64,000 nucleotides of DNA from Arenicola marina (lineage: Eukaryota > Annelida > Polychaeta > Arenicolidae): NCBI GenBank assembly GCA_964019135.1, contig OZ025264.1, positions 1,860,001 through 1,924,000 of the forward strand, given 5' to 3'. How positions within the stretch are numbered: the stretch's first letter is position 1; each line of letters starts with the position of its first letter. Of the stretch, positions 1 through 64,000 are shown piece by piece. Under the pieces are notes generated by a model. That model made no database searches, was not told the origin of the DNA, and saw only the letters and a program-made list of their open reading frames with translations. A program made the translations under genes and the position numbers.

Positions 1-435
1 CAAAGCGAATGGCCAATACTGGCAATAGGGCACGCCTGCTAAGTGCAATTGTGGCAATTCCGCACATAGAAGTAGAAATCCGGAACATATAAACAATTAA
101 ATATGGTCTAAACTAATAATAATAAGTGTAAACACATTTCGGCACCTCCATATAACTTTCGCGCAACAGTTTATGCACTTACAAAGCTAAATTGTTACGT
201 ATACTCTACCAAACATCCTGCCTCGGCAAAAAAGCTTGCTCGCCCGCCATGTTAAGTTTCAACTTTAGCACTGTGGTTATATGGAAGTGTGCTGACCGAA
301 AAAAAAGAGCCAACCAAAACGCAATACATACATAATTTTGCATAATACAAATTACCCTATGGGGTCAGGGCACCCCATTAGACAGAAGTACTGGGATTGA
401 GGTAACATTTCAACAAGTTACCTGGATTGAGTAAA
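1..435. other. Left edge, no gene recognised
   Basis: AT-rich sequence flanking the LTR element. I see no splice-bounded open frame and no repeat that recurs elsewhere in the window. Confidence 0.5.
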
Positions 436-636
436 TGTTTCAATACGTCGTTTTAATCCGTTTATTGGTCACACGTGCCATCCACTCACCGGCATCTACA
501 TTCCACCGTCATGAACAATCAACAGGAACTGGTCATAACCCTCTCACCCCTGACCCAACCAATCGAAATCAACAAAGATATGAGTGCTACACAATCTCGG
601 ACAGTTCATCATAACGCACCCTTGCATATTGTAACA
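436..636 (-). repeat. 3' LTR of the Gypsy-type element
   Basis: This 201-bp copy matches 5048-5248 with two visible differences and has TG...CA ends. It lies beside the A-rich tract that serves as the polypurine tract when read on the minus strand. Confidence 0.93.
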
Positions 637-893
637 TCCTTTTGTTTTTTTTTGTTTTTTTTTTAAAGTTAGGACAAACTTAACAGTTCATTATAGACAA
701 GCTATCCCAAAGGAACTAAATCATCAGTTAGATGTATCATATCAACAAATAACACAACCGCGTGATTAGCAACAGAGATCTTGAGAAAACTCTAAGAAAG
801 TCTCTCGCAGCTCATTGAAATTAGCTTCAGTTGAAGAAATCACAAGTGAACATAGTAAGCTTAATACCATTAAAAGGTAAGTCCACAAGATGA

Positions 894-3800
894 TTACTTA
901 TACATGACAAAGTCTTTGAACTTGGCTGGCATCTGCCTGGATCGACGAGGGCGCGCATCACACGAAGTCTCACTCGGCGTTTGGATTGACGATCGCGGTG
1001 AAAGGGTCACAGCCACTGGTTGGGCTGCTGATCGTGATCGCGTTGTCATGGTAGGATGAGACGGAGAAGCCTCAGAAACCGCAGCATCTAACACATCAGG
1101 TTGATCTCTAGCCCTAGGACTCAACGAAGGTGCGTCGGCCTCAGTCAACTGCTCTGGATCAGCACCAGGTTGAGGTTGTGAAGATTGTTTACGGATGTCG
1201 ACGCGATTTCGACGGTACAATCCACGCTCATTGGCCAATTCATAAGACCTTTCATCAAGTCTACGATTGACTGTGGCAGGGTCCCACAGCCGTTGACCTA
1301 AGACGAATGGTCTCATACGGACAGTGTCACCAGCTTCCAGTGGAGTTAAATCCTTTGCAGACTTGTTATGGTACCATGCACTCCGTTGCTGACTCTGAAG
1401 TTGCCTTCTGACCTCACGATGGTGATCAGAGTTCGTAGGTGTCAGCAACTTGGCGGTCATAGGCAAGAGACTGCGTGTACGTCGGCGAAGAAATCGTTGG
1501 ACCGGACTTGTTTCACCAGACCCTGATGGAGTATTACGTAGGTCTAGCAAAGCCAGGTAAGGATCTTTCTTTGACATCATTGCTTTCTTTATCAGACGCT
1601 TGGCAGTCTTCACTGCTGATTCAACTTTGCCATTGGATTTTGCATATCCAGGACTGGATGTACAATGTTCGATGTCCCATTTGGTTGTAAAGGTCTTAAA
1701 CTCTGAACTCGAAAACTGAGGTCCGTTGTCACTCATTATCATACTGGGGGATCCGTAACGAGCGAAATGAATTTTCAGTTTTCGGATGACAGTAGAGCTC
1801 TTGGTGTCTTCTAATCTGTCAACTTCCCAATAGTTGCTATAGTAGTCAACCGTGATTAAGTAGCTTTGGTTGGCCAACTCCATCAAATCTACTCCAACCT
1901 TCTCCCATGGTCGGTCTGTCACCTCGTGGCTCATTAGTGTTTCATTAGGTTGAGCGATGTTATACGAACTGCAAACATCACAAGCAGCGATGAAAGTTTT
2001 TAGGTCTGCATTCATCCCAGGCCAGTAAACACATTCCCTGGCACGTCGCAGTGAACTTTCTATGCCAAGATGGGATGAATGGACTGCTTCTATTACTTCA
2101 CGACGCATGCCTTGAGGAATCACAACCCTTTCCCCTTTAAAGACAAGTCCATCTTGTATGGTTAGCTCGTCTCTGATGTGGAAGTACAGCATTCCAAGGT
2201 TTGACACCTCGCTCTTGTCATCTGGCCAACCTCTCAAGATGATCTCCTTGAGGGCTGACATGGTCTCATCACTTTCCGTTGCCTGTCGGATCTTCTTTAG
2301 GCGTTCTTCTCGAATAGGAAGAAATTTTACCATGTTGACAGACTCCAGCAGATCACCACCTTCTGTATCCTTCAGATGAACCCTGGATAACGCATCAGCT
2401 ATGTGCATTTGCTTCCCAGGTTTGTAGGTGAGGGTGAAATCATACTGCTGTGCGCGAAGCAGCATCCCCTGGAGTCGCCTAGGTGCTTTACAAAGCGGCT
2501 TGTTTATGATGGTCTGTAGTGGCTTATGGTCAGAAACCACTAGAGTCAGACGTCCAAACGTGTACTGGTGAAACTTGTTCAATGAGAACAGAACAGCTAA
2601 CATCTCCTTCTCGATTTGTGCGTAACGCTGTTCAGTGTTGGTCAGTGCACGGCTCGCATAGCTAATCGGCTTGCCCTCTTGTAGCAATACACACCCTAGT
2701 CCAGTACTACTGGCGTCACACTGGATGGTCAGTGGCTTCTCGACGTCATAGTAAGCAAGCACAGGGGTGGCTGTCACCATCTGTTTAATCTTCTTGAACG
2801 CAACCTCCTGTTCCTCTCCCCAACTCCATGGCATGTCATTGATGGCCAGCTTTCTGATGGGTTTCATCACATCTGTCAGAGCAGGCAAAAACTTGGCCAG
2901 GTAGTTAATCATGCCGGACAGACTCAACACCTCAGTTGTTGTTGTTGGTGGTTGCATATTTACTATGGCAACTATCTTCTTACTATCAGGCTTGAGTCCA
3001 TCCTTTGTGATCACATGGCCGTGAAAAGAAATCTCTGTCTTTTTCAGCTCAGTTTTCTTATTGTTAAGTCTGATGCCATGCTGTTTACACCTGTCAAGTA
3101 ATTTCTTTATGTTTTCGTCGTGGTCTTTCAGAGCACTATCCATGTCCTCACCGCTCCCACACACCAAAATGTCATCTGCTATGCAGAAGATCCCAGGGAG
3201 GTTTTCTAAGGCCACTTGTAATCTCTTTTGAAAGATCTCGCTGCTTACAGCAAGTCCAAATGGTAGTCTCTTCCACCTGTACCTGCCAAAAGGTGTCTGA
3301 AATGTCGTCAGATAGCTAGATTCTTCATCAAGAATACAATGCCAGTATCCGTTTCTCAGGTCAAAAGTTGAGAAAACTTTAGCTTTCCGAAGCTCGGGTA
3401 ATATATCATCGAGAACCTTGAGGGGATGTAATTCTCTTCTAAGAGCCTTATTTAGGTCGTGTGGGTCTATACAGATTCTCAGTTCCCCACTCTTCTTCGT
3501 GCCAATCGCCATGCGACTAACCCACTCTGTAGGCTCGTCCACACGGGTGATCACATCTCTATTTTCTAATTTCTTCAGTGTTTCTTCCAGCTTTTTCTTC
3601 AGGCTCACTGGGACACGGGATGAAGAAATGGCAACAGGCTTGACTCCTTCAGTCACTGAGAGATGCACTGTGCCAGGCAGGGTACCTAATTCTTCAGTGA
3701 ATACCTCCTCGTTGTCTTTCATAGCTTCCTTCATTCCCTGGATATTCTCATAGTGTACAGTAATCAAACCCATCTGTTCGCTGGCGCGCTTGCCCAGAAG

Positions 3801-4925
3801 TGGAACGAAGGGCTGATCCACCACCAGGAACTCTATGTTATATTTTCTTCGGGTATTGACGTTGCGAATCACTGTGCGACACTTTCCAACTGGGGTTAAT
3901 TCAGATGAATTCCACATCTTCAGTGAGGTATCACATTTAATAAGCTCGGCATTTTTTACCACATGTGCAGGAACTACATTCACACTGGCTCCGCTGTCTA
4001 CTTGAAAGGATACCGTTGTACCTTCCACCTCCATGTCTGCCATGATGTCTTTGTTACCTCCTTGTGCACTAATCTTCAGTATCATTTCCACCTCTGAATC
4101 ATCTGTTTCTTCTTCTCTCAAAGTATGAACTCTTCTTTTGGGTTTTATATGACACTTCGACTTGCACTTGACTGCAAAGTGGTTGGTCAATCCACACTTC
4201 GAGCACTGTTTTCCATATGCAGGGCATTTTTCTTTACTCCACACATGTCTCTGTCCACAGAATTTACATTCTTTCAATTGATCGCGACTCATTTTCTTCT
4301 TTTTATACTTCTCATCTTGTTTGTGCTTTACCCACTGCCCTGTTTCTTCTCCATCTTCTTTGAAGATATTCATCTGCTTCTTTGACATCTGGTGTGCGAC
4401 ACAAAACTGAATCGCTCTCTCCAGAGTCAATTCATCAGCTTTCAGAAGTTTCTCTCTTAAATGATCATCAGCACATCCAAATACAATTTGGTCTCTGATA
4501 AGTTTCTCTCGCTGACCTTCAAAGTTGCAGTCCTTGGATAGAATCTTCAGACGAGTGATAAAAGCGTCTAACAGTTCTCCTGGTCTCTGTTTACTTTCAT
4601 GAAACTTGAACCGGGCTGCAATCTCATTTTTTCGTGGCGTGAAGTATGTGTCAAATCTAAGCAATACTGAAGCGAGGACGTTGGCTTGGTTTGGTTGATC
4701 CACTTCAGGTATAGGAAACTCAAACGAGTTGTACAGCTCTAGCAAGTCATCACCACCACAGGTAAGTAAAATAGCCACTTTTTCTTCTTCTGTTTTACCT
4801 GCAGCTCCACTGGCTAACAGGTATAAGTTAAACTTCTGTTTAAACAATTTCCAGCTATGCTCAGCATCGCTGGTCAGTGACATTTTACCTGGTGGGTTTA
4901 TGCTAGACTGTGAAAATTGAGCCAT
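894..4925 (-). CDS. Gag-pol polyprotein of the LTR element (1343 aa)
   Basis: A single frame carries both gag and pol. Approximate residues: gag capsid-like region 1-200; two cysteine/histidine zinc knuckles 220-256; aspartic protease with DSGAS at 310; reverse transcriptase with the catalytic IADD motif (in place of YVDD) at 582-585; RNase H with CDASS at 736; integrase zinc-binding His/Cys module at about 945-985; integrase core with D at about 1013, SDNGPQF near 1065 and the E of KVESA near 1102. The C-terminus is rich in R, S and P, as in the tail of many Gypsy integrases. The products would act in a cytoplasmic virus-like particle (gag, PR, RT) and in the nucleus (integrase). Gag and pol are in one frame, so no frameshift between them is needed. 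It is treated here as an old virus-like element and not as a host gene. Confidence 0.95.
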   Translation of the reverse strand: MAQFSQSSINPPGKMSLTSDAEHSWKLFKQKFNLYLLASGAAGKTEEEKVAILLTCGGDDLLELYNSFEFPIPEVDQPNQANVLASVLLRFDTYFTPRKNEIAARFKFHESKQRPGELLDAFITRLKILSKDCNFEGQREKLIRDQIVFGCADDHLREKLLKADELTLERAIQFCVAHQMSKKQMNIFKEDGEETGQWVKHKQDEKYKKKKMSRDQLKECKFCGQRHVWSKEKCPAYGKQCSKCGLTNHFAVKCKSKCHIKPKRRVHTLREEETDDSEVEMILKISAQGGNKDIMADMEVEGTTVSFQVDSGASVNVVPAHVVKNAELIKCDTSLKMWNSSELTPVGKCRTVIRNVNTRRKYNIEFLVVDQPFVPLLGKRASEQMGLITVHYENIQGMKEAMKDNEEVFTEELGTLPGTVHLSVTEGVKPVAISSSRVPVSLKKKLEETLKKLENRDVITRVDEPTEWVSRMAIGTKKSGELRICIDPHDLNKALRRELHPLKVLDDILPELRKAKVFSTFDLRNGYWHCILDEESSYLTTFQTPFGRYRWKRLPFGLAVSSEIFQKRLQVALENLPGIFCIADDILVCGSGEDMDSALKDHDENIKKLLDRCKQHGIRLNNKKTELKKTEISFHGHVITKDGLKPDSKKIVAIVNMQPPTTTTEVLSLSGMINYLAKFLPALTDVMKPIRKLAINDMPWSWGEEQEVAFKKIKQMVTATPVLAYYDVEKPLTIQCDASSTGLGCVLLQEGKPISYASRALTNTEQRYAQIEKEMLAVLFSLNKFHQYTFGRLTLVVSDHKPLQTIINKPLCKAPRRLQGMLLRAQQYDFTLTYKPGKQMHIADALSRVHLKDTEGGDLLESVNMVKFLPIREERLKKIRQATESDETMSALKEIILRGWPDDKSEVSNLGMLYFHIRDELTIQDGLVFKGERVVIPQGMRREVIEAVHSSHLGIESSLRRARECVYWPGMNADLKTFIAACDVCSSYNIAQPNETLMSHEVTDRPWEKVGVDLMELANQSYLITVDYYSNYWEVDRLEDTKSSTVIRKLKIHFARYGSPSMIMSDNGPQFSSSEFKTFTTKWDIEHCTSSPGYAKSNGKVESAVKTAKRLIKKAMMSKKDPYLALLDLRNTPSGSGETSPVQRFLRRRTRSLLPMTAKLLTPTNSDHHREVRRQLQSQQRSAWYHNKSAKDLTPLEAGDTVRMRPFVLGQRLWDPATVNRRLDERSYELANERGLYRRNRVDIRKQSSQPQPGADPEQLTEADAPSLSPRARDQPDVLDAAVSEASPSHPTMTTRSRSAAQPVAVTLSPRSSIQTPSETSCDARPRRSRQMPAKFKDFVMYK

Positions 4926-5047
4926 CTTCTATCTTCTTTTCTGCTTTATTTAACTTCTTTCTTTATCTTCTTTCTCTTCTTTCTTTATCTTCTCTATTCA
5001 CCTCTCTTCATTCTTCTTGCTAATTTGACTTTACCACGCTGCCACCA

Positions 5048-5248
5048 TGTTTCAATACGTCGTTTTAATCCGTTTATTGGTCACACGTGCCATCCACTCA
5101 CCGGCATCTACATTTCACCGTCATGAACAATCAACAGGAACTGGTCATAACCCTCTCACCCCTGACCCAACCAATCGAAATCAACAAAGATATGAGTGCT
5201 ACACAATCTCGGACAGTTCATCATAACGCACCCTTGCATATCGTAACA
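5048..5248 (-). repeat. 5' LTR of the Gypsy-type element
   Basis: This is the partner of 436-636. The primer-binding-site-like sequence begins directly inside it (positions 5047 downward on the minus strand). Confidence 0.93.
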
Positions 5249-5805
5249 GAGGTAAAATTGTCTGATTACTTAAAATGCGGCAAGAATACAAGTTTTACTT
5301 TAATTGAAGTATATTACTTCAATTTGAGTATGCGTCTCGACCTGTATACATCCAGAAACAATAAAATAGGCACCTAATCGTAAGTGTACATCCCACAACG
5401 TCGGCTTATAAGCTCATATATATGCCCGGGCAGATCCAGCGGTTTAAATGGGTAGCCAGTTCCAGGCGTAAGGGCAGTCGCAATGAGAAAATACAGTCTA
5501 AAGAAACGTTTCCGAAAAGGAAAACAATATACTTACGAATTCGCAGAGAAAAAGATATAGTTACGAATTCGCAGAGAAAAAATATATTATAGGCTTAAAG
5601 TGTTTGTGCCATGCCGGAACAAAATATCAGATTGTCCAATGCATTTGAAAGATAAATATCTTACAATTAATTTGATACATTGCTGCTATTTTTTAAACAC
5701 AAACGCATACCACACCGAGCTCTTCAGCGAGCACCACTCTCTTTTCATTTCTGAAAAGCATGGAAAATTAGCATCAGCGAGTGTGACGTCAACGGGGAAT
5801 CCAAT

Positions 5806-6540
5806 GGACGTGCGTTATGTTGGACAAACAAGTCGGTCAAACAAAGCAGCATGTCGCTTTGTTGTCAGGTTCAGAGATGAGTACTTCTCACAATGTCTAC
5901 CATCAGCTATGATTGTCTATTTCTTGCTCACAATGAAGGAAAAGGACTTAAGCGTAGGCGGGGCTTCATGTCGGAGCCTGGATCGGTCTATTACCCCACC
6001 TTACTCCACCGTAGGGTGAGAATGACGTAAAATGATAAATCCGGATTATGTTTTCGGTCCACTACAATGACCTTGACCTTAACAATTGACTTGACTGTGA
6101 TTTTATTTGTGACGTATTTGGGCCCTTAGATCCAGATTGACCTCTCAGATCTATATTTGATAACTCTATATTTGTAGTAGGCCCACACTGCACTGGCACC
6201 GCGGTCTCTGTCACCGCTCGCGACAGTCCAGAGCCTCGCTGTAATGTTGTTATGATAAGCAAATTAGTGAGCCGTCGCATTTTGTTATGATGTGATAAGG
6301 CATGCCGTGGTGTGGGAGCCCTGACTGTCACCAGGCGGTTGATGTCGGCCAGGTGTTTCAAATAGTTAATAGCTCTCGTCCCATGTTAAAGATGGTGAAT
6401 TTTTGCAGGAGATTCCTGTGACCTTGACCTTTGACCTACATACCCCGCTAACAAACTTGACAGAGCCATGTCGGATACCTATCGATACTATCGATAGGTA
6501 AAGTTACAGAACGCAATGTTGCGTTTTGCGACCTGCAGGT
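5806..6540 (+). repeat. Composite dispersed repeat (reference copy)
   Basis: Blocks of this stretch recur elsewhere in the window. 5806-5855 plus 5945-5995 match 37025-37110 on the other strand. 5998-6110 and 6410-6535 match 40908-41079 (shared words include ATGACGTAAAATG, CGGTCCACTACAATGA and ATGTTGCGTTT). 6125-6160 resembles 43370-43445 (GATCCAGATTTGACC-like). It looks like an old non-coding mobile repeat with internal rearrangement. Its right end at about 6510-6540 is an uninterrupted version of the site into which the 41080-43327 transposon inserted. Confidence 0.6.
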
Positions 6541-6884
6541 AGAACGTTAACAAGTGGGTCTCTCATGACAGCGGTAACGATTCTTTTAGCTTAACTCAAG
6601 CAGGTCTAGCGCCCAGCAATTATTACATATCTATTTCGCCTTACACATACCTAATTACATTACACAGCGGCGTGCAGGCTGTGTTAACCTGAAAGTACAG
6701 CTGGTACATCATTGACACTTGACTGGTAGTCATAAGAACAAATCTCAATACTCCGTCGAGGCTGTAGCTTTGTGTATAGTCATGAATGGACGCCAACATG
6801 TACTGCATGATATGTAGGCTACTCTACGTAAGCCTAAGTACTGATTGTCCTATCCCATAGCATACTTTACCCCCCTTCACCCCT

Positions 6885-7212
6885 CCCCTGTGGTGGAGTG
6901 CACCAACCGGTCGCAGATTTACGCCGGCGTAGTGGTTGCGCCGGCGTAACTACGTCGAACGTAGTGAGGAATGTTAGGCCGTATGCACCAAGCCGGCGTT
7001 GGTCGGGCGTAGTTACGTCCGACGTACATCCATGAAATGTGGGGAATTCCCCCCTTTTTTCGATGGCGGATTTCGAAAAGCGACGTTTCTTACAGCTCAC
7101 AGCTCTTATAAATGTAAATTCAAGTATGCGAAGGATCATTGTTGGACGTGGATTGTTTCTATGCTTGCTAAATAGCTTCATTATTAAAACATGCGAGGAG
7201 GGCTCAGGTTGA
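6885..7212 (+). other. Possible fragment of a DNA transposon with a 49-aa frame
   Basis: The GC-richer stretch 6888-7030 has repeated GCACCAA and CCGGCGT words in two blocks, as in the ends of some PIF/Harbinger-like elements. It is followed by a small frame at 7063-7212 (starts MADFEKRR, basic and leucine-rich). Nothing downstream continues it. It could be the 5' part of a decayed Harbinger-like transposase gene, or chance. I do not recognise a domain. Confidence 0.2.
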
Positions 7213-10133
7213 TGTTGATGTAATATTCCCGTGTTTAGTTAATTAAACAAGACATAGGGTCATTGTGATGGTACGGCCTACCAGAACAACACATTAGTAT
7301 AGCATTCCGCTTTGCTGTTCCCGCTTTTTGTGATATGTATTAGTGTGTGTCCTGCACAAGTTTCAATTCCTTTCTGTCGCAGACTCTTGACATTGAGGCA
7401 TGTGAAGGGTGGCGACCCCCGTAGGTCAAGGACAAGCCGTGGCGCTTACCAGAGAAACATGCCGTAGGGAAGAAGGAAACCTGATCCCCTCAATTTTAGC
7501 GCTTTAGACAAGGAAACAATTTATACTTGCTATATACACGTGGCGGAAAGATTAAGAAACACCTATATTTATGTAGTTATAAAAAGGGGTCTGGAATGGG
7601 GGGGGGGGTCCAGTGTCCAGTATTGGTAATTTTTCCAAATTTTGAGTGTTGAATGTTAATTATTCATGACTTTCCATAAAAAATATGTTCCGTGTCATTT
7701 TTTTCTAAAATGCCACTATCTGTATAGATGTCACTTTGTGTCAGTTTTAAATTTAAGGGTCAATGTTGAATGCCAATTTTGCAAATATGCACATGTCTTA
7801 TGTCGCCAACTTTCCACATGTACAAGAACCCTGTATGAATTTCGCATCCACCCAATATGGGATCTGGCACAAGCAATATAAGAAGTATGTCCCATGGTTT
7901 AATTTGTATATGTATATAAAGTAGAAAACAAGGTTCTTTGTAATGAGAAGGTTGAATGTTCAGAAGGTTGAATTCTATCAGCACAGATCAGAATATCAAT
8001 TTATTTGGAATTATATATATTAGACATCTTTTAGAAGGAACAAGGAATATTTTTCTTATACAAAGAGCTCAGACGTAAGCAGAAATGAAACATTATGTGC
8101 TTCATTACTGTGGACTTATGTACAGTTCACCTGTAAGGCAGAAATGTTTGTTAAGACACTAGAAGGAGGTTTGTAAGACTACATATAAACTTATATGACA
8201 TATATGGAGAAGCAACATGCTTGCAATTATGTGTATGAAAGACCTATCCAAAAAATTGTAACAGCACCAGTAATACCAGTAATACCTTTTATAGCCTGGG
8301 AGAGAGATATGCATGCTCAGTTAACAGAAGCTAGATATTTGTCGAGAGATATGCATGCTCAGTTAACAGAAGCTAGATATTTGTCTTCCTTCAGGTATTT
8401 ATGTAATGTTACAAGGTATGAACTTCAGCCTAGATTACTACACCAGATAATATCAGTGAATGAAAAGCTCTACAAGTTGTGCGTAAAACATGTGATTCAT
8501 GTTGTTTTTGTCTCAGAAGTTGAGACCATCAAGTTGTGATTCTTAATGTAAGTTCCTGTAAACTTTTAAATATTGTTTTTCAGAATATAGTTATTACAGA
8601 ACTAGGTTATTTGCCATGTAAAGTACTGTGTTATCTTTCTCTATAATCTATAGATAGTGTTATGTTAATTACCATAAATTGTGGTCTTTTATAGGTATCT
8701 AATTGTCTATGGCAAATAACACTTTTAGAGCCTTCAATATTCATAGCGCTGTACTAGTATTTTCACTAGCCCAAATTCATTATTTATAATTCTCTACACT
8801 ATTAGGCTTTGGCCAGAGGCACTAAACATATTTTTACATAAAGGTATCTTAGGGTATATATGTCATATCGGTAGTAATAAAAAATGAAAAAAAAACACAT
8901 TTGAATTTCATGTTCAATAGGTTGAATTCGATCAGCACAGACCAGAATATCAATTATCTCTAATTTCAATCATGCTTGAATCTTTGTCCATTTTATCTTA
9001 AATGTGAAATGAAAGCTGCCAATATAATGAATTTATATTGCAATATTTATTGTTCCTTTTTTATGATTGAACTTTACATGTTTCGTACTGTTATGTTTCT
9101 TCTCATACGTTCTTATCATGCTCACAGACACGTACGTCGCGAGGTGCGTTCTGATCACTGAACCTTTATTCTACACATGTGTACATCGTACGGTATCTCT
9201 TTGAATACTGTCTATATGGTGCTCTATCTGGTTCTTCACTCGTGATCATCTAGGGGCAGACTATTGTTAATAGTAAGTGGGGGTAGTGTTTATGGCTAAC
9301 ATATTTCATGTACCATGGACTCAAAGTCACATGTATTAATAAAATATCATATTAATTGTATATATCCTGCTTTGCTATGTGCTGATTTCACAACACACAA
9401 CTGGTAAGTATTTTATGTAATGATATGTCAATAGAAAAAGTTTGAATGAAAAATTGCAATTTTCCAAAAAGTTAAAGAATCTGGTAGATTTACAGACACT
9501 TGCACCGATTATAGATTGACATACCCGTCAATAAATATTAATGTACCAGATTTCAATTAATTTAGTTATTCCGATCATGCCTAGTCCCAAAAAGCTAGGA
9601 AATTATATTTATTATGTTAGAGTAATACATAAATAAGTTTATTTGAGTAGCAGTCATACGGTCATATGGTACATATGTACACTATACCTAAGTGGGAGGG
9701 GGGGGGGGGGCGAGGGTATCCCCCCTCCGCTGATTTAGGCACCTGTGATTTGCGGCAACTGTGGAATTACTTTTTTTTTGATAAAACAACCTGTCCTATT
9801 TCGACTGGCATTTTATTTAAATATACTGGGCATTTATTTCGAATAATCTATTGAGATCTATGAGGCGCCTAATGTTCTCGAAACTACGGTTTATATAAAA
9901 AATCATATTAGTTTCCTTCTATGTTCCATTTTTGTGAGTAGGTAAAACATTTTTAGTGTAGTAATATTAGGACTATATTTTCGGAAAATGCTATACACGC
10001 GGAGGGATATGTAATACAGATATAGTAGATATGGTAGCTGCGGGTATCTTTCTCACTTATACAACGACCAATAAACATCTAAATTAACAAGTGAAGTCTA
10101 TTATTACATGCAGCAAGGCAAGTTTTCAGCTAA
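7213..10133. other. Intergenic DNA, no gene recognised
   Basis: AT-rich sequence with short open frames that lack splice signals or family likeness. It includes oligo-G runs near 7600 and 9690 and a small tandem duplication at 8302-8385. Confidence 0.5.
8302..8385. repeat. Tandem duplication, 42 bp x 2
   Basis: The unit starting GAGAGATATGCATGCTC occurs twice in immediate succession (8302 and 8344) without visible differences, so the duplication is recent. Confidence 0.9.
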
Positions 10134-10660
10134 TTGGTAGCGGTCTGAGTACCCCAGTCTAAAATTGTCCACCTGTGAGGCCATACTATGGCTACAAGCA
10201 TGAATTTTTTTTCGGCACGGTACCATTCCAGCACGGCTGGTAGCGGTCCGAGATTACCCCAGACTGAAATTGTCCACCTGTGCGGCCATACTACGGCTAA
10301 AACCATAAAAACATTTCCGGCAAGGTACAATTCCAGCACGGCTGGTAGCGGTCTGATATTACCCCCGTCTGAAATTGTCTCTTTAGGCGGCCCTACTATG
10401 GCTAAAAGCATGAAAATATTTTCGGCACGGTACAATTCGGGCACGGCTGGTAGCGGTCTGAAATTATCCACGGTCTAAAATTGTCTGCCTGGGCGGCCAT
10501 ACTATGGCTAAAAGCATGAAAACATTTTCGGCACGGTACAATTCCAGTACGACTTGTAGCGGCCTGAAATTATCCCAGTCTGAAATTGTCTCACTGGGCG
10601 GCCCTACTATGGCTAAAAGCATGAAAACACTTTCAGCACGGTTACAATTCCAGACCGTTA
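10134..10660. repeat. Tandem array of about 105-bp units, five copies
   Basis: Each unit starts near CTGGTAGCGGTCTGA and ends near TTCCAGCACGG. Unit starts lie at about 10134, 10237, 10342, 10447 and 10553, so the period is 103-106 bp. Units differ by scattered substitutions. Open frames of about 100 aa cross the array on both strands only because the period is a multiple of three; I regard them as non-coding. Confidence 0.9.
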
Positions 10661-13090
10661 CTGCAACCGTCGGAATTTACCAGCCCGAAGTTGCGCATGC
10701 GCAGAAGGTGCCTCGCTAATTTCAGCGCGGTAACAGTTTCAGACCGTGACACCGGGAACTAGGTGTTACATTTACAGTTTTGTTCAGTTCTGCTACGAAT
10801 ATATCTGTTATTTTTGTGATATGTGTCACTTATCTAAGGTAGTGACTTATTATTAGAGTAGGGTATTTTAAAAAGCGATATGACATTAGCATTTCAACAA
10901 GTTGACACTTGTTGTAACTTAATAGTTTAGACCTTTAATTTGAAGCCTATGACCATGACTTGTCAGTCTTGTGTGTTCAGTTATATACAGACCGCATTTT
11001 TCTTGAAATGTGAGCATATTAATTCATGTGACGAGTGTGTATTATGGTAAATGGTATTTTGGGGTTATGTCTTAGTACTTTGAGAGTGCGATGCATTAAA
11101 TTAGTGAATGCTGCTTTATCCCTGGGAATATGGCGCCAAGGTTAAATCCTTTCCTAGATTGATATATTTTTTTTACATAGTTATTTACATGTTACAGGGT
11201 CTACCATCGCTGAAATGAATTAAACACCCGCAAGGAGACTGCGGTTAGTATGTGTGAAATTATATCACCATTGTTTAATTATTTGTCGCCTCAGATTATC
11301 GCAAACCTTGCTTTTGGTATCACATGTATCATGTATGTTTGAATCTCATACAAAGCTTGTCAATTTATATCGCTCGCTTATGGGAATCTTGTTAGTTAAA
11401 TGAGGTTGGGATTATAACATGTATGTTTTATGAGTGAATCTCATGAAATTGTTAAACTTGTCACCTGTTTATGATTATCATGTGAATTTAAATATTTGTA
11501 TTAAGAAAACATGCTGTCAGGCACGATACTCTTCTGACATTTCTAGGTCTAGTTGCGTTCATTTATGATAATAGTCAAAATACAAATAGTACAAATTCAT
11601 TATTAGAAACAGTTACCATTTTTATGGGCAACTTGGAGTTTATTGCAATTTATACTAATTTCGTTCGTGTCTTCTCATAGCTTCGCCACTGTTTTCGAAT
11701 TATTATATATCATATTAGTCCATTTATCTAGCATTTGCATGAAAGCCTAATATAACTTTCATAACTAGTAAATTTCTTATATTGTAATGAATTCCACCAG
11801 ATTTCTAAACCTTTGTCATCCTGATTTATTGATTTATTGGATTTTTTGTTTATAATATTTATTTATTTAAGAGTTCTACATGTTGTTGCGCTTTCTTCGT
11901 TCACAGTTCAGTTACAATACAAGTACATTGGATCATGAAAAGCACACTCGCAGGTGGCTATAGTTTAATTCTCATTTGCCTTTCAAGCCGATCACGTGAG
12001 GTGGTCATGACGCACAAACACTGGCCCTGTTACCCGGCTGGTGTATCGCTTATCCTGTCCCCTAGTTACACAATGAAACAAGGCAAGCTGTGTGGCCTTG
12101 AGTCTGCTAAAAATAGAGAGAGTGGTCCAAAAACCGCGAGGGAAACGCCTGTCTAAACAATCCCCCGTATGTGGGACACCTTGTCCTTAGCTTATTCTGG
12201 ATCAACTTTCACGAATATAGGACACCATGTACCAACCACGCTTTCGAAACAGGCCACCTCGCCAAGGTCGTTTGCCCTGGTAGTTTACAGCAACCGACAG
12301 TCACCACGGATATAAGATTAAATAGTGTTAAATATGTAAATACATGCTTCGCAAAGGATTATATTCTAATTAAAATGTAGTTAAAATAACAAAAGCAAAG
12401 TAATTAAAATATAATTAAAATATAATTAAAATAACAAAGGCAAAGCCTTTACACACACACATGTGCATCTAAGTCACAATTAATTGACTATACTTACAAT
12501 TGTAGGCGTCTAAATGCAGTTCCAGTGACTCATTTATAGAGCGACGACCATTACCTAAACATCACCAGGCCTTGTTCTCTGGTACTCCAGCCATCGTTTA
12601 TATATATAATATGTAGGCCAGTATCAGTCTTGGGTGCACGGCCTTGCCCCATGTCAATACCACTCGCTGCAGGGCTAGCTGGTACTTGACTGGGTAGATT
12701 AAGCGCAGGGCAAGTCGGGGTCAAGTCGCGTCCTCGTGAGTATGGCAGGCAGGTTGAATATTAACTGCGATAAATGCACATAAAACATGCACATGAAAAC
12801 GAGAGTTAACTTTCTAATTGGGAGATATTTTTAAAGGGGTGGCTAAGTTTAGCCTATTAACCCCACAAGAAGCAATGTATTTTTACATAAACGAAATGAT
12901 AGGTAGGCGACGCAGCTGAGACCCGCACTACGAATTGTGACCTGCATGCCCATATTTCCTCCCTGCATGATAGATTTATTTCATCTACAAAATGCAAGAA
13001 ACATAGATAAAATATCTTTTAAGAAAGGTTAAGAAACGACAATTTTTCTTTCATCACGACAAACAATGTATATTTCATCTCTATCAAATG
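10661..13090. other. Intergenic DNA, no gene recognised
   Basis: AT-rich, with no splice-bounded coding blocks seen on either strand. Confidence 0.5.
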
Positions 13091-13099
13091 TGAAATTTC

Positions 13100-14035
13100 A
13101 AGGGGGAAGTGGTGGGGGGGAGGGGGGGGTGGGTGGGTGGGGGGTTAGGGAGTTTAAGCAGTTAGTAGAGGGGACACGGACACACTCCAAACTAGGGGCG
13201 GGGAGACACCCTGAGATGGGGAGGGCAGACACCCCAAGTTGGGGCGGCACCCCAAGTTAGGGGAGGGGAGGCACCACAAATTAGGGGAGGGAAGACACCT
13301 AAAGTTGGGGTAGTAGCCTAAGTTAGAGGGTAGGGAGACCTTCAATATTCGGATGGTACCCCAAGATAGGGGAGGGGAGACACCCCAATTTAGGGGAGCG
13401 GACACGACACAAACCGCCGTTTTTAAATTCCTAGATCCGCCCCTACTGCTGCAAAGGGATCTGTTAAGGGGTCGTAGGCCGACACGTTCAATAGGGGTGG
13501 TGAACAAGCTAAGTTCTGGCAAGTTTTCCCATATTAGGAGAGGGGAGACACCGTAGATTAGAGGAAGGGAACACACCCCAAGTTGGGGTGGTACCTCAAG
13601 TTAGGGGATGGGAGATAACTGAAGTTAAGGGACGGGAACACCCCAAGTTCGGGTAGTACCCCAAGTTTGGGGAGGAGAGACACCCCAAGTTAAGGGAGGG
13701 GAGACACTCCAACTTAGGGGTGGGGAGACACCCCAATATTAGGGGAAGGGAAACACCCCAAATTAGGAAAGGGGAGGCAACCCAAATTGGGGTGGTACTC
13801 CAAGTTAGGGGAGGGGAAATACCCCAATATAGGAGTCGCGAGACACCCCAAGGCGGGGCTTCAAGTTTGGGGAGGAGAGACACCCGAAGTTAGGGGAGGG
13901 GAGTCACCCCAAATTAGGGGAGGGAAGGCACTCCAGGTTGAGGTGATACGTCAAATTTGAAGAGGGGAGAAGCCCCACGTTGGGGTGGTAGCCCAAGTTA
14001 GGGGAGGGAGATACACCATGCTGGGGGTGAGGCCC
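13100..14035. repeat. G-rich minisatellite
   Basis: Imperfect short units (about 25-30 bp) are built from CACCCCAAGTTAGGGG and AGGGGAGACAC. They give strong G/C strand asymmetry over about 0.9 kb. Minus-strand proline/leucine-rich frames across it are products of the repeat. The unit GGGGAGGGGAGAC could form G-quadruplexes. Confidence 0.9.
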
Positions 14036-14216
14036 CCTTCATTTGCGTAGACGTTTCACTTAATAAAAGTTAAACGTTGCAGATAGAGATGAATCAAACC
14101 GGTATTGGTGACGGGTAAAACTGCTAATGATGATCGCTAGGCACCCCCCCCCCCCAACAAAATGGGCGGGGGAAGGCTATTGTCAGAGGGAGACGCGCAT
14201 TCAAACGATCACCATG

Positions 14217-14292
14217 CAACCCGGTTAGCTCAGCCGATAGCACATCAGACCGTTGATCGTAGAGTCGTCAATGCGTTCGACCCCAGCCCACG
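14217..14292 (+). repeat. tRNA-like head of a SINE
   Basis: The sequence has an A-box-like TTAGCTCAGCCGATAGC and a B-box-like GCGTTCGACCCC at tRNA spacing. The fold is not a clean tRNA (no good acceptor stem), so a SINE head is more likely than a functional tRNA gene. Confidence 0.55.
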
Positions 14293-14650
14293 GTTCCTTT
14301 TCCACAACTATTTTCTCGGAGAAACAAGGCAATTTCCAAGGTAGTCAGTTCTTGAAGAGAAGTTCTATATCCAAATCTCTGATTCTACGGTTCAATCGGA
14401 AGATTAATGGTTGCAGTCCCGCCCGTTCGCATGTTTACTTATGTTGCGATAACATTTAATATCTTGATGCCTCGTGGCAAAGTCACGTCATTTGCACATA
14501 TATTTTACATATAGCGTAAAACGATATGGTGCACATCACAGTGGCGATGTGATACATGCCATTGTACATAAATCAGTGAACATTGTCAGTGGGCACAGTC
14601 TTCGCCAATCTCGTTCGTGGTACGATTTCTTGTTATGTACGCGCTTCTCG

Positions 14651-17600
14651 TTAAAACATGGTTTCGCGCGGTTTCAGGAACAACTTGATCCCCGTCTTTG
14701 TTCTCAAGACCAGCTCTGGCAGTTTCACCACTTGGTGACTGTCGTCCATAGTGAGGTCAAAGCTGCGGTAGGACAAATCGGATAAAATATAACCCATTAA
14801 AATAAGGTACATAACGGATACGATCACATGATCTTGTTAGTGAACTTCATTGCAATATGTACGATACGACATCTGGTGCTGTTAAAAGCCAAAGAGACAA
14901 AAAATCGTTGATTGTCTCTCTATATATATATTTATGAATACATATGTGTATTCGTTACTGCATTTGACGCACAAACTGCATGTGACGAAACTAACCTGTG
15001 AAGAATCTTAGCCACCATAGCTTTCATCTCGTGCATTGCGAAATTTTGGCCAATGCAATTCCTGCAATTTGGGTAGAACATTTGCGAATAAAATTGGTAG
15101 CATAAACGAAAATTAGGCGCCTTACATAATATCACCACCCGCCTTTGTTGCATTACATAGTATATTGAAAGATTTGAAATATGGTTCATTGTTGTGATAA
15201 TTTGTTTAAGGTCACAGATGAAATCAAAAACGATAGAGGACACTTAGCTTGTGTGGTAGGATAACTCACCTGGGTCCCGCGGAGAACGGTAGGAAGGCAT
15301 GTGAGTCCATTTTGGAAATATTTTCCGTCAGAAACCTATCAGGGCGAAATTCCTGAAGATGAAACATAACGTAATATATCTCTAACTGGAAAATAATGTT
15401 TCAAAGTACAACCCGAAGGAATAGCTGAGACCTTGAACGACTAATCTATTCTCTAGCGTGATGGGTCCGAACTTTAATATTGATCAAACCATTGGCAAAC
15501 GTAAGAATAAAACAAGTGGTACACTGAAACGGGATACAGTTTACGTGCAAACCCATTAAACGCCTAGGAATATATGTGGGTCATGATAAAGAGAAAATGC
15601 ATATGATTCTAACAGATAATGGTATATGCTTTAAGCATGTATACATACTGAAAATGAAACACATTGGCTTAATTTAATTATGAGGTGTTGCATGGAACTT
15701 TGTCATGTATCCAGCATCACAGGAGATTCAAAAAGAGGGAATCAAACGAATGCGATATTTGTGGCGACGTGCAACTGTCCACGAGCAGACATAAGTTGTA
15801 ATATCGTGGAATGTAGAATAGCCTGGGCATTCCATGAGATGTACTAGTTGTTTCATGCAGTGTGATCGAAAGTGTTATAATATCACTCACATGCAATGTT
15901 TGATATAAAGATTGGCTGGTTGGACAAAATGATTAATGTTCTGTTGTCAGAAGATTCATGTTCTTACAGAACTTAAATTTCGAGGATCGTGTACTCCACT
16001 AAATCCAGAAGTATCACCTGGAGCTACGACTTTGAAAAAGGTATTTACATCTATAAGGGTATGACATCACTCGTCATTAATTTATAATCTTTCCGCAATG
16101 CAATATTGTTATCTTAAACAGTATATGCGTAACTTGCATCTACGGAAATAAAGTTCAAAGTTCAAAGTTCAAAAAAAAACAGAACAAAGACAGAACAATC
16201 GAATGCGACATGACAATTGCGACGACGGTAATTTTTTGCATCAATATAATCAGATACTAGATGTACACGATGCAAGCGGGGCCGACCCGGTAGCTCACTG
16301 GGTTGGAGCGCTCGCCTTGAGTGATCTGACCGCATGAGAGGCTAACGGCACGTGGATCGAGCCCCGCTGCGGCCATATCTGTTTGGTCGCAGGATAAAAA
16401 TCCCATGTTCTTCTTCGCAAAGTAAAGGGGCTACCTCCATAGACATGGCGCCAGTCTCCCGTCCTTCTCCCATTGACGCGATATGACCAAAATGGTTAAA
16501 GCGTCCTGAATATACAAGCAACCAACCACGATGCAAGCTCACCGCATGATCACTTCCCCAGACATCTGGGTTGTGATGTAATCCGATGATGTTGATGGCA
16601 ATTTCGGTATTTGGAGGCAGTTGGACGCCTTCCAGAGTGAACGGCTTCGTGTTTTCACGCCCCGTGGACGGCACTGGAGGTGAAACTCTAATGGATTCCT
16701 TGATGCACATGGTCAGGTAGGGAAGACCCTTCACGTCCTCCCTGCAGCGGGACAACATTAAGACTGTATTAGCAGGGGTGAATGCAGGAATTGGAAAGGG
16801 GGGGGGCTGAAAAAATACATATTACGACGACCGTACGACATATTACGACCGGGAGAGCCAGCAATTTTAACGCTTTTTTGAATGCTGGAGGGGGGGGGGG
16901 TCAACGCCGTCTCAGATAGCGTTCTTGGGGGGGGGGGGGGGGTGGCATTCTTCCTCAAAAAGGTTGGGGTGGGGGTCCGGACTCCTGGACCCCCCCTGGA
17001 TCCGCCCTTGCTATGGATCTCTATCCTGGAATTACATGGTAGTCTAATACCTTTAGTGATCCAACGTACAATTAACATGAAAAGCTGTTGTGCATTGTGA
17101 AACGAGGCGCATGCGCTTCATATCGTTGCTATGTTATATTTACGTTTCGAGCTGCGTAGTTCCGCTTCCAAGACTAAAACAATCAGCCAAAAATTAAAAT
17201 ATACGCCACGGAAAGCGCATACAAACGGTTGAGTGGTGGCCAGCCAATGACAACCACACACACACACACACACACACGCACAAACATAAACCAGTGAGCG
17301 TCAGATATTGTGAAAAAGCGTATTTGTCTGTTAACCCCAATTAGCGCCTAACCCGGAAGTAGTGCCAGAAAGTGCAATTTTCTAGATAAATACCACGTGA
17401 TGGTGTTTGTGTCCCGCCCTTCCAGGAGCTCATCCACTTCCTGTTGTGCCTTCCTCTGATAGGCTGGATGTCTGGCCATGTGGTACAACGTCCAGCTAAT
17501 GCCGCTCGCCGTCGTGTCGTGCCCTGAACAGAGGAAGTCAGTAACGAATGTTATATTACAATATACACTTGAATTCTAATTATAGCATAACTTTCCCACA

Positions 17601-20600
17601 TTGTGTAGTTACTTATTCGTAAACATCAGGAAAGCAACATATTATATATTTCCCTGACATTCGAAAGGAAACGCCACGATCACGTTACCTGCAAAGAGGA
17701 AGGTGTCTACTTCCTGGCGTATTTCCAAATCTGTCAGCCCTCTGCCATCCTCATCACGCGCCAGCAACAAGATATCCAGGAAATCTTTGCAGGCCTGGTC
17801 TGTTTGTTTACTTGTAGTGTCTTCCTAGAGTTACATATAGGCGTAAATATTCAACATTTCTTCATGGGTTATTACTTCACGTATATGGTGACCCAAATTT
17901 ATCGAACTGTTACGTTTCCTATTCCTATTAAAGTACGAATCCTTTTTTGCTTCCAGCCGGACCTTACTTTTCGCGTTTCCTTCTTCTTGACAATATCATA
18001 TAAACAGCTACTGGATTGATAGCACAGTATTATCCTGCGATGACGCGGCCGCGAGTAGCTACACAGTATGACATGCATGTCTAGATATTTATATGTTATC
18101 GCGACAGCAGACATTTATGTGTAGGACCATTCAATGTTGTACAATGTTCACTTTATTATTTAAGGTACACGTATGCCGTGTCATTATCAGTAAGGTAATA
18201 TCAGAATACAATTTGTGCAATTATTATATCATGCAAGTCTCTATAACTACCATGTAGCTACGACGTGTAATACACTAAATAAACGATTGCCATTTTATCC
18301 ACTATATGTACTTACCAGGGCCTGTCTCCGTCGCTTAATAATATCCTCGGCAACGTTGTGAACATAATCACAGACCTTCTTGAACTGACGGCCCTTCGGT
18401 GTTACATAGTACAGCGCATCCCATTGACCAAAGAAGGACCTTCAAATAAAACAAGACACGTGTATTATGATAGATGAATATAGCATATATGATTATGAAA
18501 GATGTGCAATCGCGTTTCTGTCGCCAGTTATAAATTATTTTGATGCATTTGTGGTTATAATTACGAACATTTCTTCCGTTAAAATATCAATATTACCGAA
18601 AGCAGGAATTACATCGCGGGGTATATAGCATCGGGCACATGGTGAAGAGAGGCACAGCGACCTTGTTCGATGATTGTTTTGTCATTTCAAGAGAGTAAGA
18701 TTGTGCAATGTTTCAAGTGGTAAAACATCGCACCGAAAACGGCCATTAAGCAAAGCCATAGATATGTGTGTTGCATACCACATTAAGTTAAGTCATAACT
18801 GAATCGTAAACATTACGATTTAAATTAAATACATGTAGCACGTAGCGAACTAAATAATCTTTTTTCGGGGTAGTTTTTTCGAGGTAGTTACTAAGATATG
18901 TACCGGCTGCTGATAACCTTGTTAAATAAATAAATTGTACACACAAAGAGAATAATAGTGAACATTACATAAGTGATATATCGGACTTAAATTAGCATGT
19001 AGTTAATGTTTAATACTTTAATAACACGAAAGTAATCTTACCCGGCTCTATCAACAGCAAGGCTTGCCGCAGAAACAACCGCCTTGACATACGGGTTGTC
19101 TTTCCTGTAGTCAAATAGCACAACTTGTATCACCTTTATTACCGGCAGTATCACATAAACAAAGAAAGTAACTTTTGATCCTATTTCACGTGCAATGTTT
19201 ATTTATAATTTTTGATTCAATTTGTAATCATCACATGAACATTGATATTTACATGACACACTACATTAAACTAACAATTAAATTTGTCGGTAAGGCATTC
19301 ATAAATAATTAGGCGTGTTCTTACACTTCTCCCGACCATGCCTTGTTTTAAAGTGAATGATAATGAAGTTGTTCAATAATGTAGTGGTAGCCAGCCAGCC
19401 ACCTACCCTTGCCGCTGTACATCGTCCTCGCTGGAGAATGCGCATCGGAGGATGACTTGGAAAGTGCAGAGACTGACAGGTTGGAAGACTTCCACACTCT
19501 CACCCGTGGAACTCGCCGCACGGAGCTTGCTCTGGGAATATAACAATAGCGTTAGGTAATTTGATTGGTCTGACATCTTCTGTAGCAACCCGCGATTTTC
19601 AATATCGGCCCTAGTCTGCTCGTGTCGTTACTATTATATAGTTATGAGTTGACCCCTGAATTGCTCTTTACCTGAAATATGTGTTGGGTTTTAACATGCC
19701 TCCTTACTATACTGGTTTAACTACTGCACACACGTTTTGAAGTAAAAGATTGCGCGACTGGCTCTATGGTCTGAAAATCGCAAGTTTTCTCACGGCTTGT
19801 AGGCCGTTTGGCTTTGTTTACACAAATAGAACAATCACGAAAATGGACGTTCACTCACGACCAGTATATCGGCTGCCGCATTGTTCACTTCCATGTAGGT
19901 CTTCAAAACTTGGAAATGGAAAGCCGGAGTCAACAACTTCCGGTTCCGAAACCACGTGGGTCCGGAGGTTAGCAACAACCCCATCCCTGCAATCAGAACC
20001 AAAACATGGTATAAAGCTAATATGGATAGGTGCTACCTAAACTGCGAGCGTATATTTATTAATTCAGCCGTGGGGCTCTCTAGATCAATATTCAAAATAA
20101 ATCCCACTTCGGCTTGCCATATTGCATATCTTTGGCGGAATGACGTATGCCATGCACGTTCTTGTGGCATATCATTCAGTTGCTTAGGAACTCCTGCTGT
20201 GACGTCATTTTTAGAACATTTTGACATTTCGTCACAACTACTCAATATTCTACCCGCGACAAAGTCTCGAATTCGAAAACGTTAAATTCTTCTTGTTAAT
20301 AAATTATAGAGCATATAGATTTAAAACAAAAGGTAATTTTTGCTTGAAATCAGTACATTTCGTTGATATACACACATATACATTACAGTAATCAATCTTC
20401 GACGCAAAAATATACACGTATGCGTACATAACATGCGATCTCTTCCGCTTTGCCCAGTGCAGGTTGATTTTCGGTGGATTTCTCCAGCTCAGAACAGTAT
20501 GGGATTCAGATATAGATTCGATCAATTTTTTTTACTTGTGTGTTATCTAAAAAGCTCGCCACGCTCGCTATTAGCTGCTAATGACAATTGCTGTTAAAGC

Positions 20601-21710
20601 CCACATCGTAAGCCCCACAAGAGGACCAATTACACATAGGCTTGTTTACGGTTAATTTACGAATTTTGCCGACGGGTCGTGCCTAGCCATGGTTGGAGGT
20701 AGCCGTATGCGCCGTTGACAATTGTCTTCATCTCTGTGTGTTTGATGACCTCCTTGATGCTGTCCGGGTGGCAGGCGACGACAGTGGGTCTGTTGGGACC
20801 GATCCAGAACCTGTATGCCTTGCCGTACGAGACGAGGTCTTCCAGTAAGAACTTGTGCATCACTGTGATATCCATGCTGGGAGCCTGGCGGGGAACGGGA
20901 AGTCGAAGGCGAAAATTACTAATGAGCAAATTTATTATTGTATCGCTTAGTCATCCAGTGATATAGTCATTATCAAGAGCGATGTCAGAATATAAATCAC
21001 GCAAAAGATATAGTTTAAAGTTATTATATATAGGATTTGCGAGTGCCTAGACCATCTATCATAATCATGTCATTAGGTTTGGTAATGACACACGTCTTCT
21101 CGGCTGAAATCCGAAGAATACTGACCCAAGCAGCAATACCGATACGAGGTAGTAAGAGACAGTAATATCCTATGATATTATTCAGACTAAATGACATTTT
21201 TAAAGATTTTTAACCATTATTATGAAGAAACTAATTATTATTTAGCTCCGCTACTTAATGTATTGAATATAGCTCTCAATTTCTTTCGCCTATAAAATGC
21301 TTGTAATTAGCAGCAGTCCTAACCCACCTTGTCAACTGTTTATATTTACCGGTATATATATATATATATTGATGTATTAAGGTGGCTCCCACGATAGCGA
21401 CCTACCTGTGTCTTAATGGGTCCGGAGTCTCCTGGCCAACTCGCATATTTATGTTCTGCATGATATGTATTACATTTCTTGGTCAAATAAATGAATTCTG
21501 ACTCTGACTCTGAGGCAGCAGTACCTGGTGTAGAGTGCCGTACAGCCAGTGTCTGGGCGGACCCGGTAAGCGGTCGATGGATTTGCCGACTCGCCTCACG
21601 AACGACACGTATCTGTAGAACCGGAGTCCGTAGTAGAACACCGGGAGGAGCAGGAGCGAGAAGGTCAAGGTCGTCACGTCCAGCATTCTCAGCAGCGACG
21701 ACAGCGCCAT
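14651..21710 (-). CDS. Cytochrome P450, family 4 (CYP4-like), 12 exons, 517 aa
   Basis: A haem monooxygenase of the endoplasmic reticulum; CYP4 enzymes typically omega-hydroxylate fatty acids and eicosanoids. Exons (minus): 21525-21710, 20683-20884, 19859-19986, 19407-19531, 19042-19104, 18316-18439, 17689-17824, 17394-17523, 16543-16741, 15270-15352, 14996-15061, 14651-14762. Phases match at every junction and the total is 1554 nt, the normal length for the family. Seen: N-terminal membrane anchor (residues about 12-30), proline-rich LPGPP hinge at 48-52, I-helix AGHDTT at 321-326, ExxR as ESIR at 380-383, FRPDRF after the K-helix, haem loop FSAGPRNCIG with Cys461. The ATG at 21710 precedes the anchor directly. 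Odd points: Ala321 replaces the Glu that in many CYP4s binds haem covalently, and intron 2 starts with GC. Introns carry a SINE, a small MITE and a (CA)n. The exact subfamily is not determined. Confidence 0.95.
16278..16529 (+). repeat. tRNA-derived SINE, copy 1
   Basis: The head has A-box-like TAGCTCACTGGGTTGG and B-box-like GGATCGAGCCCC; the body reads CTGTTTGGTCGCAGGATAAA...CATTGACGCGATATGACC and ends AAGCGTCCTGAATATACAAG. Related copies are 21752-22006 and 59500-59735 (both minus). This copy sits in P450 intron 9, about 14 bp from the exon 9 donor at 16543. Confidence 0.85.
16771..17012. mobile_element. Small hAT-like MITE in P450 intron 8
   Basis: The left end is CAGGGGTGAATGCAGG and the right end on the opposite strand is CAAGGGCGGATCCAGG, an imperfect terminal inverted repeat of the CAGGGGCGGATCC type. 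The interior is dominated by oligo-G runs. I cannot see a convincing 8-bp target duplication. It has no coding capacity. Confidence 0.55.
17255..17280. repeat. (CA)n microsatellite
   Basis: About 12 CA units in P450 intron 8. Confidence 0.9.
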
Positions 21711-21751
21711 CTATGAATCAAAATCGGTGTCATTTATTTTATCAAGTATAG

Positions 21752-22006
21752 TTGGTTGCCTGTATATTCAAGACGCTTTAACCAGTTTTAGTCATATATC
21801 GCGTCTATGGGAGAAGGAGGGGAAGAGCGGAGCCGTGTCACCGCGGTAACTCTCTACGCATCACTCTTCATGTGATCTTTATCATGCGACCAAACAGACA
21901 TAGCTACAGCAGGGCTCGAACCACCGATCCACCTGCCTTTAGGCTCTCAGGTGGACATATCACTCAAGGTGAGTGCTCTAGCCGACTGAGTAAACGGGCC
22001 GGCCCT
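21752..22006 (-). repeat. tRNA-derived SINE, copy 2
   Basis: Same family as 16278-16529, opposite strand: tRNA-like head at the right end (TTTACTCAGTCGGCTAGAGC read on minus), shared body and tail ACGCTTTAACCAG read on plus. It begins only about 42 bp upstream of the P450 start codon, so it overlaps the likely 5' UTR or promoter. Confidence 0.85.
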
Positions 22007-22274
22007 CACGTATAGTAATATGTGTAACAGATAATACATTCAGAATAGCACATGACTTGATCAGGAGACCCCCATTAAGACCTGTGCGGTCGCTATCATA
22101 GAGGCCACCTCAGTAAGGATAAACAGATTGACGATGGGAGAACTTCTGCTGTAAATTATATATATGGTCGGGCAAATACAACAAATAGTGAAACACAAAA
22201 CGAGGACATAGAAAAAGAAGGTATGATCAATCAAATAAACAGGGGAAAATGGCTTTTATACACCTAGCAAGATT

Positions 22275-22400
22275 TCCCTCGTGGTGGGGTGGGGCGAACA
22301 GGGGGGAGGGGGCATTTATGGGGCGGGGGGGAGGGCATGTATGGGGCAGGGGGGGGGCATGTATGGGGCATGGGGAGGGGGGCAATGGACACGGCAGGGA
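22275..22400. repeat. G-rich short tandem repeat
   Basis: Repeated GGGGCATGTATGGGGCAGG-like units with long G runs. Open frames rich in glycine or proline across it are compositional artefacts. It is a G-quadruplex candidate. Confidence 0.8.
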
Positions 22401-23261
22401 CAAGTTTAGACTAACTAGACACAGTGAAGACACTTGTGACCCCTAAGGCTTTCCACGAAGTCAGGTTATTCGTAATATGGGGACTGCTTAATGGTCACCG
22501 GGGCTTGACCGGTGCACTCGTTTTGGGGTTGTTTTAGGCGCAGTATATTTTCGAACAAGTTTCTCTTTAACCCCCCAAATATTTTGAGTAGTTCTTCATC
22601 AATAGTATTAGCCATCACTTATGGCTGGGTGTGTATGTTAGGTTAAGAAGTATACGTATAAGGACCAGTCATCGAATCAAACAAATTAATAAGTTTCTGA
22701 ATTGCGTCGAATATACAATGAACCGCAGTGGGCGATGAGGTGAGGTGAAATTAATTACAGATACAAAGCAAAATGTTTATGCGCGAGGGATCCGCAGTGG
22801 CGAGCGGAAGTATCTCATGGCATGTGCCAACACAGAAAGCTCCGCAGTAGATGTACAGATCCGTTTGTACGGCGCCCCGGATAGGGACATTCAAAATAAT
22901 GTTTTATCTCGTGCGAACGACATAGTATCTCGTTTGCACGAAATAGCATGTCACGCGGTTAAGTGAATCATATTAACAGGTTGCAATAATAGAAACATGA
23001 GCCAGAAAGAAAATAAATAGATGAGTGGATGCCGAGGGGTGGGGGCGCGGGGCAGTAAGAGACCATCGAAGGGTGTCGGGGGATGGGTGTGGGTGGGGTG
23101 GGGGGGGGGGGGTGAGAGGGTGAGAGGGGGCGGGCGTTAGTGATACTCATTTCCACTCATACTCATCGCTGTACGCATTGGTGTATTTTTATACCGACAC
23201 TGCAAGCAGCGACTACTGGCCGTCTGGCAGCGATAATTTAGTACAGAGCTAATGTTTTTTG

Positions 23262-23370
23262 TAATAGACCGTTCCAGGGGAAATTCGGTCAGGCGCGTGT
23301 TTCCAGTGAACTCCATCTCGCTCTGCGCTGCATAGCATGTAAAAGACGAGTATTGACTTAAAGCTGCATA
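23262..23370 (-). repeat. Dispersed repeat, partner of 36195-36292
   Basis: Shared with 36195-36292 in inverted orientation: TATGCAGCGCAGAGCGAG and TTTCCCCTGG-ACGG-CTATTAC blocks. It has no coding content. Confidence 0.65.
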
Positions 23371-24726
23371 ATTTTCAACAGTTCATCATAGGTTAACAGG
23401 GTGCTTTCTAAAAACAAAAACCCACTTAGTACAGATAAATATCTTGACTATCGAATAATATCATTTTAAGAATGAGATGGAGGCATAAAAGCCGAGAAAA
23501 CGGCTGATATAAATGCCAACCGGCGAATTGAAAGACCGTCACTAGGCTGTGCGTAGCAGGAAAATGACCATATTCCCGGTTTGCTGATGTTCTTCAGTAC
23601 GAAAATAATTATCGTGCGGGCGTCTATTTTGTCTAGATATATTAAAATTCTAATTTGAAAAATATATATTGCAAAGAATACATAACTTGGTACACGATGT
23701 GTGCCGATTCTGCAGTTTACTTACCAACCCCTAGTCATCAGTATGGAAGCCGTGTTGGTCATGCCGCTAACTTTAGCGCCCCCCCCCCCCTCCCCCCCCA
23801 CTACCTCCAACCGCTCCCCAAACGCAGACAGCTTGTTACGTCGTCCGCCATTAGGCCTACGTGCCTCGCTTGGTCTCGTTTAGTGGTCATGCAGACCACT
23901 AAACTTGCATCTAAATTCACGAATCATGTATACTCACAATGGTAGGCTGCAGGTGTCTGTTATGATGCCAGTTAACGACCTATCATCCACAGTGTGACGA
24001 CCACCAGGCCGAACATATATGACACAGTGGGTCAGCTTCGTGTTGACTGTGACCCCAACCATTGAATGGCGCATACAATCTAGTCTGCCGCGGTAGCGCC
24101 GCGCAGCGGCAGTCTGCGGAAGAGACTAGCATACAATCTAGCGTCAGGCGCAGGCCTACTGCTTATTTCTATAATGGCAAGTATGGAAAGCCATTCACGC
24201 ACCAATCACAAGAAATGCGAATGCAGGCGTTTCACAAGCTCCCCGTACTGTGACGCCCAACAAACACAACTGATACTCCGCTGTTACTGGCTACGTTGGA
24301 ATGTCAATGAGAATAATTACTTTGTCTTCAATCAACATATGCGTGTATGCATCCGGACATTGTATGTACAGGGTCGTGTACAAAGTTATATCATTGAGCA
24401 GCTCCTAAATATTCAGTAAAATTCTAACAAAAATAATCGCGGATAATTTAATTTGCTGAGACTACCGTAAGACTTGAATCCGATCTGAAGGCCGATATTT
24501 ACTTCACGCCTTATACATTAAATCTATATAATTCAAATAATTAATAAATTTTACACTTGTAAGTTAATAATTCTACATTACTACTTAAATACAATTGGCG
24601 GGGATCCATTTCACGATGATACGACTTAGCCCCAGTTCTGTGGGCGTACGACGTGCAAAAAACGTGGACCGACATCTCAGTCATGGACGGGGTTGGAGGG
24701 GGGGGGGGGGGGGCGGGGGGGTTGAG

Positions 24727-24975
24727 GGGGGTGGGGGGGAACGGGTATTTCCCATTTCTCGGGAATGCGTTTCCCATTTCACTGTAAACTAGGAGTAAAA
24801 AAAAAAACTTCCGGGAACTGGAAATGCGGATTGGGAATTTTAATATTAAATAACCGTAAATCGGGAAATCGCCAATTTGTTATCATGCTTCCGCCCGAAT
24901 GCGGGGAGTTCCCCTTTTCAGCTTAATCGGGAATACTGACATTTATTCTTCGTGATCTGGGAACAGGACCTCCTC
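24727..24975 (-). repeat. Dispersed 'ATTCCCAGTTC' repeat, copy 1 (rearranged)
   Basis: Related to 34022-34226 and 42509-42712. On the minus strand it begins GGGCGGAAGCATGATAAC, has GCCGATTTCCC-like and TTTAATATTAAAATTCCC blocks, and ends near CATTCCCGAGAAATGGG. Part of the middle block lies outside the expected order, so this copy is rearranged. Confidence 0.7.
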
Positions 24976-26775
24976 TTACCCCCCCCCCCCCCCCTCCCCC
25001 CAATTTGGGGGCACTTTTTGCCTTGCGTGTGTTTCCGATTTGTCACGTGAGGTTCATATAAAAATGGGCGATTCACCCTACTGAAAGTCACCACTCCATC
25101 TTCGGGGCGCGTTTGGATTTGTTCGTGGCCAGTGTGTCAACAATCACACGTGGACCGGGCTTCCATTAAAGAAATTTGTTGGGGTAACGACGGACAAACA
25201 GTCTAAGTTAGACTGCCTTGTAAACGTAAATACAATGTAGGCCTACGTAAAATTATGTTACAAAACTGGGACGAAATTACCAGAGGCCGTCAGAAGCAGC
25301 GGGGCAGTGGGGACATCTGCCCCCATCCCCACTTTTTTGGCTGTCTCCAAAAAAATGAAACCACATTAAGACATCCCCGGGTGCAAGCAGTCAGTTCTCC
25401 CCCACCCCATCACTCTGATGGGGGTCCATACATGTGATCTGTCACAATATAAAACACGAAAGTACTATGTGACCGATCAGGTCAACGCTTAATATAGTCG
25501 TTGGAAAACGGCGGCGATCTAAATCTTTTCTTCGTGCATTGACGTAATGCGCAAGCGCAACCTGCCTTTTCGCGGGAATATCTGTAGTGAGACAAAGGTT
25601 GTCAAAGAGAAAGGTTGTCAGACAGACAGCCTCAACAGAGCCTGTCAGAAGATTGATCTCTGATTACTTCCAATTCACAGACATTGTGCTTTGGTTTGGT
25701 TGTGTGTCCCCACAGGTAAGAAAGTAGTGGATTAACTGTATTAGTATGCGTGTAATTTTATTTGTTGTGAAAGAGTCAAAGTATTTACTCAGTTGTGAAA
25801 GTATCGCCATCTTGGTTTGGTGGGTCTTTGTTCTGTTGGATGTCATTACTGCAATAGTCTCACACTGAATGTATGAATTCGATTACTGTATTATATTATT
25901 ATTTTACCACAGGTGTATTTGTGATTTTAAACCCCAGCCTAGCGGCTGTGGTAATAAATCGGATGTATTGAAACGTCGTTGTCATCACTTGGCCCACCAC
26001 AACCCCTGTTACAACTATATTGCGCACTGTTGAAATGGCAGACACTCCGCATGTGGAAGGTGGCTGAGATGCCTGCGCGCGACGCGAGCAGTTCACCGCT
26101 TCCGCCAAGACGAGCGGTGAGAGGTGGGCGATTCGAAAATTGTTGTGTGTGAAAAGGTGGACATGCCATGAAACATCGAATCTGTTCAAAGATATCAAAA
26201 CGGTGCTATCGCAGAACAAACCACTCTACGCTATCGCGTCTCTTACTTTATTTTGGCGAATGCCTTCCGGCTCGTTCTTTAACTAGTACATAACATCTAC
26301 GGAGTCAAAATACTAGATTTGGCGGTGAGTGTTACTTAGTTTATTCTACAGAGCCCTGTTAGAATGTTGCCATTCCTACAGCCACATAACTGGGGCTACA
26401 TACGACTCTACTATAAGGATTCACTATGGCTACACTATGGAATCGTGATCACTCCAATACGAGGTCTCAGACATGGTTTACACGAGAATACCCATTTTCA
26501 GATTCGAGGCGATTTGAGGGTCAACCGGCCAAGCATTTTTGCTTGGTGAGGATACTCCCCTCAATTAGATTAGATAGGACCCTTTAACATGGAAATCCCA
26601 GAAGAGAAAGGTGTCCTCTAGGGGGAACAGTAAAAATAAGAAACATTCAGGACCGTCTGTTGACGTCAATCCCAGCTCAATATTCATCATATTTAGCTCG
26701 CTATGAATTTATTTCCTATTTAGATGTTTTTATCTGTCATATGACGTGATTGGTGCCGGACATTTATCAGCAACA

Positions 26776-26933
26776 ATGGGTTTTATCGACAATCTTAGCA
26801 ACACGTTAGAAAAGCAAACGTGGGAAAACAATGTACGTCATATTGTGCATCAAGTCTTAGACATGGAAGAAAGGTATAACCAGTTACATCTGTCTGCGAC
26901 CAGTATTAAAGGGTGCCCGGGCTATCGCTTTCG
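26776..26933 (+). CDS. Possible orphan first exon
   Basis: The ATG in CAACAATGG opens a 52-codon frame (starts MGFIDNLSNTLEKQ, acidic/amphipathic) that runs into a strong donor, CTTTCG|GTAAGT, at 26934. I find no following exon downstream, where only a PARP remnant and gene A in the opposite orientation lie. It could be the start of an unrecognised plus-strand gene or chance. Confidence 0.25.
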
Positions 26934-27002
26934 GTAAGTCACATGGTTAAGGTTATCTTAAGCTACGGCACCACATAGCTGCCAGGATAACTCCCGCCGT
27001 GT

Positions 27003-27103
27003 GTATTGAGCAACTTAATGAGATACTCGGGGAAGACCTGACTATCTTGGAAGATGACAAATATGGTTGGGTTGTCCTCGTCGTTGACGATAGAGTCGTA
27101 GAC
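27003..27103 (-). pseudogene. Remnant of the last PARP exon of a lost fifth copy
   Basis: About 100 bp read on the minus strand as the C-terminal PARP strand-loop-strand (YDS.VND, FVIFQDSQVFPEYLI). It is clearly similar to the end of the last exon in gene D (56887-56985) and in A-C, but nothing else of the exon is present. It lies about 110 bp beyond the stop codon of gene A in the same orientation. A partial local duplication or the last trace of a further tandem gene both fit. Confidence 0.8.
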
Positions 27104-27215
27104 CAACTTACAAATCTTGAAACTTGTGGCCTAGACAGTGTACGTGGTTATTGTGTGGAGGTTGATACCAAGGGTGCAGCACAATGGCCACACCAGAAGT
27201 ATTTGGTGCCAGAAG

Positions 27216-30200
27216 TCAAGTTGTATCGACTAGTTGAATAAGGTACTCGGGGTAGACCTGGCTATCTCGGAAGATGACGAACATGGTTGGCTTGTCTTTG
27301 TTGTCGACGACGGAGTTGTAGCGCACGCCATTGGGGAGGGATGGGATCTGAGGCGGCGCCTTCAGGCCGGGCGTCCCTTCACAGAAGGCTCCAGTTAACA
27401 CCCGACACTGGAAGATGGACTTGATCTTGTTACCGTCGGGCGGTGAGTACTGCTGCTTGGCAGAGTACTTTGGGTTCACGGCGAAGTAAACACCATTGCC
27501 ATATGCTGCGGCTGAAAAGGGATCAACCCAGCGAAGAGGTATTACAATTAATTTGGGACGTGAAAGAAAATCAACGAAGCCGTCCAATTTAGTCACACCT
27601 ATTTACCCGCCAGTATGCTTCCCATCTCACCGTTCTGTTATCCATGTTATCCACCATAGCTGATCGTTTTAATCGTAAATGCCGAGTAACAATAAATTGC
27701 TTGTCTTCTAATGTAGCATTATATATCCTTAAAGAACTTGACATAGCAAGTTCACCTTATTCATCCGCTAGTCGACGGAACATTCGTGATCAATAAAATA
27801 TAGATGACCGATAATACAAATGTTCGAACAATTGAAATTGCTAGAAACGTTCGGAGTTTAATCATAATGTTCATCGACAATGACTTGCAGTTTGGCCGTG
27901 CGCTATAAAGATCAATCACAGCTGAATGTTCACAAAGTGTATTTAGTTGGGTAAAGGAATATGTTGCGTGCCTCAAGTAATTAGTATAAGAACGGCCCGT
28001 GTAGTGATAATGTCAAGCTTCTGGAGGCCTATGTGGTTTGGTGTTGATAGGTTATTGTAATACGTGCTTTAATATTTGATCGTGTAATACTTTAGTTTTT
28101 ACTTGTCCTGCTGGTTCCATTTGACTTAATTCCACAGCCTTTTACCATTTGCAGATCCATGATAGCTTCTGTTGAATCCGTTAATGCTGATATCTTGTAC
28201 GGCGTCTGCTTTGGTGCCATGAAATAGAATCCTCTCAACAGTGACGCCTTCTGGACAGTCCGTTTGGACTCGTATTTTACGGGCATCATACTCCTGATAC
28301 AAGGCCATGTTCTCAATCCGGATGATCTAAAATAAGACAGTTTCGAGTTATCCTCTACCACGCCCTTGCAGACTAACTTTGCTTGGCATGCAACGTGTAT
28401 ATCCGAAGTGCATAGCGACATACAATGTCGATGAGTTATGTCGTCCTGTGCACTTGAATAATGACTTGGGTCAAGAAACCTCCCGGAAAAATGAAGTAGA
28501 GTTGAATGAAACTGTCCCTAGATACGGGTGCCAGGGCTCAAACCAACGACCTGTAGATCTGCATATCATTTAGACTGCTTACCACTGAGCTCGGGAATGT
28601 CGTTAAACCCCATCAAATCTGAACCAAAACTAACTTACGCCGCTAATGGTATTTGTAATGCCACTGCTCGTTAAGCTGTTCCTGATGGCCACGAAGCTGT
28701 CGTCGGATGGTTTGATATCTACGAGGCCAAGCAGGCTTGTCTGGTCAGTGTTCGTCCAGGAGGCAGGCTTCACTGTGGCTTCTGCGATCACAAATATTGG
28801 TGCTTCGTGACATTATTTTGTGCTTATAAAAGAAGGCTTATGCAATGAAATAGGATCGAATGAAACAAGATCCAGACGCATGCTCCGAATAGTATAACTT
28901 CTGTGGTCTGAACGTCCAATTTTACGATTATTATTTGACATGTGTTGTCAAGTGCATACAAGGGTATGATCGATGCGTAACCAGCACACCACCATATATA
29001 ATTCACGCGACTCAGGGACATATATGGCACCAAATGTCCAGAGGATAACACTGATCAATGCTGAAGGGGCATAAAAGAACCAAGCAAAACATAACGTTTT
29101 GTAAGGTTTCAAAATGGTTCTTACATTATGTTTCCTAGAAATGTTGCCTTTCATATAATCCATATCCCAAATGTTGACTAGAAGCGTTGTAATAACATTT
29201 TAAAGTTAAATGTGTTTTTGAAAACAAATGAGAAAACACATGACATGGAATGTTGGCATTTTAACGGTTATAATTACCGTCGAATTATGTTATCTTTACG
29301 TTTTTCGTTTTGTTTTTGCATTTCGTTTACATCGATAGATTCAATGCCATTCGTTTTATATATTTATATTTATGTGACGACATATTAACCATTCTTAAAT
29401 ACAAGAATTACAAGCGTCGATGGGATATAATTAAGTGGGATCGATATCTCTCATGAATTTGTTTAACTTCAGGGCAATAATAAATTAAGCCGATAAAATT
29501 AAATTCCCCCGAAATGTTATGTATTGTCAAGTGGACACTGACTTTGCATTGGTTCCTCTATTGCTGCAGACGTGGTACGAAGTGTGGCATTTGTGCCCGA
29601 AACAAGCTTCTGATGTTCAGTCTGGAAAGCCTGAAACACATGCCGAACCCATATATTAGTGACCAAAGTAAAAGGTTCATATACACAAACAATATGGCGG
29701 CATAGCAAGCAGGTTATAATTTGTATACGGCTATATGGACGAGTTATTCGGGCGTTGACTATACATATATAGCGCCCGCCTACCTTATATTATCACCCTA
29801 TGCTAATTGCCGAAAATCTCCGAAGTTAATCGAGAGCAAAACTGCATTTCTGACCTGGATGACCGGTTGGTCGGCTGGATTCAGCACAATGTGAATAGTG
29901 CTGAGCGTGGACGTCGAGTGCTTGGATAGAAAACCCAATAGCTCGTTGTGCATAACTTCAGCACAGAACTCTGGTGGAATCCCCAGTCCCCCTGCACCGA
30001 GAGCAGGAAAGGCTATCGACTCGAGAGTCAGTTCATGGGTCCCTTCTAGACACCGCCTTATCATCTCACGCATATTCTGCGGTCAACAGAACGGGTGATA
30101 AATAATCAACTTCATTAATTTTACGTTGATGTAAAGTTACATATATTGCTCATTCATTAATAAATCCATGGCAATTACCTGTATTAGAAACAATGTAATT

Positions 30201-32132
30201 CACACTGTTCATTCAGCTGAGAAGATTTTAAACGTAAATGAAAACAGATAAAATTGGTGCTGTCGAATAATTTGTTGAATAATGATGTAACAATGATGTA
30301 ACAATTGCGCATTTGGAAATACATAAGGAAATATACTATATGAGATATACTCATATATATAAATATATATATGTAAATCAAATATGAATTGACACAAAAA
30401 CACATATATGTGTGTGTGGGGGGGGGGGGGGGGTATGTGGATGCAGAAATTGACACCTTGCTCGATTGTAGGTAAATACACTGACGTGCTAGTTATAATA
30501 CATGCCAGCGAAAGAGAGCTGTTGTGGGACAACGCACATCTGGCTGAATGTTACATATACTGACACTTCCATGATGAATATTTAACCCGAAAAAAGACGC
30601 CCAAATAACCAACCGTCACACATTGTCCATCTGGACCGTCCCATTCCTTCAACACGCCGTGTATTATACAAATTGCTGGTAGATTCCCGGCATCTGTTAC
30701 TACAATTTGACCAGGATCCAAGGTAGTTTCCATTTTGTTCAACTCGTCTTGGATGGAGGTTCCGCCAGCTTCCAAGATGGTCGCCGATACAACACCGGCG
30801 GAAAGATTAAGGTCGGAGCGGATTGTGTTTGCTATGACGTCTACCTGGGGGAGGGAGAACATAACTTATCATTGCTGTAGCAGTTGGATTGTATTAATGT
30901 GCGCCATTTGACGGTATACAACTTTAATGATAGAATATGTACGTGGGGACGTGAATCAGACAATATAGAGGAAAAGTAAGAAATAAATAGAACTTACTCG
31001 TTCGTTGGTAATGGAACCTTCCATGGTGCTTACAGTCAACCGCCCTCCAGCCGTAAAACCTGATATAAATAACTGAATGTCTTTATGCCACCAAGAAACT
31101 GCCAGATTTGTTGGGAGGGAGGAGCGGGGGGGGGGGTGTCTGCCGTCCCGCTGAAGTTACAGCCTAGCCGTACAAGTAAGTATTGTGCCATGTTACTAAG
31201 TAGCTGACATCTTGTTCTGCTTGTTACGGGACAAATGACGGTGGCGATAAACTCACCAATATAGAGTTGACGAGACAGGGCGGTTATTCATTATTAGGAC
31301 AATATAACAGTAGCGCGAGTTAGCGGGGCTTTAGGAATTTTATTGGCCGGACATCCAAGCTGTAGCAGCCCCCCCCAATCTGTATGATGCGCCCGCGGCC
31401 GCGTAGAGGCCGGAGGCGGATAATGAAAATGAAGGGCTGCTACAGCTTGATGAAGGGTCAATAAAATGCCTAAGGCCATGCAAAACTCGCGCAATTACTA
31501 TTATTACGAGTTGAATCTAAATTTAAGGCGTGGACTTATCTCTGCTTCTTTGGTTTAATTTCTGCATGCAACGATCAAAGTAAAGTGTTTTGGGACTGAC
31601 TGTCCGCAAATCGCAAGCCTTTCCACATATAGTTGGCCAGTCGCCCTTTTGATACCATATATCGTTGCCAAGAAACATGGCACGTGCAACTAGGCAACTC
31701 GGCGGGTAAGCGGGCCATTTAAAGCTATAACTACAATTCTTTTGTGCGTGACGTCATACATCATTGTTCTATGCAATGTCGCTATGCCAACGATTGTCGA
31801 TTGCATAGGCAGCAGGGCGGTTTAGGTCAGAATACAACATTTTACATTGTTCTAGTTAACATGACCACCAACTCGTAATAATATCACATTAGTACCGTAT
31901 GCACGGTAACTGGTGTCAATAAAATGAGATACAATGGATACATTACCATATAGCTTCTTGTTGGGAGGAACTGCTTCTTTGGCGAGATCACCTAGTGCTT
32001 CTTTGAGTCTGTTAAACAGATCAGTCAGTCCCGTCGCGCCATCGTCATCCGAGTCGCTGGACTCATCAGGACTGCTACCGTTGTATTCCGTGCCTTCCTC
32101 GTCCTCGTTTTCCCCTTCGCATTTGACCCTTT
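27216..32132 (-). CDS. Macro-PARP gene A (PARP14-like mono-ADP-ribosyltransferase)
   Basis: Exons found (minus): 31947-~32132 (acidic SDSDDD, then helix; 5' edge uncertain), 30998-31059, 30610-30844 (macrodomain first half, VDVIANT loop), 29855-30076 (second half, IAFPALGAGG), 29543-29630 (linker), 28639-28781, 28146-28326 (PARP, LFHGT), 27216-27511 (PARP end, YGNGVYFA). One macrodomain binds ADP-ribose and the C-terminal PARP domain should transfer single ADP-ribose units. The triad is H (LFHGT), Y (GVYF) and M (before FVIF). Donors and acceptors are canonical. All exons are open, but the 235-nt exon ends in phase 1 and the next starts in phase 0, so a short exon may be missing. Upstream exons were not found. 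The loop GGV of the other copies is GVV here. An SINE lies in the intron between 28326 and 28639. Confidence 0.88.
28526..28603 (-). repeat. tRNA-like SINE head in a gene A intron
   Basis: On the minus strand AGCTCAGTGGTAAGCAG (A-box-like) is followed at tRNA spacing by GGTTTGAGCCC (B-box-like). It does not form a convincing complete tRNA. Confidence 0.5.
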
Positions 32133-32227
32133 CTTAACGCCCATGTGAGTAAAGTATAATCTCCATAAGGCGAACGTGCTTGGGGCAGAGCCGATATATA
32201 TAAACTGCGTGCCCCAAATAAAAAATC

Positions 32228-32513
32228 TATATACATTACATGCCTAAAATATATCAATGTATATACATTACATGCCTCAAATATATCAATGTATATAAAT
32301 TGCATGCACCAAATATTTCAATGTATATAAATTGCTTGCACTAAATATTTCAATGCATATACATTACATGCCTCAAATATATCAATATATATAAATTGCA
32401 TGCACCAAATATTTTAATGTATATAAATTACATGCCTGAAATATATCAATGTATATAAATTGCATGCACCGAATATATCAATGTATATAAAATGCATGCA
32501 CCAACAGCAATGT
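32228..32513. repeat. AT-rich 32-bp tandem repeat, about nine units
   Basis: Units read TATATAAATTGCATGCACC-AAATAT.TCAATG with two alternating sub-types (ATTGCATGCACC and ATTACATGCCT). The array lies about 95 bp upstream of the first recognised exon of gene A. Confidence 0.9.
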
Positions 32514-33493
32514 ATAAAACTGGATATCAGCCCTCGTTACACGGACAGTACATGTTTAATACAGTGCATGATGTAATTCTCGTTTATTATGGAATCTACG
32601 AGCTCACATCGCCCTTTGGTACATTGGTTGCATATATTAGCAGAAAAGGATGACGAGAATACCGATGCATGCATGAACTTGTTTTGAAGATGATCTGTAA
32701 TTACAAATTGTATACGGTATGAACTTATGTATACGTACCACCTCTTGGCACAGAGGGGCGAGAACCCATCTTTCTGGTAACCGCGGTATTCCGGTTTCCC
32801 TATTCTGGTTACTGGTGATAAAATATAAAGTATGCAACATTATTATCTCCCAAATGCACCGGCTTAAATATATTCGCATCGCCGCATGCATCAATTAGCG
32901 TTGCACGTTCGGTGAGGTCGTTTTAAAGGGTGTATATATGGCAAGAGGATATACATATATGGCATTGGTTGTCATGGCAGTGCTTCTTGATGACTTACCT
33001 AGTACATGGTCCAAGTAAATTGTTTTGCATTATTTGAACAACCTTCAAAGCACATGATCTTTTTGATTTCTTTTTTAATTTCGGAATACCGGAACCCATG
33101 ATTCGATTGATCTTCATATTACTTTCCCCAGTCGACTAACACCTTGCATCAAGCACCCTAAGATACAATGCAGCCATCCTCTCACTTTTCTCAAGTAAAC
33201 GATCCAGCATGAAGTCCTATCCAGCGCCCTGACTATGCTCAAATTCGAAATTGCCACTTCTCCCGTTGTTTGCGTTGTGTTCGTTAACATATGAGCAATC
33301 GATCAGAAATTCACGGACAGGAAATATATCGTCAAAACCGGCGTGAACGGTAATTGAATATACACATTCAGGAAAACTGGTTTGACCAATTGCATAGGTA
33401 ATTCCGTCGCACTGCTGTTTACAAGCAGATCATGTGTTATATCAGAGAACGACGAGAACGAATTTTAACAATGCATTTGATTCCAATTTATGC

Positions 33494-33848
33494 CCTGTTC
33501 ACACGAAGCAATACGTTGTAAAGTTCATTGCAAGAAATCAACTTTTTAACCAACTCTGCAATTGGAGGGCTGGTTTTCCACGCATCGTAATCTTAGCGCA
33601 TGTTCTAAAGTTTCGATCAAATTCAACATTTTCAAGATTTGGGAATTGTCAACCAATCAGTGTCGAGCTTTTCAGCCAATCAGCGTTGAGATGATCACGT
33701 TGACTATTGTTTGCATTACGACAATGATGAAGTATGTGTGGCTTGTATGCATGACGCTATGACGCGCGATGCCCTAGTAGTATGATCGCTTGGTGGCGGT
33801 AGTGAAAATTGTTGCAGCGTTTGGTCCGCGGTTTGACCGTGTGAACTG
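33494..33848. mobile_element. Possible short TIR element (MITE)
   Basis: CCTGTTCACACG at the left is answered by CGTGTGAACTG at the right on the opposite strand, about 355 bp apart. The interior has no long frame. The inverted repeat is only about 10 bp, so this is tentative. Confidence 0.3.
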
Positions 33849-34021
33849 TTGACCGACCGATACTTCGACCGTTGTTACGGCTGTTGAAGGCATGCTCGTA
33901 CCATGCAAACCCGGCATTACGAAGATGGATTTGATTTCAATTTGCGAGCATTTAAAAATTATTTTCGTGTCGTGTCGGGTCTTAAATGGAATTAACAGCA
34001 AAAATCTCTGCATGCATTGGA

Positions 34022-34226
34022 AGGGCGGATACAAGATACTAAATTGACGATTTCCCGCAGCACGGTAATTTTATATCAAAATTCCTAGTTCACGATTAAT
34101 GAAAATCCGTGATCAAGGCTGTCGGCTAATACCCCATTCCTAGTTCACGAAGAATTATTTTCCTCATTCCAAGTTCACAGTGAAATGAAAAGCCCAATCC
34201 CGAGTAACGCAAATACCCCTTGACCC
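34022..34226 (+). repeat. Dispersed 'ATTCCCAGTTC' repeat, copy 2
   Basis: It starts GGGCGGATACAAGAT, carries TTCACGAAGAATTATTTTCC, CAGTGAAATGAAAAGCCC and ATACCCCTT, and is closely similar to 42509-42712. It is non-coding. Confidence 0.85.
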
Positions 34227-34956
34227 CCCCGCCCCCTTTCAGATACCAAAGGCCAAATTCCTGATAATGTACACAACATTAATTCCAAAAACGACATGTT
34301 TACGGCAGCTAACCAAAGCACGACTTAAAGTATGTCTGACTACATATTTCACCCAGATGTACTCTCCAGGACAGGACGTGTATGTATGTCAAGGACCCTG
34401 CTGCCAAGATGCATAGATTATTGGCTAAATGCCAATGTCAACAGACTAGAGACTGGCATGTAAGCTAACATCGGTTGGCGCCATAAAACCACTCCAAGAG
34501 CTTTCCCTGTCGATTCTGAAGATATATACTCCGTGGGTGAGTGGTTCATGAGCATTTACAAGTAGCGGTGCAGTTCTAAATGAGTGGATGTGTATAATAA
34601 TCCTATGTAAATATATATATATATAAACACCAAACAACGACATGAATAACACATGACACAAGATGCCATAATTAGTACAATACCACACCTCAGGCGGCAC
34701 CCATATCTTGGCTGCTCCTTTGTACTATAGCGTGTGCATGTGCACATGACAAAAACACGTTTTGCCACGTGACTCATCCAGGCATGATTTATATTGGAGA
34801 AAGGGCAAATGGTGGTGAACCAAATTTGAGCCACGGCACACTGGTTGATCCAACCCAGCTTCATCAAATTATTGTTAAACTATCTGCGTATTATAAAGCA
34901 TGTCAATGACACATGAGCCACAGCATTGCCCTGAACAAACACAAAAATATACTCAC

Positions 34957-35115
34957 ATAATTGCCTTGTGTAGATGTGTCCTGTATCGTCCCTCTTTGCA
35001 GGACGAACTTGACAGCACGAGTCAGCCTGGCGATGTGTGTTTGCTGGAGCGCCACAGTTAGAAGGCCTATACCACTGTCACCTATGCATTCATGTCCAAA
35101 CACGCGGCAGTGCTT
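34957..35115 (-). CDS. Possible exon of unknown function (53 codons)
   Basis: On the minus strand a good acceptor (TTTCCTTTTGGCAG) and a good donor (AATTAT|GTGAGT) bound a 159-nt open frame containing CRVFGHECIGDSGIGLL and TRAVKFVLQ. I do not recognise the domain. It lies about 2.8 kb upstream of the first recognised exon of gene A in the same orientation and could be an upstream exon of it or part of another gene. The same frame stays open to 35433, so the acceptor is not proven. Confidence 0.3.
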
Positions 35116-36194
35116 CTGCCAAAAGGAAAGCGGCGCAAAACGTGGGGATTCCCGCTTGGCGGGTCTTGGCGTGTCTCTTCCAGAACCCCGCCTTCGCCGG
35201 GCTCCACTTGGGTGACGCAGGAGAATGCTGATTGGTTGGATATCAGCCAAATCAGCCGCAAGGACGTGGCTGCGAACTATTGGAGACACCCGATCACTCT
35301 CAATGTTGTCAGGCAACGGAGAGACTGTACGACCACAGACAGACATCGGGCTCAATTCGTGAATCTTGAGCGCGCAGGTCGCTCGTTTATTGCTGAATAA
35401 TTGGAAGATCAGGCAGAAGCAGGAAGAGGACAAGAAGTGACACTCGGCTATAATACGTAAGTATAAATATATATATACATATTTAGATATAATTTTAATA
35501 GTATATATTTTAGTAAGATCAAATACTATTCACTATTCAGAACATCACTTACAAAACTATACTATTAGTAATATTATAAATTAATTTACTGCTTTTGTCT
35601 TCGCTTCATTGGCAGCTTTATGTTGTTTTGTTTTAACTCATTTAGCGCAAACGCCATAATGTAATGAATGAGTTTGTGCAAGTGTGCCGTTTCCAAACGT
35701 GTTCTTGTTACAATTTTTGAAGGACCGCTAGAAGGCTTTTGTCAACGTATCGCGTTTATTTTGCAGCAATAGTAGGGCATATCTCGACTAGCTACGGCTA
35801 TGATACACCATTGTACTTAGGTATTTAATTAAAATTGGAGTCTTGTTACGTTTTAGTCTTAGTCTTATTAAAGACGACTGAAAGGTGGCGGCTTGACATC
35901 GGTTCAATACAGACATTCAGACACTCAGGGATATATGAGAGTACAGACATACCATTCAGCTGGTGGCTCTTCTGGTTGCTTGCTATATAACCGTCGCTAC
36001 TGATATAACTCAAGTCCGGCCTTGTGTTCTTTATAGTTGTCTTGAAGCTGTGAATGACATGCTCCTTACATCGCCTTTGTTGGCAAGTGTTTACCATTCT
36101 GTTTTATCTATTGATAGTCAAGATATCTGTCTGTACAAAGTGTGTTTTCGTGTTAGGAACTCCCCATTAACCGATGATAGCTGTTGACAAGTAT

Positions 36195-36292
36195 GCAGCT
36201 GTAAGTCCTACTCGCTTTATGCTTGCTATGCAGCGCAGAGCGAGCTAGAATTGCCCAAAAAAAATTTCCCCTGGGACGGCCTATTACAGCGA
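36195..36292 (+). repeat. Dispersed repeat, partner of 23262-23370
   Basis: Inverted relative to the 23.3-kb copy. The central part of that copy is shortened here. Confidence 0.65.
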
Positions 36293-36989
36293 TGCACAAA
36301 ATATGAGTTTAAAGTTTAAATATATTTTGCCACTGGACTGTACAATCAGCCAGGCATCATTTCAATTCCCTCCCAAACGTGTTCTTGTTACATGTATCCA
36401 AAAGACTTCTAAAAAGCCTTTGAAAAACGTATAGCCTTATATTCTGGCGGTAACAATGCCAATGACAAGCTCCTTACATCACCTTTTTCGGAAGGGTTTA
36501 CCATTCTTTATGTGTTTTACTGACTCGACGCCTGCTCAGTATGCTCACATGTTTGTTGACACTGGCGGCGCCAACAAAAAATAGCGAGCCTGGACACTTG
36601 CCTGCTTACGATAGAGGTTCGATGAAATACCAGTTGCTCCCTCGAGTGCGCCATCTTGTATTTAGCTGGTGAACCGTGCCCTTTGGCAGATATAGATTAA
36701 TGGTGCGACGACCAGGTACCCCGGCACCTGAAACAGGTAGAGGCCCATTGCCCCTCGCTTCAAGTGTTTATTACCGCAGAGGCTGCCTACTGAATTACGA
36801 AAAGAAGTATGTGGGCCAAATCGCAAACCAGGGTTATCAAGTTCCTTCCGGGTCTTGATGTAAACTTGAGGACAGTCAACCAGGGGGGTGGGGGAATGGG
36901 TGTCCCTGTGTCTGTCTACCTTCAGTGAGTAAATAACCTGCATAACAGCTGGTGATGTTTTTATTTCTGACTGAAACACATGTGGTATT

Positions 36990-37125
36990 TGCGTAGCGTT
37001 GTACCAGGGGCTGGCGAGAGCGACAATCGACCGATCGATACTCCGACACCAAGCCCCGCTCACGCTTGAGTGGCATGCTGCTTTCTTTGCCCGACTTGTT
37101 TGTGAGACATAACGCACTTTTTAGG
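36990..37125 (-). repeat. Fragment of the 5806-5995 dispersed repeat
   Basis: On the minus strand TGCGTTATGT...ACAAACAAGTCGG and AAGCGTGAGCGGGGCTT align with 5811-5855 and 5945-5965. This copy lacks about 90 bp present there. Confidence 0.7.
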
Positions 37126-37462
37126 GTGTGCAAACCTCCCCACCCCTTCCTTCACGGTTGTCAACGGTTTCACTCCACTCATGCACCCCCCCCTCCCCCC
37201 CTAACACACACCCTCACTCTAGGTCCGCCTTTTCCGGGTGTGTCTTTTTTTGGCGGGGGGGGGGGGAGGGGGGACATGTGGATTTGTGCACACTTGGTAA
37301 ACGTAGCGCCTCGCCACAGAAACCAGGCTAAGGTTTTACAAATATTTTCAGTCATATGCATACTGTAAGGTCATAACATGTCTCTGACGTCCTGACCAAT
37401 TGCGTGCCAGTGGCGGCGTTAGCGGTTTACCCATGTTGTCTCCACTTGTCTCTCTTCCACAG

Positions 37463-40400
37463 GACAGAACCACTAAACGCAGCAGAATGCAGAAAGCTCA
37501 CATGTCCGATGATGGTAAGCCATTGGATCAACTATAATGTTACAATTTGTGCGATAACACTCATGGTGCTCTTGGTGTGCGATGCTACCATATGTATCTG
37601 TTGCTTTTGTGAACTAACTTAGTAAATACTGTTCTCATTGCATTAACCATTACTTTTGTCGCTGTCACTTGAGCCACTGCTTGGTTTACTACTTGAGTCG
37701 CGACTTGACTCGCCATTTTGAATATTCACGATCATCTCATGCCGTCCCTATTTGTACTTATTTGCCAGCTAGTCAACCACATTTTAACTATTATGAGCGG
37801 CAAATAGTTTGCTAATGAGTAAAGGTGGACAATATGTATTTAATAAAAACAAAGCACATTACGAGACACTTGATTCATTTGAATGTTGATCAATGTCCCG
37901 AGAGAGTTCTTAACAGTTTTTTTCATTGGGTTCATCTATAAGATTCCGATGACTCGGATGAATCGACCGCTGAGGGACTGGTCGGTCTTCTCATGCTCGG
38001 CATGATGCAAGCCGCATTGGGTGACATCGCCAAAGCAACGGGCAAGCGAAACAAGGAATTATGTGGTAAATGTTGGTTTTATAAATAATTCCCGATGAGT
38101 CCGTTAGGGTCAAGGTAGATAGGAGCCATGTATCTGTGGGTAACCAAGAGAGAGACATGATGTCGTTATTCTGCGCAGAGACATTTTGGTCAGATGGGGT
38201 TCAAACCCTACACCGGCCGTTTGGGCTGGCCCCTTAGATTAACTGGGGTGGCAAGCTATTTAGTAATAAGCCATTGTTTTCACACCGAATTGATATAATT
38301 TGAGTTTTTTTTCATATACTAAGATATGCTTTGGTGATGGCTTTCTAGATTGACAAAATGAGTTTAAATGGCGGTATATTATGAGTCTTTTTCAGAAGTA
38401 CTCATATTTTGCGTGTTTACGCCTGGCATCATGTTAGGTTTCTAGTAAACCCTTTTGCGAGAGATGATATCTTCTTGTATTTTTTTACCTAGGTTATACT
38501 GCTGGGGGCCGAATAACTGTGACCACATTGGCTGGGTCCATTACCGATGAACGAGTGAGTATGACCTCGTTTTGGTTCTTAATATTGACAGAAAGACAGC
38601 GTTTTCTGTGGCTCGATCGAAGAAACATTGAGTTTTGACATAACCGTTGCTTCGAAGACGAATTTCAAGTTCGCGATTCAGGTAAATTTCGATCAAGCTT
38701 CCGTGGTACATGTAAATGGTCGTTGCACATCGGTGACATTTTAGGTTGACATCGTCGTTAATACGACACGTTCCGACCTGGACCTTTCGGCTGGTGGTGT
38801 TTCGGCGGCCATCTTGGAAGCAGCAGGGCCTTCTATCCAAGAAGAAATCAAGAAGAAAGCAAGCACGTTGGAGCCGGGAAATATTGTAGCAACCGACGCC
38901 GGGAAGCTGCCAGCCCGCGTTATAATTCACGGCGTCGTGAAAAAATGGGATGGTCCAAAAGGAACAAGTCTGGCGGTTGGTATTGGTCACGTGTGTCCCA
39001 CTTATATTATATATATTAAGCTTCTATGTCAGGTATATGGCTATTATTGATGCTGCTACTGTGGTCAGTGGATTGCAAATAATCCTACTGAATCAAGACG
39101 AGAGATAAAATCCTTTTGAGCAATAACTTGCATGTATATGATTGTTTTATGGCCGACCACTAGAGAAGCAGAATGTTTGCTTTGCACTTGGCTTTGCACA
39201 TTTCTTAATCGAGTCGTTAAGAATCTTATATATGTTAGATCCTGCCGTAAGAAAGAGTAAGTCGTTAGGACAAATAATAATGTCATCCCACCCCTGCAGT
39301 TTTAACAACTTAACATTCCTAATCTGAGAATTAATACTCCACGCGTTTGAAGTCAACTGCTCTCGGACGCCAAATTTGGCATCTACCATCGTGGTCCATG
39401 TTTCATGGTGCTATAGATGCACGTGTGAATATGATTTGGTATCTCCTTTGTCAAGGGTTGAAATGCATTTCGTTCATTTGCAAAGATATCACATGGAACA
39501 AAGTTAACTGGGCTGGGTTTAAGTGATCAAGCTCATAGACGTATGAACCTCTGCGTCATAAATCAACTAATTGTGCTCAAAAGTTGGCATTGGCATACTT
39601 GTTTCAAAGTATTTGCTTCTATACCCAGATGTATTTGCCTTTTCTTGTACAGTTAATAATAGACACAAAAACGGCAAACAAATCCGCAAAATGAGCATTA
39701 CAGAGCCCCTGTATGGGTTTAGTATTTAGTTTTAGTATTTTTTCATGTCATGTCACACTCATGTGATACAAAAATTGAAAATGTAAAAGGATTGTAGGTG
39801 ATTTAGGTTATGTTTGTGTTCTTTGGCTGTTTAGAATTTTTGGTGCAATTTAGCTAAACTGGGTCAACAAACCTGGGGGGGGGGGGGTAGTTTTCGATTA
39901 GTTTTTTGGAACGCAAATAACCCCACCTTCCTCTTCGGTTGCAATCTCCCTTTTCAAATTTGTCGACCCGGCTATAAAAAGTATTTATTTTTTATGTATC
40001 TCACCGCAGTACATGCGTCAGATGATGAGACGCTGTCTGGAAGGCGCCCATGCAGCGAACGTGGACTCGATAGCTTTTCCCGCTATCGGTGCCGGGGGTC
40101 TGCAGACTCCGCCAAAGTTCTGTGCTCAAGTCATGCACGAAGAGGTGTTGCTCTTCCTCCGTACACATCCGAGGTCCTCGGTTGACAACGTCCACTTTGT
40201 GCTGAACCCATCAGACGAAGACCTCATTAAGGTAACTGTGTGATGGCACACGAGTGCTTCCGCGTTATGATCAAGTTAGCTACATTCCTCTCCTCGGTCA
40301 AATAACACGTATATCTCGGATACATCGTACGATATAAAAAGAGAGCAAACAAGCCTATACGACAGTTATTCAATATGATATAAAATACTGGATGTAACTG

Positions 40401-43400
40401 ATTTCCCTGCTGTTGTTTGGCCCAAGAGAACGAGAACTGTTTCTAGCCTGTGCATGAAAAGATCCTGTTCTGTGACGTTATGCATTACCCATTGTCTTGT
40501 CGGCATAATTGAGTACTGCACTCAGGTGATATATACTCTCGCATGCCCACAATATCGGTTCCAGGCTTTCACTGCTAAGCATCAGGAACTCGTATCTGGC
40601 AAGGGTCAAACCGCCGGCGCTAAATCGGAAGAAACTATAACTAAGTCAATGTAAGGTGGGTTTCAATGCCTTAAAAAAAATGGCCCAATAATAAAGAACG
40701 TTTCATAGCGCGCAAACACGTCTGTAGCGAGATTGGTAGAGACTAGAATATATATATATACATGTATATATATGGATTGATTTACTGTATTTATAGATTA
40801 TTGCGTCCTTATTTACCAACCTAAGAAATAACGCGAGCAAGTGCGTAATTTGCTGAAGATATTGATATTGTGTTAAATGTTAATATCGACTACTAAACGA
40901 GATTGCGTCACCCGTAGCGTGAGATGACGTAAAATGTAAAATAAAGATTATGTCTTCGGTCCACTACAATGAACTTGATCTTATCAGTTGACTTGACTGT
41001 GACTTTGACCTGTGACCTACAGACCCCGTTAACGAACTTGCTTGCGATGAGTAAATTTATACGACGAAATGTTGCGTTTCCCAGCCAGCATGGCAACCAT
41101 CTGCCAACCGTGAAACAACGTTGTCGGCAATGTTGGCTCAATGTCGGCAAAGAACATTGGGCCAACGAGTGGGTGCTCATTGGGGAATGATTGTTTCAAC
41201 GTTGTCTGCCAACAATGGCCCAACCATCTGCCAACCTTGGGCCAACATTAGCTGCCAACGATGGCCCAACCATAGGCCAACAGTGGGCCAATGTGCCAAT
41301 TTGTTAGCTTAATATTTCTGGAACCCTGTTAAAGGCAATACAGTGGTAGCCACATACAAACTAATGATACTGTTCATAATTTGCAGTTGGCAGGATTTTT
41401 TGACAGATCTGTCATATCACGTTGAATAGGTAACGCAAATGAGTTAAGTAGACAGTGGGAAAAGTGGAAATCCTCATCTTATCAGAAGAATACAGCCACA
41501 CTTACCATACACCACCTGGCGTAAGTTTAGGCGAGGGAATGGCACTTTCCCACTCTTCCATTGCCAATGTATTTGCTTTGCCACACTGTTTGACAGCACT
41601 TAGTCCATCAAACGCTGCACTGTCTTGTCGAAAGTGGATACGCCAATCAAGGTGATGCTGCTGACCTAATTGGACATATGCAAAATAAAGAGTCAAACTG
41701 AAGATAAAATAGACATAAATTAAATTACACAAAGCAATACAAAAACATAGACAAACCTATGAGAACTGAAAATGCTGGTCTCTTATTCGTGCATACTTGA
41801 CTAAAATTGGGCCAGTGGAAGCTTTTGGGGCAACAAAATGATGATGAATGAAATATGCCCCATATGGGGACTGTCCACTAAACCATGGATGCCTTGATCT
41901 CTAGTCCAGTACACTGACCAATAGACTAAGGGGGTTCTCTGAGACTTATGTATAGCTGTGTTTTGTGTGGCCAGGCTTTAACAGCAAAAAACATTAATCG
42001 TTAAATATTACAGCATACCGTTTTCCACACGGTCTCGTCATTAGCGAGGACCTCGTCCAATGTGTGTAGGGCATCTACGTTCAGGATGGGGAAGGGCATT
42101 CCATCTGGCGGAGGGGTTGGCGTGCAAGTCATGTTGAGATGCTGGCAAATTTTGCCAAGCATCACACCATTGTGCTCCTGCTGCTGTTGCACGCGCTCCA
42201 AAGCGCGTAGGAGGGCAATATCATACTCTGTCACTGTCAATGAAATTTAAACAGACTGTAAAACAAAATGTGAACAGCATACTATTATAGGTAACACTAT
42301 AACCACTTGGCCTAACTAAATAAAATGATCTCTTAGTTCCACGAGAAAATAATTCATATCAACATAAAGTTCAGAATACATCGGCAGATATATAGTTCTG
42401 ACCACCCACCCAGATATGTGTTCTCTATATTTGTCTACACCCTTCTTCTTTTGGACCAATAGGAATAATCCATTTATATTTTCCATAATTATGTGCCTTG
42501 TTTAATAAGGGGCGGATACATGATATAAATTGGCCATTTCCCAATTCAGAGTTATTTAATATTAAAATTCCCAGTTCACGATTAATGAAAATACTCGATC
42601 ACTGCTGTCGGCTAATATCCCATTCCCAGTTCACGAAGAATTATTTTCCTCATTCCCAGTTCAGTGAAATGAAAAGCCCATTCCCGAGGAACGGAAATAC
42701 CCCTTGCCCCATCCCTAATAAGTTTAATGACATCAAAACCTTCAGCCAGGGGCAGGCTAGCTGGTCAAACACTGTGGTAAGATTAAAGTAAATCGTTTGA
42801 AGTGCTATTCAAGCCTTCACCTGCCCATGGCTAAAGTTTTTGCACTGGTTTGACAGTGTTTGATTTTAAGAAAAGAGCTCCAAAAAAGCTAGGCACTCGT
42901 GTGAGCGATAATACAGGAACGGTCAGAAACTGCATACTCAGTGACCGTTTTCTTCCGCTGTACCATTATATTACAGTTCTAATTAAGTCAGTGCATAAAT
43001 TACATAATCCGATACTATAAAACAGACCGACAAGACAATAATAAAGCGCCAAATGAATCAAAATCTCAAAATTTTCGATAACTTACAGTCACTTGGAAAA
43101 TTGCCGCATGGAAGTGTCGCTTCAAAAACTCGCTAGATGGCGCTGTGTTTTGCGCTAACGGCAGTACGCTGGTACGTAGGCGCAATGTTGGGCCAACATT
43201 CCATTGCCAACGGTTTGGTGCAGAGCGCAGATGACGGTCGGTATTACGTTGCGCCTATGTATACTAGCAAACGGCTGCGTTGCCTACCTAAAAACAACGT
43301 TGGGCCGATAATGCCATGCTGGCTGGGTTTGTGGCCTACACAGAGTGCACAGACACACCCTGAGATCCAGATTTGACCAATCAAATTCGTATTTAGCCTC

Positions 43401-46400
43401 TAAAATCCAGATTTGATACCTCAGATCGATATTGACCCCTCAGATCCGGCAGCTCCATAACTGACGCTATAGTGAGCATCTTCTCAATTGTTCAACGATC
43501 TCACTCGGTAGACATCTGAAACCAAACTGCCCGTTTATTCAGTTCCCTACCATGCACATTAGTTTCATAGCAAACAACTCAATCATGCCACCACCCCAGC
43601 TTGAACCGCCACCGATTTTACGTCATAATTAGTTTCTGTCATACCATAGAGACTTCGTTCTTATCACTGGTAGCCGTATCAATCTAGTGGGCCAAAAACC
43701 CAACCAGCCATAGAAAATGGTGGTAGGCAGCGAGCGAAAATTCCAATCGCGACTAGCTTGCATATTCAGCCGGCCAATACGAAACAATATCAAATTGGCT
43801 TGTGAGAGGGCGCCTGAAGGACCCCCAACATCGATTACACCTATGTTGCTCAGTGAGCAATTATAATTAATGCAAATATAATCATTATATGCGAAGAGAT
43901 TCTAATGATACATATCAAGAACAATATTTTCATAAAAGCATATTGTTACTAAAGGTTGAATAAATAATATGGTATCTAAAAAGTCATACTGAGTTTATTT
44001 ATTAACCCAATATGACATAGAGTAACTGTAGCTTAATGACATAAGGACAAAGAAGCTTAAAGATGTAAGGAAAGCAAAGCTGAATAACTGACAGCCATCC
44101 AGCACTGAACATACAGTCCTTGATGAGGTTATCTGTTTGGGTATACAGCACAATCAACACAGATACCAGCAGCCTATAGTTATCTATCGACTTATATGAC
44201 CAGTGGAACCCAAAGTAAAGGAAAAATAGTAACACGGCTCAAGACAATATAGGAGTTCATAGGATCATGTAAAAAATATAGGAAATATAATAGCAGCTAC
44301 TTTCGGCCTCTTTCAACCGTTTCTTCCGCCCAATCGCAAAAAAATACAGAAAGTGGTCGCCTGCCAATAAATGTGCTTATCTTCGATAAACATGGACTAT
44401 AGTTAACCAGACAATGTGTATCCACGTTTCTATAACATATATTAATGCATGTGGATATTGCGTTCTTCTTCCCGGGTTACAGGAGACATCCCTGTGCTCA
44501 TGCAATGCAATTTGTAACCGCGTTTCAATGACGCATATTAACGTAATTACTATTATTATTGACATATTATTATTTGTTCCGGGTCCCAGGTGCCATGGCA
44601 GTGCCACCGTATTGGAAAACAAAGGACCAGAAGAGCCTCATCCCACAGCTTATTCCTGTGGAAACTTCAGACGATAGCTACATACATATAAAAAAAGAGT
44701 TGGTGGCCAGTGGTGTGACGAATACCATCAAAAGTGTAAGGTTGTTTGTCGCAAAGCGTACAAAAAATTAATGTTCATGCGCTGACCTTTCCGTATAAGC
44801 TGTGCCAGAGCAATGGTGTGTAATGTATGATTCAAATCCGCCTCAAAAACGGACGATTCCCCAAGCGACCCTTTGCTTTATGCAAAGCCATTCGCAGGCC
44901 GAGAATAGCATGTACATGTAATGCCATCGTACATCTATCTGTATATATATATATCTATATACTACATGCTGCCAAATGTAGACGGTCCTTTTTTTTATCA
45001 GATCACCCGGGTCGAGAACATGGCCCTGTACCAGGAGTACGCTGTCCGTAAAGCCCGGATCCAGAAGGACTGTCCGGGTACTAAAGGGGAGAGAATGTTG
45101 TTTCACGGCACCAAGGCAGACGTCATCAAGGACATCAACATTAATGGTTTCAGCAGAAGCTATTTTGGGAGTGCAAATGGTAAGGTACATGGTAAAAATT
45201 GATATGTAAATGCAGTCCATACAAACTAGTGAAGAAACTAAATAATCAAAGTAATATCAAGAAAATCTGTATAGATATATTAGCTTTCTGTGGTGATGAC
45301 ACATGTGGAAGCACATAACGGTTAGAACGCATACCATATGGCGATAAGGCTGTACGGTCACTACGGTATATAACCAACAAAATGGAGATAGGGCTACTTA
45401 TGCTCTACGTCGATGCCTAGCGTCAACGTCTCTACCTGCTGCCTAGCGTCAACGTCTCTACCTGCTGCCTACCTTTGGATTGTTTGCCATCACTCGCTTC
45501 ACAGACCAAATCGGTTAAAGCTGTCCTTGGATGCACAACTAACCACTGAAATTAATGCGCATATAAGACATTATAACCATCAGAGTAGGTTTATGTAATA
45601 TATGAGCAGATAGACAGTTCATAAACCAGAATTCGGTTTGTTTCATGAGTTGCATTTCTTCAGGCGAGCCGATTTGCTGTGTGGGGTTTTACATGTCCTA
45701 TGACGTAATAATCATCATGACTCGCATGTCTATGGTTACGTAACAATGCTCCATATATGGACTGACCAGGCGAGGACAATAGTGTTGCAGAAATGTAAAC
45801 ATCGATGATTTGCCTTAAAATGCAACGCTTCCAACAGTTTCATCGAACATACCACATGCATTAAGGAGAGATAAATGTCGTATTTTAAAATATATTATGA
45901 TTTGATAGTTAGGAATGCTTGGACCAAAACAAACGAAAAATATTCCACTCGCACCCACTCGCTTCTTCAAGTACAAACCGCGCAACCAGCCAGTCCCCAA
46001 CACTCAAACACTTCAATGAGTGCGCATCACGCAACTTTACCTAGGCACCAGCGTGATGCGCTCTCGTTCTAAGAGCACGTTAGTCCCCAAAGGACCTAAA
46101 CCGAAAATAAAACCAGCGCGAACTGTACAGCCCTATTCATAGCACAATATTATTGATTGTCGTATAAACTAGCATGTAGTCGTGTAAAGTCGCGGCTTGT
46201 AACCTTACCCGAAAAGCCATGATGCCTCTTCAATAGACAATCATTATCACAGCGACGTCACATCAGGCAATGAAACATGACGTCGCGCGACGAAACAATT
46301 CTGGCTGTTTATATTACAGGCCCACTTACCTAAGCGAGCCGCGTTTTCTGTCACTTGTATAAAGCAGCAAAACGAGGGCATATATATATATCGGGAAGGA

Positions 46401-46830
46401 ATTGATGAGGCCCTAGAATGGCTTTGTGAGTGGGAAATGGCAGACGTTGGTTCTATTGTATCAAGACAAAATATCTTATTAAATTCTGAAATAATGTCTT
46501 CCAGCCGCACTGTATGGCAACGGTGTTTACTTCGCCGTGAACCCAGCGTACTCTGCCCAGGAACAGTACTCACCGCCCGACGCCAACAAGATCAAGTACA
46601 TCTACCAGTGTCGGGTGTTAACCGGGGTCTTCTGTAAAGGGACGTCCGGCCTGAAGGCGCCGCCTCAGATCCCATCCCTCCCCGATGGCGTGCGCTACGA
46701 CTCTGTCGCCGACGACAAGGTGAAGCCAACCATCTTTGTCATCTTCCGAGATAGTCAGGTCTACCCTGAGTATCTCATTCAGCTGCTCGATACAGACGGT
46801 GAAAGGTCTGACAGCAAGGTGGTGCCGTAG
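37463..46830 (+). CDS. Macro-PARP gene B (PARP14-like) with an in-frame stop in the linker
   Basis: Exons (plus): 37463-37514, 37943-38065, 38493-38554, 38745-38979 (macrodomain, VDIVVNT and GGVSAAIL), 40010-40231 (SIAFPAIGAGG), 40565-40655 (linker), 44590-44735, 45002-45179 (PARP, LFHGT), 46505-46830 (PARP end, YGNGVYFA, YPEYLI, stop at 46828-46830). Lengths equal those of D exon by exon. The triad is H-Y-I, as in PARP10-type mono-ADP-ribosyltransferases. At 40652-40654 the linker exon reads TAA where D has CAA (Gln), just before the donor GTGGGT, so a full-length product is not possible from this allele. A truncated macrodomain protein, a separate PARP protein from the ATG at 44595 (GCCATGG context), or a pseudogene are all open. 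The large intron after the stop holds the DUF4806 transposon. Exons upstream of 37463 were not found. Confidence 0.85.
40908..41079 (+). repeat. Dispersed repeat, left part, split by a transposon
   Basis: It matches 6012-6110 and 6410-6520 (ATGACGTAAAATG, GGTCCACTACAATGA, ATGTTGCGTTT). Its continuation lies beyond the inserted element at 43328. Confidence 0.75.
41506..42233 (-). pseudogene. DUF4806-domain gene inside the transposon, two exons, one stop
   Basis: Exon 42019-42233 (acceptor TTGACAG, donor ACG|GTATGC) encodes a Q-rich helix followed by PFPILNVDALHTLDEVLAN. Exon 41506-41665 (acceptor CCAATTAG, donor TATG|GTAAGT) continues in phase with VSSITLIGVSTFDKTVQRLM and then VAKQIHWQWKSGKVPF and LNLRQVVYG. 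Together this follows the DUF4806 pattern: FP-x-T-x-E-L-x-x-L-x-x-x-L, then a G-rich turn, V-x-R-x-L, then a W/F-GK-F block and a final LRxxV. An in-frame TAA at 41600-41602 (minus) interrupts it, so this copy looks recently disabled. The function of DUF4806 proteins is unknown. Upstream and downstream exons were not found. Confidence 0.75.
42509..42712 (+). repeat. Dispersed 'ATTCCCAGTTC' repeat, copy 3, nested
   Basis: It is closely similar to 34022-34226, starts GGGGCGGATACATGATAT, ends near ATACCCCTTG, and is inserted within the DUF4806 transposon. Confidence 0.85.
43328..43460 (+). repeat. Dispersed repeat, right part, beyond the transposon
   Basis: TTTGTGGCCTACA continues the repeat cut at 41079. 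The GATCCAGATTTGACC and CTCAGATC words match the block at 6128-6155. Confidence 0.6.
45415..45470. repeat. Tandem duplication, 26 bp x 2
   Basis: GCCTAGCGTCAACGTCTCTA plus CCTGCT occurs twice in succession in a gene B intron. Confidence 0.85.
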
Positions 46831-47060
46831 TTGAATAGAACTGAAGCCGTGCTTCTTACCGATGGCAACAGAATTAGACTCCGCAACACAGTATAGTAAG
46901 TATAGATGTGGGTATATTAGATATACAACCGCTTATAGTGCGTTGTGTGCGTTTCTGCAGTGGACGTTTCGTGCTGCTACTAATATCCATTACTAATGCG
47001 CTATCTTTGTACTTGTAATATTCAAATGTACGATGCGAGTTCATAAGAGTAAATATTGAT

Positions 47061-47066
47061 AATAAA
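47061..47066 (+). promoter_or_regulatory. Possible polyadenylation signal of gene B
   Basis: AATAAA lies 231 bp after the stop codon of gene B. Position and sequence fit, but the genome is AT-rich here. Confidence 0.35.
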
Positions 47067-49405
47067 CATTATCATAAGCAGCGGTCTGAAAAAGGTCAAG
47101 CTGTCTTTGATTCAAATTAGGATTTAGTACTTATTAGTTAATAATTGTATGGAAGCACAGTTTGCTGCTTTTAAACGGGTGTACAAAAGTTGAATTAAGT
47201 TGAAAGCCAAAAAAAACGGCGAGCACGCTTTGCAGTATCCGGAAGATGTGTTCGTTACTGACAATGATGGTGGATACGCAAAAGTTGGACTTGTCTGTTG
47301 TGACTGGGTTTCTGTTGGAGTTAAAATGTAATTCTTGTACCCATGCATGATACAAATCCGCTAACTAATCAAACTGGTGTGTACTGATATGAGCAATCAC
47401 GGTATAAATGTATCCTGAAGAAGTCCCATGCTATAATATTAGTCAAACTTTTGTTCATATGTTAACCCTAATCGTTTATGCTCTACTGTTTATGTTGTTG
47501 ATTCAGTATCGATGGGTTTCATACTAACGTACCATAGCTACTAGATACCCGGAATATGCTAGTTTCTTTTATAAAATAAACAACTAGTTCAAGGCATGAC
47601 GCATTAAATTGTCTTAATTTATTCATATGGCATGCCTGCTTATATTGCTATCGATGGCGTCTTACTTTAAGCTCGTTTGATTAATATTTCATTACATATG
47701 ACATAATTATGTTATTTATTTGTTGAGTTACGCTTGATGGATTTTTGGTCGAGCGGTACGACAATTTCCGCCTTTGAAATGACAAAATAAAGTGGTGTGC
47801 ATTATCCTTCCGATTGCATTGTCTTGCTTAGGATATATTCATGCATTCAGTTTGGCATTGTAAACGATGGGCTGCGCAATTCCTCTTTAACTAGAAACAA
47901 ACTTCACTGGGGAATAAAGGTTTGACATTCAAAAAAGGACCGAGGTTAAGGTAACAACGGGAGAAATACCTTGAAGCTCCCTTAATGTAGAATGCTACGG
48001 TTTGTTTGACAGTAATTTGCTAATATATAATGGAACCAAATGGATGAAATTTTAACATTAAACGCTATGGCTTGGTTGTGTCATGATAAAGCATTGATCT
48101 CCCAGTGTGTGTCTTGGTGGGCTGCGGCGGTGGAAGAAGGGTGCTGCGATTGGTGGTGTGCCGTAGCATTCTCACCATACAGGAATGTCGTCTTACAAGG
48201 GCCTATTGGTGGTTGGTGGTGTGCCCCGCGGCGGCGTTTTTGTATTTGTTTTTGTTGCCAAATCATGCCGTAAGTCAACAGGTACAACAACTTATAACAA
48301 GTGTAAAGGGAATGCATCTAAATGCCAATAGAGTACATTACATTGGCTAGCACACAAATAGCTATTACATAGTATACTCGTACTTAAACACATAAATCTA
48401 ATTGAGAAACTGTGTCCAGATACCAAGGGACTAGTGGGGTGGGATTAGAGATTGGGTATGGGCTTAATTGAGTTTGGAGGGTATGTGGTGAGACATGGGG
48501 GTAGGGGCAGTCATGTTGACTTCGTGGTGGGTCGTGAGGTGTCACCGAAGCAAATCAATTAATTTAAAAATTCGAGCGTAATTGACATAAAACGTAAAAC
48601 TCATAGGCTCACAAATGTGCATCGTTAATTTTATATTGTCTCGACCAAATCGTCACAAAGGGGCAGTAGGCGCTTGTTAGATTCTTCATTGGTTTAAGTA
48701 TTCTGTAAAGTTGCCGGTTGTCAACACTTTAATCTTTCATGAGGTTATCATCCTCTCCCAAGAAAAAACGCGGCCTATTCGGTGGGACTCGGCATCGGCG
48801 GTGTTTATTCAAAATTTGGAAATCGCCACTAGGGGCATGTACGCTATGCAGCGTCTTTCCCCGCCCGGAAACGTGTAAATCAGGCAGAGGAGACGGAACT
48901 TGTTGGGGGGAGGGGGCACATTGTCATAGACTGAATAAGGCCATGATCAAGTGCCCCTTTAGCTTAGCATGAGTGAGACGCATTTGTGAAGGGCGTGTAA
49001 GGGAGTGGGAGGAGGGGGGGGGGTACAGAACGTCCAAGGCTGAACATAGCCATGGCCAAGTGTCTCCTTATCTAAGCATGGGATTACTGATCCATGTAGG
49101 TTAAGGGACATTGGGGGGCTGGGCACATTCAAGTGCAATGCAGTACTTCAGGTATCTTGTATCTTTAGCTTGTATCTGTTACGGGAAAATAGCTTAATTT
49201 TACCTGCAAGCATTAGCACCAGTGACAACGCTAACGAGTCCATTATTTCAAGGTTTACTTTATCAATTAAAAACATAACATATCGACTTTAATCCAATTG
49301 TTTGCGTGAGAGCTACATGAGTGTCTTCGTGTAAAATATAGTCACTTGGTTTTTCTATATCACGGACGCTTTATGTCCGTATGGTGATAGTTTTCTAACA
49401 TTTAC

Positions 49406-49533
49406 CCTCCTTCGTCGTCGCGTTCAGGATTAATTCTGAAGCGAACATTAGGCAATTCGTGATGCATGTCTTCCGAATGGCGTCTTACTATCATTGTAAA
49501 CTCACACATGTCTATGTCAGTGTGTTCAGGTGA
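49406..49533 (-). CDS. Doubtful exon, faintly macrodomain-like
   Basis: On the minus strand GATTGCCAG precedes, and GGAGG|GTAAAT follows, an open stretch with HHELPNVRFRINPERDDE. The tail recalls the end of the macrodomain exon in this cluster (DNVHFVLNPSDE). It lies 3' of gene C in the same orientation. It could be a trace of another copy or chance. Confidence 0.2.
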
Positions 49534-49761
49534 CTGGCAATCAACAACGCTTTGTGTTTTGGTTGGATGACGTCGAGAGTAAGCCATTATATAGATTAAA
49601 GCTGCAGGACCATAATACGCACACTTTTATTTTGTTTAAATTCACCGTTTCAAAAAAGGAGACAAAATATCAAGACAGACAAGCATACGGTGTAGCAATA
49701 TTAAAAAAGAAATATCAAAGCTCAAATCTAACTTCGTATGCTTCCCTACTATGGTGATGGG

Positions 49762-52700
49762 TCAAGTTCGCTTGCCAGGAATCAAGTTTCGAAAACGATA
49801 ATTAGAACGTCGACTTTTATCGAGCAACTGAATGAGATACTCGGGGTAGACCTGACTATCTCGGAAGATGACGAAGATGGCTGGATTGTCCTCGTCGTCG
49901 ACGACAGAGTCGTAGCGCACGCCATCGGGGAGGGATGGGATCTGAGGCGGCGCCTTCAGGCCGGGCGTCCCTTTACAGAAGGCTCCGGTTAACACCCGAC
50001 ACTGGTAGATGTACTTGATCCTGTTTGAATCTGGCGGTGAATACTGGGGCAAGGCAGAAGACGCTGGGTTCACGTCGAAGTAAACACCGCTGCCTATCCG
50101 CTTGGCTGGAACACAAGCATTGGTTCAACGTCACCACATGATACCCTAAAGCAAAGTGCAAATGTTCAAAATGAATTTATTCATTCGTTTCGTAACCAGA
50201 ACAAAACATCAGAATTTAAATTGGTGGTGCAAAAATAAGTGATTTTTTTTTATTTTCTTCTGCTATTTGGGGCATTATAACTATAAGCAACGAAACATAG
50301 AAGAATAACACGAGCCAACGTTGTTTATGCGTGCCGCCAACTGTTTCCTGCGGGGTTGCATGTCTTTTTGATCTAGAGCTGTTTTAACTCTCAGTGTAAA
50401 CAGATTCGACCATTCTGACTATCTAATCGTCAATCTGTCTTGCATGATGTTATTGACGCAGGAGCGCAAATTTGCTTAAATTGACCAACACAATAAGTTA
50501 CCAAAAGACCCGAAACTGCAGAAACAAACACGCACGCATCTTGTTTTGTTCCGGTATTGTTTTCGAGTTTATATAGTGGGTCCGTCTGGGGATCTTCGAA
50601 AAAAGTACGCTTGGGGTCCACTAACGGTGGAGTGATCGAGAGGCGTAAGCATCGGTAACCACCGTAGGGGGCCGGGGGGGGGGCACCTGAATCAGGGCCG
50701 TAAAATTTCAACCGCCATCTATAATGCAGGCAATTATGATACATAAAAATTTGCCTCCTTCAAGGAAACTTCTTATTGACGCCATAACACACAGATTTAT
50801 GCAATGCAGTTATTCAATTATACATGTAATAACTGCTTGTTGCTGGGAAAACAATTATTTAATAATGCATAACACGATACATGTATTACGAATTAATTAT
50901 CGTCGATAACGAATTTCTGTTGTACCCCTAAGTATTATTTGATTCATTGAAAACGAGTATTTATCGGTAATATCTCCAAATTACTATTTTTGCGCGATGT
51001 CTCTAGGTTATTTTGAGGAAACTTCTAGGTTGAAATTATGTTTACTTTCTATGTAATATTTGCTGTAAATTTCTTCGTATTATTTGATTTCACTTTCAAA
51101 AACTATTACTCTTCTTCAATAACACATGTTACTTCTTTTTCATTTGTGTCACCTTATTATTTACTTCGTTGTTAAGTAGATGCTTGTACCCACTATATGG
51201 GTTTAATGCTTACCACCTGTAGACTCAAAGTAGCTCCTGCTTAGGCCATTAATGTTGATATCTTTGACGGCGTCGACATTGGTTCCGTGAAAGAGCTTTC
51301 TTTCGATGTCTGTATTTGGGGCGTGGTTCCGAATTTGGGTTTTACGGACAGAGTACTCCTCATACATATGTTTGTTCTCAATCCGGGTGATCTAGGTAGA
51401 CGACAAGAGCGAGCGTCATGGCGCATTAAATTTAGAATAATTGCGACATGCACATACGTGAACAAGATGTAAAATGGACTCTTCCATATGTAACTGATTG
51501 CAATTAACCGAATACAAACTATCGTATCGCAATTGTATTAATTACGAATTCCTGTCAAAAATAATTTGGATAATGAGTAATAATAGATCAATATCACATA
51601 TTAAATAACATACTGAAGCTAACACTTGGTTGTTGTAGTCACATTAGGAAACACTCTTACGCAAATGATGGAATTATCAACGCCGTTGTCCCGCAGGAGT
51701 CGTTTGATGTCTACGTAGTGCGGTTCAGAGCGCTTCACTTTGACGAGACATGGCCGAAGGCCGTCCTGCCCGGTCGTCTCCCAATATGAGGGCACTGTTA
51801 TGATGTTATATATAGGTAGTCAGAATGAAAACAAAGTACGATAATTGGTACCATTTCCTATCAACCATGACACTATACAGAAAGGTGCAATATGGTCAAT
51901 ATAGATGCAATGCATTATTTGTGTTGCATAAGGTTGTCGCTTTACCATTGACATCAAGATGCTTATTTGGTTCATCATTTATTGACCCTTACCTTGTATT
52001 GGCACAGTTCTTTGAACGTCGACTTCGGCACCTTTGGCGTCACTCTGACCCGAGACAAGTTCCATGTACTTTGCAGTGAACGCCTGAAGCCATATTGTTA
52101 CAGGGTGAGCGTATATATATATATATATATATATATAGTACACCATAGGTGGAGCCGTGGAATTACACACCATCGAAGCTGCTCTATGTTCTATTTCAGC
52201 AAAGAAATATATCCCTTTTTGATACAAAACGTCGCTTAAACCAAGAAAATTGACGTCTGACACGCATGACGAGTATGCATCAGCCATGATCATTGCGCCA
52301 CCCCTCCAATTAGCCGAATGGGTACATGAAAAATTAAATCGATCATAAAGTCTCCGTGCATTACGACACCGTTACCTCGAGGACCTGATCGTCCGAAGGA
52401 TTCAACACAAAACGGATGTCTTTCAGCGAGGACCTATCGTGTCGCTTGCAGAAACGCAATACCTCGCGGTGCATTACATCGGCACAGCATTCTGGGGGAA
52501 CCTGCAGACCCCCTGCACCGAGAGCAGGAAAGGCTATCGAGCTGCAGTTCCGGTCATGTGCACCTTCCAAACATCGCCTCATCATCTCTCGCATGTACTG
52601 TGGTAATAATCAGTGACATTTTCACTGCTGGTATTTTATCTTTAGGCGATAGAAAATTGCATGATAAGAATGCTAAAAGAGAACCTATGCAGGATACAAG

Positions 52701-54203
52701 GAATTTGTGATTTTGATAACGTGATTTTGATCATTTGTATCGTTTGACATATATATCCTATTACTTATACATACATACATATATAAGTTCGTAATTGTAC
52801 AAATGTTCTTTATCTGAATAAGCCACCACAGACTGATATATTTAACATATATTTAACATATGACGAAACTTGATCAAGGACTACTAAAATTACCACAATT
52901 GGCATTTTTTGCATTTTCACAATACAACAAACTGTCAGGAAGCATGGAGGTCACAAGCGACCGATGCCAACCGTCATGCTCTTTCCTTCTCGCCCATCCC
53001 ATTGCTGCAAAGCCCCATGAAATATATGGCTTGCTGGCAGGTTTCCGGCATTGGTTGTTACGATATTGCCCGGCGCTAAACTGGTTGCAGCCTTTTTGCA
53101 CTCCTCTTGAATAGCGGGTCCCGCTGCTTTCAAGATGGCCGCCGATACACCACCGGGCGAAAGGTTGAGGTCGGGACGAGTCGTGGTAACTATGACGTCA
53201 ACCTAAAAGTAACCGGTTTTGCAACTGGTACCATCCAGACGTACTACGCATTTCAGAGAAAGACAAGTCATGGCGTGGACGACAACTATTGGGCATTTAG
53301 TGTTCATTTGACAATTGGTCGAAGCAAAACTTCGCCGTTAGCATCGTTAAATACATATAGACTGAATAACATCTTCACACTAGACGTAACAAAACTTACC
53401 CGTTCATGAGTAATTGAACCCGTCAATGTGGTGACAGAAAGCCAACCTTCAACCGTGAAACCTAATTGAAATAAATATCAAATCCACAATATCAAATGTA
53501 AACGACTGCATTGCGAAAAACTGAACCGTCTGGCGTACCTCACACAATTGATTGGGCAAAGCGATTCGATAGAGAAAGAGAAGAAGACCACTGATGAGTC
53601 GGTTTAAATAAAAATAACGCCTACTAAAAACAAACACGAGACCATCAAGCATACGTTTGGGCATTTTGTGACCGACTGCGACTTTCAACATATAATCTAT
53701 GTAATATGGAGTCATACGCCACATCATAATGCACCTCTACTCCGCATGACATCGTTAGAAGGAGCTCGGGGACGGGGCCAACATTTTACAGTTTCCCTTT
53801 CCCATAAGCCATCCATGTTAAAGTTGGATAATGTTGCGGCGTCCAAACTAATTGTTCAATTTTGATGTCATTTAGTACAAATGAGGTTGATAGCATTGGT
53901 GCATATCCCACCACATATGGGTCATCTATCAATATTCATGTAGTCACAGCGAATATTTTATGCTGTTAGCGACACCCAAATACTAATGCAATGCCGTACG
54001 CAAGGTACAGACAGACATGCAAGTAGACAGACACAGACGCCGAAACCGAGCACACCGACATAATTGACAATTTTCGTCTGAATAAATAATCACCACATCG
54101 TTCCTTGTTCTGTGGAGCCGCTGCTTGGGCGATGCCATCCACTGCTGCTCTCATCATGCCAAGCAACAGACGATCTGCCAGTCTCTCCACGAGTTATCGG
54201 AAT
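49762..54203 (-). pseudogene. Macro-PARP gene C (PARP14-like), probably decayed
   Basis: Exons (minus): 54094-54203, 53400-53461, 52968-53202 (macrodomain), 52376-52597, 51993-52083 (linker), 51661-51794, 51214-51391 (PARP, LFHGT), 49762-50105 (PARP end). Exon lengths match B and D except the first, which is 110 nt where B has 123: a net 13-nt loss that shifts the frame and meets TGA. The donor after the 235-nt exon is GC (B, A and D have GT). The macrodomain loop reads IVTTT where the others have IVNTT or IANTI, losing the conserved Asn, and the PARP loop reads AKRIGSGVYFDV instead of AAYGNGVYFAV. The downstream exons are all open. Either it is a young pseudogene, or translation starts after the damaged exon. 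Confidence 0.83.
52111..52137. repeat. (TA)n microsatellite
   Basis: About 13 TA units in the gene C intron after the macrodomain exons. Confidence 0.9.
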
Positions 54204-56883
54204 CTGGAGAGGGATGCAATGATTTGTCCTCGGGTTCAAATTTTGTCATTGATAAATAGGTGTTTTGCACCAGTCTTTTATATCCAAAAATAAGGCTAGG
54301 ACAATAAACAGCATACACGGGATATAATCGACCGAAAATTATTGCGATTGACATGGATTTGTGGATGTTGGTTATGAACGCCGACAGATGACATGGTTCA
54401 CTGACAACAGAATAATGCAATAGAACACTGCAGAATGTTCTTGCTGAGCCAGTTACAGTAACATACCTGGTGTTAACGGAGGAAACACAGCTTCACGATG
54501 TCGTCGATTACTGGTACTCCAAACTCTATTCTACACACGCCAGTATCCGTCATGCATTCTGCCTCTGTTAACAACATACGATGAGCCCGAGGATGAAACA
54601 CCGGACAAAGTCTGTGTAAAAAGTCGCAAGTATGGAGAGCCGTTGAAGTACTGATTACGAGGAGTACATTCACAAACCTCCAGGCGGGGAGAATTATATG
54701 CAACTACAAACTGACTGACGACCACGGCTCTACATCGTTCAGAATCTGCCGTGCTCGATGATCTTAAAGATGGTGAAAAACCTAATCTAATCGCGATCTG
54801 CACCGAAAGAAAACTGTAAGCGCTTCATTTTGGCCGATTGGTAAGGAGAAAAAAATTAAGGCAACCCGCCCCCATCAATGTCGAGCAGTGCGTGTTTTTG
54901 CCAGAGGAGGTGACGTATACATTGTGACCATTCATGTGGCGTCGCCTAGCGTTATAACTGTAAGTTATCTTACGGAACGCTTCACAGTTGAGGTAGCCTT
55001 CAGGGGAACCCCGTGAGAAGAAAGATCAGGGCCCACGATTTGCGGATGAATGGCGGCAAAACCATGATTATAATTAGAATCGCCTCCTGATTGGCCAATC
55101 ATGGACATCTCCATTAACGGCTGGTGCCTGGTTAAGCGTTGAAATCGTGGCTGGCGATCACTTCGAAATGCTATTGAGAGCTTCAGACAAGGCGGGAAAT
55201 TCGGTAATTTGGAAGATAGACACATGAGTAATATATGCATCGGTATAGCCGCTGTAGAGGCCAGAGTGGCGGGTCCCTTTAACTGAATAAGCAAATATAA
55301 GAGGAAATGGATTGCAATGCGCCATTCGCCATAGCTGTGTAATGTAAAATTTGTTAGATATGTGAGCGAGGATATATTCCATGAAGAACAATCGTGCAGT
55401 AGGTGGTGTGTAGCTTGGAGGAAGCAGATCCGTGGCGGGTCGACGATTTTGCAAAATGATTGAAAGAAATTGTAGTATATACATAGCAAGGTATTGATGA
55501 AAAGATATATTATATATATTACTGCCCTACAGCGAGTAAGTAGTAAGTAAGACAGAAGAGTTCAGTATATGGTACGACGTTCCAAGATAAGGCTCCGAAA
55601 GAACTCGAAGCGAAGTAGACTTTTGTTGGTCATAGTTTTGTCTTGAACACCCTGTACACCAGACCACTCACTGATATCTGGTGTCGACCCGTGTCTCATG
55701 TTAAGGAAGAAATCCCACAGCGGATCGCTTACAATGCCACTCGACAACGTCCTGTCTCGGTCCCCCTGTACCCTGGGTGGTGGACAATGGCATCGACTTT
55801 ATGAATCGATACCTGTATCGTACACAATACAATAAACATCAAGGATAATGCAAATTACTTTATTTGGTTAAATTTGCTTGAACACGTTTATTATAAGCAA
55901 CGTTATTTGCAGCAGATGGTGATTTGTTGGGTACAGAGAATAAAATGTCCATCCCAACCTCTTTTGTCAATACAACATTGCGAACTAATATAATTCAATC
56001 GCACTGAAACACCACATGCACATACTCTGATCTACCTTGTAGACTAAGCCAGGGGCTCAAGATAAAACATGCTATAAATCGTGATACAACCAAATACGCA
56101 ACATTTCTAATAGATGATGGAATGCTAAAGAAATATGCATGCTTAAATTGAAATACCAATATTAGCAGGGAAATCATACACCAGCTTTTCACTTTACAAA
56201 CAAGCATAGGCACACGCAGTCAACAACATGAAATGTTAACCGTCAGCAACAAAGGCAAAATTCACAAGGGCAGTATGCAACATATCAAAATTGCATAACC
56301 ATTCTATAAATATACACGGAATAACATTTAATTAGATTTGTCGCCTGAGTAATATTACATTATTATACCTCATCAACATTGCATAAATGCCACGATCAAT
56401 GGATACTAGCGAGAAAAGATATGACTACCTTTGATGCCTCATTATACAGAATACGGGGGGCATAATACTAAACCCAGTTTTAACCAATTCATATGCATAC
56501 AGGACCATAATTAGGAACTTCCAGGATATTTGTACAATTCTTAAAACTGTTTCTTTTTTTTAATTCATTAATTTTGCAAGACTTTGCCGAAAACAAATGC
56601 CCGCAGATACACCATATAACTGGCAGTTTATCTATATCTATGGATATATTAGGCCCTTATTTGCATGCTTAGCCAAATAAATAAGCAGTGAATAATACAT
56701 GTTATATCAGTAACAGCAAAACATCAACTTCGGAAAACGATATATGACATCCCACTATTAGCGGATGTATAGTCATAGACAAATATATTTCTTGTGGCAT
56801 GTGCTAACAAAGTCATTATTAACAAGGTTACAAATTTGCTTAAAATGCGTCACTACAACGTCGCTAGAATAACTTCCGCATTT
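54204..56883. other. Region between genes C and D
   Basis: It should include the 5' end of gene C and the 3' side of gene D. I could not find a copy of the 52-nt upstream exon seen in B and D. The reverse-strand frames at 54965-55489 and 54473-54803 have no recognisable domain. Confidence 0.45.
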
Positions 56884-59800
56884 TTATTCGAGCAGCTGAA
56901 TGAGATACTCAGGGTAGACCTGACTATCTCGGAAGATGACGAAGATGGTTGGCTTGTCCTTGTCGTCGACGACAGAGTCGTAGCGTACGCCATCAGGGAG
57001 GGATGGGATCTGAGGCGGCGCCTTTAGGCCACGCTGCCCTTTACAGAAGGCTCCGGTTAACACCCGGCACTGGTAGATGTACTTGATCTTGTTACCGTCG
57101 GGGGGTGAGTACTGCTCCTGGGCAGAGTACGATGGGTTCACGGCGAAGTAAACACCGTTGCCATATACGGCGGCTGCAAGTTAATGATTGGTTTTGCGTA
57201 ATTCGACACGACGAGGCAAGACGTAGTGAACTGATCTCATCTAAATATCTCATACCACTATACCTTCGATATTGGTCCCTTTAGCATCAGTAGATTAACG
57301 TCATTGTCACTTCCATTATCCATTGCGAGAGAAAATTAAAGGTAACCAAAAAAGTAACGATCAAATCATATTGCTTCCGCCATATATCCTTTATCTCGTT
57401 CCGTAGTATCCTTACTAGTATCCTCTGTACAGTTTGTTATGTTTATTATGTAACTTACCATTGGCAGTCCCAAAATAGCTTCGACTAAAGCCATTGATGT
57501 TAATGTCCTTGGTCACGTCTGCATTGGTCCCGTGAAACAAGATTCTCTCTGCTTCCTTTTGACCACAGTCCCCCTGGATCCGTGTCTTACGGACAGCAAA
57601 CTCCTGGTACATGGACATGTTTTCGATCCGGGTGATCTAAATAAACACATATCATGTTCGACTCACCAAAATGTAACTGACATATTTGATATTACGCGCA
57701 TGCCAATTTCGGATGGCGGAAGCTGTACCGAAACGTGTTTGGTGCAATATGGGATGGCATGTCCTTACACATGTACGTCATGGATGTCAGTGTGTAGGGA
57801 AGGGGGTGGGGGTCGCTTAACTTCAAAATAAATACTGATAATTGGCACCCCCGCCCCACCACACCCCACCCAGCCCAAGCTCAAACATTTTCCAAGGCCA
57901 ACCCATGGCGCTATATAAACATTAATTCGTCTCTCCGCTCTCTGGTTACAAACAATCATACACTTTTGATTGTATTTTTAACCCCGCCGGCCAACAAAGC
58001 TCTTTTGATGGTGATGTAGGCCTCCTCAGAAGGCTGCACATCAATGAGCTGCGGGACAAGGCTCTTCTGGTCCCTCGTCTTCCAGTACCCGGGCACTGCC
58101 ATGGTGCCTGCGACCAGGAACAAGAACATAACAATAATAATAGAAATATGTTGATATGCGTATTAGGAACATCGATACAACTTCTTATACTAGGGTACTC
58201 CCATACCTTGCCGGCGCCCCGGGATACAGAGCGCGGTAAAAGCAATGACAATGCATGGGTGTGCATTATATAAACATTCACAGAACGTCTAATTTCAAAG
58301 ATATCAATAATAACACGCTAATATGCGTCATATATACATAACTTCATGTCACGATTCCCGTGACCCTGGAAGAGGACGATGATGCTAATATTAGTGCGCT
58401 ATGTATGTTACAGAAACATGATGAATCCATTATCCACCAAACTCACTACAGACATATGAATGCGTTACGTAACATGTTCGTTTATAAATGAACACATTTA
58501 GAGCATTATGCTGAACGCCTTGTTGGATAAATCTCGTTTTTCTTCACGGCCACCCACCTTGCATTGACGTAGTTATCTTTTCTTCCGACTGTGCACCGGC
58601 TGTTGAACCCTTACCAGAGCCCAGAGCTTCGTGCTGAGCAACAAAAGCCTGGAATCCATATTGTCAGCATGAATAGTATATTAGTACAGCACTTGTGAAT
58701 GCCCGACATGTTTGTTACAAATGATGTTGGTACTCTGTAACTGCATGTGTAATGCGAATGGTTCACAACAGCATGGCACAACAGGTAGATGGTATCAGAG
58801 TAGTGATAGCATCTCACACCGAACGATAAAAATGTAGTGCTTTCCTTGTGGAGGAAAATTGGAACTAAGCTTCAAACTAGATTACCGACCGACTACCGAC
58901 CGACACCAATCATTTTTTGTATTGATTAAATTAAATCAAAGAATATATTTTGGGTGTTATGAGTAGAAACATGCAAGTGATACATTATCAACCTTTGCTC
59001 TTTCTCTATTTAACCAAAATATTTTCTCACAATTAGTGGTCGAGTAAGTCTTGCCGTGACTCTGAGGGCTGCAAGAAACTGGACTTTGAATGGATAACAC
59101 TCCTGTTCAAAGCAGAACATCGGTCTAATAGAGAGAACGGACTTAGAACGTTGAACATAAAGGCGCAATGGGGTGTTATCGGTAACATGGTTACCTTGAT
59201 AACGTGTTCGTCTGAAGGGAGCAGCACGAAGTGGATATTGTCCACTGATGATCTTGGGTGACTACTGAGGAAGTGCAACGCCTCTTCGTGCATGACTCGA
59301 GCACAGACCTCTGGCGGAGTCCGCAGATTACCGGCACCGATAGCCGGAAAGGCTATTGAATCCAGGTTCAGCAAATGAGCGCCTATCAGACACCGCCTAA
59401 TCATCTGACGCATGTACTGGGGTGAAAGACACAAGCGAGAATGGTCATAAAATAATTGTTTACATACGTCGAACGAAACTAGTTGGTTTCTTGTATATTA
59501 ACGACGCTCTTTAACCACGTTTGGTCATATCGCGTCAATTGGAGAAGGAAGGGACGATGAAGGCATGTCCCCGGGGGGTAATTCCTTACTCATAACGAGG
59601 AAAGACATGGGATCTTTATCCTGCTACCATACAGAAATGGCCACTGCCGGGCGCGATCCATCGATCCACGTGCCGTTAGGCTCTCAGGGGACAAGAGCTC
59701 TCAATGAGAGCGCTATAGACATACGCCATCAGAAAAAGGTACGGATTGATGATGGTTGTTCTTGCTGGAAAAAGGTGTTAAACGAAAGATTGAAATGAAA

Positions 59801-61712
59801 ACATATTGTCGGATAAATATATACCAAGACTTAAATTACGTCGTTGGCGTATTTTCGGCTGAATAGCGTTTAAAACGCATACCAGTTGCCTTTCAACAAG
59901 ACAAATATCAAATTGAACATTCATGTAATAAAAGTTTATAATTGATTCAGCATTGTAAATATGGCTACATGCGTAGTAAAGTAGGGGCCAAATTGACATG
60001 GGAACCTAGATGTACGATGTGTGGGACACAGATCAGCAATACCGACCGTGAGACTGGTTCCTTCTGGACCATCCCAACTCTTAGCGATGCCGTGAAATAT
60101 ATAGGTTGCTGGTAGGTTGCCGCCACTGGTTGGTATAATGTGACCAGGCTCTAAGGTGGTTGCAGATTTCTTGCACTCTTCTTGGATACCAGGTCCTGCA
60201 GCCTTCAAGATGGCCGCCGAAACACCAGGTGCCGAAAGGTCAAGGCTCTGGCTCGTAGTGTTAACTATGACGTCAACCTAAAAAGTAATCCGTTTTCAAG
60301 TGTCATCTAAACAGGCAACGACGCTTGGATAGACAGTTATTTGAATGGGAGACTTGAAATTTGCTTGTGAAAAAATGACTGATCTTCATAGTGAGTGGAC
60401 TCGCAGGTAATTGATGACATCAACGCCTTACGGCGTAGCTCCGACCGTAATACATTACTCATATCACACTTAACTACATGTGTACTAAATACCAACAAAC
60501 ACAAAGTGATACAACTCACCCGCTCATCGGTAATGGAACCCGCCAATGTGGTTACAGTTAACCGGCCATTAACAGTGTAACCTAGGTCAATAAACAATAA
60601 ATAACAGGTCAAGTAAAACCGCGAAAGACCTGTTAGAAGCGTGCACAGATTGAACATATATCTAAAGACATAATACTAATGTAATAATATACTGCCGTTA
60701 ACAATAGCTATTTAAACGTCTCGCCAATAGTCGAAATCGACCGCTATCAACAATACATATCTCAACATGCAGGAAACAAGTAATATGTATAAAAAAACAA
60801 TGCCTACGCGCTCGCCATGCAGATAAGAGGTGCGTGGTTGCAACACCACATGTGCAAACATCTATGTGTGTGCTAAGATGAAGAACCCATTCTTTCTTCG
60901 CAAGTGGGATAGTTTACTCCCGGAAACATGGTGCATCTCTAAAGTGGTGTGAAAACAATGACTAAGTTGCTCATCATACAGATAAGAGCTGCGTTGTGGG
61001 AACACCACGTGTTCAAACGTCTATGTGTGTGCAATGATGAATAACCCATGTTTTTATTTACAAATAGTACATGTTACTCCCGGAAACATGGTGCATCTCT
61101 ACTTAGGCCCTGTCCATCGTCGCGATATGACATGCAAAACAGAACGCGACCTACTTATGACACCATAAATAGCTTACGGCATAATTCCTTGTTCCGCTGA
61201 CCGGCTGCTTTGGCGAGGTCAAACAGCGCTGCTTTCATCACGCCAAGCATGAGAAGGCTGGCCAGTCCCTCAGCAAGCGAATCACCCGCGTCATCGGAGG
61301 AATCTATTAACATACATGGTGGTTGGTATAGGCCACTTGTTGTCAAAATGAAGGTCCTGGGACACATTAATGATAAGTAATTTACTTAGTCGCCATCTTC
61401 TATTTGATTAAATGCATACAAGTACCGTCCACCTTTATACTCGCCAAAAAACTGGCCATGCAAGAAATGATAATTGTGGTCGGCTGACATAAGGTTGACT
61501 CCACTTGCACTTCAAATAGTGACTGACCTGTCAGATTGTGCTTCAAACCAAGTAGCGACTCAATAACCCGTATGTTTGTAGTATTTACAAGAATAACTAA
61601 CAACGTATACCATATTTCGTCATCATCGCAATAAATGGTATAATTGCTACAATGACTTACGACCTTTGGATTTGCGCCATTTCCGCATGTTGTCGCGTTT
61701 AGTATCTTGGTC
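56884..61712 (-). CDS. Macro-PARP gene D (PARP14-like mono-ADP-ribosyltransferase), best-preserved copy
   Basis: Exons (minus): 61661-61712, 61178-61303, 60520-60581, 60043-60277 (macrodomain, VDVIVNT and PGVSAAIL), 59195-59416 (SIAFPAIGAGN), 58558-58648 (linker), 57962-58107, 57459-57636 (PARP, LFHGT), 56884-57173 (PARP end, VYGNGVYFA, YPEYLI, stop). All are open and all splice sites are GT-AG. About 465 residues are seen. The N-terminal part has a short acidic stretch and a hydrophobic helix (LASLLMLGVMKAALFDLA). The triad is H-Y-I. As in A-C, the 235-nt and 222-nt macrodomain exons do not share a phase, so a small exon is probably missed. An ATG at codon 9 of the first listed exon is shared with B and may be the start. 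The stop codon overlaps an AATAAA (GAATAAAA). An SINE lies in the macrodomain intron. Confidence 0.9.
59500..59735 (-). repeat. tRNA-derived SINE, copy 3
   Basis: Same family as 16278-16529 and 21752-22006: CGCTCTTTAACCACGTTTGG at the left and GATCCATCGATCCACGTGCC near the head. It sits in the macrodomain intron of gene D. Confidence 0.8.
60799..61101. repeat. Tandem duplication, about 160 bp x 2, diverged
   Basis: Both halves share AGATAAGAG.TGCGT, CTATGTGTGTGC and the identical end CCCGGAAACATGGTGCATCT (ends at 60939 and 61099). It lies in a gene D intron. Confidence 0.85.
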
Positions 61713-61858
61713 CTGTAGGATGATGGAGACAACGTGAGAACATTCCGCCAGTTGCATACTTCTTCCAAAACCCCAAAGCAAGCAGTAGTATATTAGTGAA
61801 CTTAAAACCACAATATAATTATTTCTTGAAAAGGATATATCTGGCTTATTGTAGGATA

Positions 61859-62040
61859 CCACATAAAACGAAATGAAACGAAACATAATGATGAAACGAA
61901 ACGAAACGAAACAAGACGAGACGAAACGAGCCGAGACGAGAAGAGAGACGAGGCGAGGTACGAGGTGATACGAAGAGAAACGAGGAAGCGAAACGGCGAA
62001 ACGAAATGACGAAACGAAATGTGAGGCGAAATAAAATGAT
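61859..62040. repeat. Degenerate (GAAAC)n pentamer repeat
   Basis: Purine-rich runs of GAAAC, GAGAC and GAAAT units lie just upstream of the first recognised exon of gene D. Serine/phenylalanine-rich open frames on the minus strand are produced by the repeat. Confidence 0.9.
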
Positions 62041-64000
62041 CTGTGATCATGACGAGTAAAGGCCCAAAGCAAACGATGAACGTTTAACATTGATCCTTTT
62101 TATACTTCACGAACCCAGTTTAGCCGGCTACGGGAACCGCCCATCATTTGCATGGTAATTTTGTCGAAGAGTCCACGTAGTTGGCTAATCTGCGTTTGTA
62201 AAATGCGCCACGGTTTGAGCTGCTTTAGGTGAGTTGTATGTGTACAGATGTGGGCGGTGGCTTGTGGACTTGTGGGCTTCCTGGTGGACGCATACGGTCA
62301 AAACAAAACGAGCGCCGGAAACTTAGAACAAGGCGCCTCGTTGGCACAAGTCGCTCCCCCCATGCACCCAGGAACGCGCCCCAAACACCATGCTTAACTA
62401 TATATATATTGTTCTATATCCTGACGTCAACAAAATGTGTCAACGGCATAAAGTTGGCTAAAGCTATCCTTAAATGCAAAACCAGGCCCTGAATTTAGCG
62501 CATATATCCGCATGAATATGTCATATAGGCAAAAGCTAAAAAGGCGAGCGCAACTTTATCCGGTTTGAAAAAGAGGAAGAATATGGCAAGCGTTGCAGAT
62601 TTCGACGGCAGCTCATCTATTATAATCGCTGATATATCAATTCATAATGCACAACTCCACAAGATTGGTACTCGAAAAAACATCACACTATGGGAGTTTT
62701 ATTCTGTAATTGAGGTGCATATGCATAAACTGCACGTCAATTATGCAAACGGAAATGTAGGCCCGTATGTTTGATTCAGATAACATATAGATGGGTTGTG
62801 ATAGGTGATGAAATATTGAGTATACGGTCCTATGATCATTATAATAAAACAAAACTGGTATGCTACCCTTCATATGTTGACAAGATGGGATTAATAACTG
62901 CATATTAACAGTTACATTATGAATAGTTACATTATCATAATGCTTTATAATTGAACCATCAAGACGATATTCAACTTGAGCCAAATTAGACTAAATGGAC
63001 GAAACCTTAAAATATAAGAAACGTTGAATGTCTGTATTTTCCTGGTAGATATCTCACATCTTTCTTGAATCTCACATCTTTCTGAATCTCACATCTTTCT
63101 CGTGATAGAAGAAGTAACCATATGACTTAGGGGCATGCCTCCACTTTGCACTTGATCCATTCCATTAATATTTATTATATAACATACACAAGCAAAATTA
63201 TTATGTGAAAACAAGCAACATTGAGTCATTAAGATAGAGTATGATACTTGAATGCAAGCACCAATTAACACCAACGGCACTTGGACCTGATTAACATATA
63301 TTCGTCAAATTTGAGTCAGCAACGTTAGGTTTTGAAGAGAAACAAACAAGGTAAGACAATTTATATAATACCTATAAGATATTGAATATTATGTGCTAGT
63401 TTATAAAGCTGCTGACAATATAGCCATATTTCCACATTGCAGGATATATTAAAATTAATTTTAAGATTATATGGTTACAAATACATTGACTAAATCGCAG
63501 ACCAAGAGATTCTTAAACCCTGAATGCATTAGAAACTCCGCAACAGGAATGATATGCTGGAAGCCAACTAGATGAGTAATAACAAATACTTACATGGAAT
63601 TTAACTGAGCTGGATGTGACAGTTACCCTTAGCTTAATGAATGAAAATTAATAATGAAGCAAACAACTAATGATCAGTATCGACTACCTGCCATTATATA
63701 TTAACATAGATGTAATGAATATTCCATTGATATTTTCCCAAATGTGGATATGTGAACGGAAATAAACACTACAACATGCAACAAGTGGACGAAGCACATA
63801 ACTTTGCGTCTGTAAGATTGTGGGGTAGTAAACTTAGTCTGCGTATTAATTTGCTGTCGTCATATGATCGCATTCGCTGCCACAATATGGTCGGTTTGTT
63901 TCTCATTGGTTGTACTATTAGCGATTTGGAAACTTTATTATTGCTTGTTCTCAACTCCAAAAAGGTTTTTCCGACACAGTTTCTGAAACATTTATATGTG
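62041..64000. other. Right edge, no gene recognised
   Basis: Sequence upstream of gene D. Its promoter and any 5' exons may be here, but I see no convincing coding block. A triplicated TCTCACATCTTTCT-like word occurs at 63053-63100. Confidence 0.45.

Follow-up and report, generated by a model that had tools for sequence, protein, structure and literature searches.

The window, a stretch of 64,000 nucleotides of the Arenicola marina genome (GCA_964019135.1, contig OZ025264.1, positions 1,860,001 to 1,924,000, forward strand), contains at 41080-43327 an element bounded by 16-bp inverted ends (41080-41095 and 43312-43327) that are 100% complementary to each other. The termini, CCCAGCCAGCATGGCA, are of the 5'-CCC..GGG-3' type and so begin with the CCC proposed for animal TRC elements. 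The initial annotation had described perfect ends of this length around a discrete insertion, and the locus bears out both: this is a TIR element, repeated in the genome and flanked by a target duplication. Its features, and a related site elsewhere in the window, are as follows.

6492..6537, plus strand: empty-site paralogue, a relative of the target repeat that has no interruption, from alignment to the rejoined target
41078..41079, no strand: left copy of the 2-bp target duplication (TT), from flank comparison of insertions
41080..41095, plus strand: left TIR, 16 bp, beginning CCCAGC, 100% complementary to the right end
41094..41296, plus strand: left subterminal GTTGG[CG]/[CG]CCAAC array with periods of ~11 and 22 bp (repeat rows 41205-41291 and 41208-41291)
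41297..41299, no strand: junction of a ~452-bp deletion relative to L002 that removed exon C (query gap at 217/221 in other copies)
41506..41665, minus strand: predicted DUF4806-like exon B, in which the domain match continues, with an in-frame stop (predicted splicing; profile match)
41666..42018, minus strand: predicted GT-AG intron 1 of the DUF4806-like gene, its donor at the same codon as in the transposase-linked L081
42019..42233, minus strand: predicted DUF4806-like exon A, where the domain match begins, with its frame open (predicted GT-AG splicing; L081 homology)
43180..43311, plus strand: right subterminal motifs (GTTGGGCCAAC and variants), from direct-repeat comparison
43312..43327, plus strand: right TIR, 16 bp, from inverted-repeat comparison
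43328..43329, no strand: right copy of the 2-bp target duplication (TT), from flank comparison of insertions

The full-length element measures ~2.7 kb, as in the copy L002, and the window copy is shorter than L002 by ~452 bp, with which the third DUF4806-like exon, C, has gone. Elsewhere in the window, an uninterrupted 1344-aa frame at 897-4928 (minus strand) has RVT_1, RNase H, Integrase_H2C2 and rve matches, and we take it to be a Ty3/Gypsy-type retrotransposon polyprotein; tandem arrays lie at 10135-10653 (105/211-bp periods) and 32197-32504 (32/96-bp periods).

The genome searches score the best candidates only, so that all counts given here are lower bounds. Within the 867-Mb genome the left end has 159 matches at no more than one mismatch (84 + 75) and the right end 174 at no more than two (84 + 90), and reversed-pattern controls for both ends returned none. 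When the best 100 of the 159 left ends were considered, 64 could be paired with a right end no more than 12 kb away, in either orientation, and 48 of these 64 pairs were spaced 2.5-2.9 kb among the matches listed. A DNA search that scored the best 40 of 3870 initial candidates recovered main pieces 95-100% identical to the element. Comparison of 26 copies with their majority sequence gave identities of 97.6-99.4%, which indicates recent transposition; the family is young, and two older lineages, L040 and L041, are 88-90% identical. At 34023-34226 and 24735-24896 the window also holds a 204-bp stretch (87%) and two shorter pieces (79-85%) resembling positions 616-818 of L002 on its minus strand, an internal non-coding part, possibly another repeat that was nested in its ancestor.

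The length of the target duplication was assessed in 27 copies with both ends, 3 of which were left out as their right flank was that of another copy. The 24 distinct insertions show a 2-bp repeat in 21 cases, a 3-bp repeat in one (the window copy) and a 4-bp repeat in none, with neither a 2- nor a 3-bp repeat at three insertions (L009, L014 and L018); mismatched pairs of left and right flanks, used as a control, show a 2-bp repeat in 43 of 552. The duplications comprise eleven different dinucleotides and there is therefore no fixed target. The TTT noted initially is indeed present on both sides of the window copy, but a 3-bp duplication occurs at that one insertion only and was rejected as the family's signature. 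The uninterrupted relative of the target, which had been placed near 6.5 kb, was found at 6492-6537, where 46 bp spanning the junction align without gaps to the rejoined target (36/46 identical, 78%), and the four consecutive T within it accord with a 2-bp duplication.

Within the element, exons A and B join in frame across the GT-AG intron on the minus strand; exon C is present in L002 and, by tblastn, in a longer copy, L079. The Pfam profile PF16064 (DUF4806) scores 12.2 bits (E 0.24) against the 81-aa frame that contains exon A, 21.4 bits (E 0.00032, profile positions 3-69 of 90) against the joined window exons with X at the stop, and 19.3 bits (E 0.0014) against the three exons of L002, neither of the joined products reaching the curated cut-off of 25 bits. 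By these scores the gene product would be a partial or divergent relative of DUF4806 and not a member by the Pfam rule. The DUF4806 gene recognized in the initial annotation is thus upheld as a profile match, but one that lies below the cut-off and is broken by the stop in exon B. That stop is found in all 26 aligned copies and at all 27 loci with exon B among 30 left-end loci from which sequence was taken 1.5 kb inward, two sets that overlap and that include L040 and L041; the single exception is L079, whose exon B is without it. The presence of exon B at 27 of these 30 loci speaks against the prospect that elements with the same ends never carry DUF4806.

To judge by variation within the family, the gene looks like a relic. 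The exons are conserved no better than the introns, with pairwise differences of 2.55-2.79% and 1.26-2.63% respectively (22 of 26 copies, L001, L020, L022 and L025 being left out), and the 68 amino-acid-changing and 35 silent variants do not depart clearly from the ratio of 2.56 expected under neutrality (p 0.19). A shared stop and the lack of clear selection within the family would also suit a Pack-type capture, in which a CACTA-like non-autonomous element acquired the 3' part of a DUF4806 gene of the host, introns and all, and then spread it as a passenger, and the retained introns and the failure to recognize a 5' part of the gene are also in keeping with such an event. We return to this possibility below with the relatives of the gene. 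Searched with PF16064, the genome gave no matches at E 0.001, and a limit relaxed to E 10 brought up 11 weak pieces, all of them below the cut-off; introns that split the domain are the likely reason.

We conclude that the family is non-autonomous; the internal Transposase_21 gene that marks an autonomous TRC/CACTA element was not found in the copies analyzed. The window copy has no frame longer than 100 aa, and L002, L026 and L028 have none of 110 aa or more. Longer copies had been proposed as the place to look for a transposase, but five frames of L079 (6.2 kb, C7:41.25 Mb) match no Pfam family. This copy was considered as an autonomous element and rejected, as its extra 3.5 kb (~656-4177) has on either side a short repeat ending ATTAAA, recognized by eye, and is therefore taken as a nested insertion. 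For the genome at large we used as the tblastn query L067, a Transposase_21-type ORF of 758 aa (best 59 of 245 candidates scored), and compiled a set of 59 transposase loci from its tblastn matches together with those to PF02992 and PF06869. PF02992 is passed by L067, L062, L059 and L072, and PF06869 gives 16 genomic matches at E up to 0.1. D189, D274 and E528, together with C293/C296 and H504/H508, are invariant in an alignment of seven ORFs of the L067 kind; the two aspartates and the glutamate would be the catalytic residues. Among 200 listed ends of the window family (100 of 159 left, 100 of 174 right) the nearest transposase locus is 10.7 kb away, with 59 of the 245 candidates scored, and the TIRs of the family were not found within the 1.5-kb flanks of 20 PF02992 loci.

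Two of the weak PF16064 pieces, L080 (C5) and L081 (C14), are themselves repeated, L080 at 10 dispersed places (86-100% identical, with the intron kept) and L081 at 8 places, 3 of them ~100% and 5 at 90-92% identical. Exon A is 48.6% identical to L081 over 72-74 residues, without gaps and with shared splice positions, and the differences between the two fall at 22, 9 and 45 first, second and third codon positions over 71 codons, a pattern that marks past selection on the protein, over much of the period since the two lines diverged. With the L081 exon as the tblastn query (best 150 of 211 candidates scored), the places found divide into 8 of the L081 type, 12 of a second type (59-60% identical to L081) and 130 others (44-52%), many of which coincide with known copies of the window family. 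A local cluster of seven exon A-like DUF4806 stretches, 50% identical to L081, lies at C462:55518-133874.

At 6 of the 20 L081-like places (8 + 12) a transposase lies upstream on the same strand. The L081-type exons on C14 and C19 are 2.5-2.6 kb from it, edge to edge, and the second-type exons on C6, C10, C225 and C1 are 3.3-3.4 kb from it, so measured; the latter four are related to the family through their 60% identity to L081 and not by comparison with exon A. The six pairs are located at C14:291-295 kb, C19:8.373-8.378 Mb, C6:9.706-9.712 Mb, C10:17.281-17.287 Mb, C225:460-465 kb and C1:6.751-6.756 Mb. Shifting the places by 0.1-2 Mb gave a mean of 0.07 linked places and a maximum of 2 in 10,000 runs, a control that treats places as independent where copies may have been co-inherited, and because the six comprise two exon types they do not represent six independent events. 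For the other 14 of the 20 places, no transposase turned up within 10 kb when the best 59 of 245 candidates were scored, and 1 of the 130 other exon places has one within 15 kb, at 12.1 kb. The six linked frames are 34-36% identical to L067 over ~380 residues (E up to 4e-41, tblastn); they have no PF02992 match at E 0.001 and no PF06869 match at E 0.1, the frame on C19 contains a stop, and the ORFs in which the DDE, C(2)C and H(3-4)H motifs of CMCT transposases were recognized are the seven of the L067 kind. Distance and strand suggest that transposase and DUF4806-like gene may lie between one pair of ends. One of the 10 L080-like places, at C176:195355-197780, has a transposase 1.0 kb from the exon but on the other strand, in a layout unlike that of the six same-strand pairs; the transposase match is 99% identical to residues 368-758 of L067.

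These data bear on the origin of the gene. The nearest relatives found are multi-copy, and exon relatives adjoining transposases speak against a chance capture from the host, which had been named as an outcome that would undo the proposal and which is probably not how the gene arose. A single-copy parent gene, as the Pack-type event described above calls for, is not evident among the best 150 of 211 candidates, where one could have been missed, and we regard that event as unlikely. The linkage could itself be secondary, if transposons landed near a multi-copy DUF4806 family and the composites were then duplicated with segments of the genome. Some of the places are clustered, with five on C10 at 16.9-17.3 Mb, and the linked ones fall into two exon types; set against this, the pairs on C14, C19, C6, C10, C225 and C1 share order, strand and a near-constant spacing within each type, and a second lineage, L080, is likewise dispersed with its intron included. 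We therefore hold secondary linkage to be quite improbable. The initial proposal that DUF4806 genes travel within transposons accordingly gains from the exon relatives near transposases, but the copy carried by the window family is broken and the L080-like case has its transposase on the other strand.

The subterminal regions supply a further character. In L002 the motif GTTGG[CG] occurs 9 times in the left 300 bp, 5 times in the right 200 bp and twice in the 2198-bp middle, whereas letter shuffles of the two ends (20 each) contain 0-1 and 0-2; L002 thus has the subterminal repeat arrays known from TRC/CACTA elements. By analogy, the DUF4806 protein may bind these arrays. The half-sites TTGG and CCAA are also found in GTTGGGCCAAC, in swapped order, which we record as a lead only. 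Subterminal arrays, together with the carried gene, point to CACTA also when mobilization by a different superfamily is considered, such as a Plavaka-like one that likewise makes 2-bp duplications, the connection to CACTA then being limited to the gene carried. No transposase was found with the exact ends of the window family, these ends are not 5'-CA..TG-3', and PlavakaA does generate 2-bp duplications (PMC12730594). The termini of PlavakaA, however, are TGT..ACA (PMC12730594), and animal TRC elements are reported with CCC ends and 2-bp repeats (PMC1636069), so that mobilization by such a superfamily seems very improbable.

The linkage at the L081-like places, taken with the lack of a transposase locus within 10 kb of the family's 200 listed ends, argues for a non-autonomous family whose gene came from a two-gene transposon line. 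We consider it likely that the element is a non-autonomous derivative of an animal TRC-type CACTA transposon, descended from a line with a transposase and a DUF4806 gene. Both genes of the ancestor would have lain on the same strand, with the spliced DUF4806 gene downstream of a DDE transposase related to Transposase_21. The window family would then have lost the transposase and retained the last three DUF4806 exons, broken by the stop, the window copy having lost the last of these as well. Its movement would be by cut-and-paste, with a transposase from elsewhere in the genome acting on the 5'-CCCAGC ends and integration leaving the 2-bp duplication, and TRC-type elements of the same genome could supply the proteins in trans. 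The DUF4806 protein is perhaps the animal counterpart of plant TNPA, which would bind the GTTGG[CG] repeats and join the ends; we know of no relation between TNPA and DUF4806. A transposition system not yet described, as first envisaged, is not called for, since the ends and duplication match those of animal CACTA/TRC elements and the linked transposases are homologues of the Transposase_21 type.

Most likely, then, DUF4806 is the second gene of CACTA/TRC-type transposons in this genome. That DUF4806, a BEN-type domain, serves animal CACTA/TRC elements at large as the second protein, the one that binds the ends, and so is the missing counterpart of TNPA, is a bolder generalization that we put forward tentatively and that may well fail. 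If it is true, the many-copy DUF4806 genes of Hydra, zebrafish and beetles would be transposon genes or domesticated from them. The proposal links a multi-copy domain of unknown function to a known class of transposon and suggests a testable role in binding end repeats. Should the link hold, lists in which DUF4806 figures among host genes need correcting, and DUF4806 families would serve as markers of past CACTA activity.

In the literature, DUF4806 is multi-copy in several animals (PMC7642931, PMC13270666), and a paper on Hydra tabulates it among over-represented domains, alongside transposase domains. Passages on the domain in the open-licence literature do not assign it to a transposon, and among the matches listed there no title joins DUF4806 or BEN with CACTA. 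DUF4806/BEN-type proteins of animals have been discussed as chromatin genes, with a BEN-like DNA-binding fold that is taken there from cited literature (PMC11075544); the gene described here has the PF16064 match in common with them and is instead linked to transposases. An accessory gene riding with a transposase has a parallel in the fungal TET/JBP genes, which accompany transposases including those of CMCT, although both the accessory protein and the hosts differ from the DUF4806 case (PMC12730594). CMCT transposases (EnSpm, Transib and their kin) have DDE residues and C(2)C and H(3-4)H motifs, and in most lineages the termini are 5'-CA..TG-3', unlike the 5'-CCC..GGG-3' of the window element (PMC12730594).

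Plant CACTA/En-Spm elements, with TNPA and TNPD, resemble the system proposed here in their subterminal repeats, in the pairing of a transposase with a second protein and in their non-autonomous derivatives, but the plant element described has CACTA ends and a 3-bp duplication, unlike the window family (PMC2613891). TNPA binds the subterminal repeats, and both plant proteins can serve deletion derivatives in trans (PMC2613891). The window element resembles TRC, whose members include SmTRC1 of Schistosoma and elements of Aedes and Tribolium, with 2-bp repeats and a suggested CCC core for the animal elements, for example the Aedes end CCCAGTCAAC, to be compared with the end of the window element, CCCAGCCAGC (PMC1636069). 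A TIR with a CCC core, 2-bp repeats and truncated copies are all shared with the window family (PMC1636069). SmTRC1 produces a single transcript with a second ORF after the Transposase_21 ORF, and its authors expected the second protein, PrA, to act as TNPA does; the 2006 TRC paper reports no detectable relatives of PrA in other TRC elements (PMC1636069). The two systems differ in that the window family was found without a transposase and in that the second gene, PrA in SmTRC1, is DUF4806-like here.
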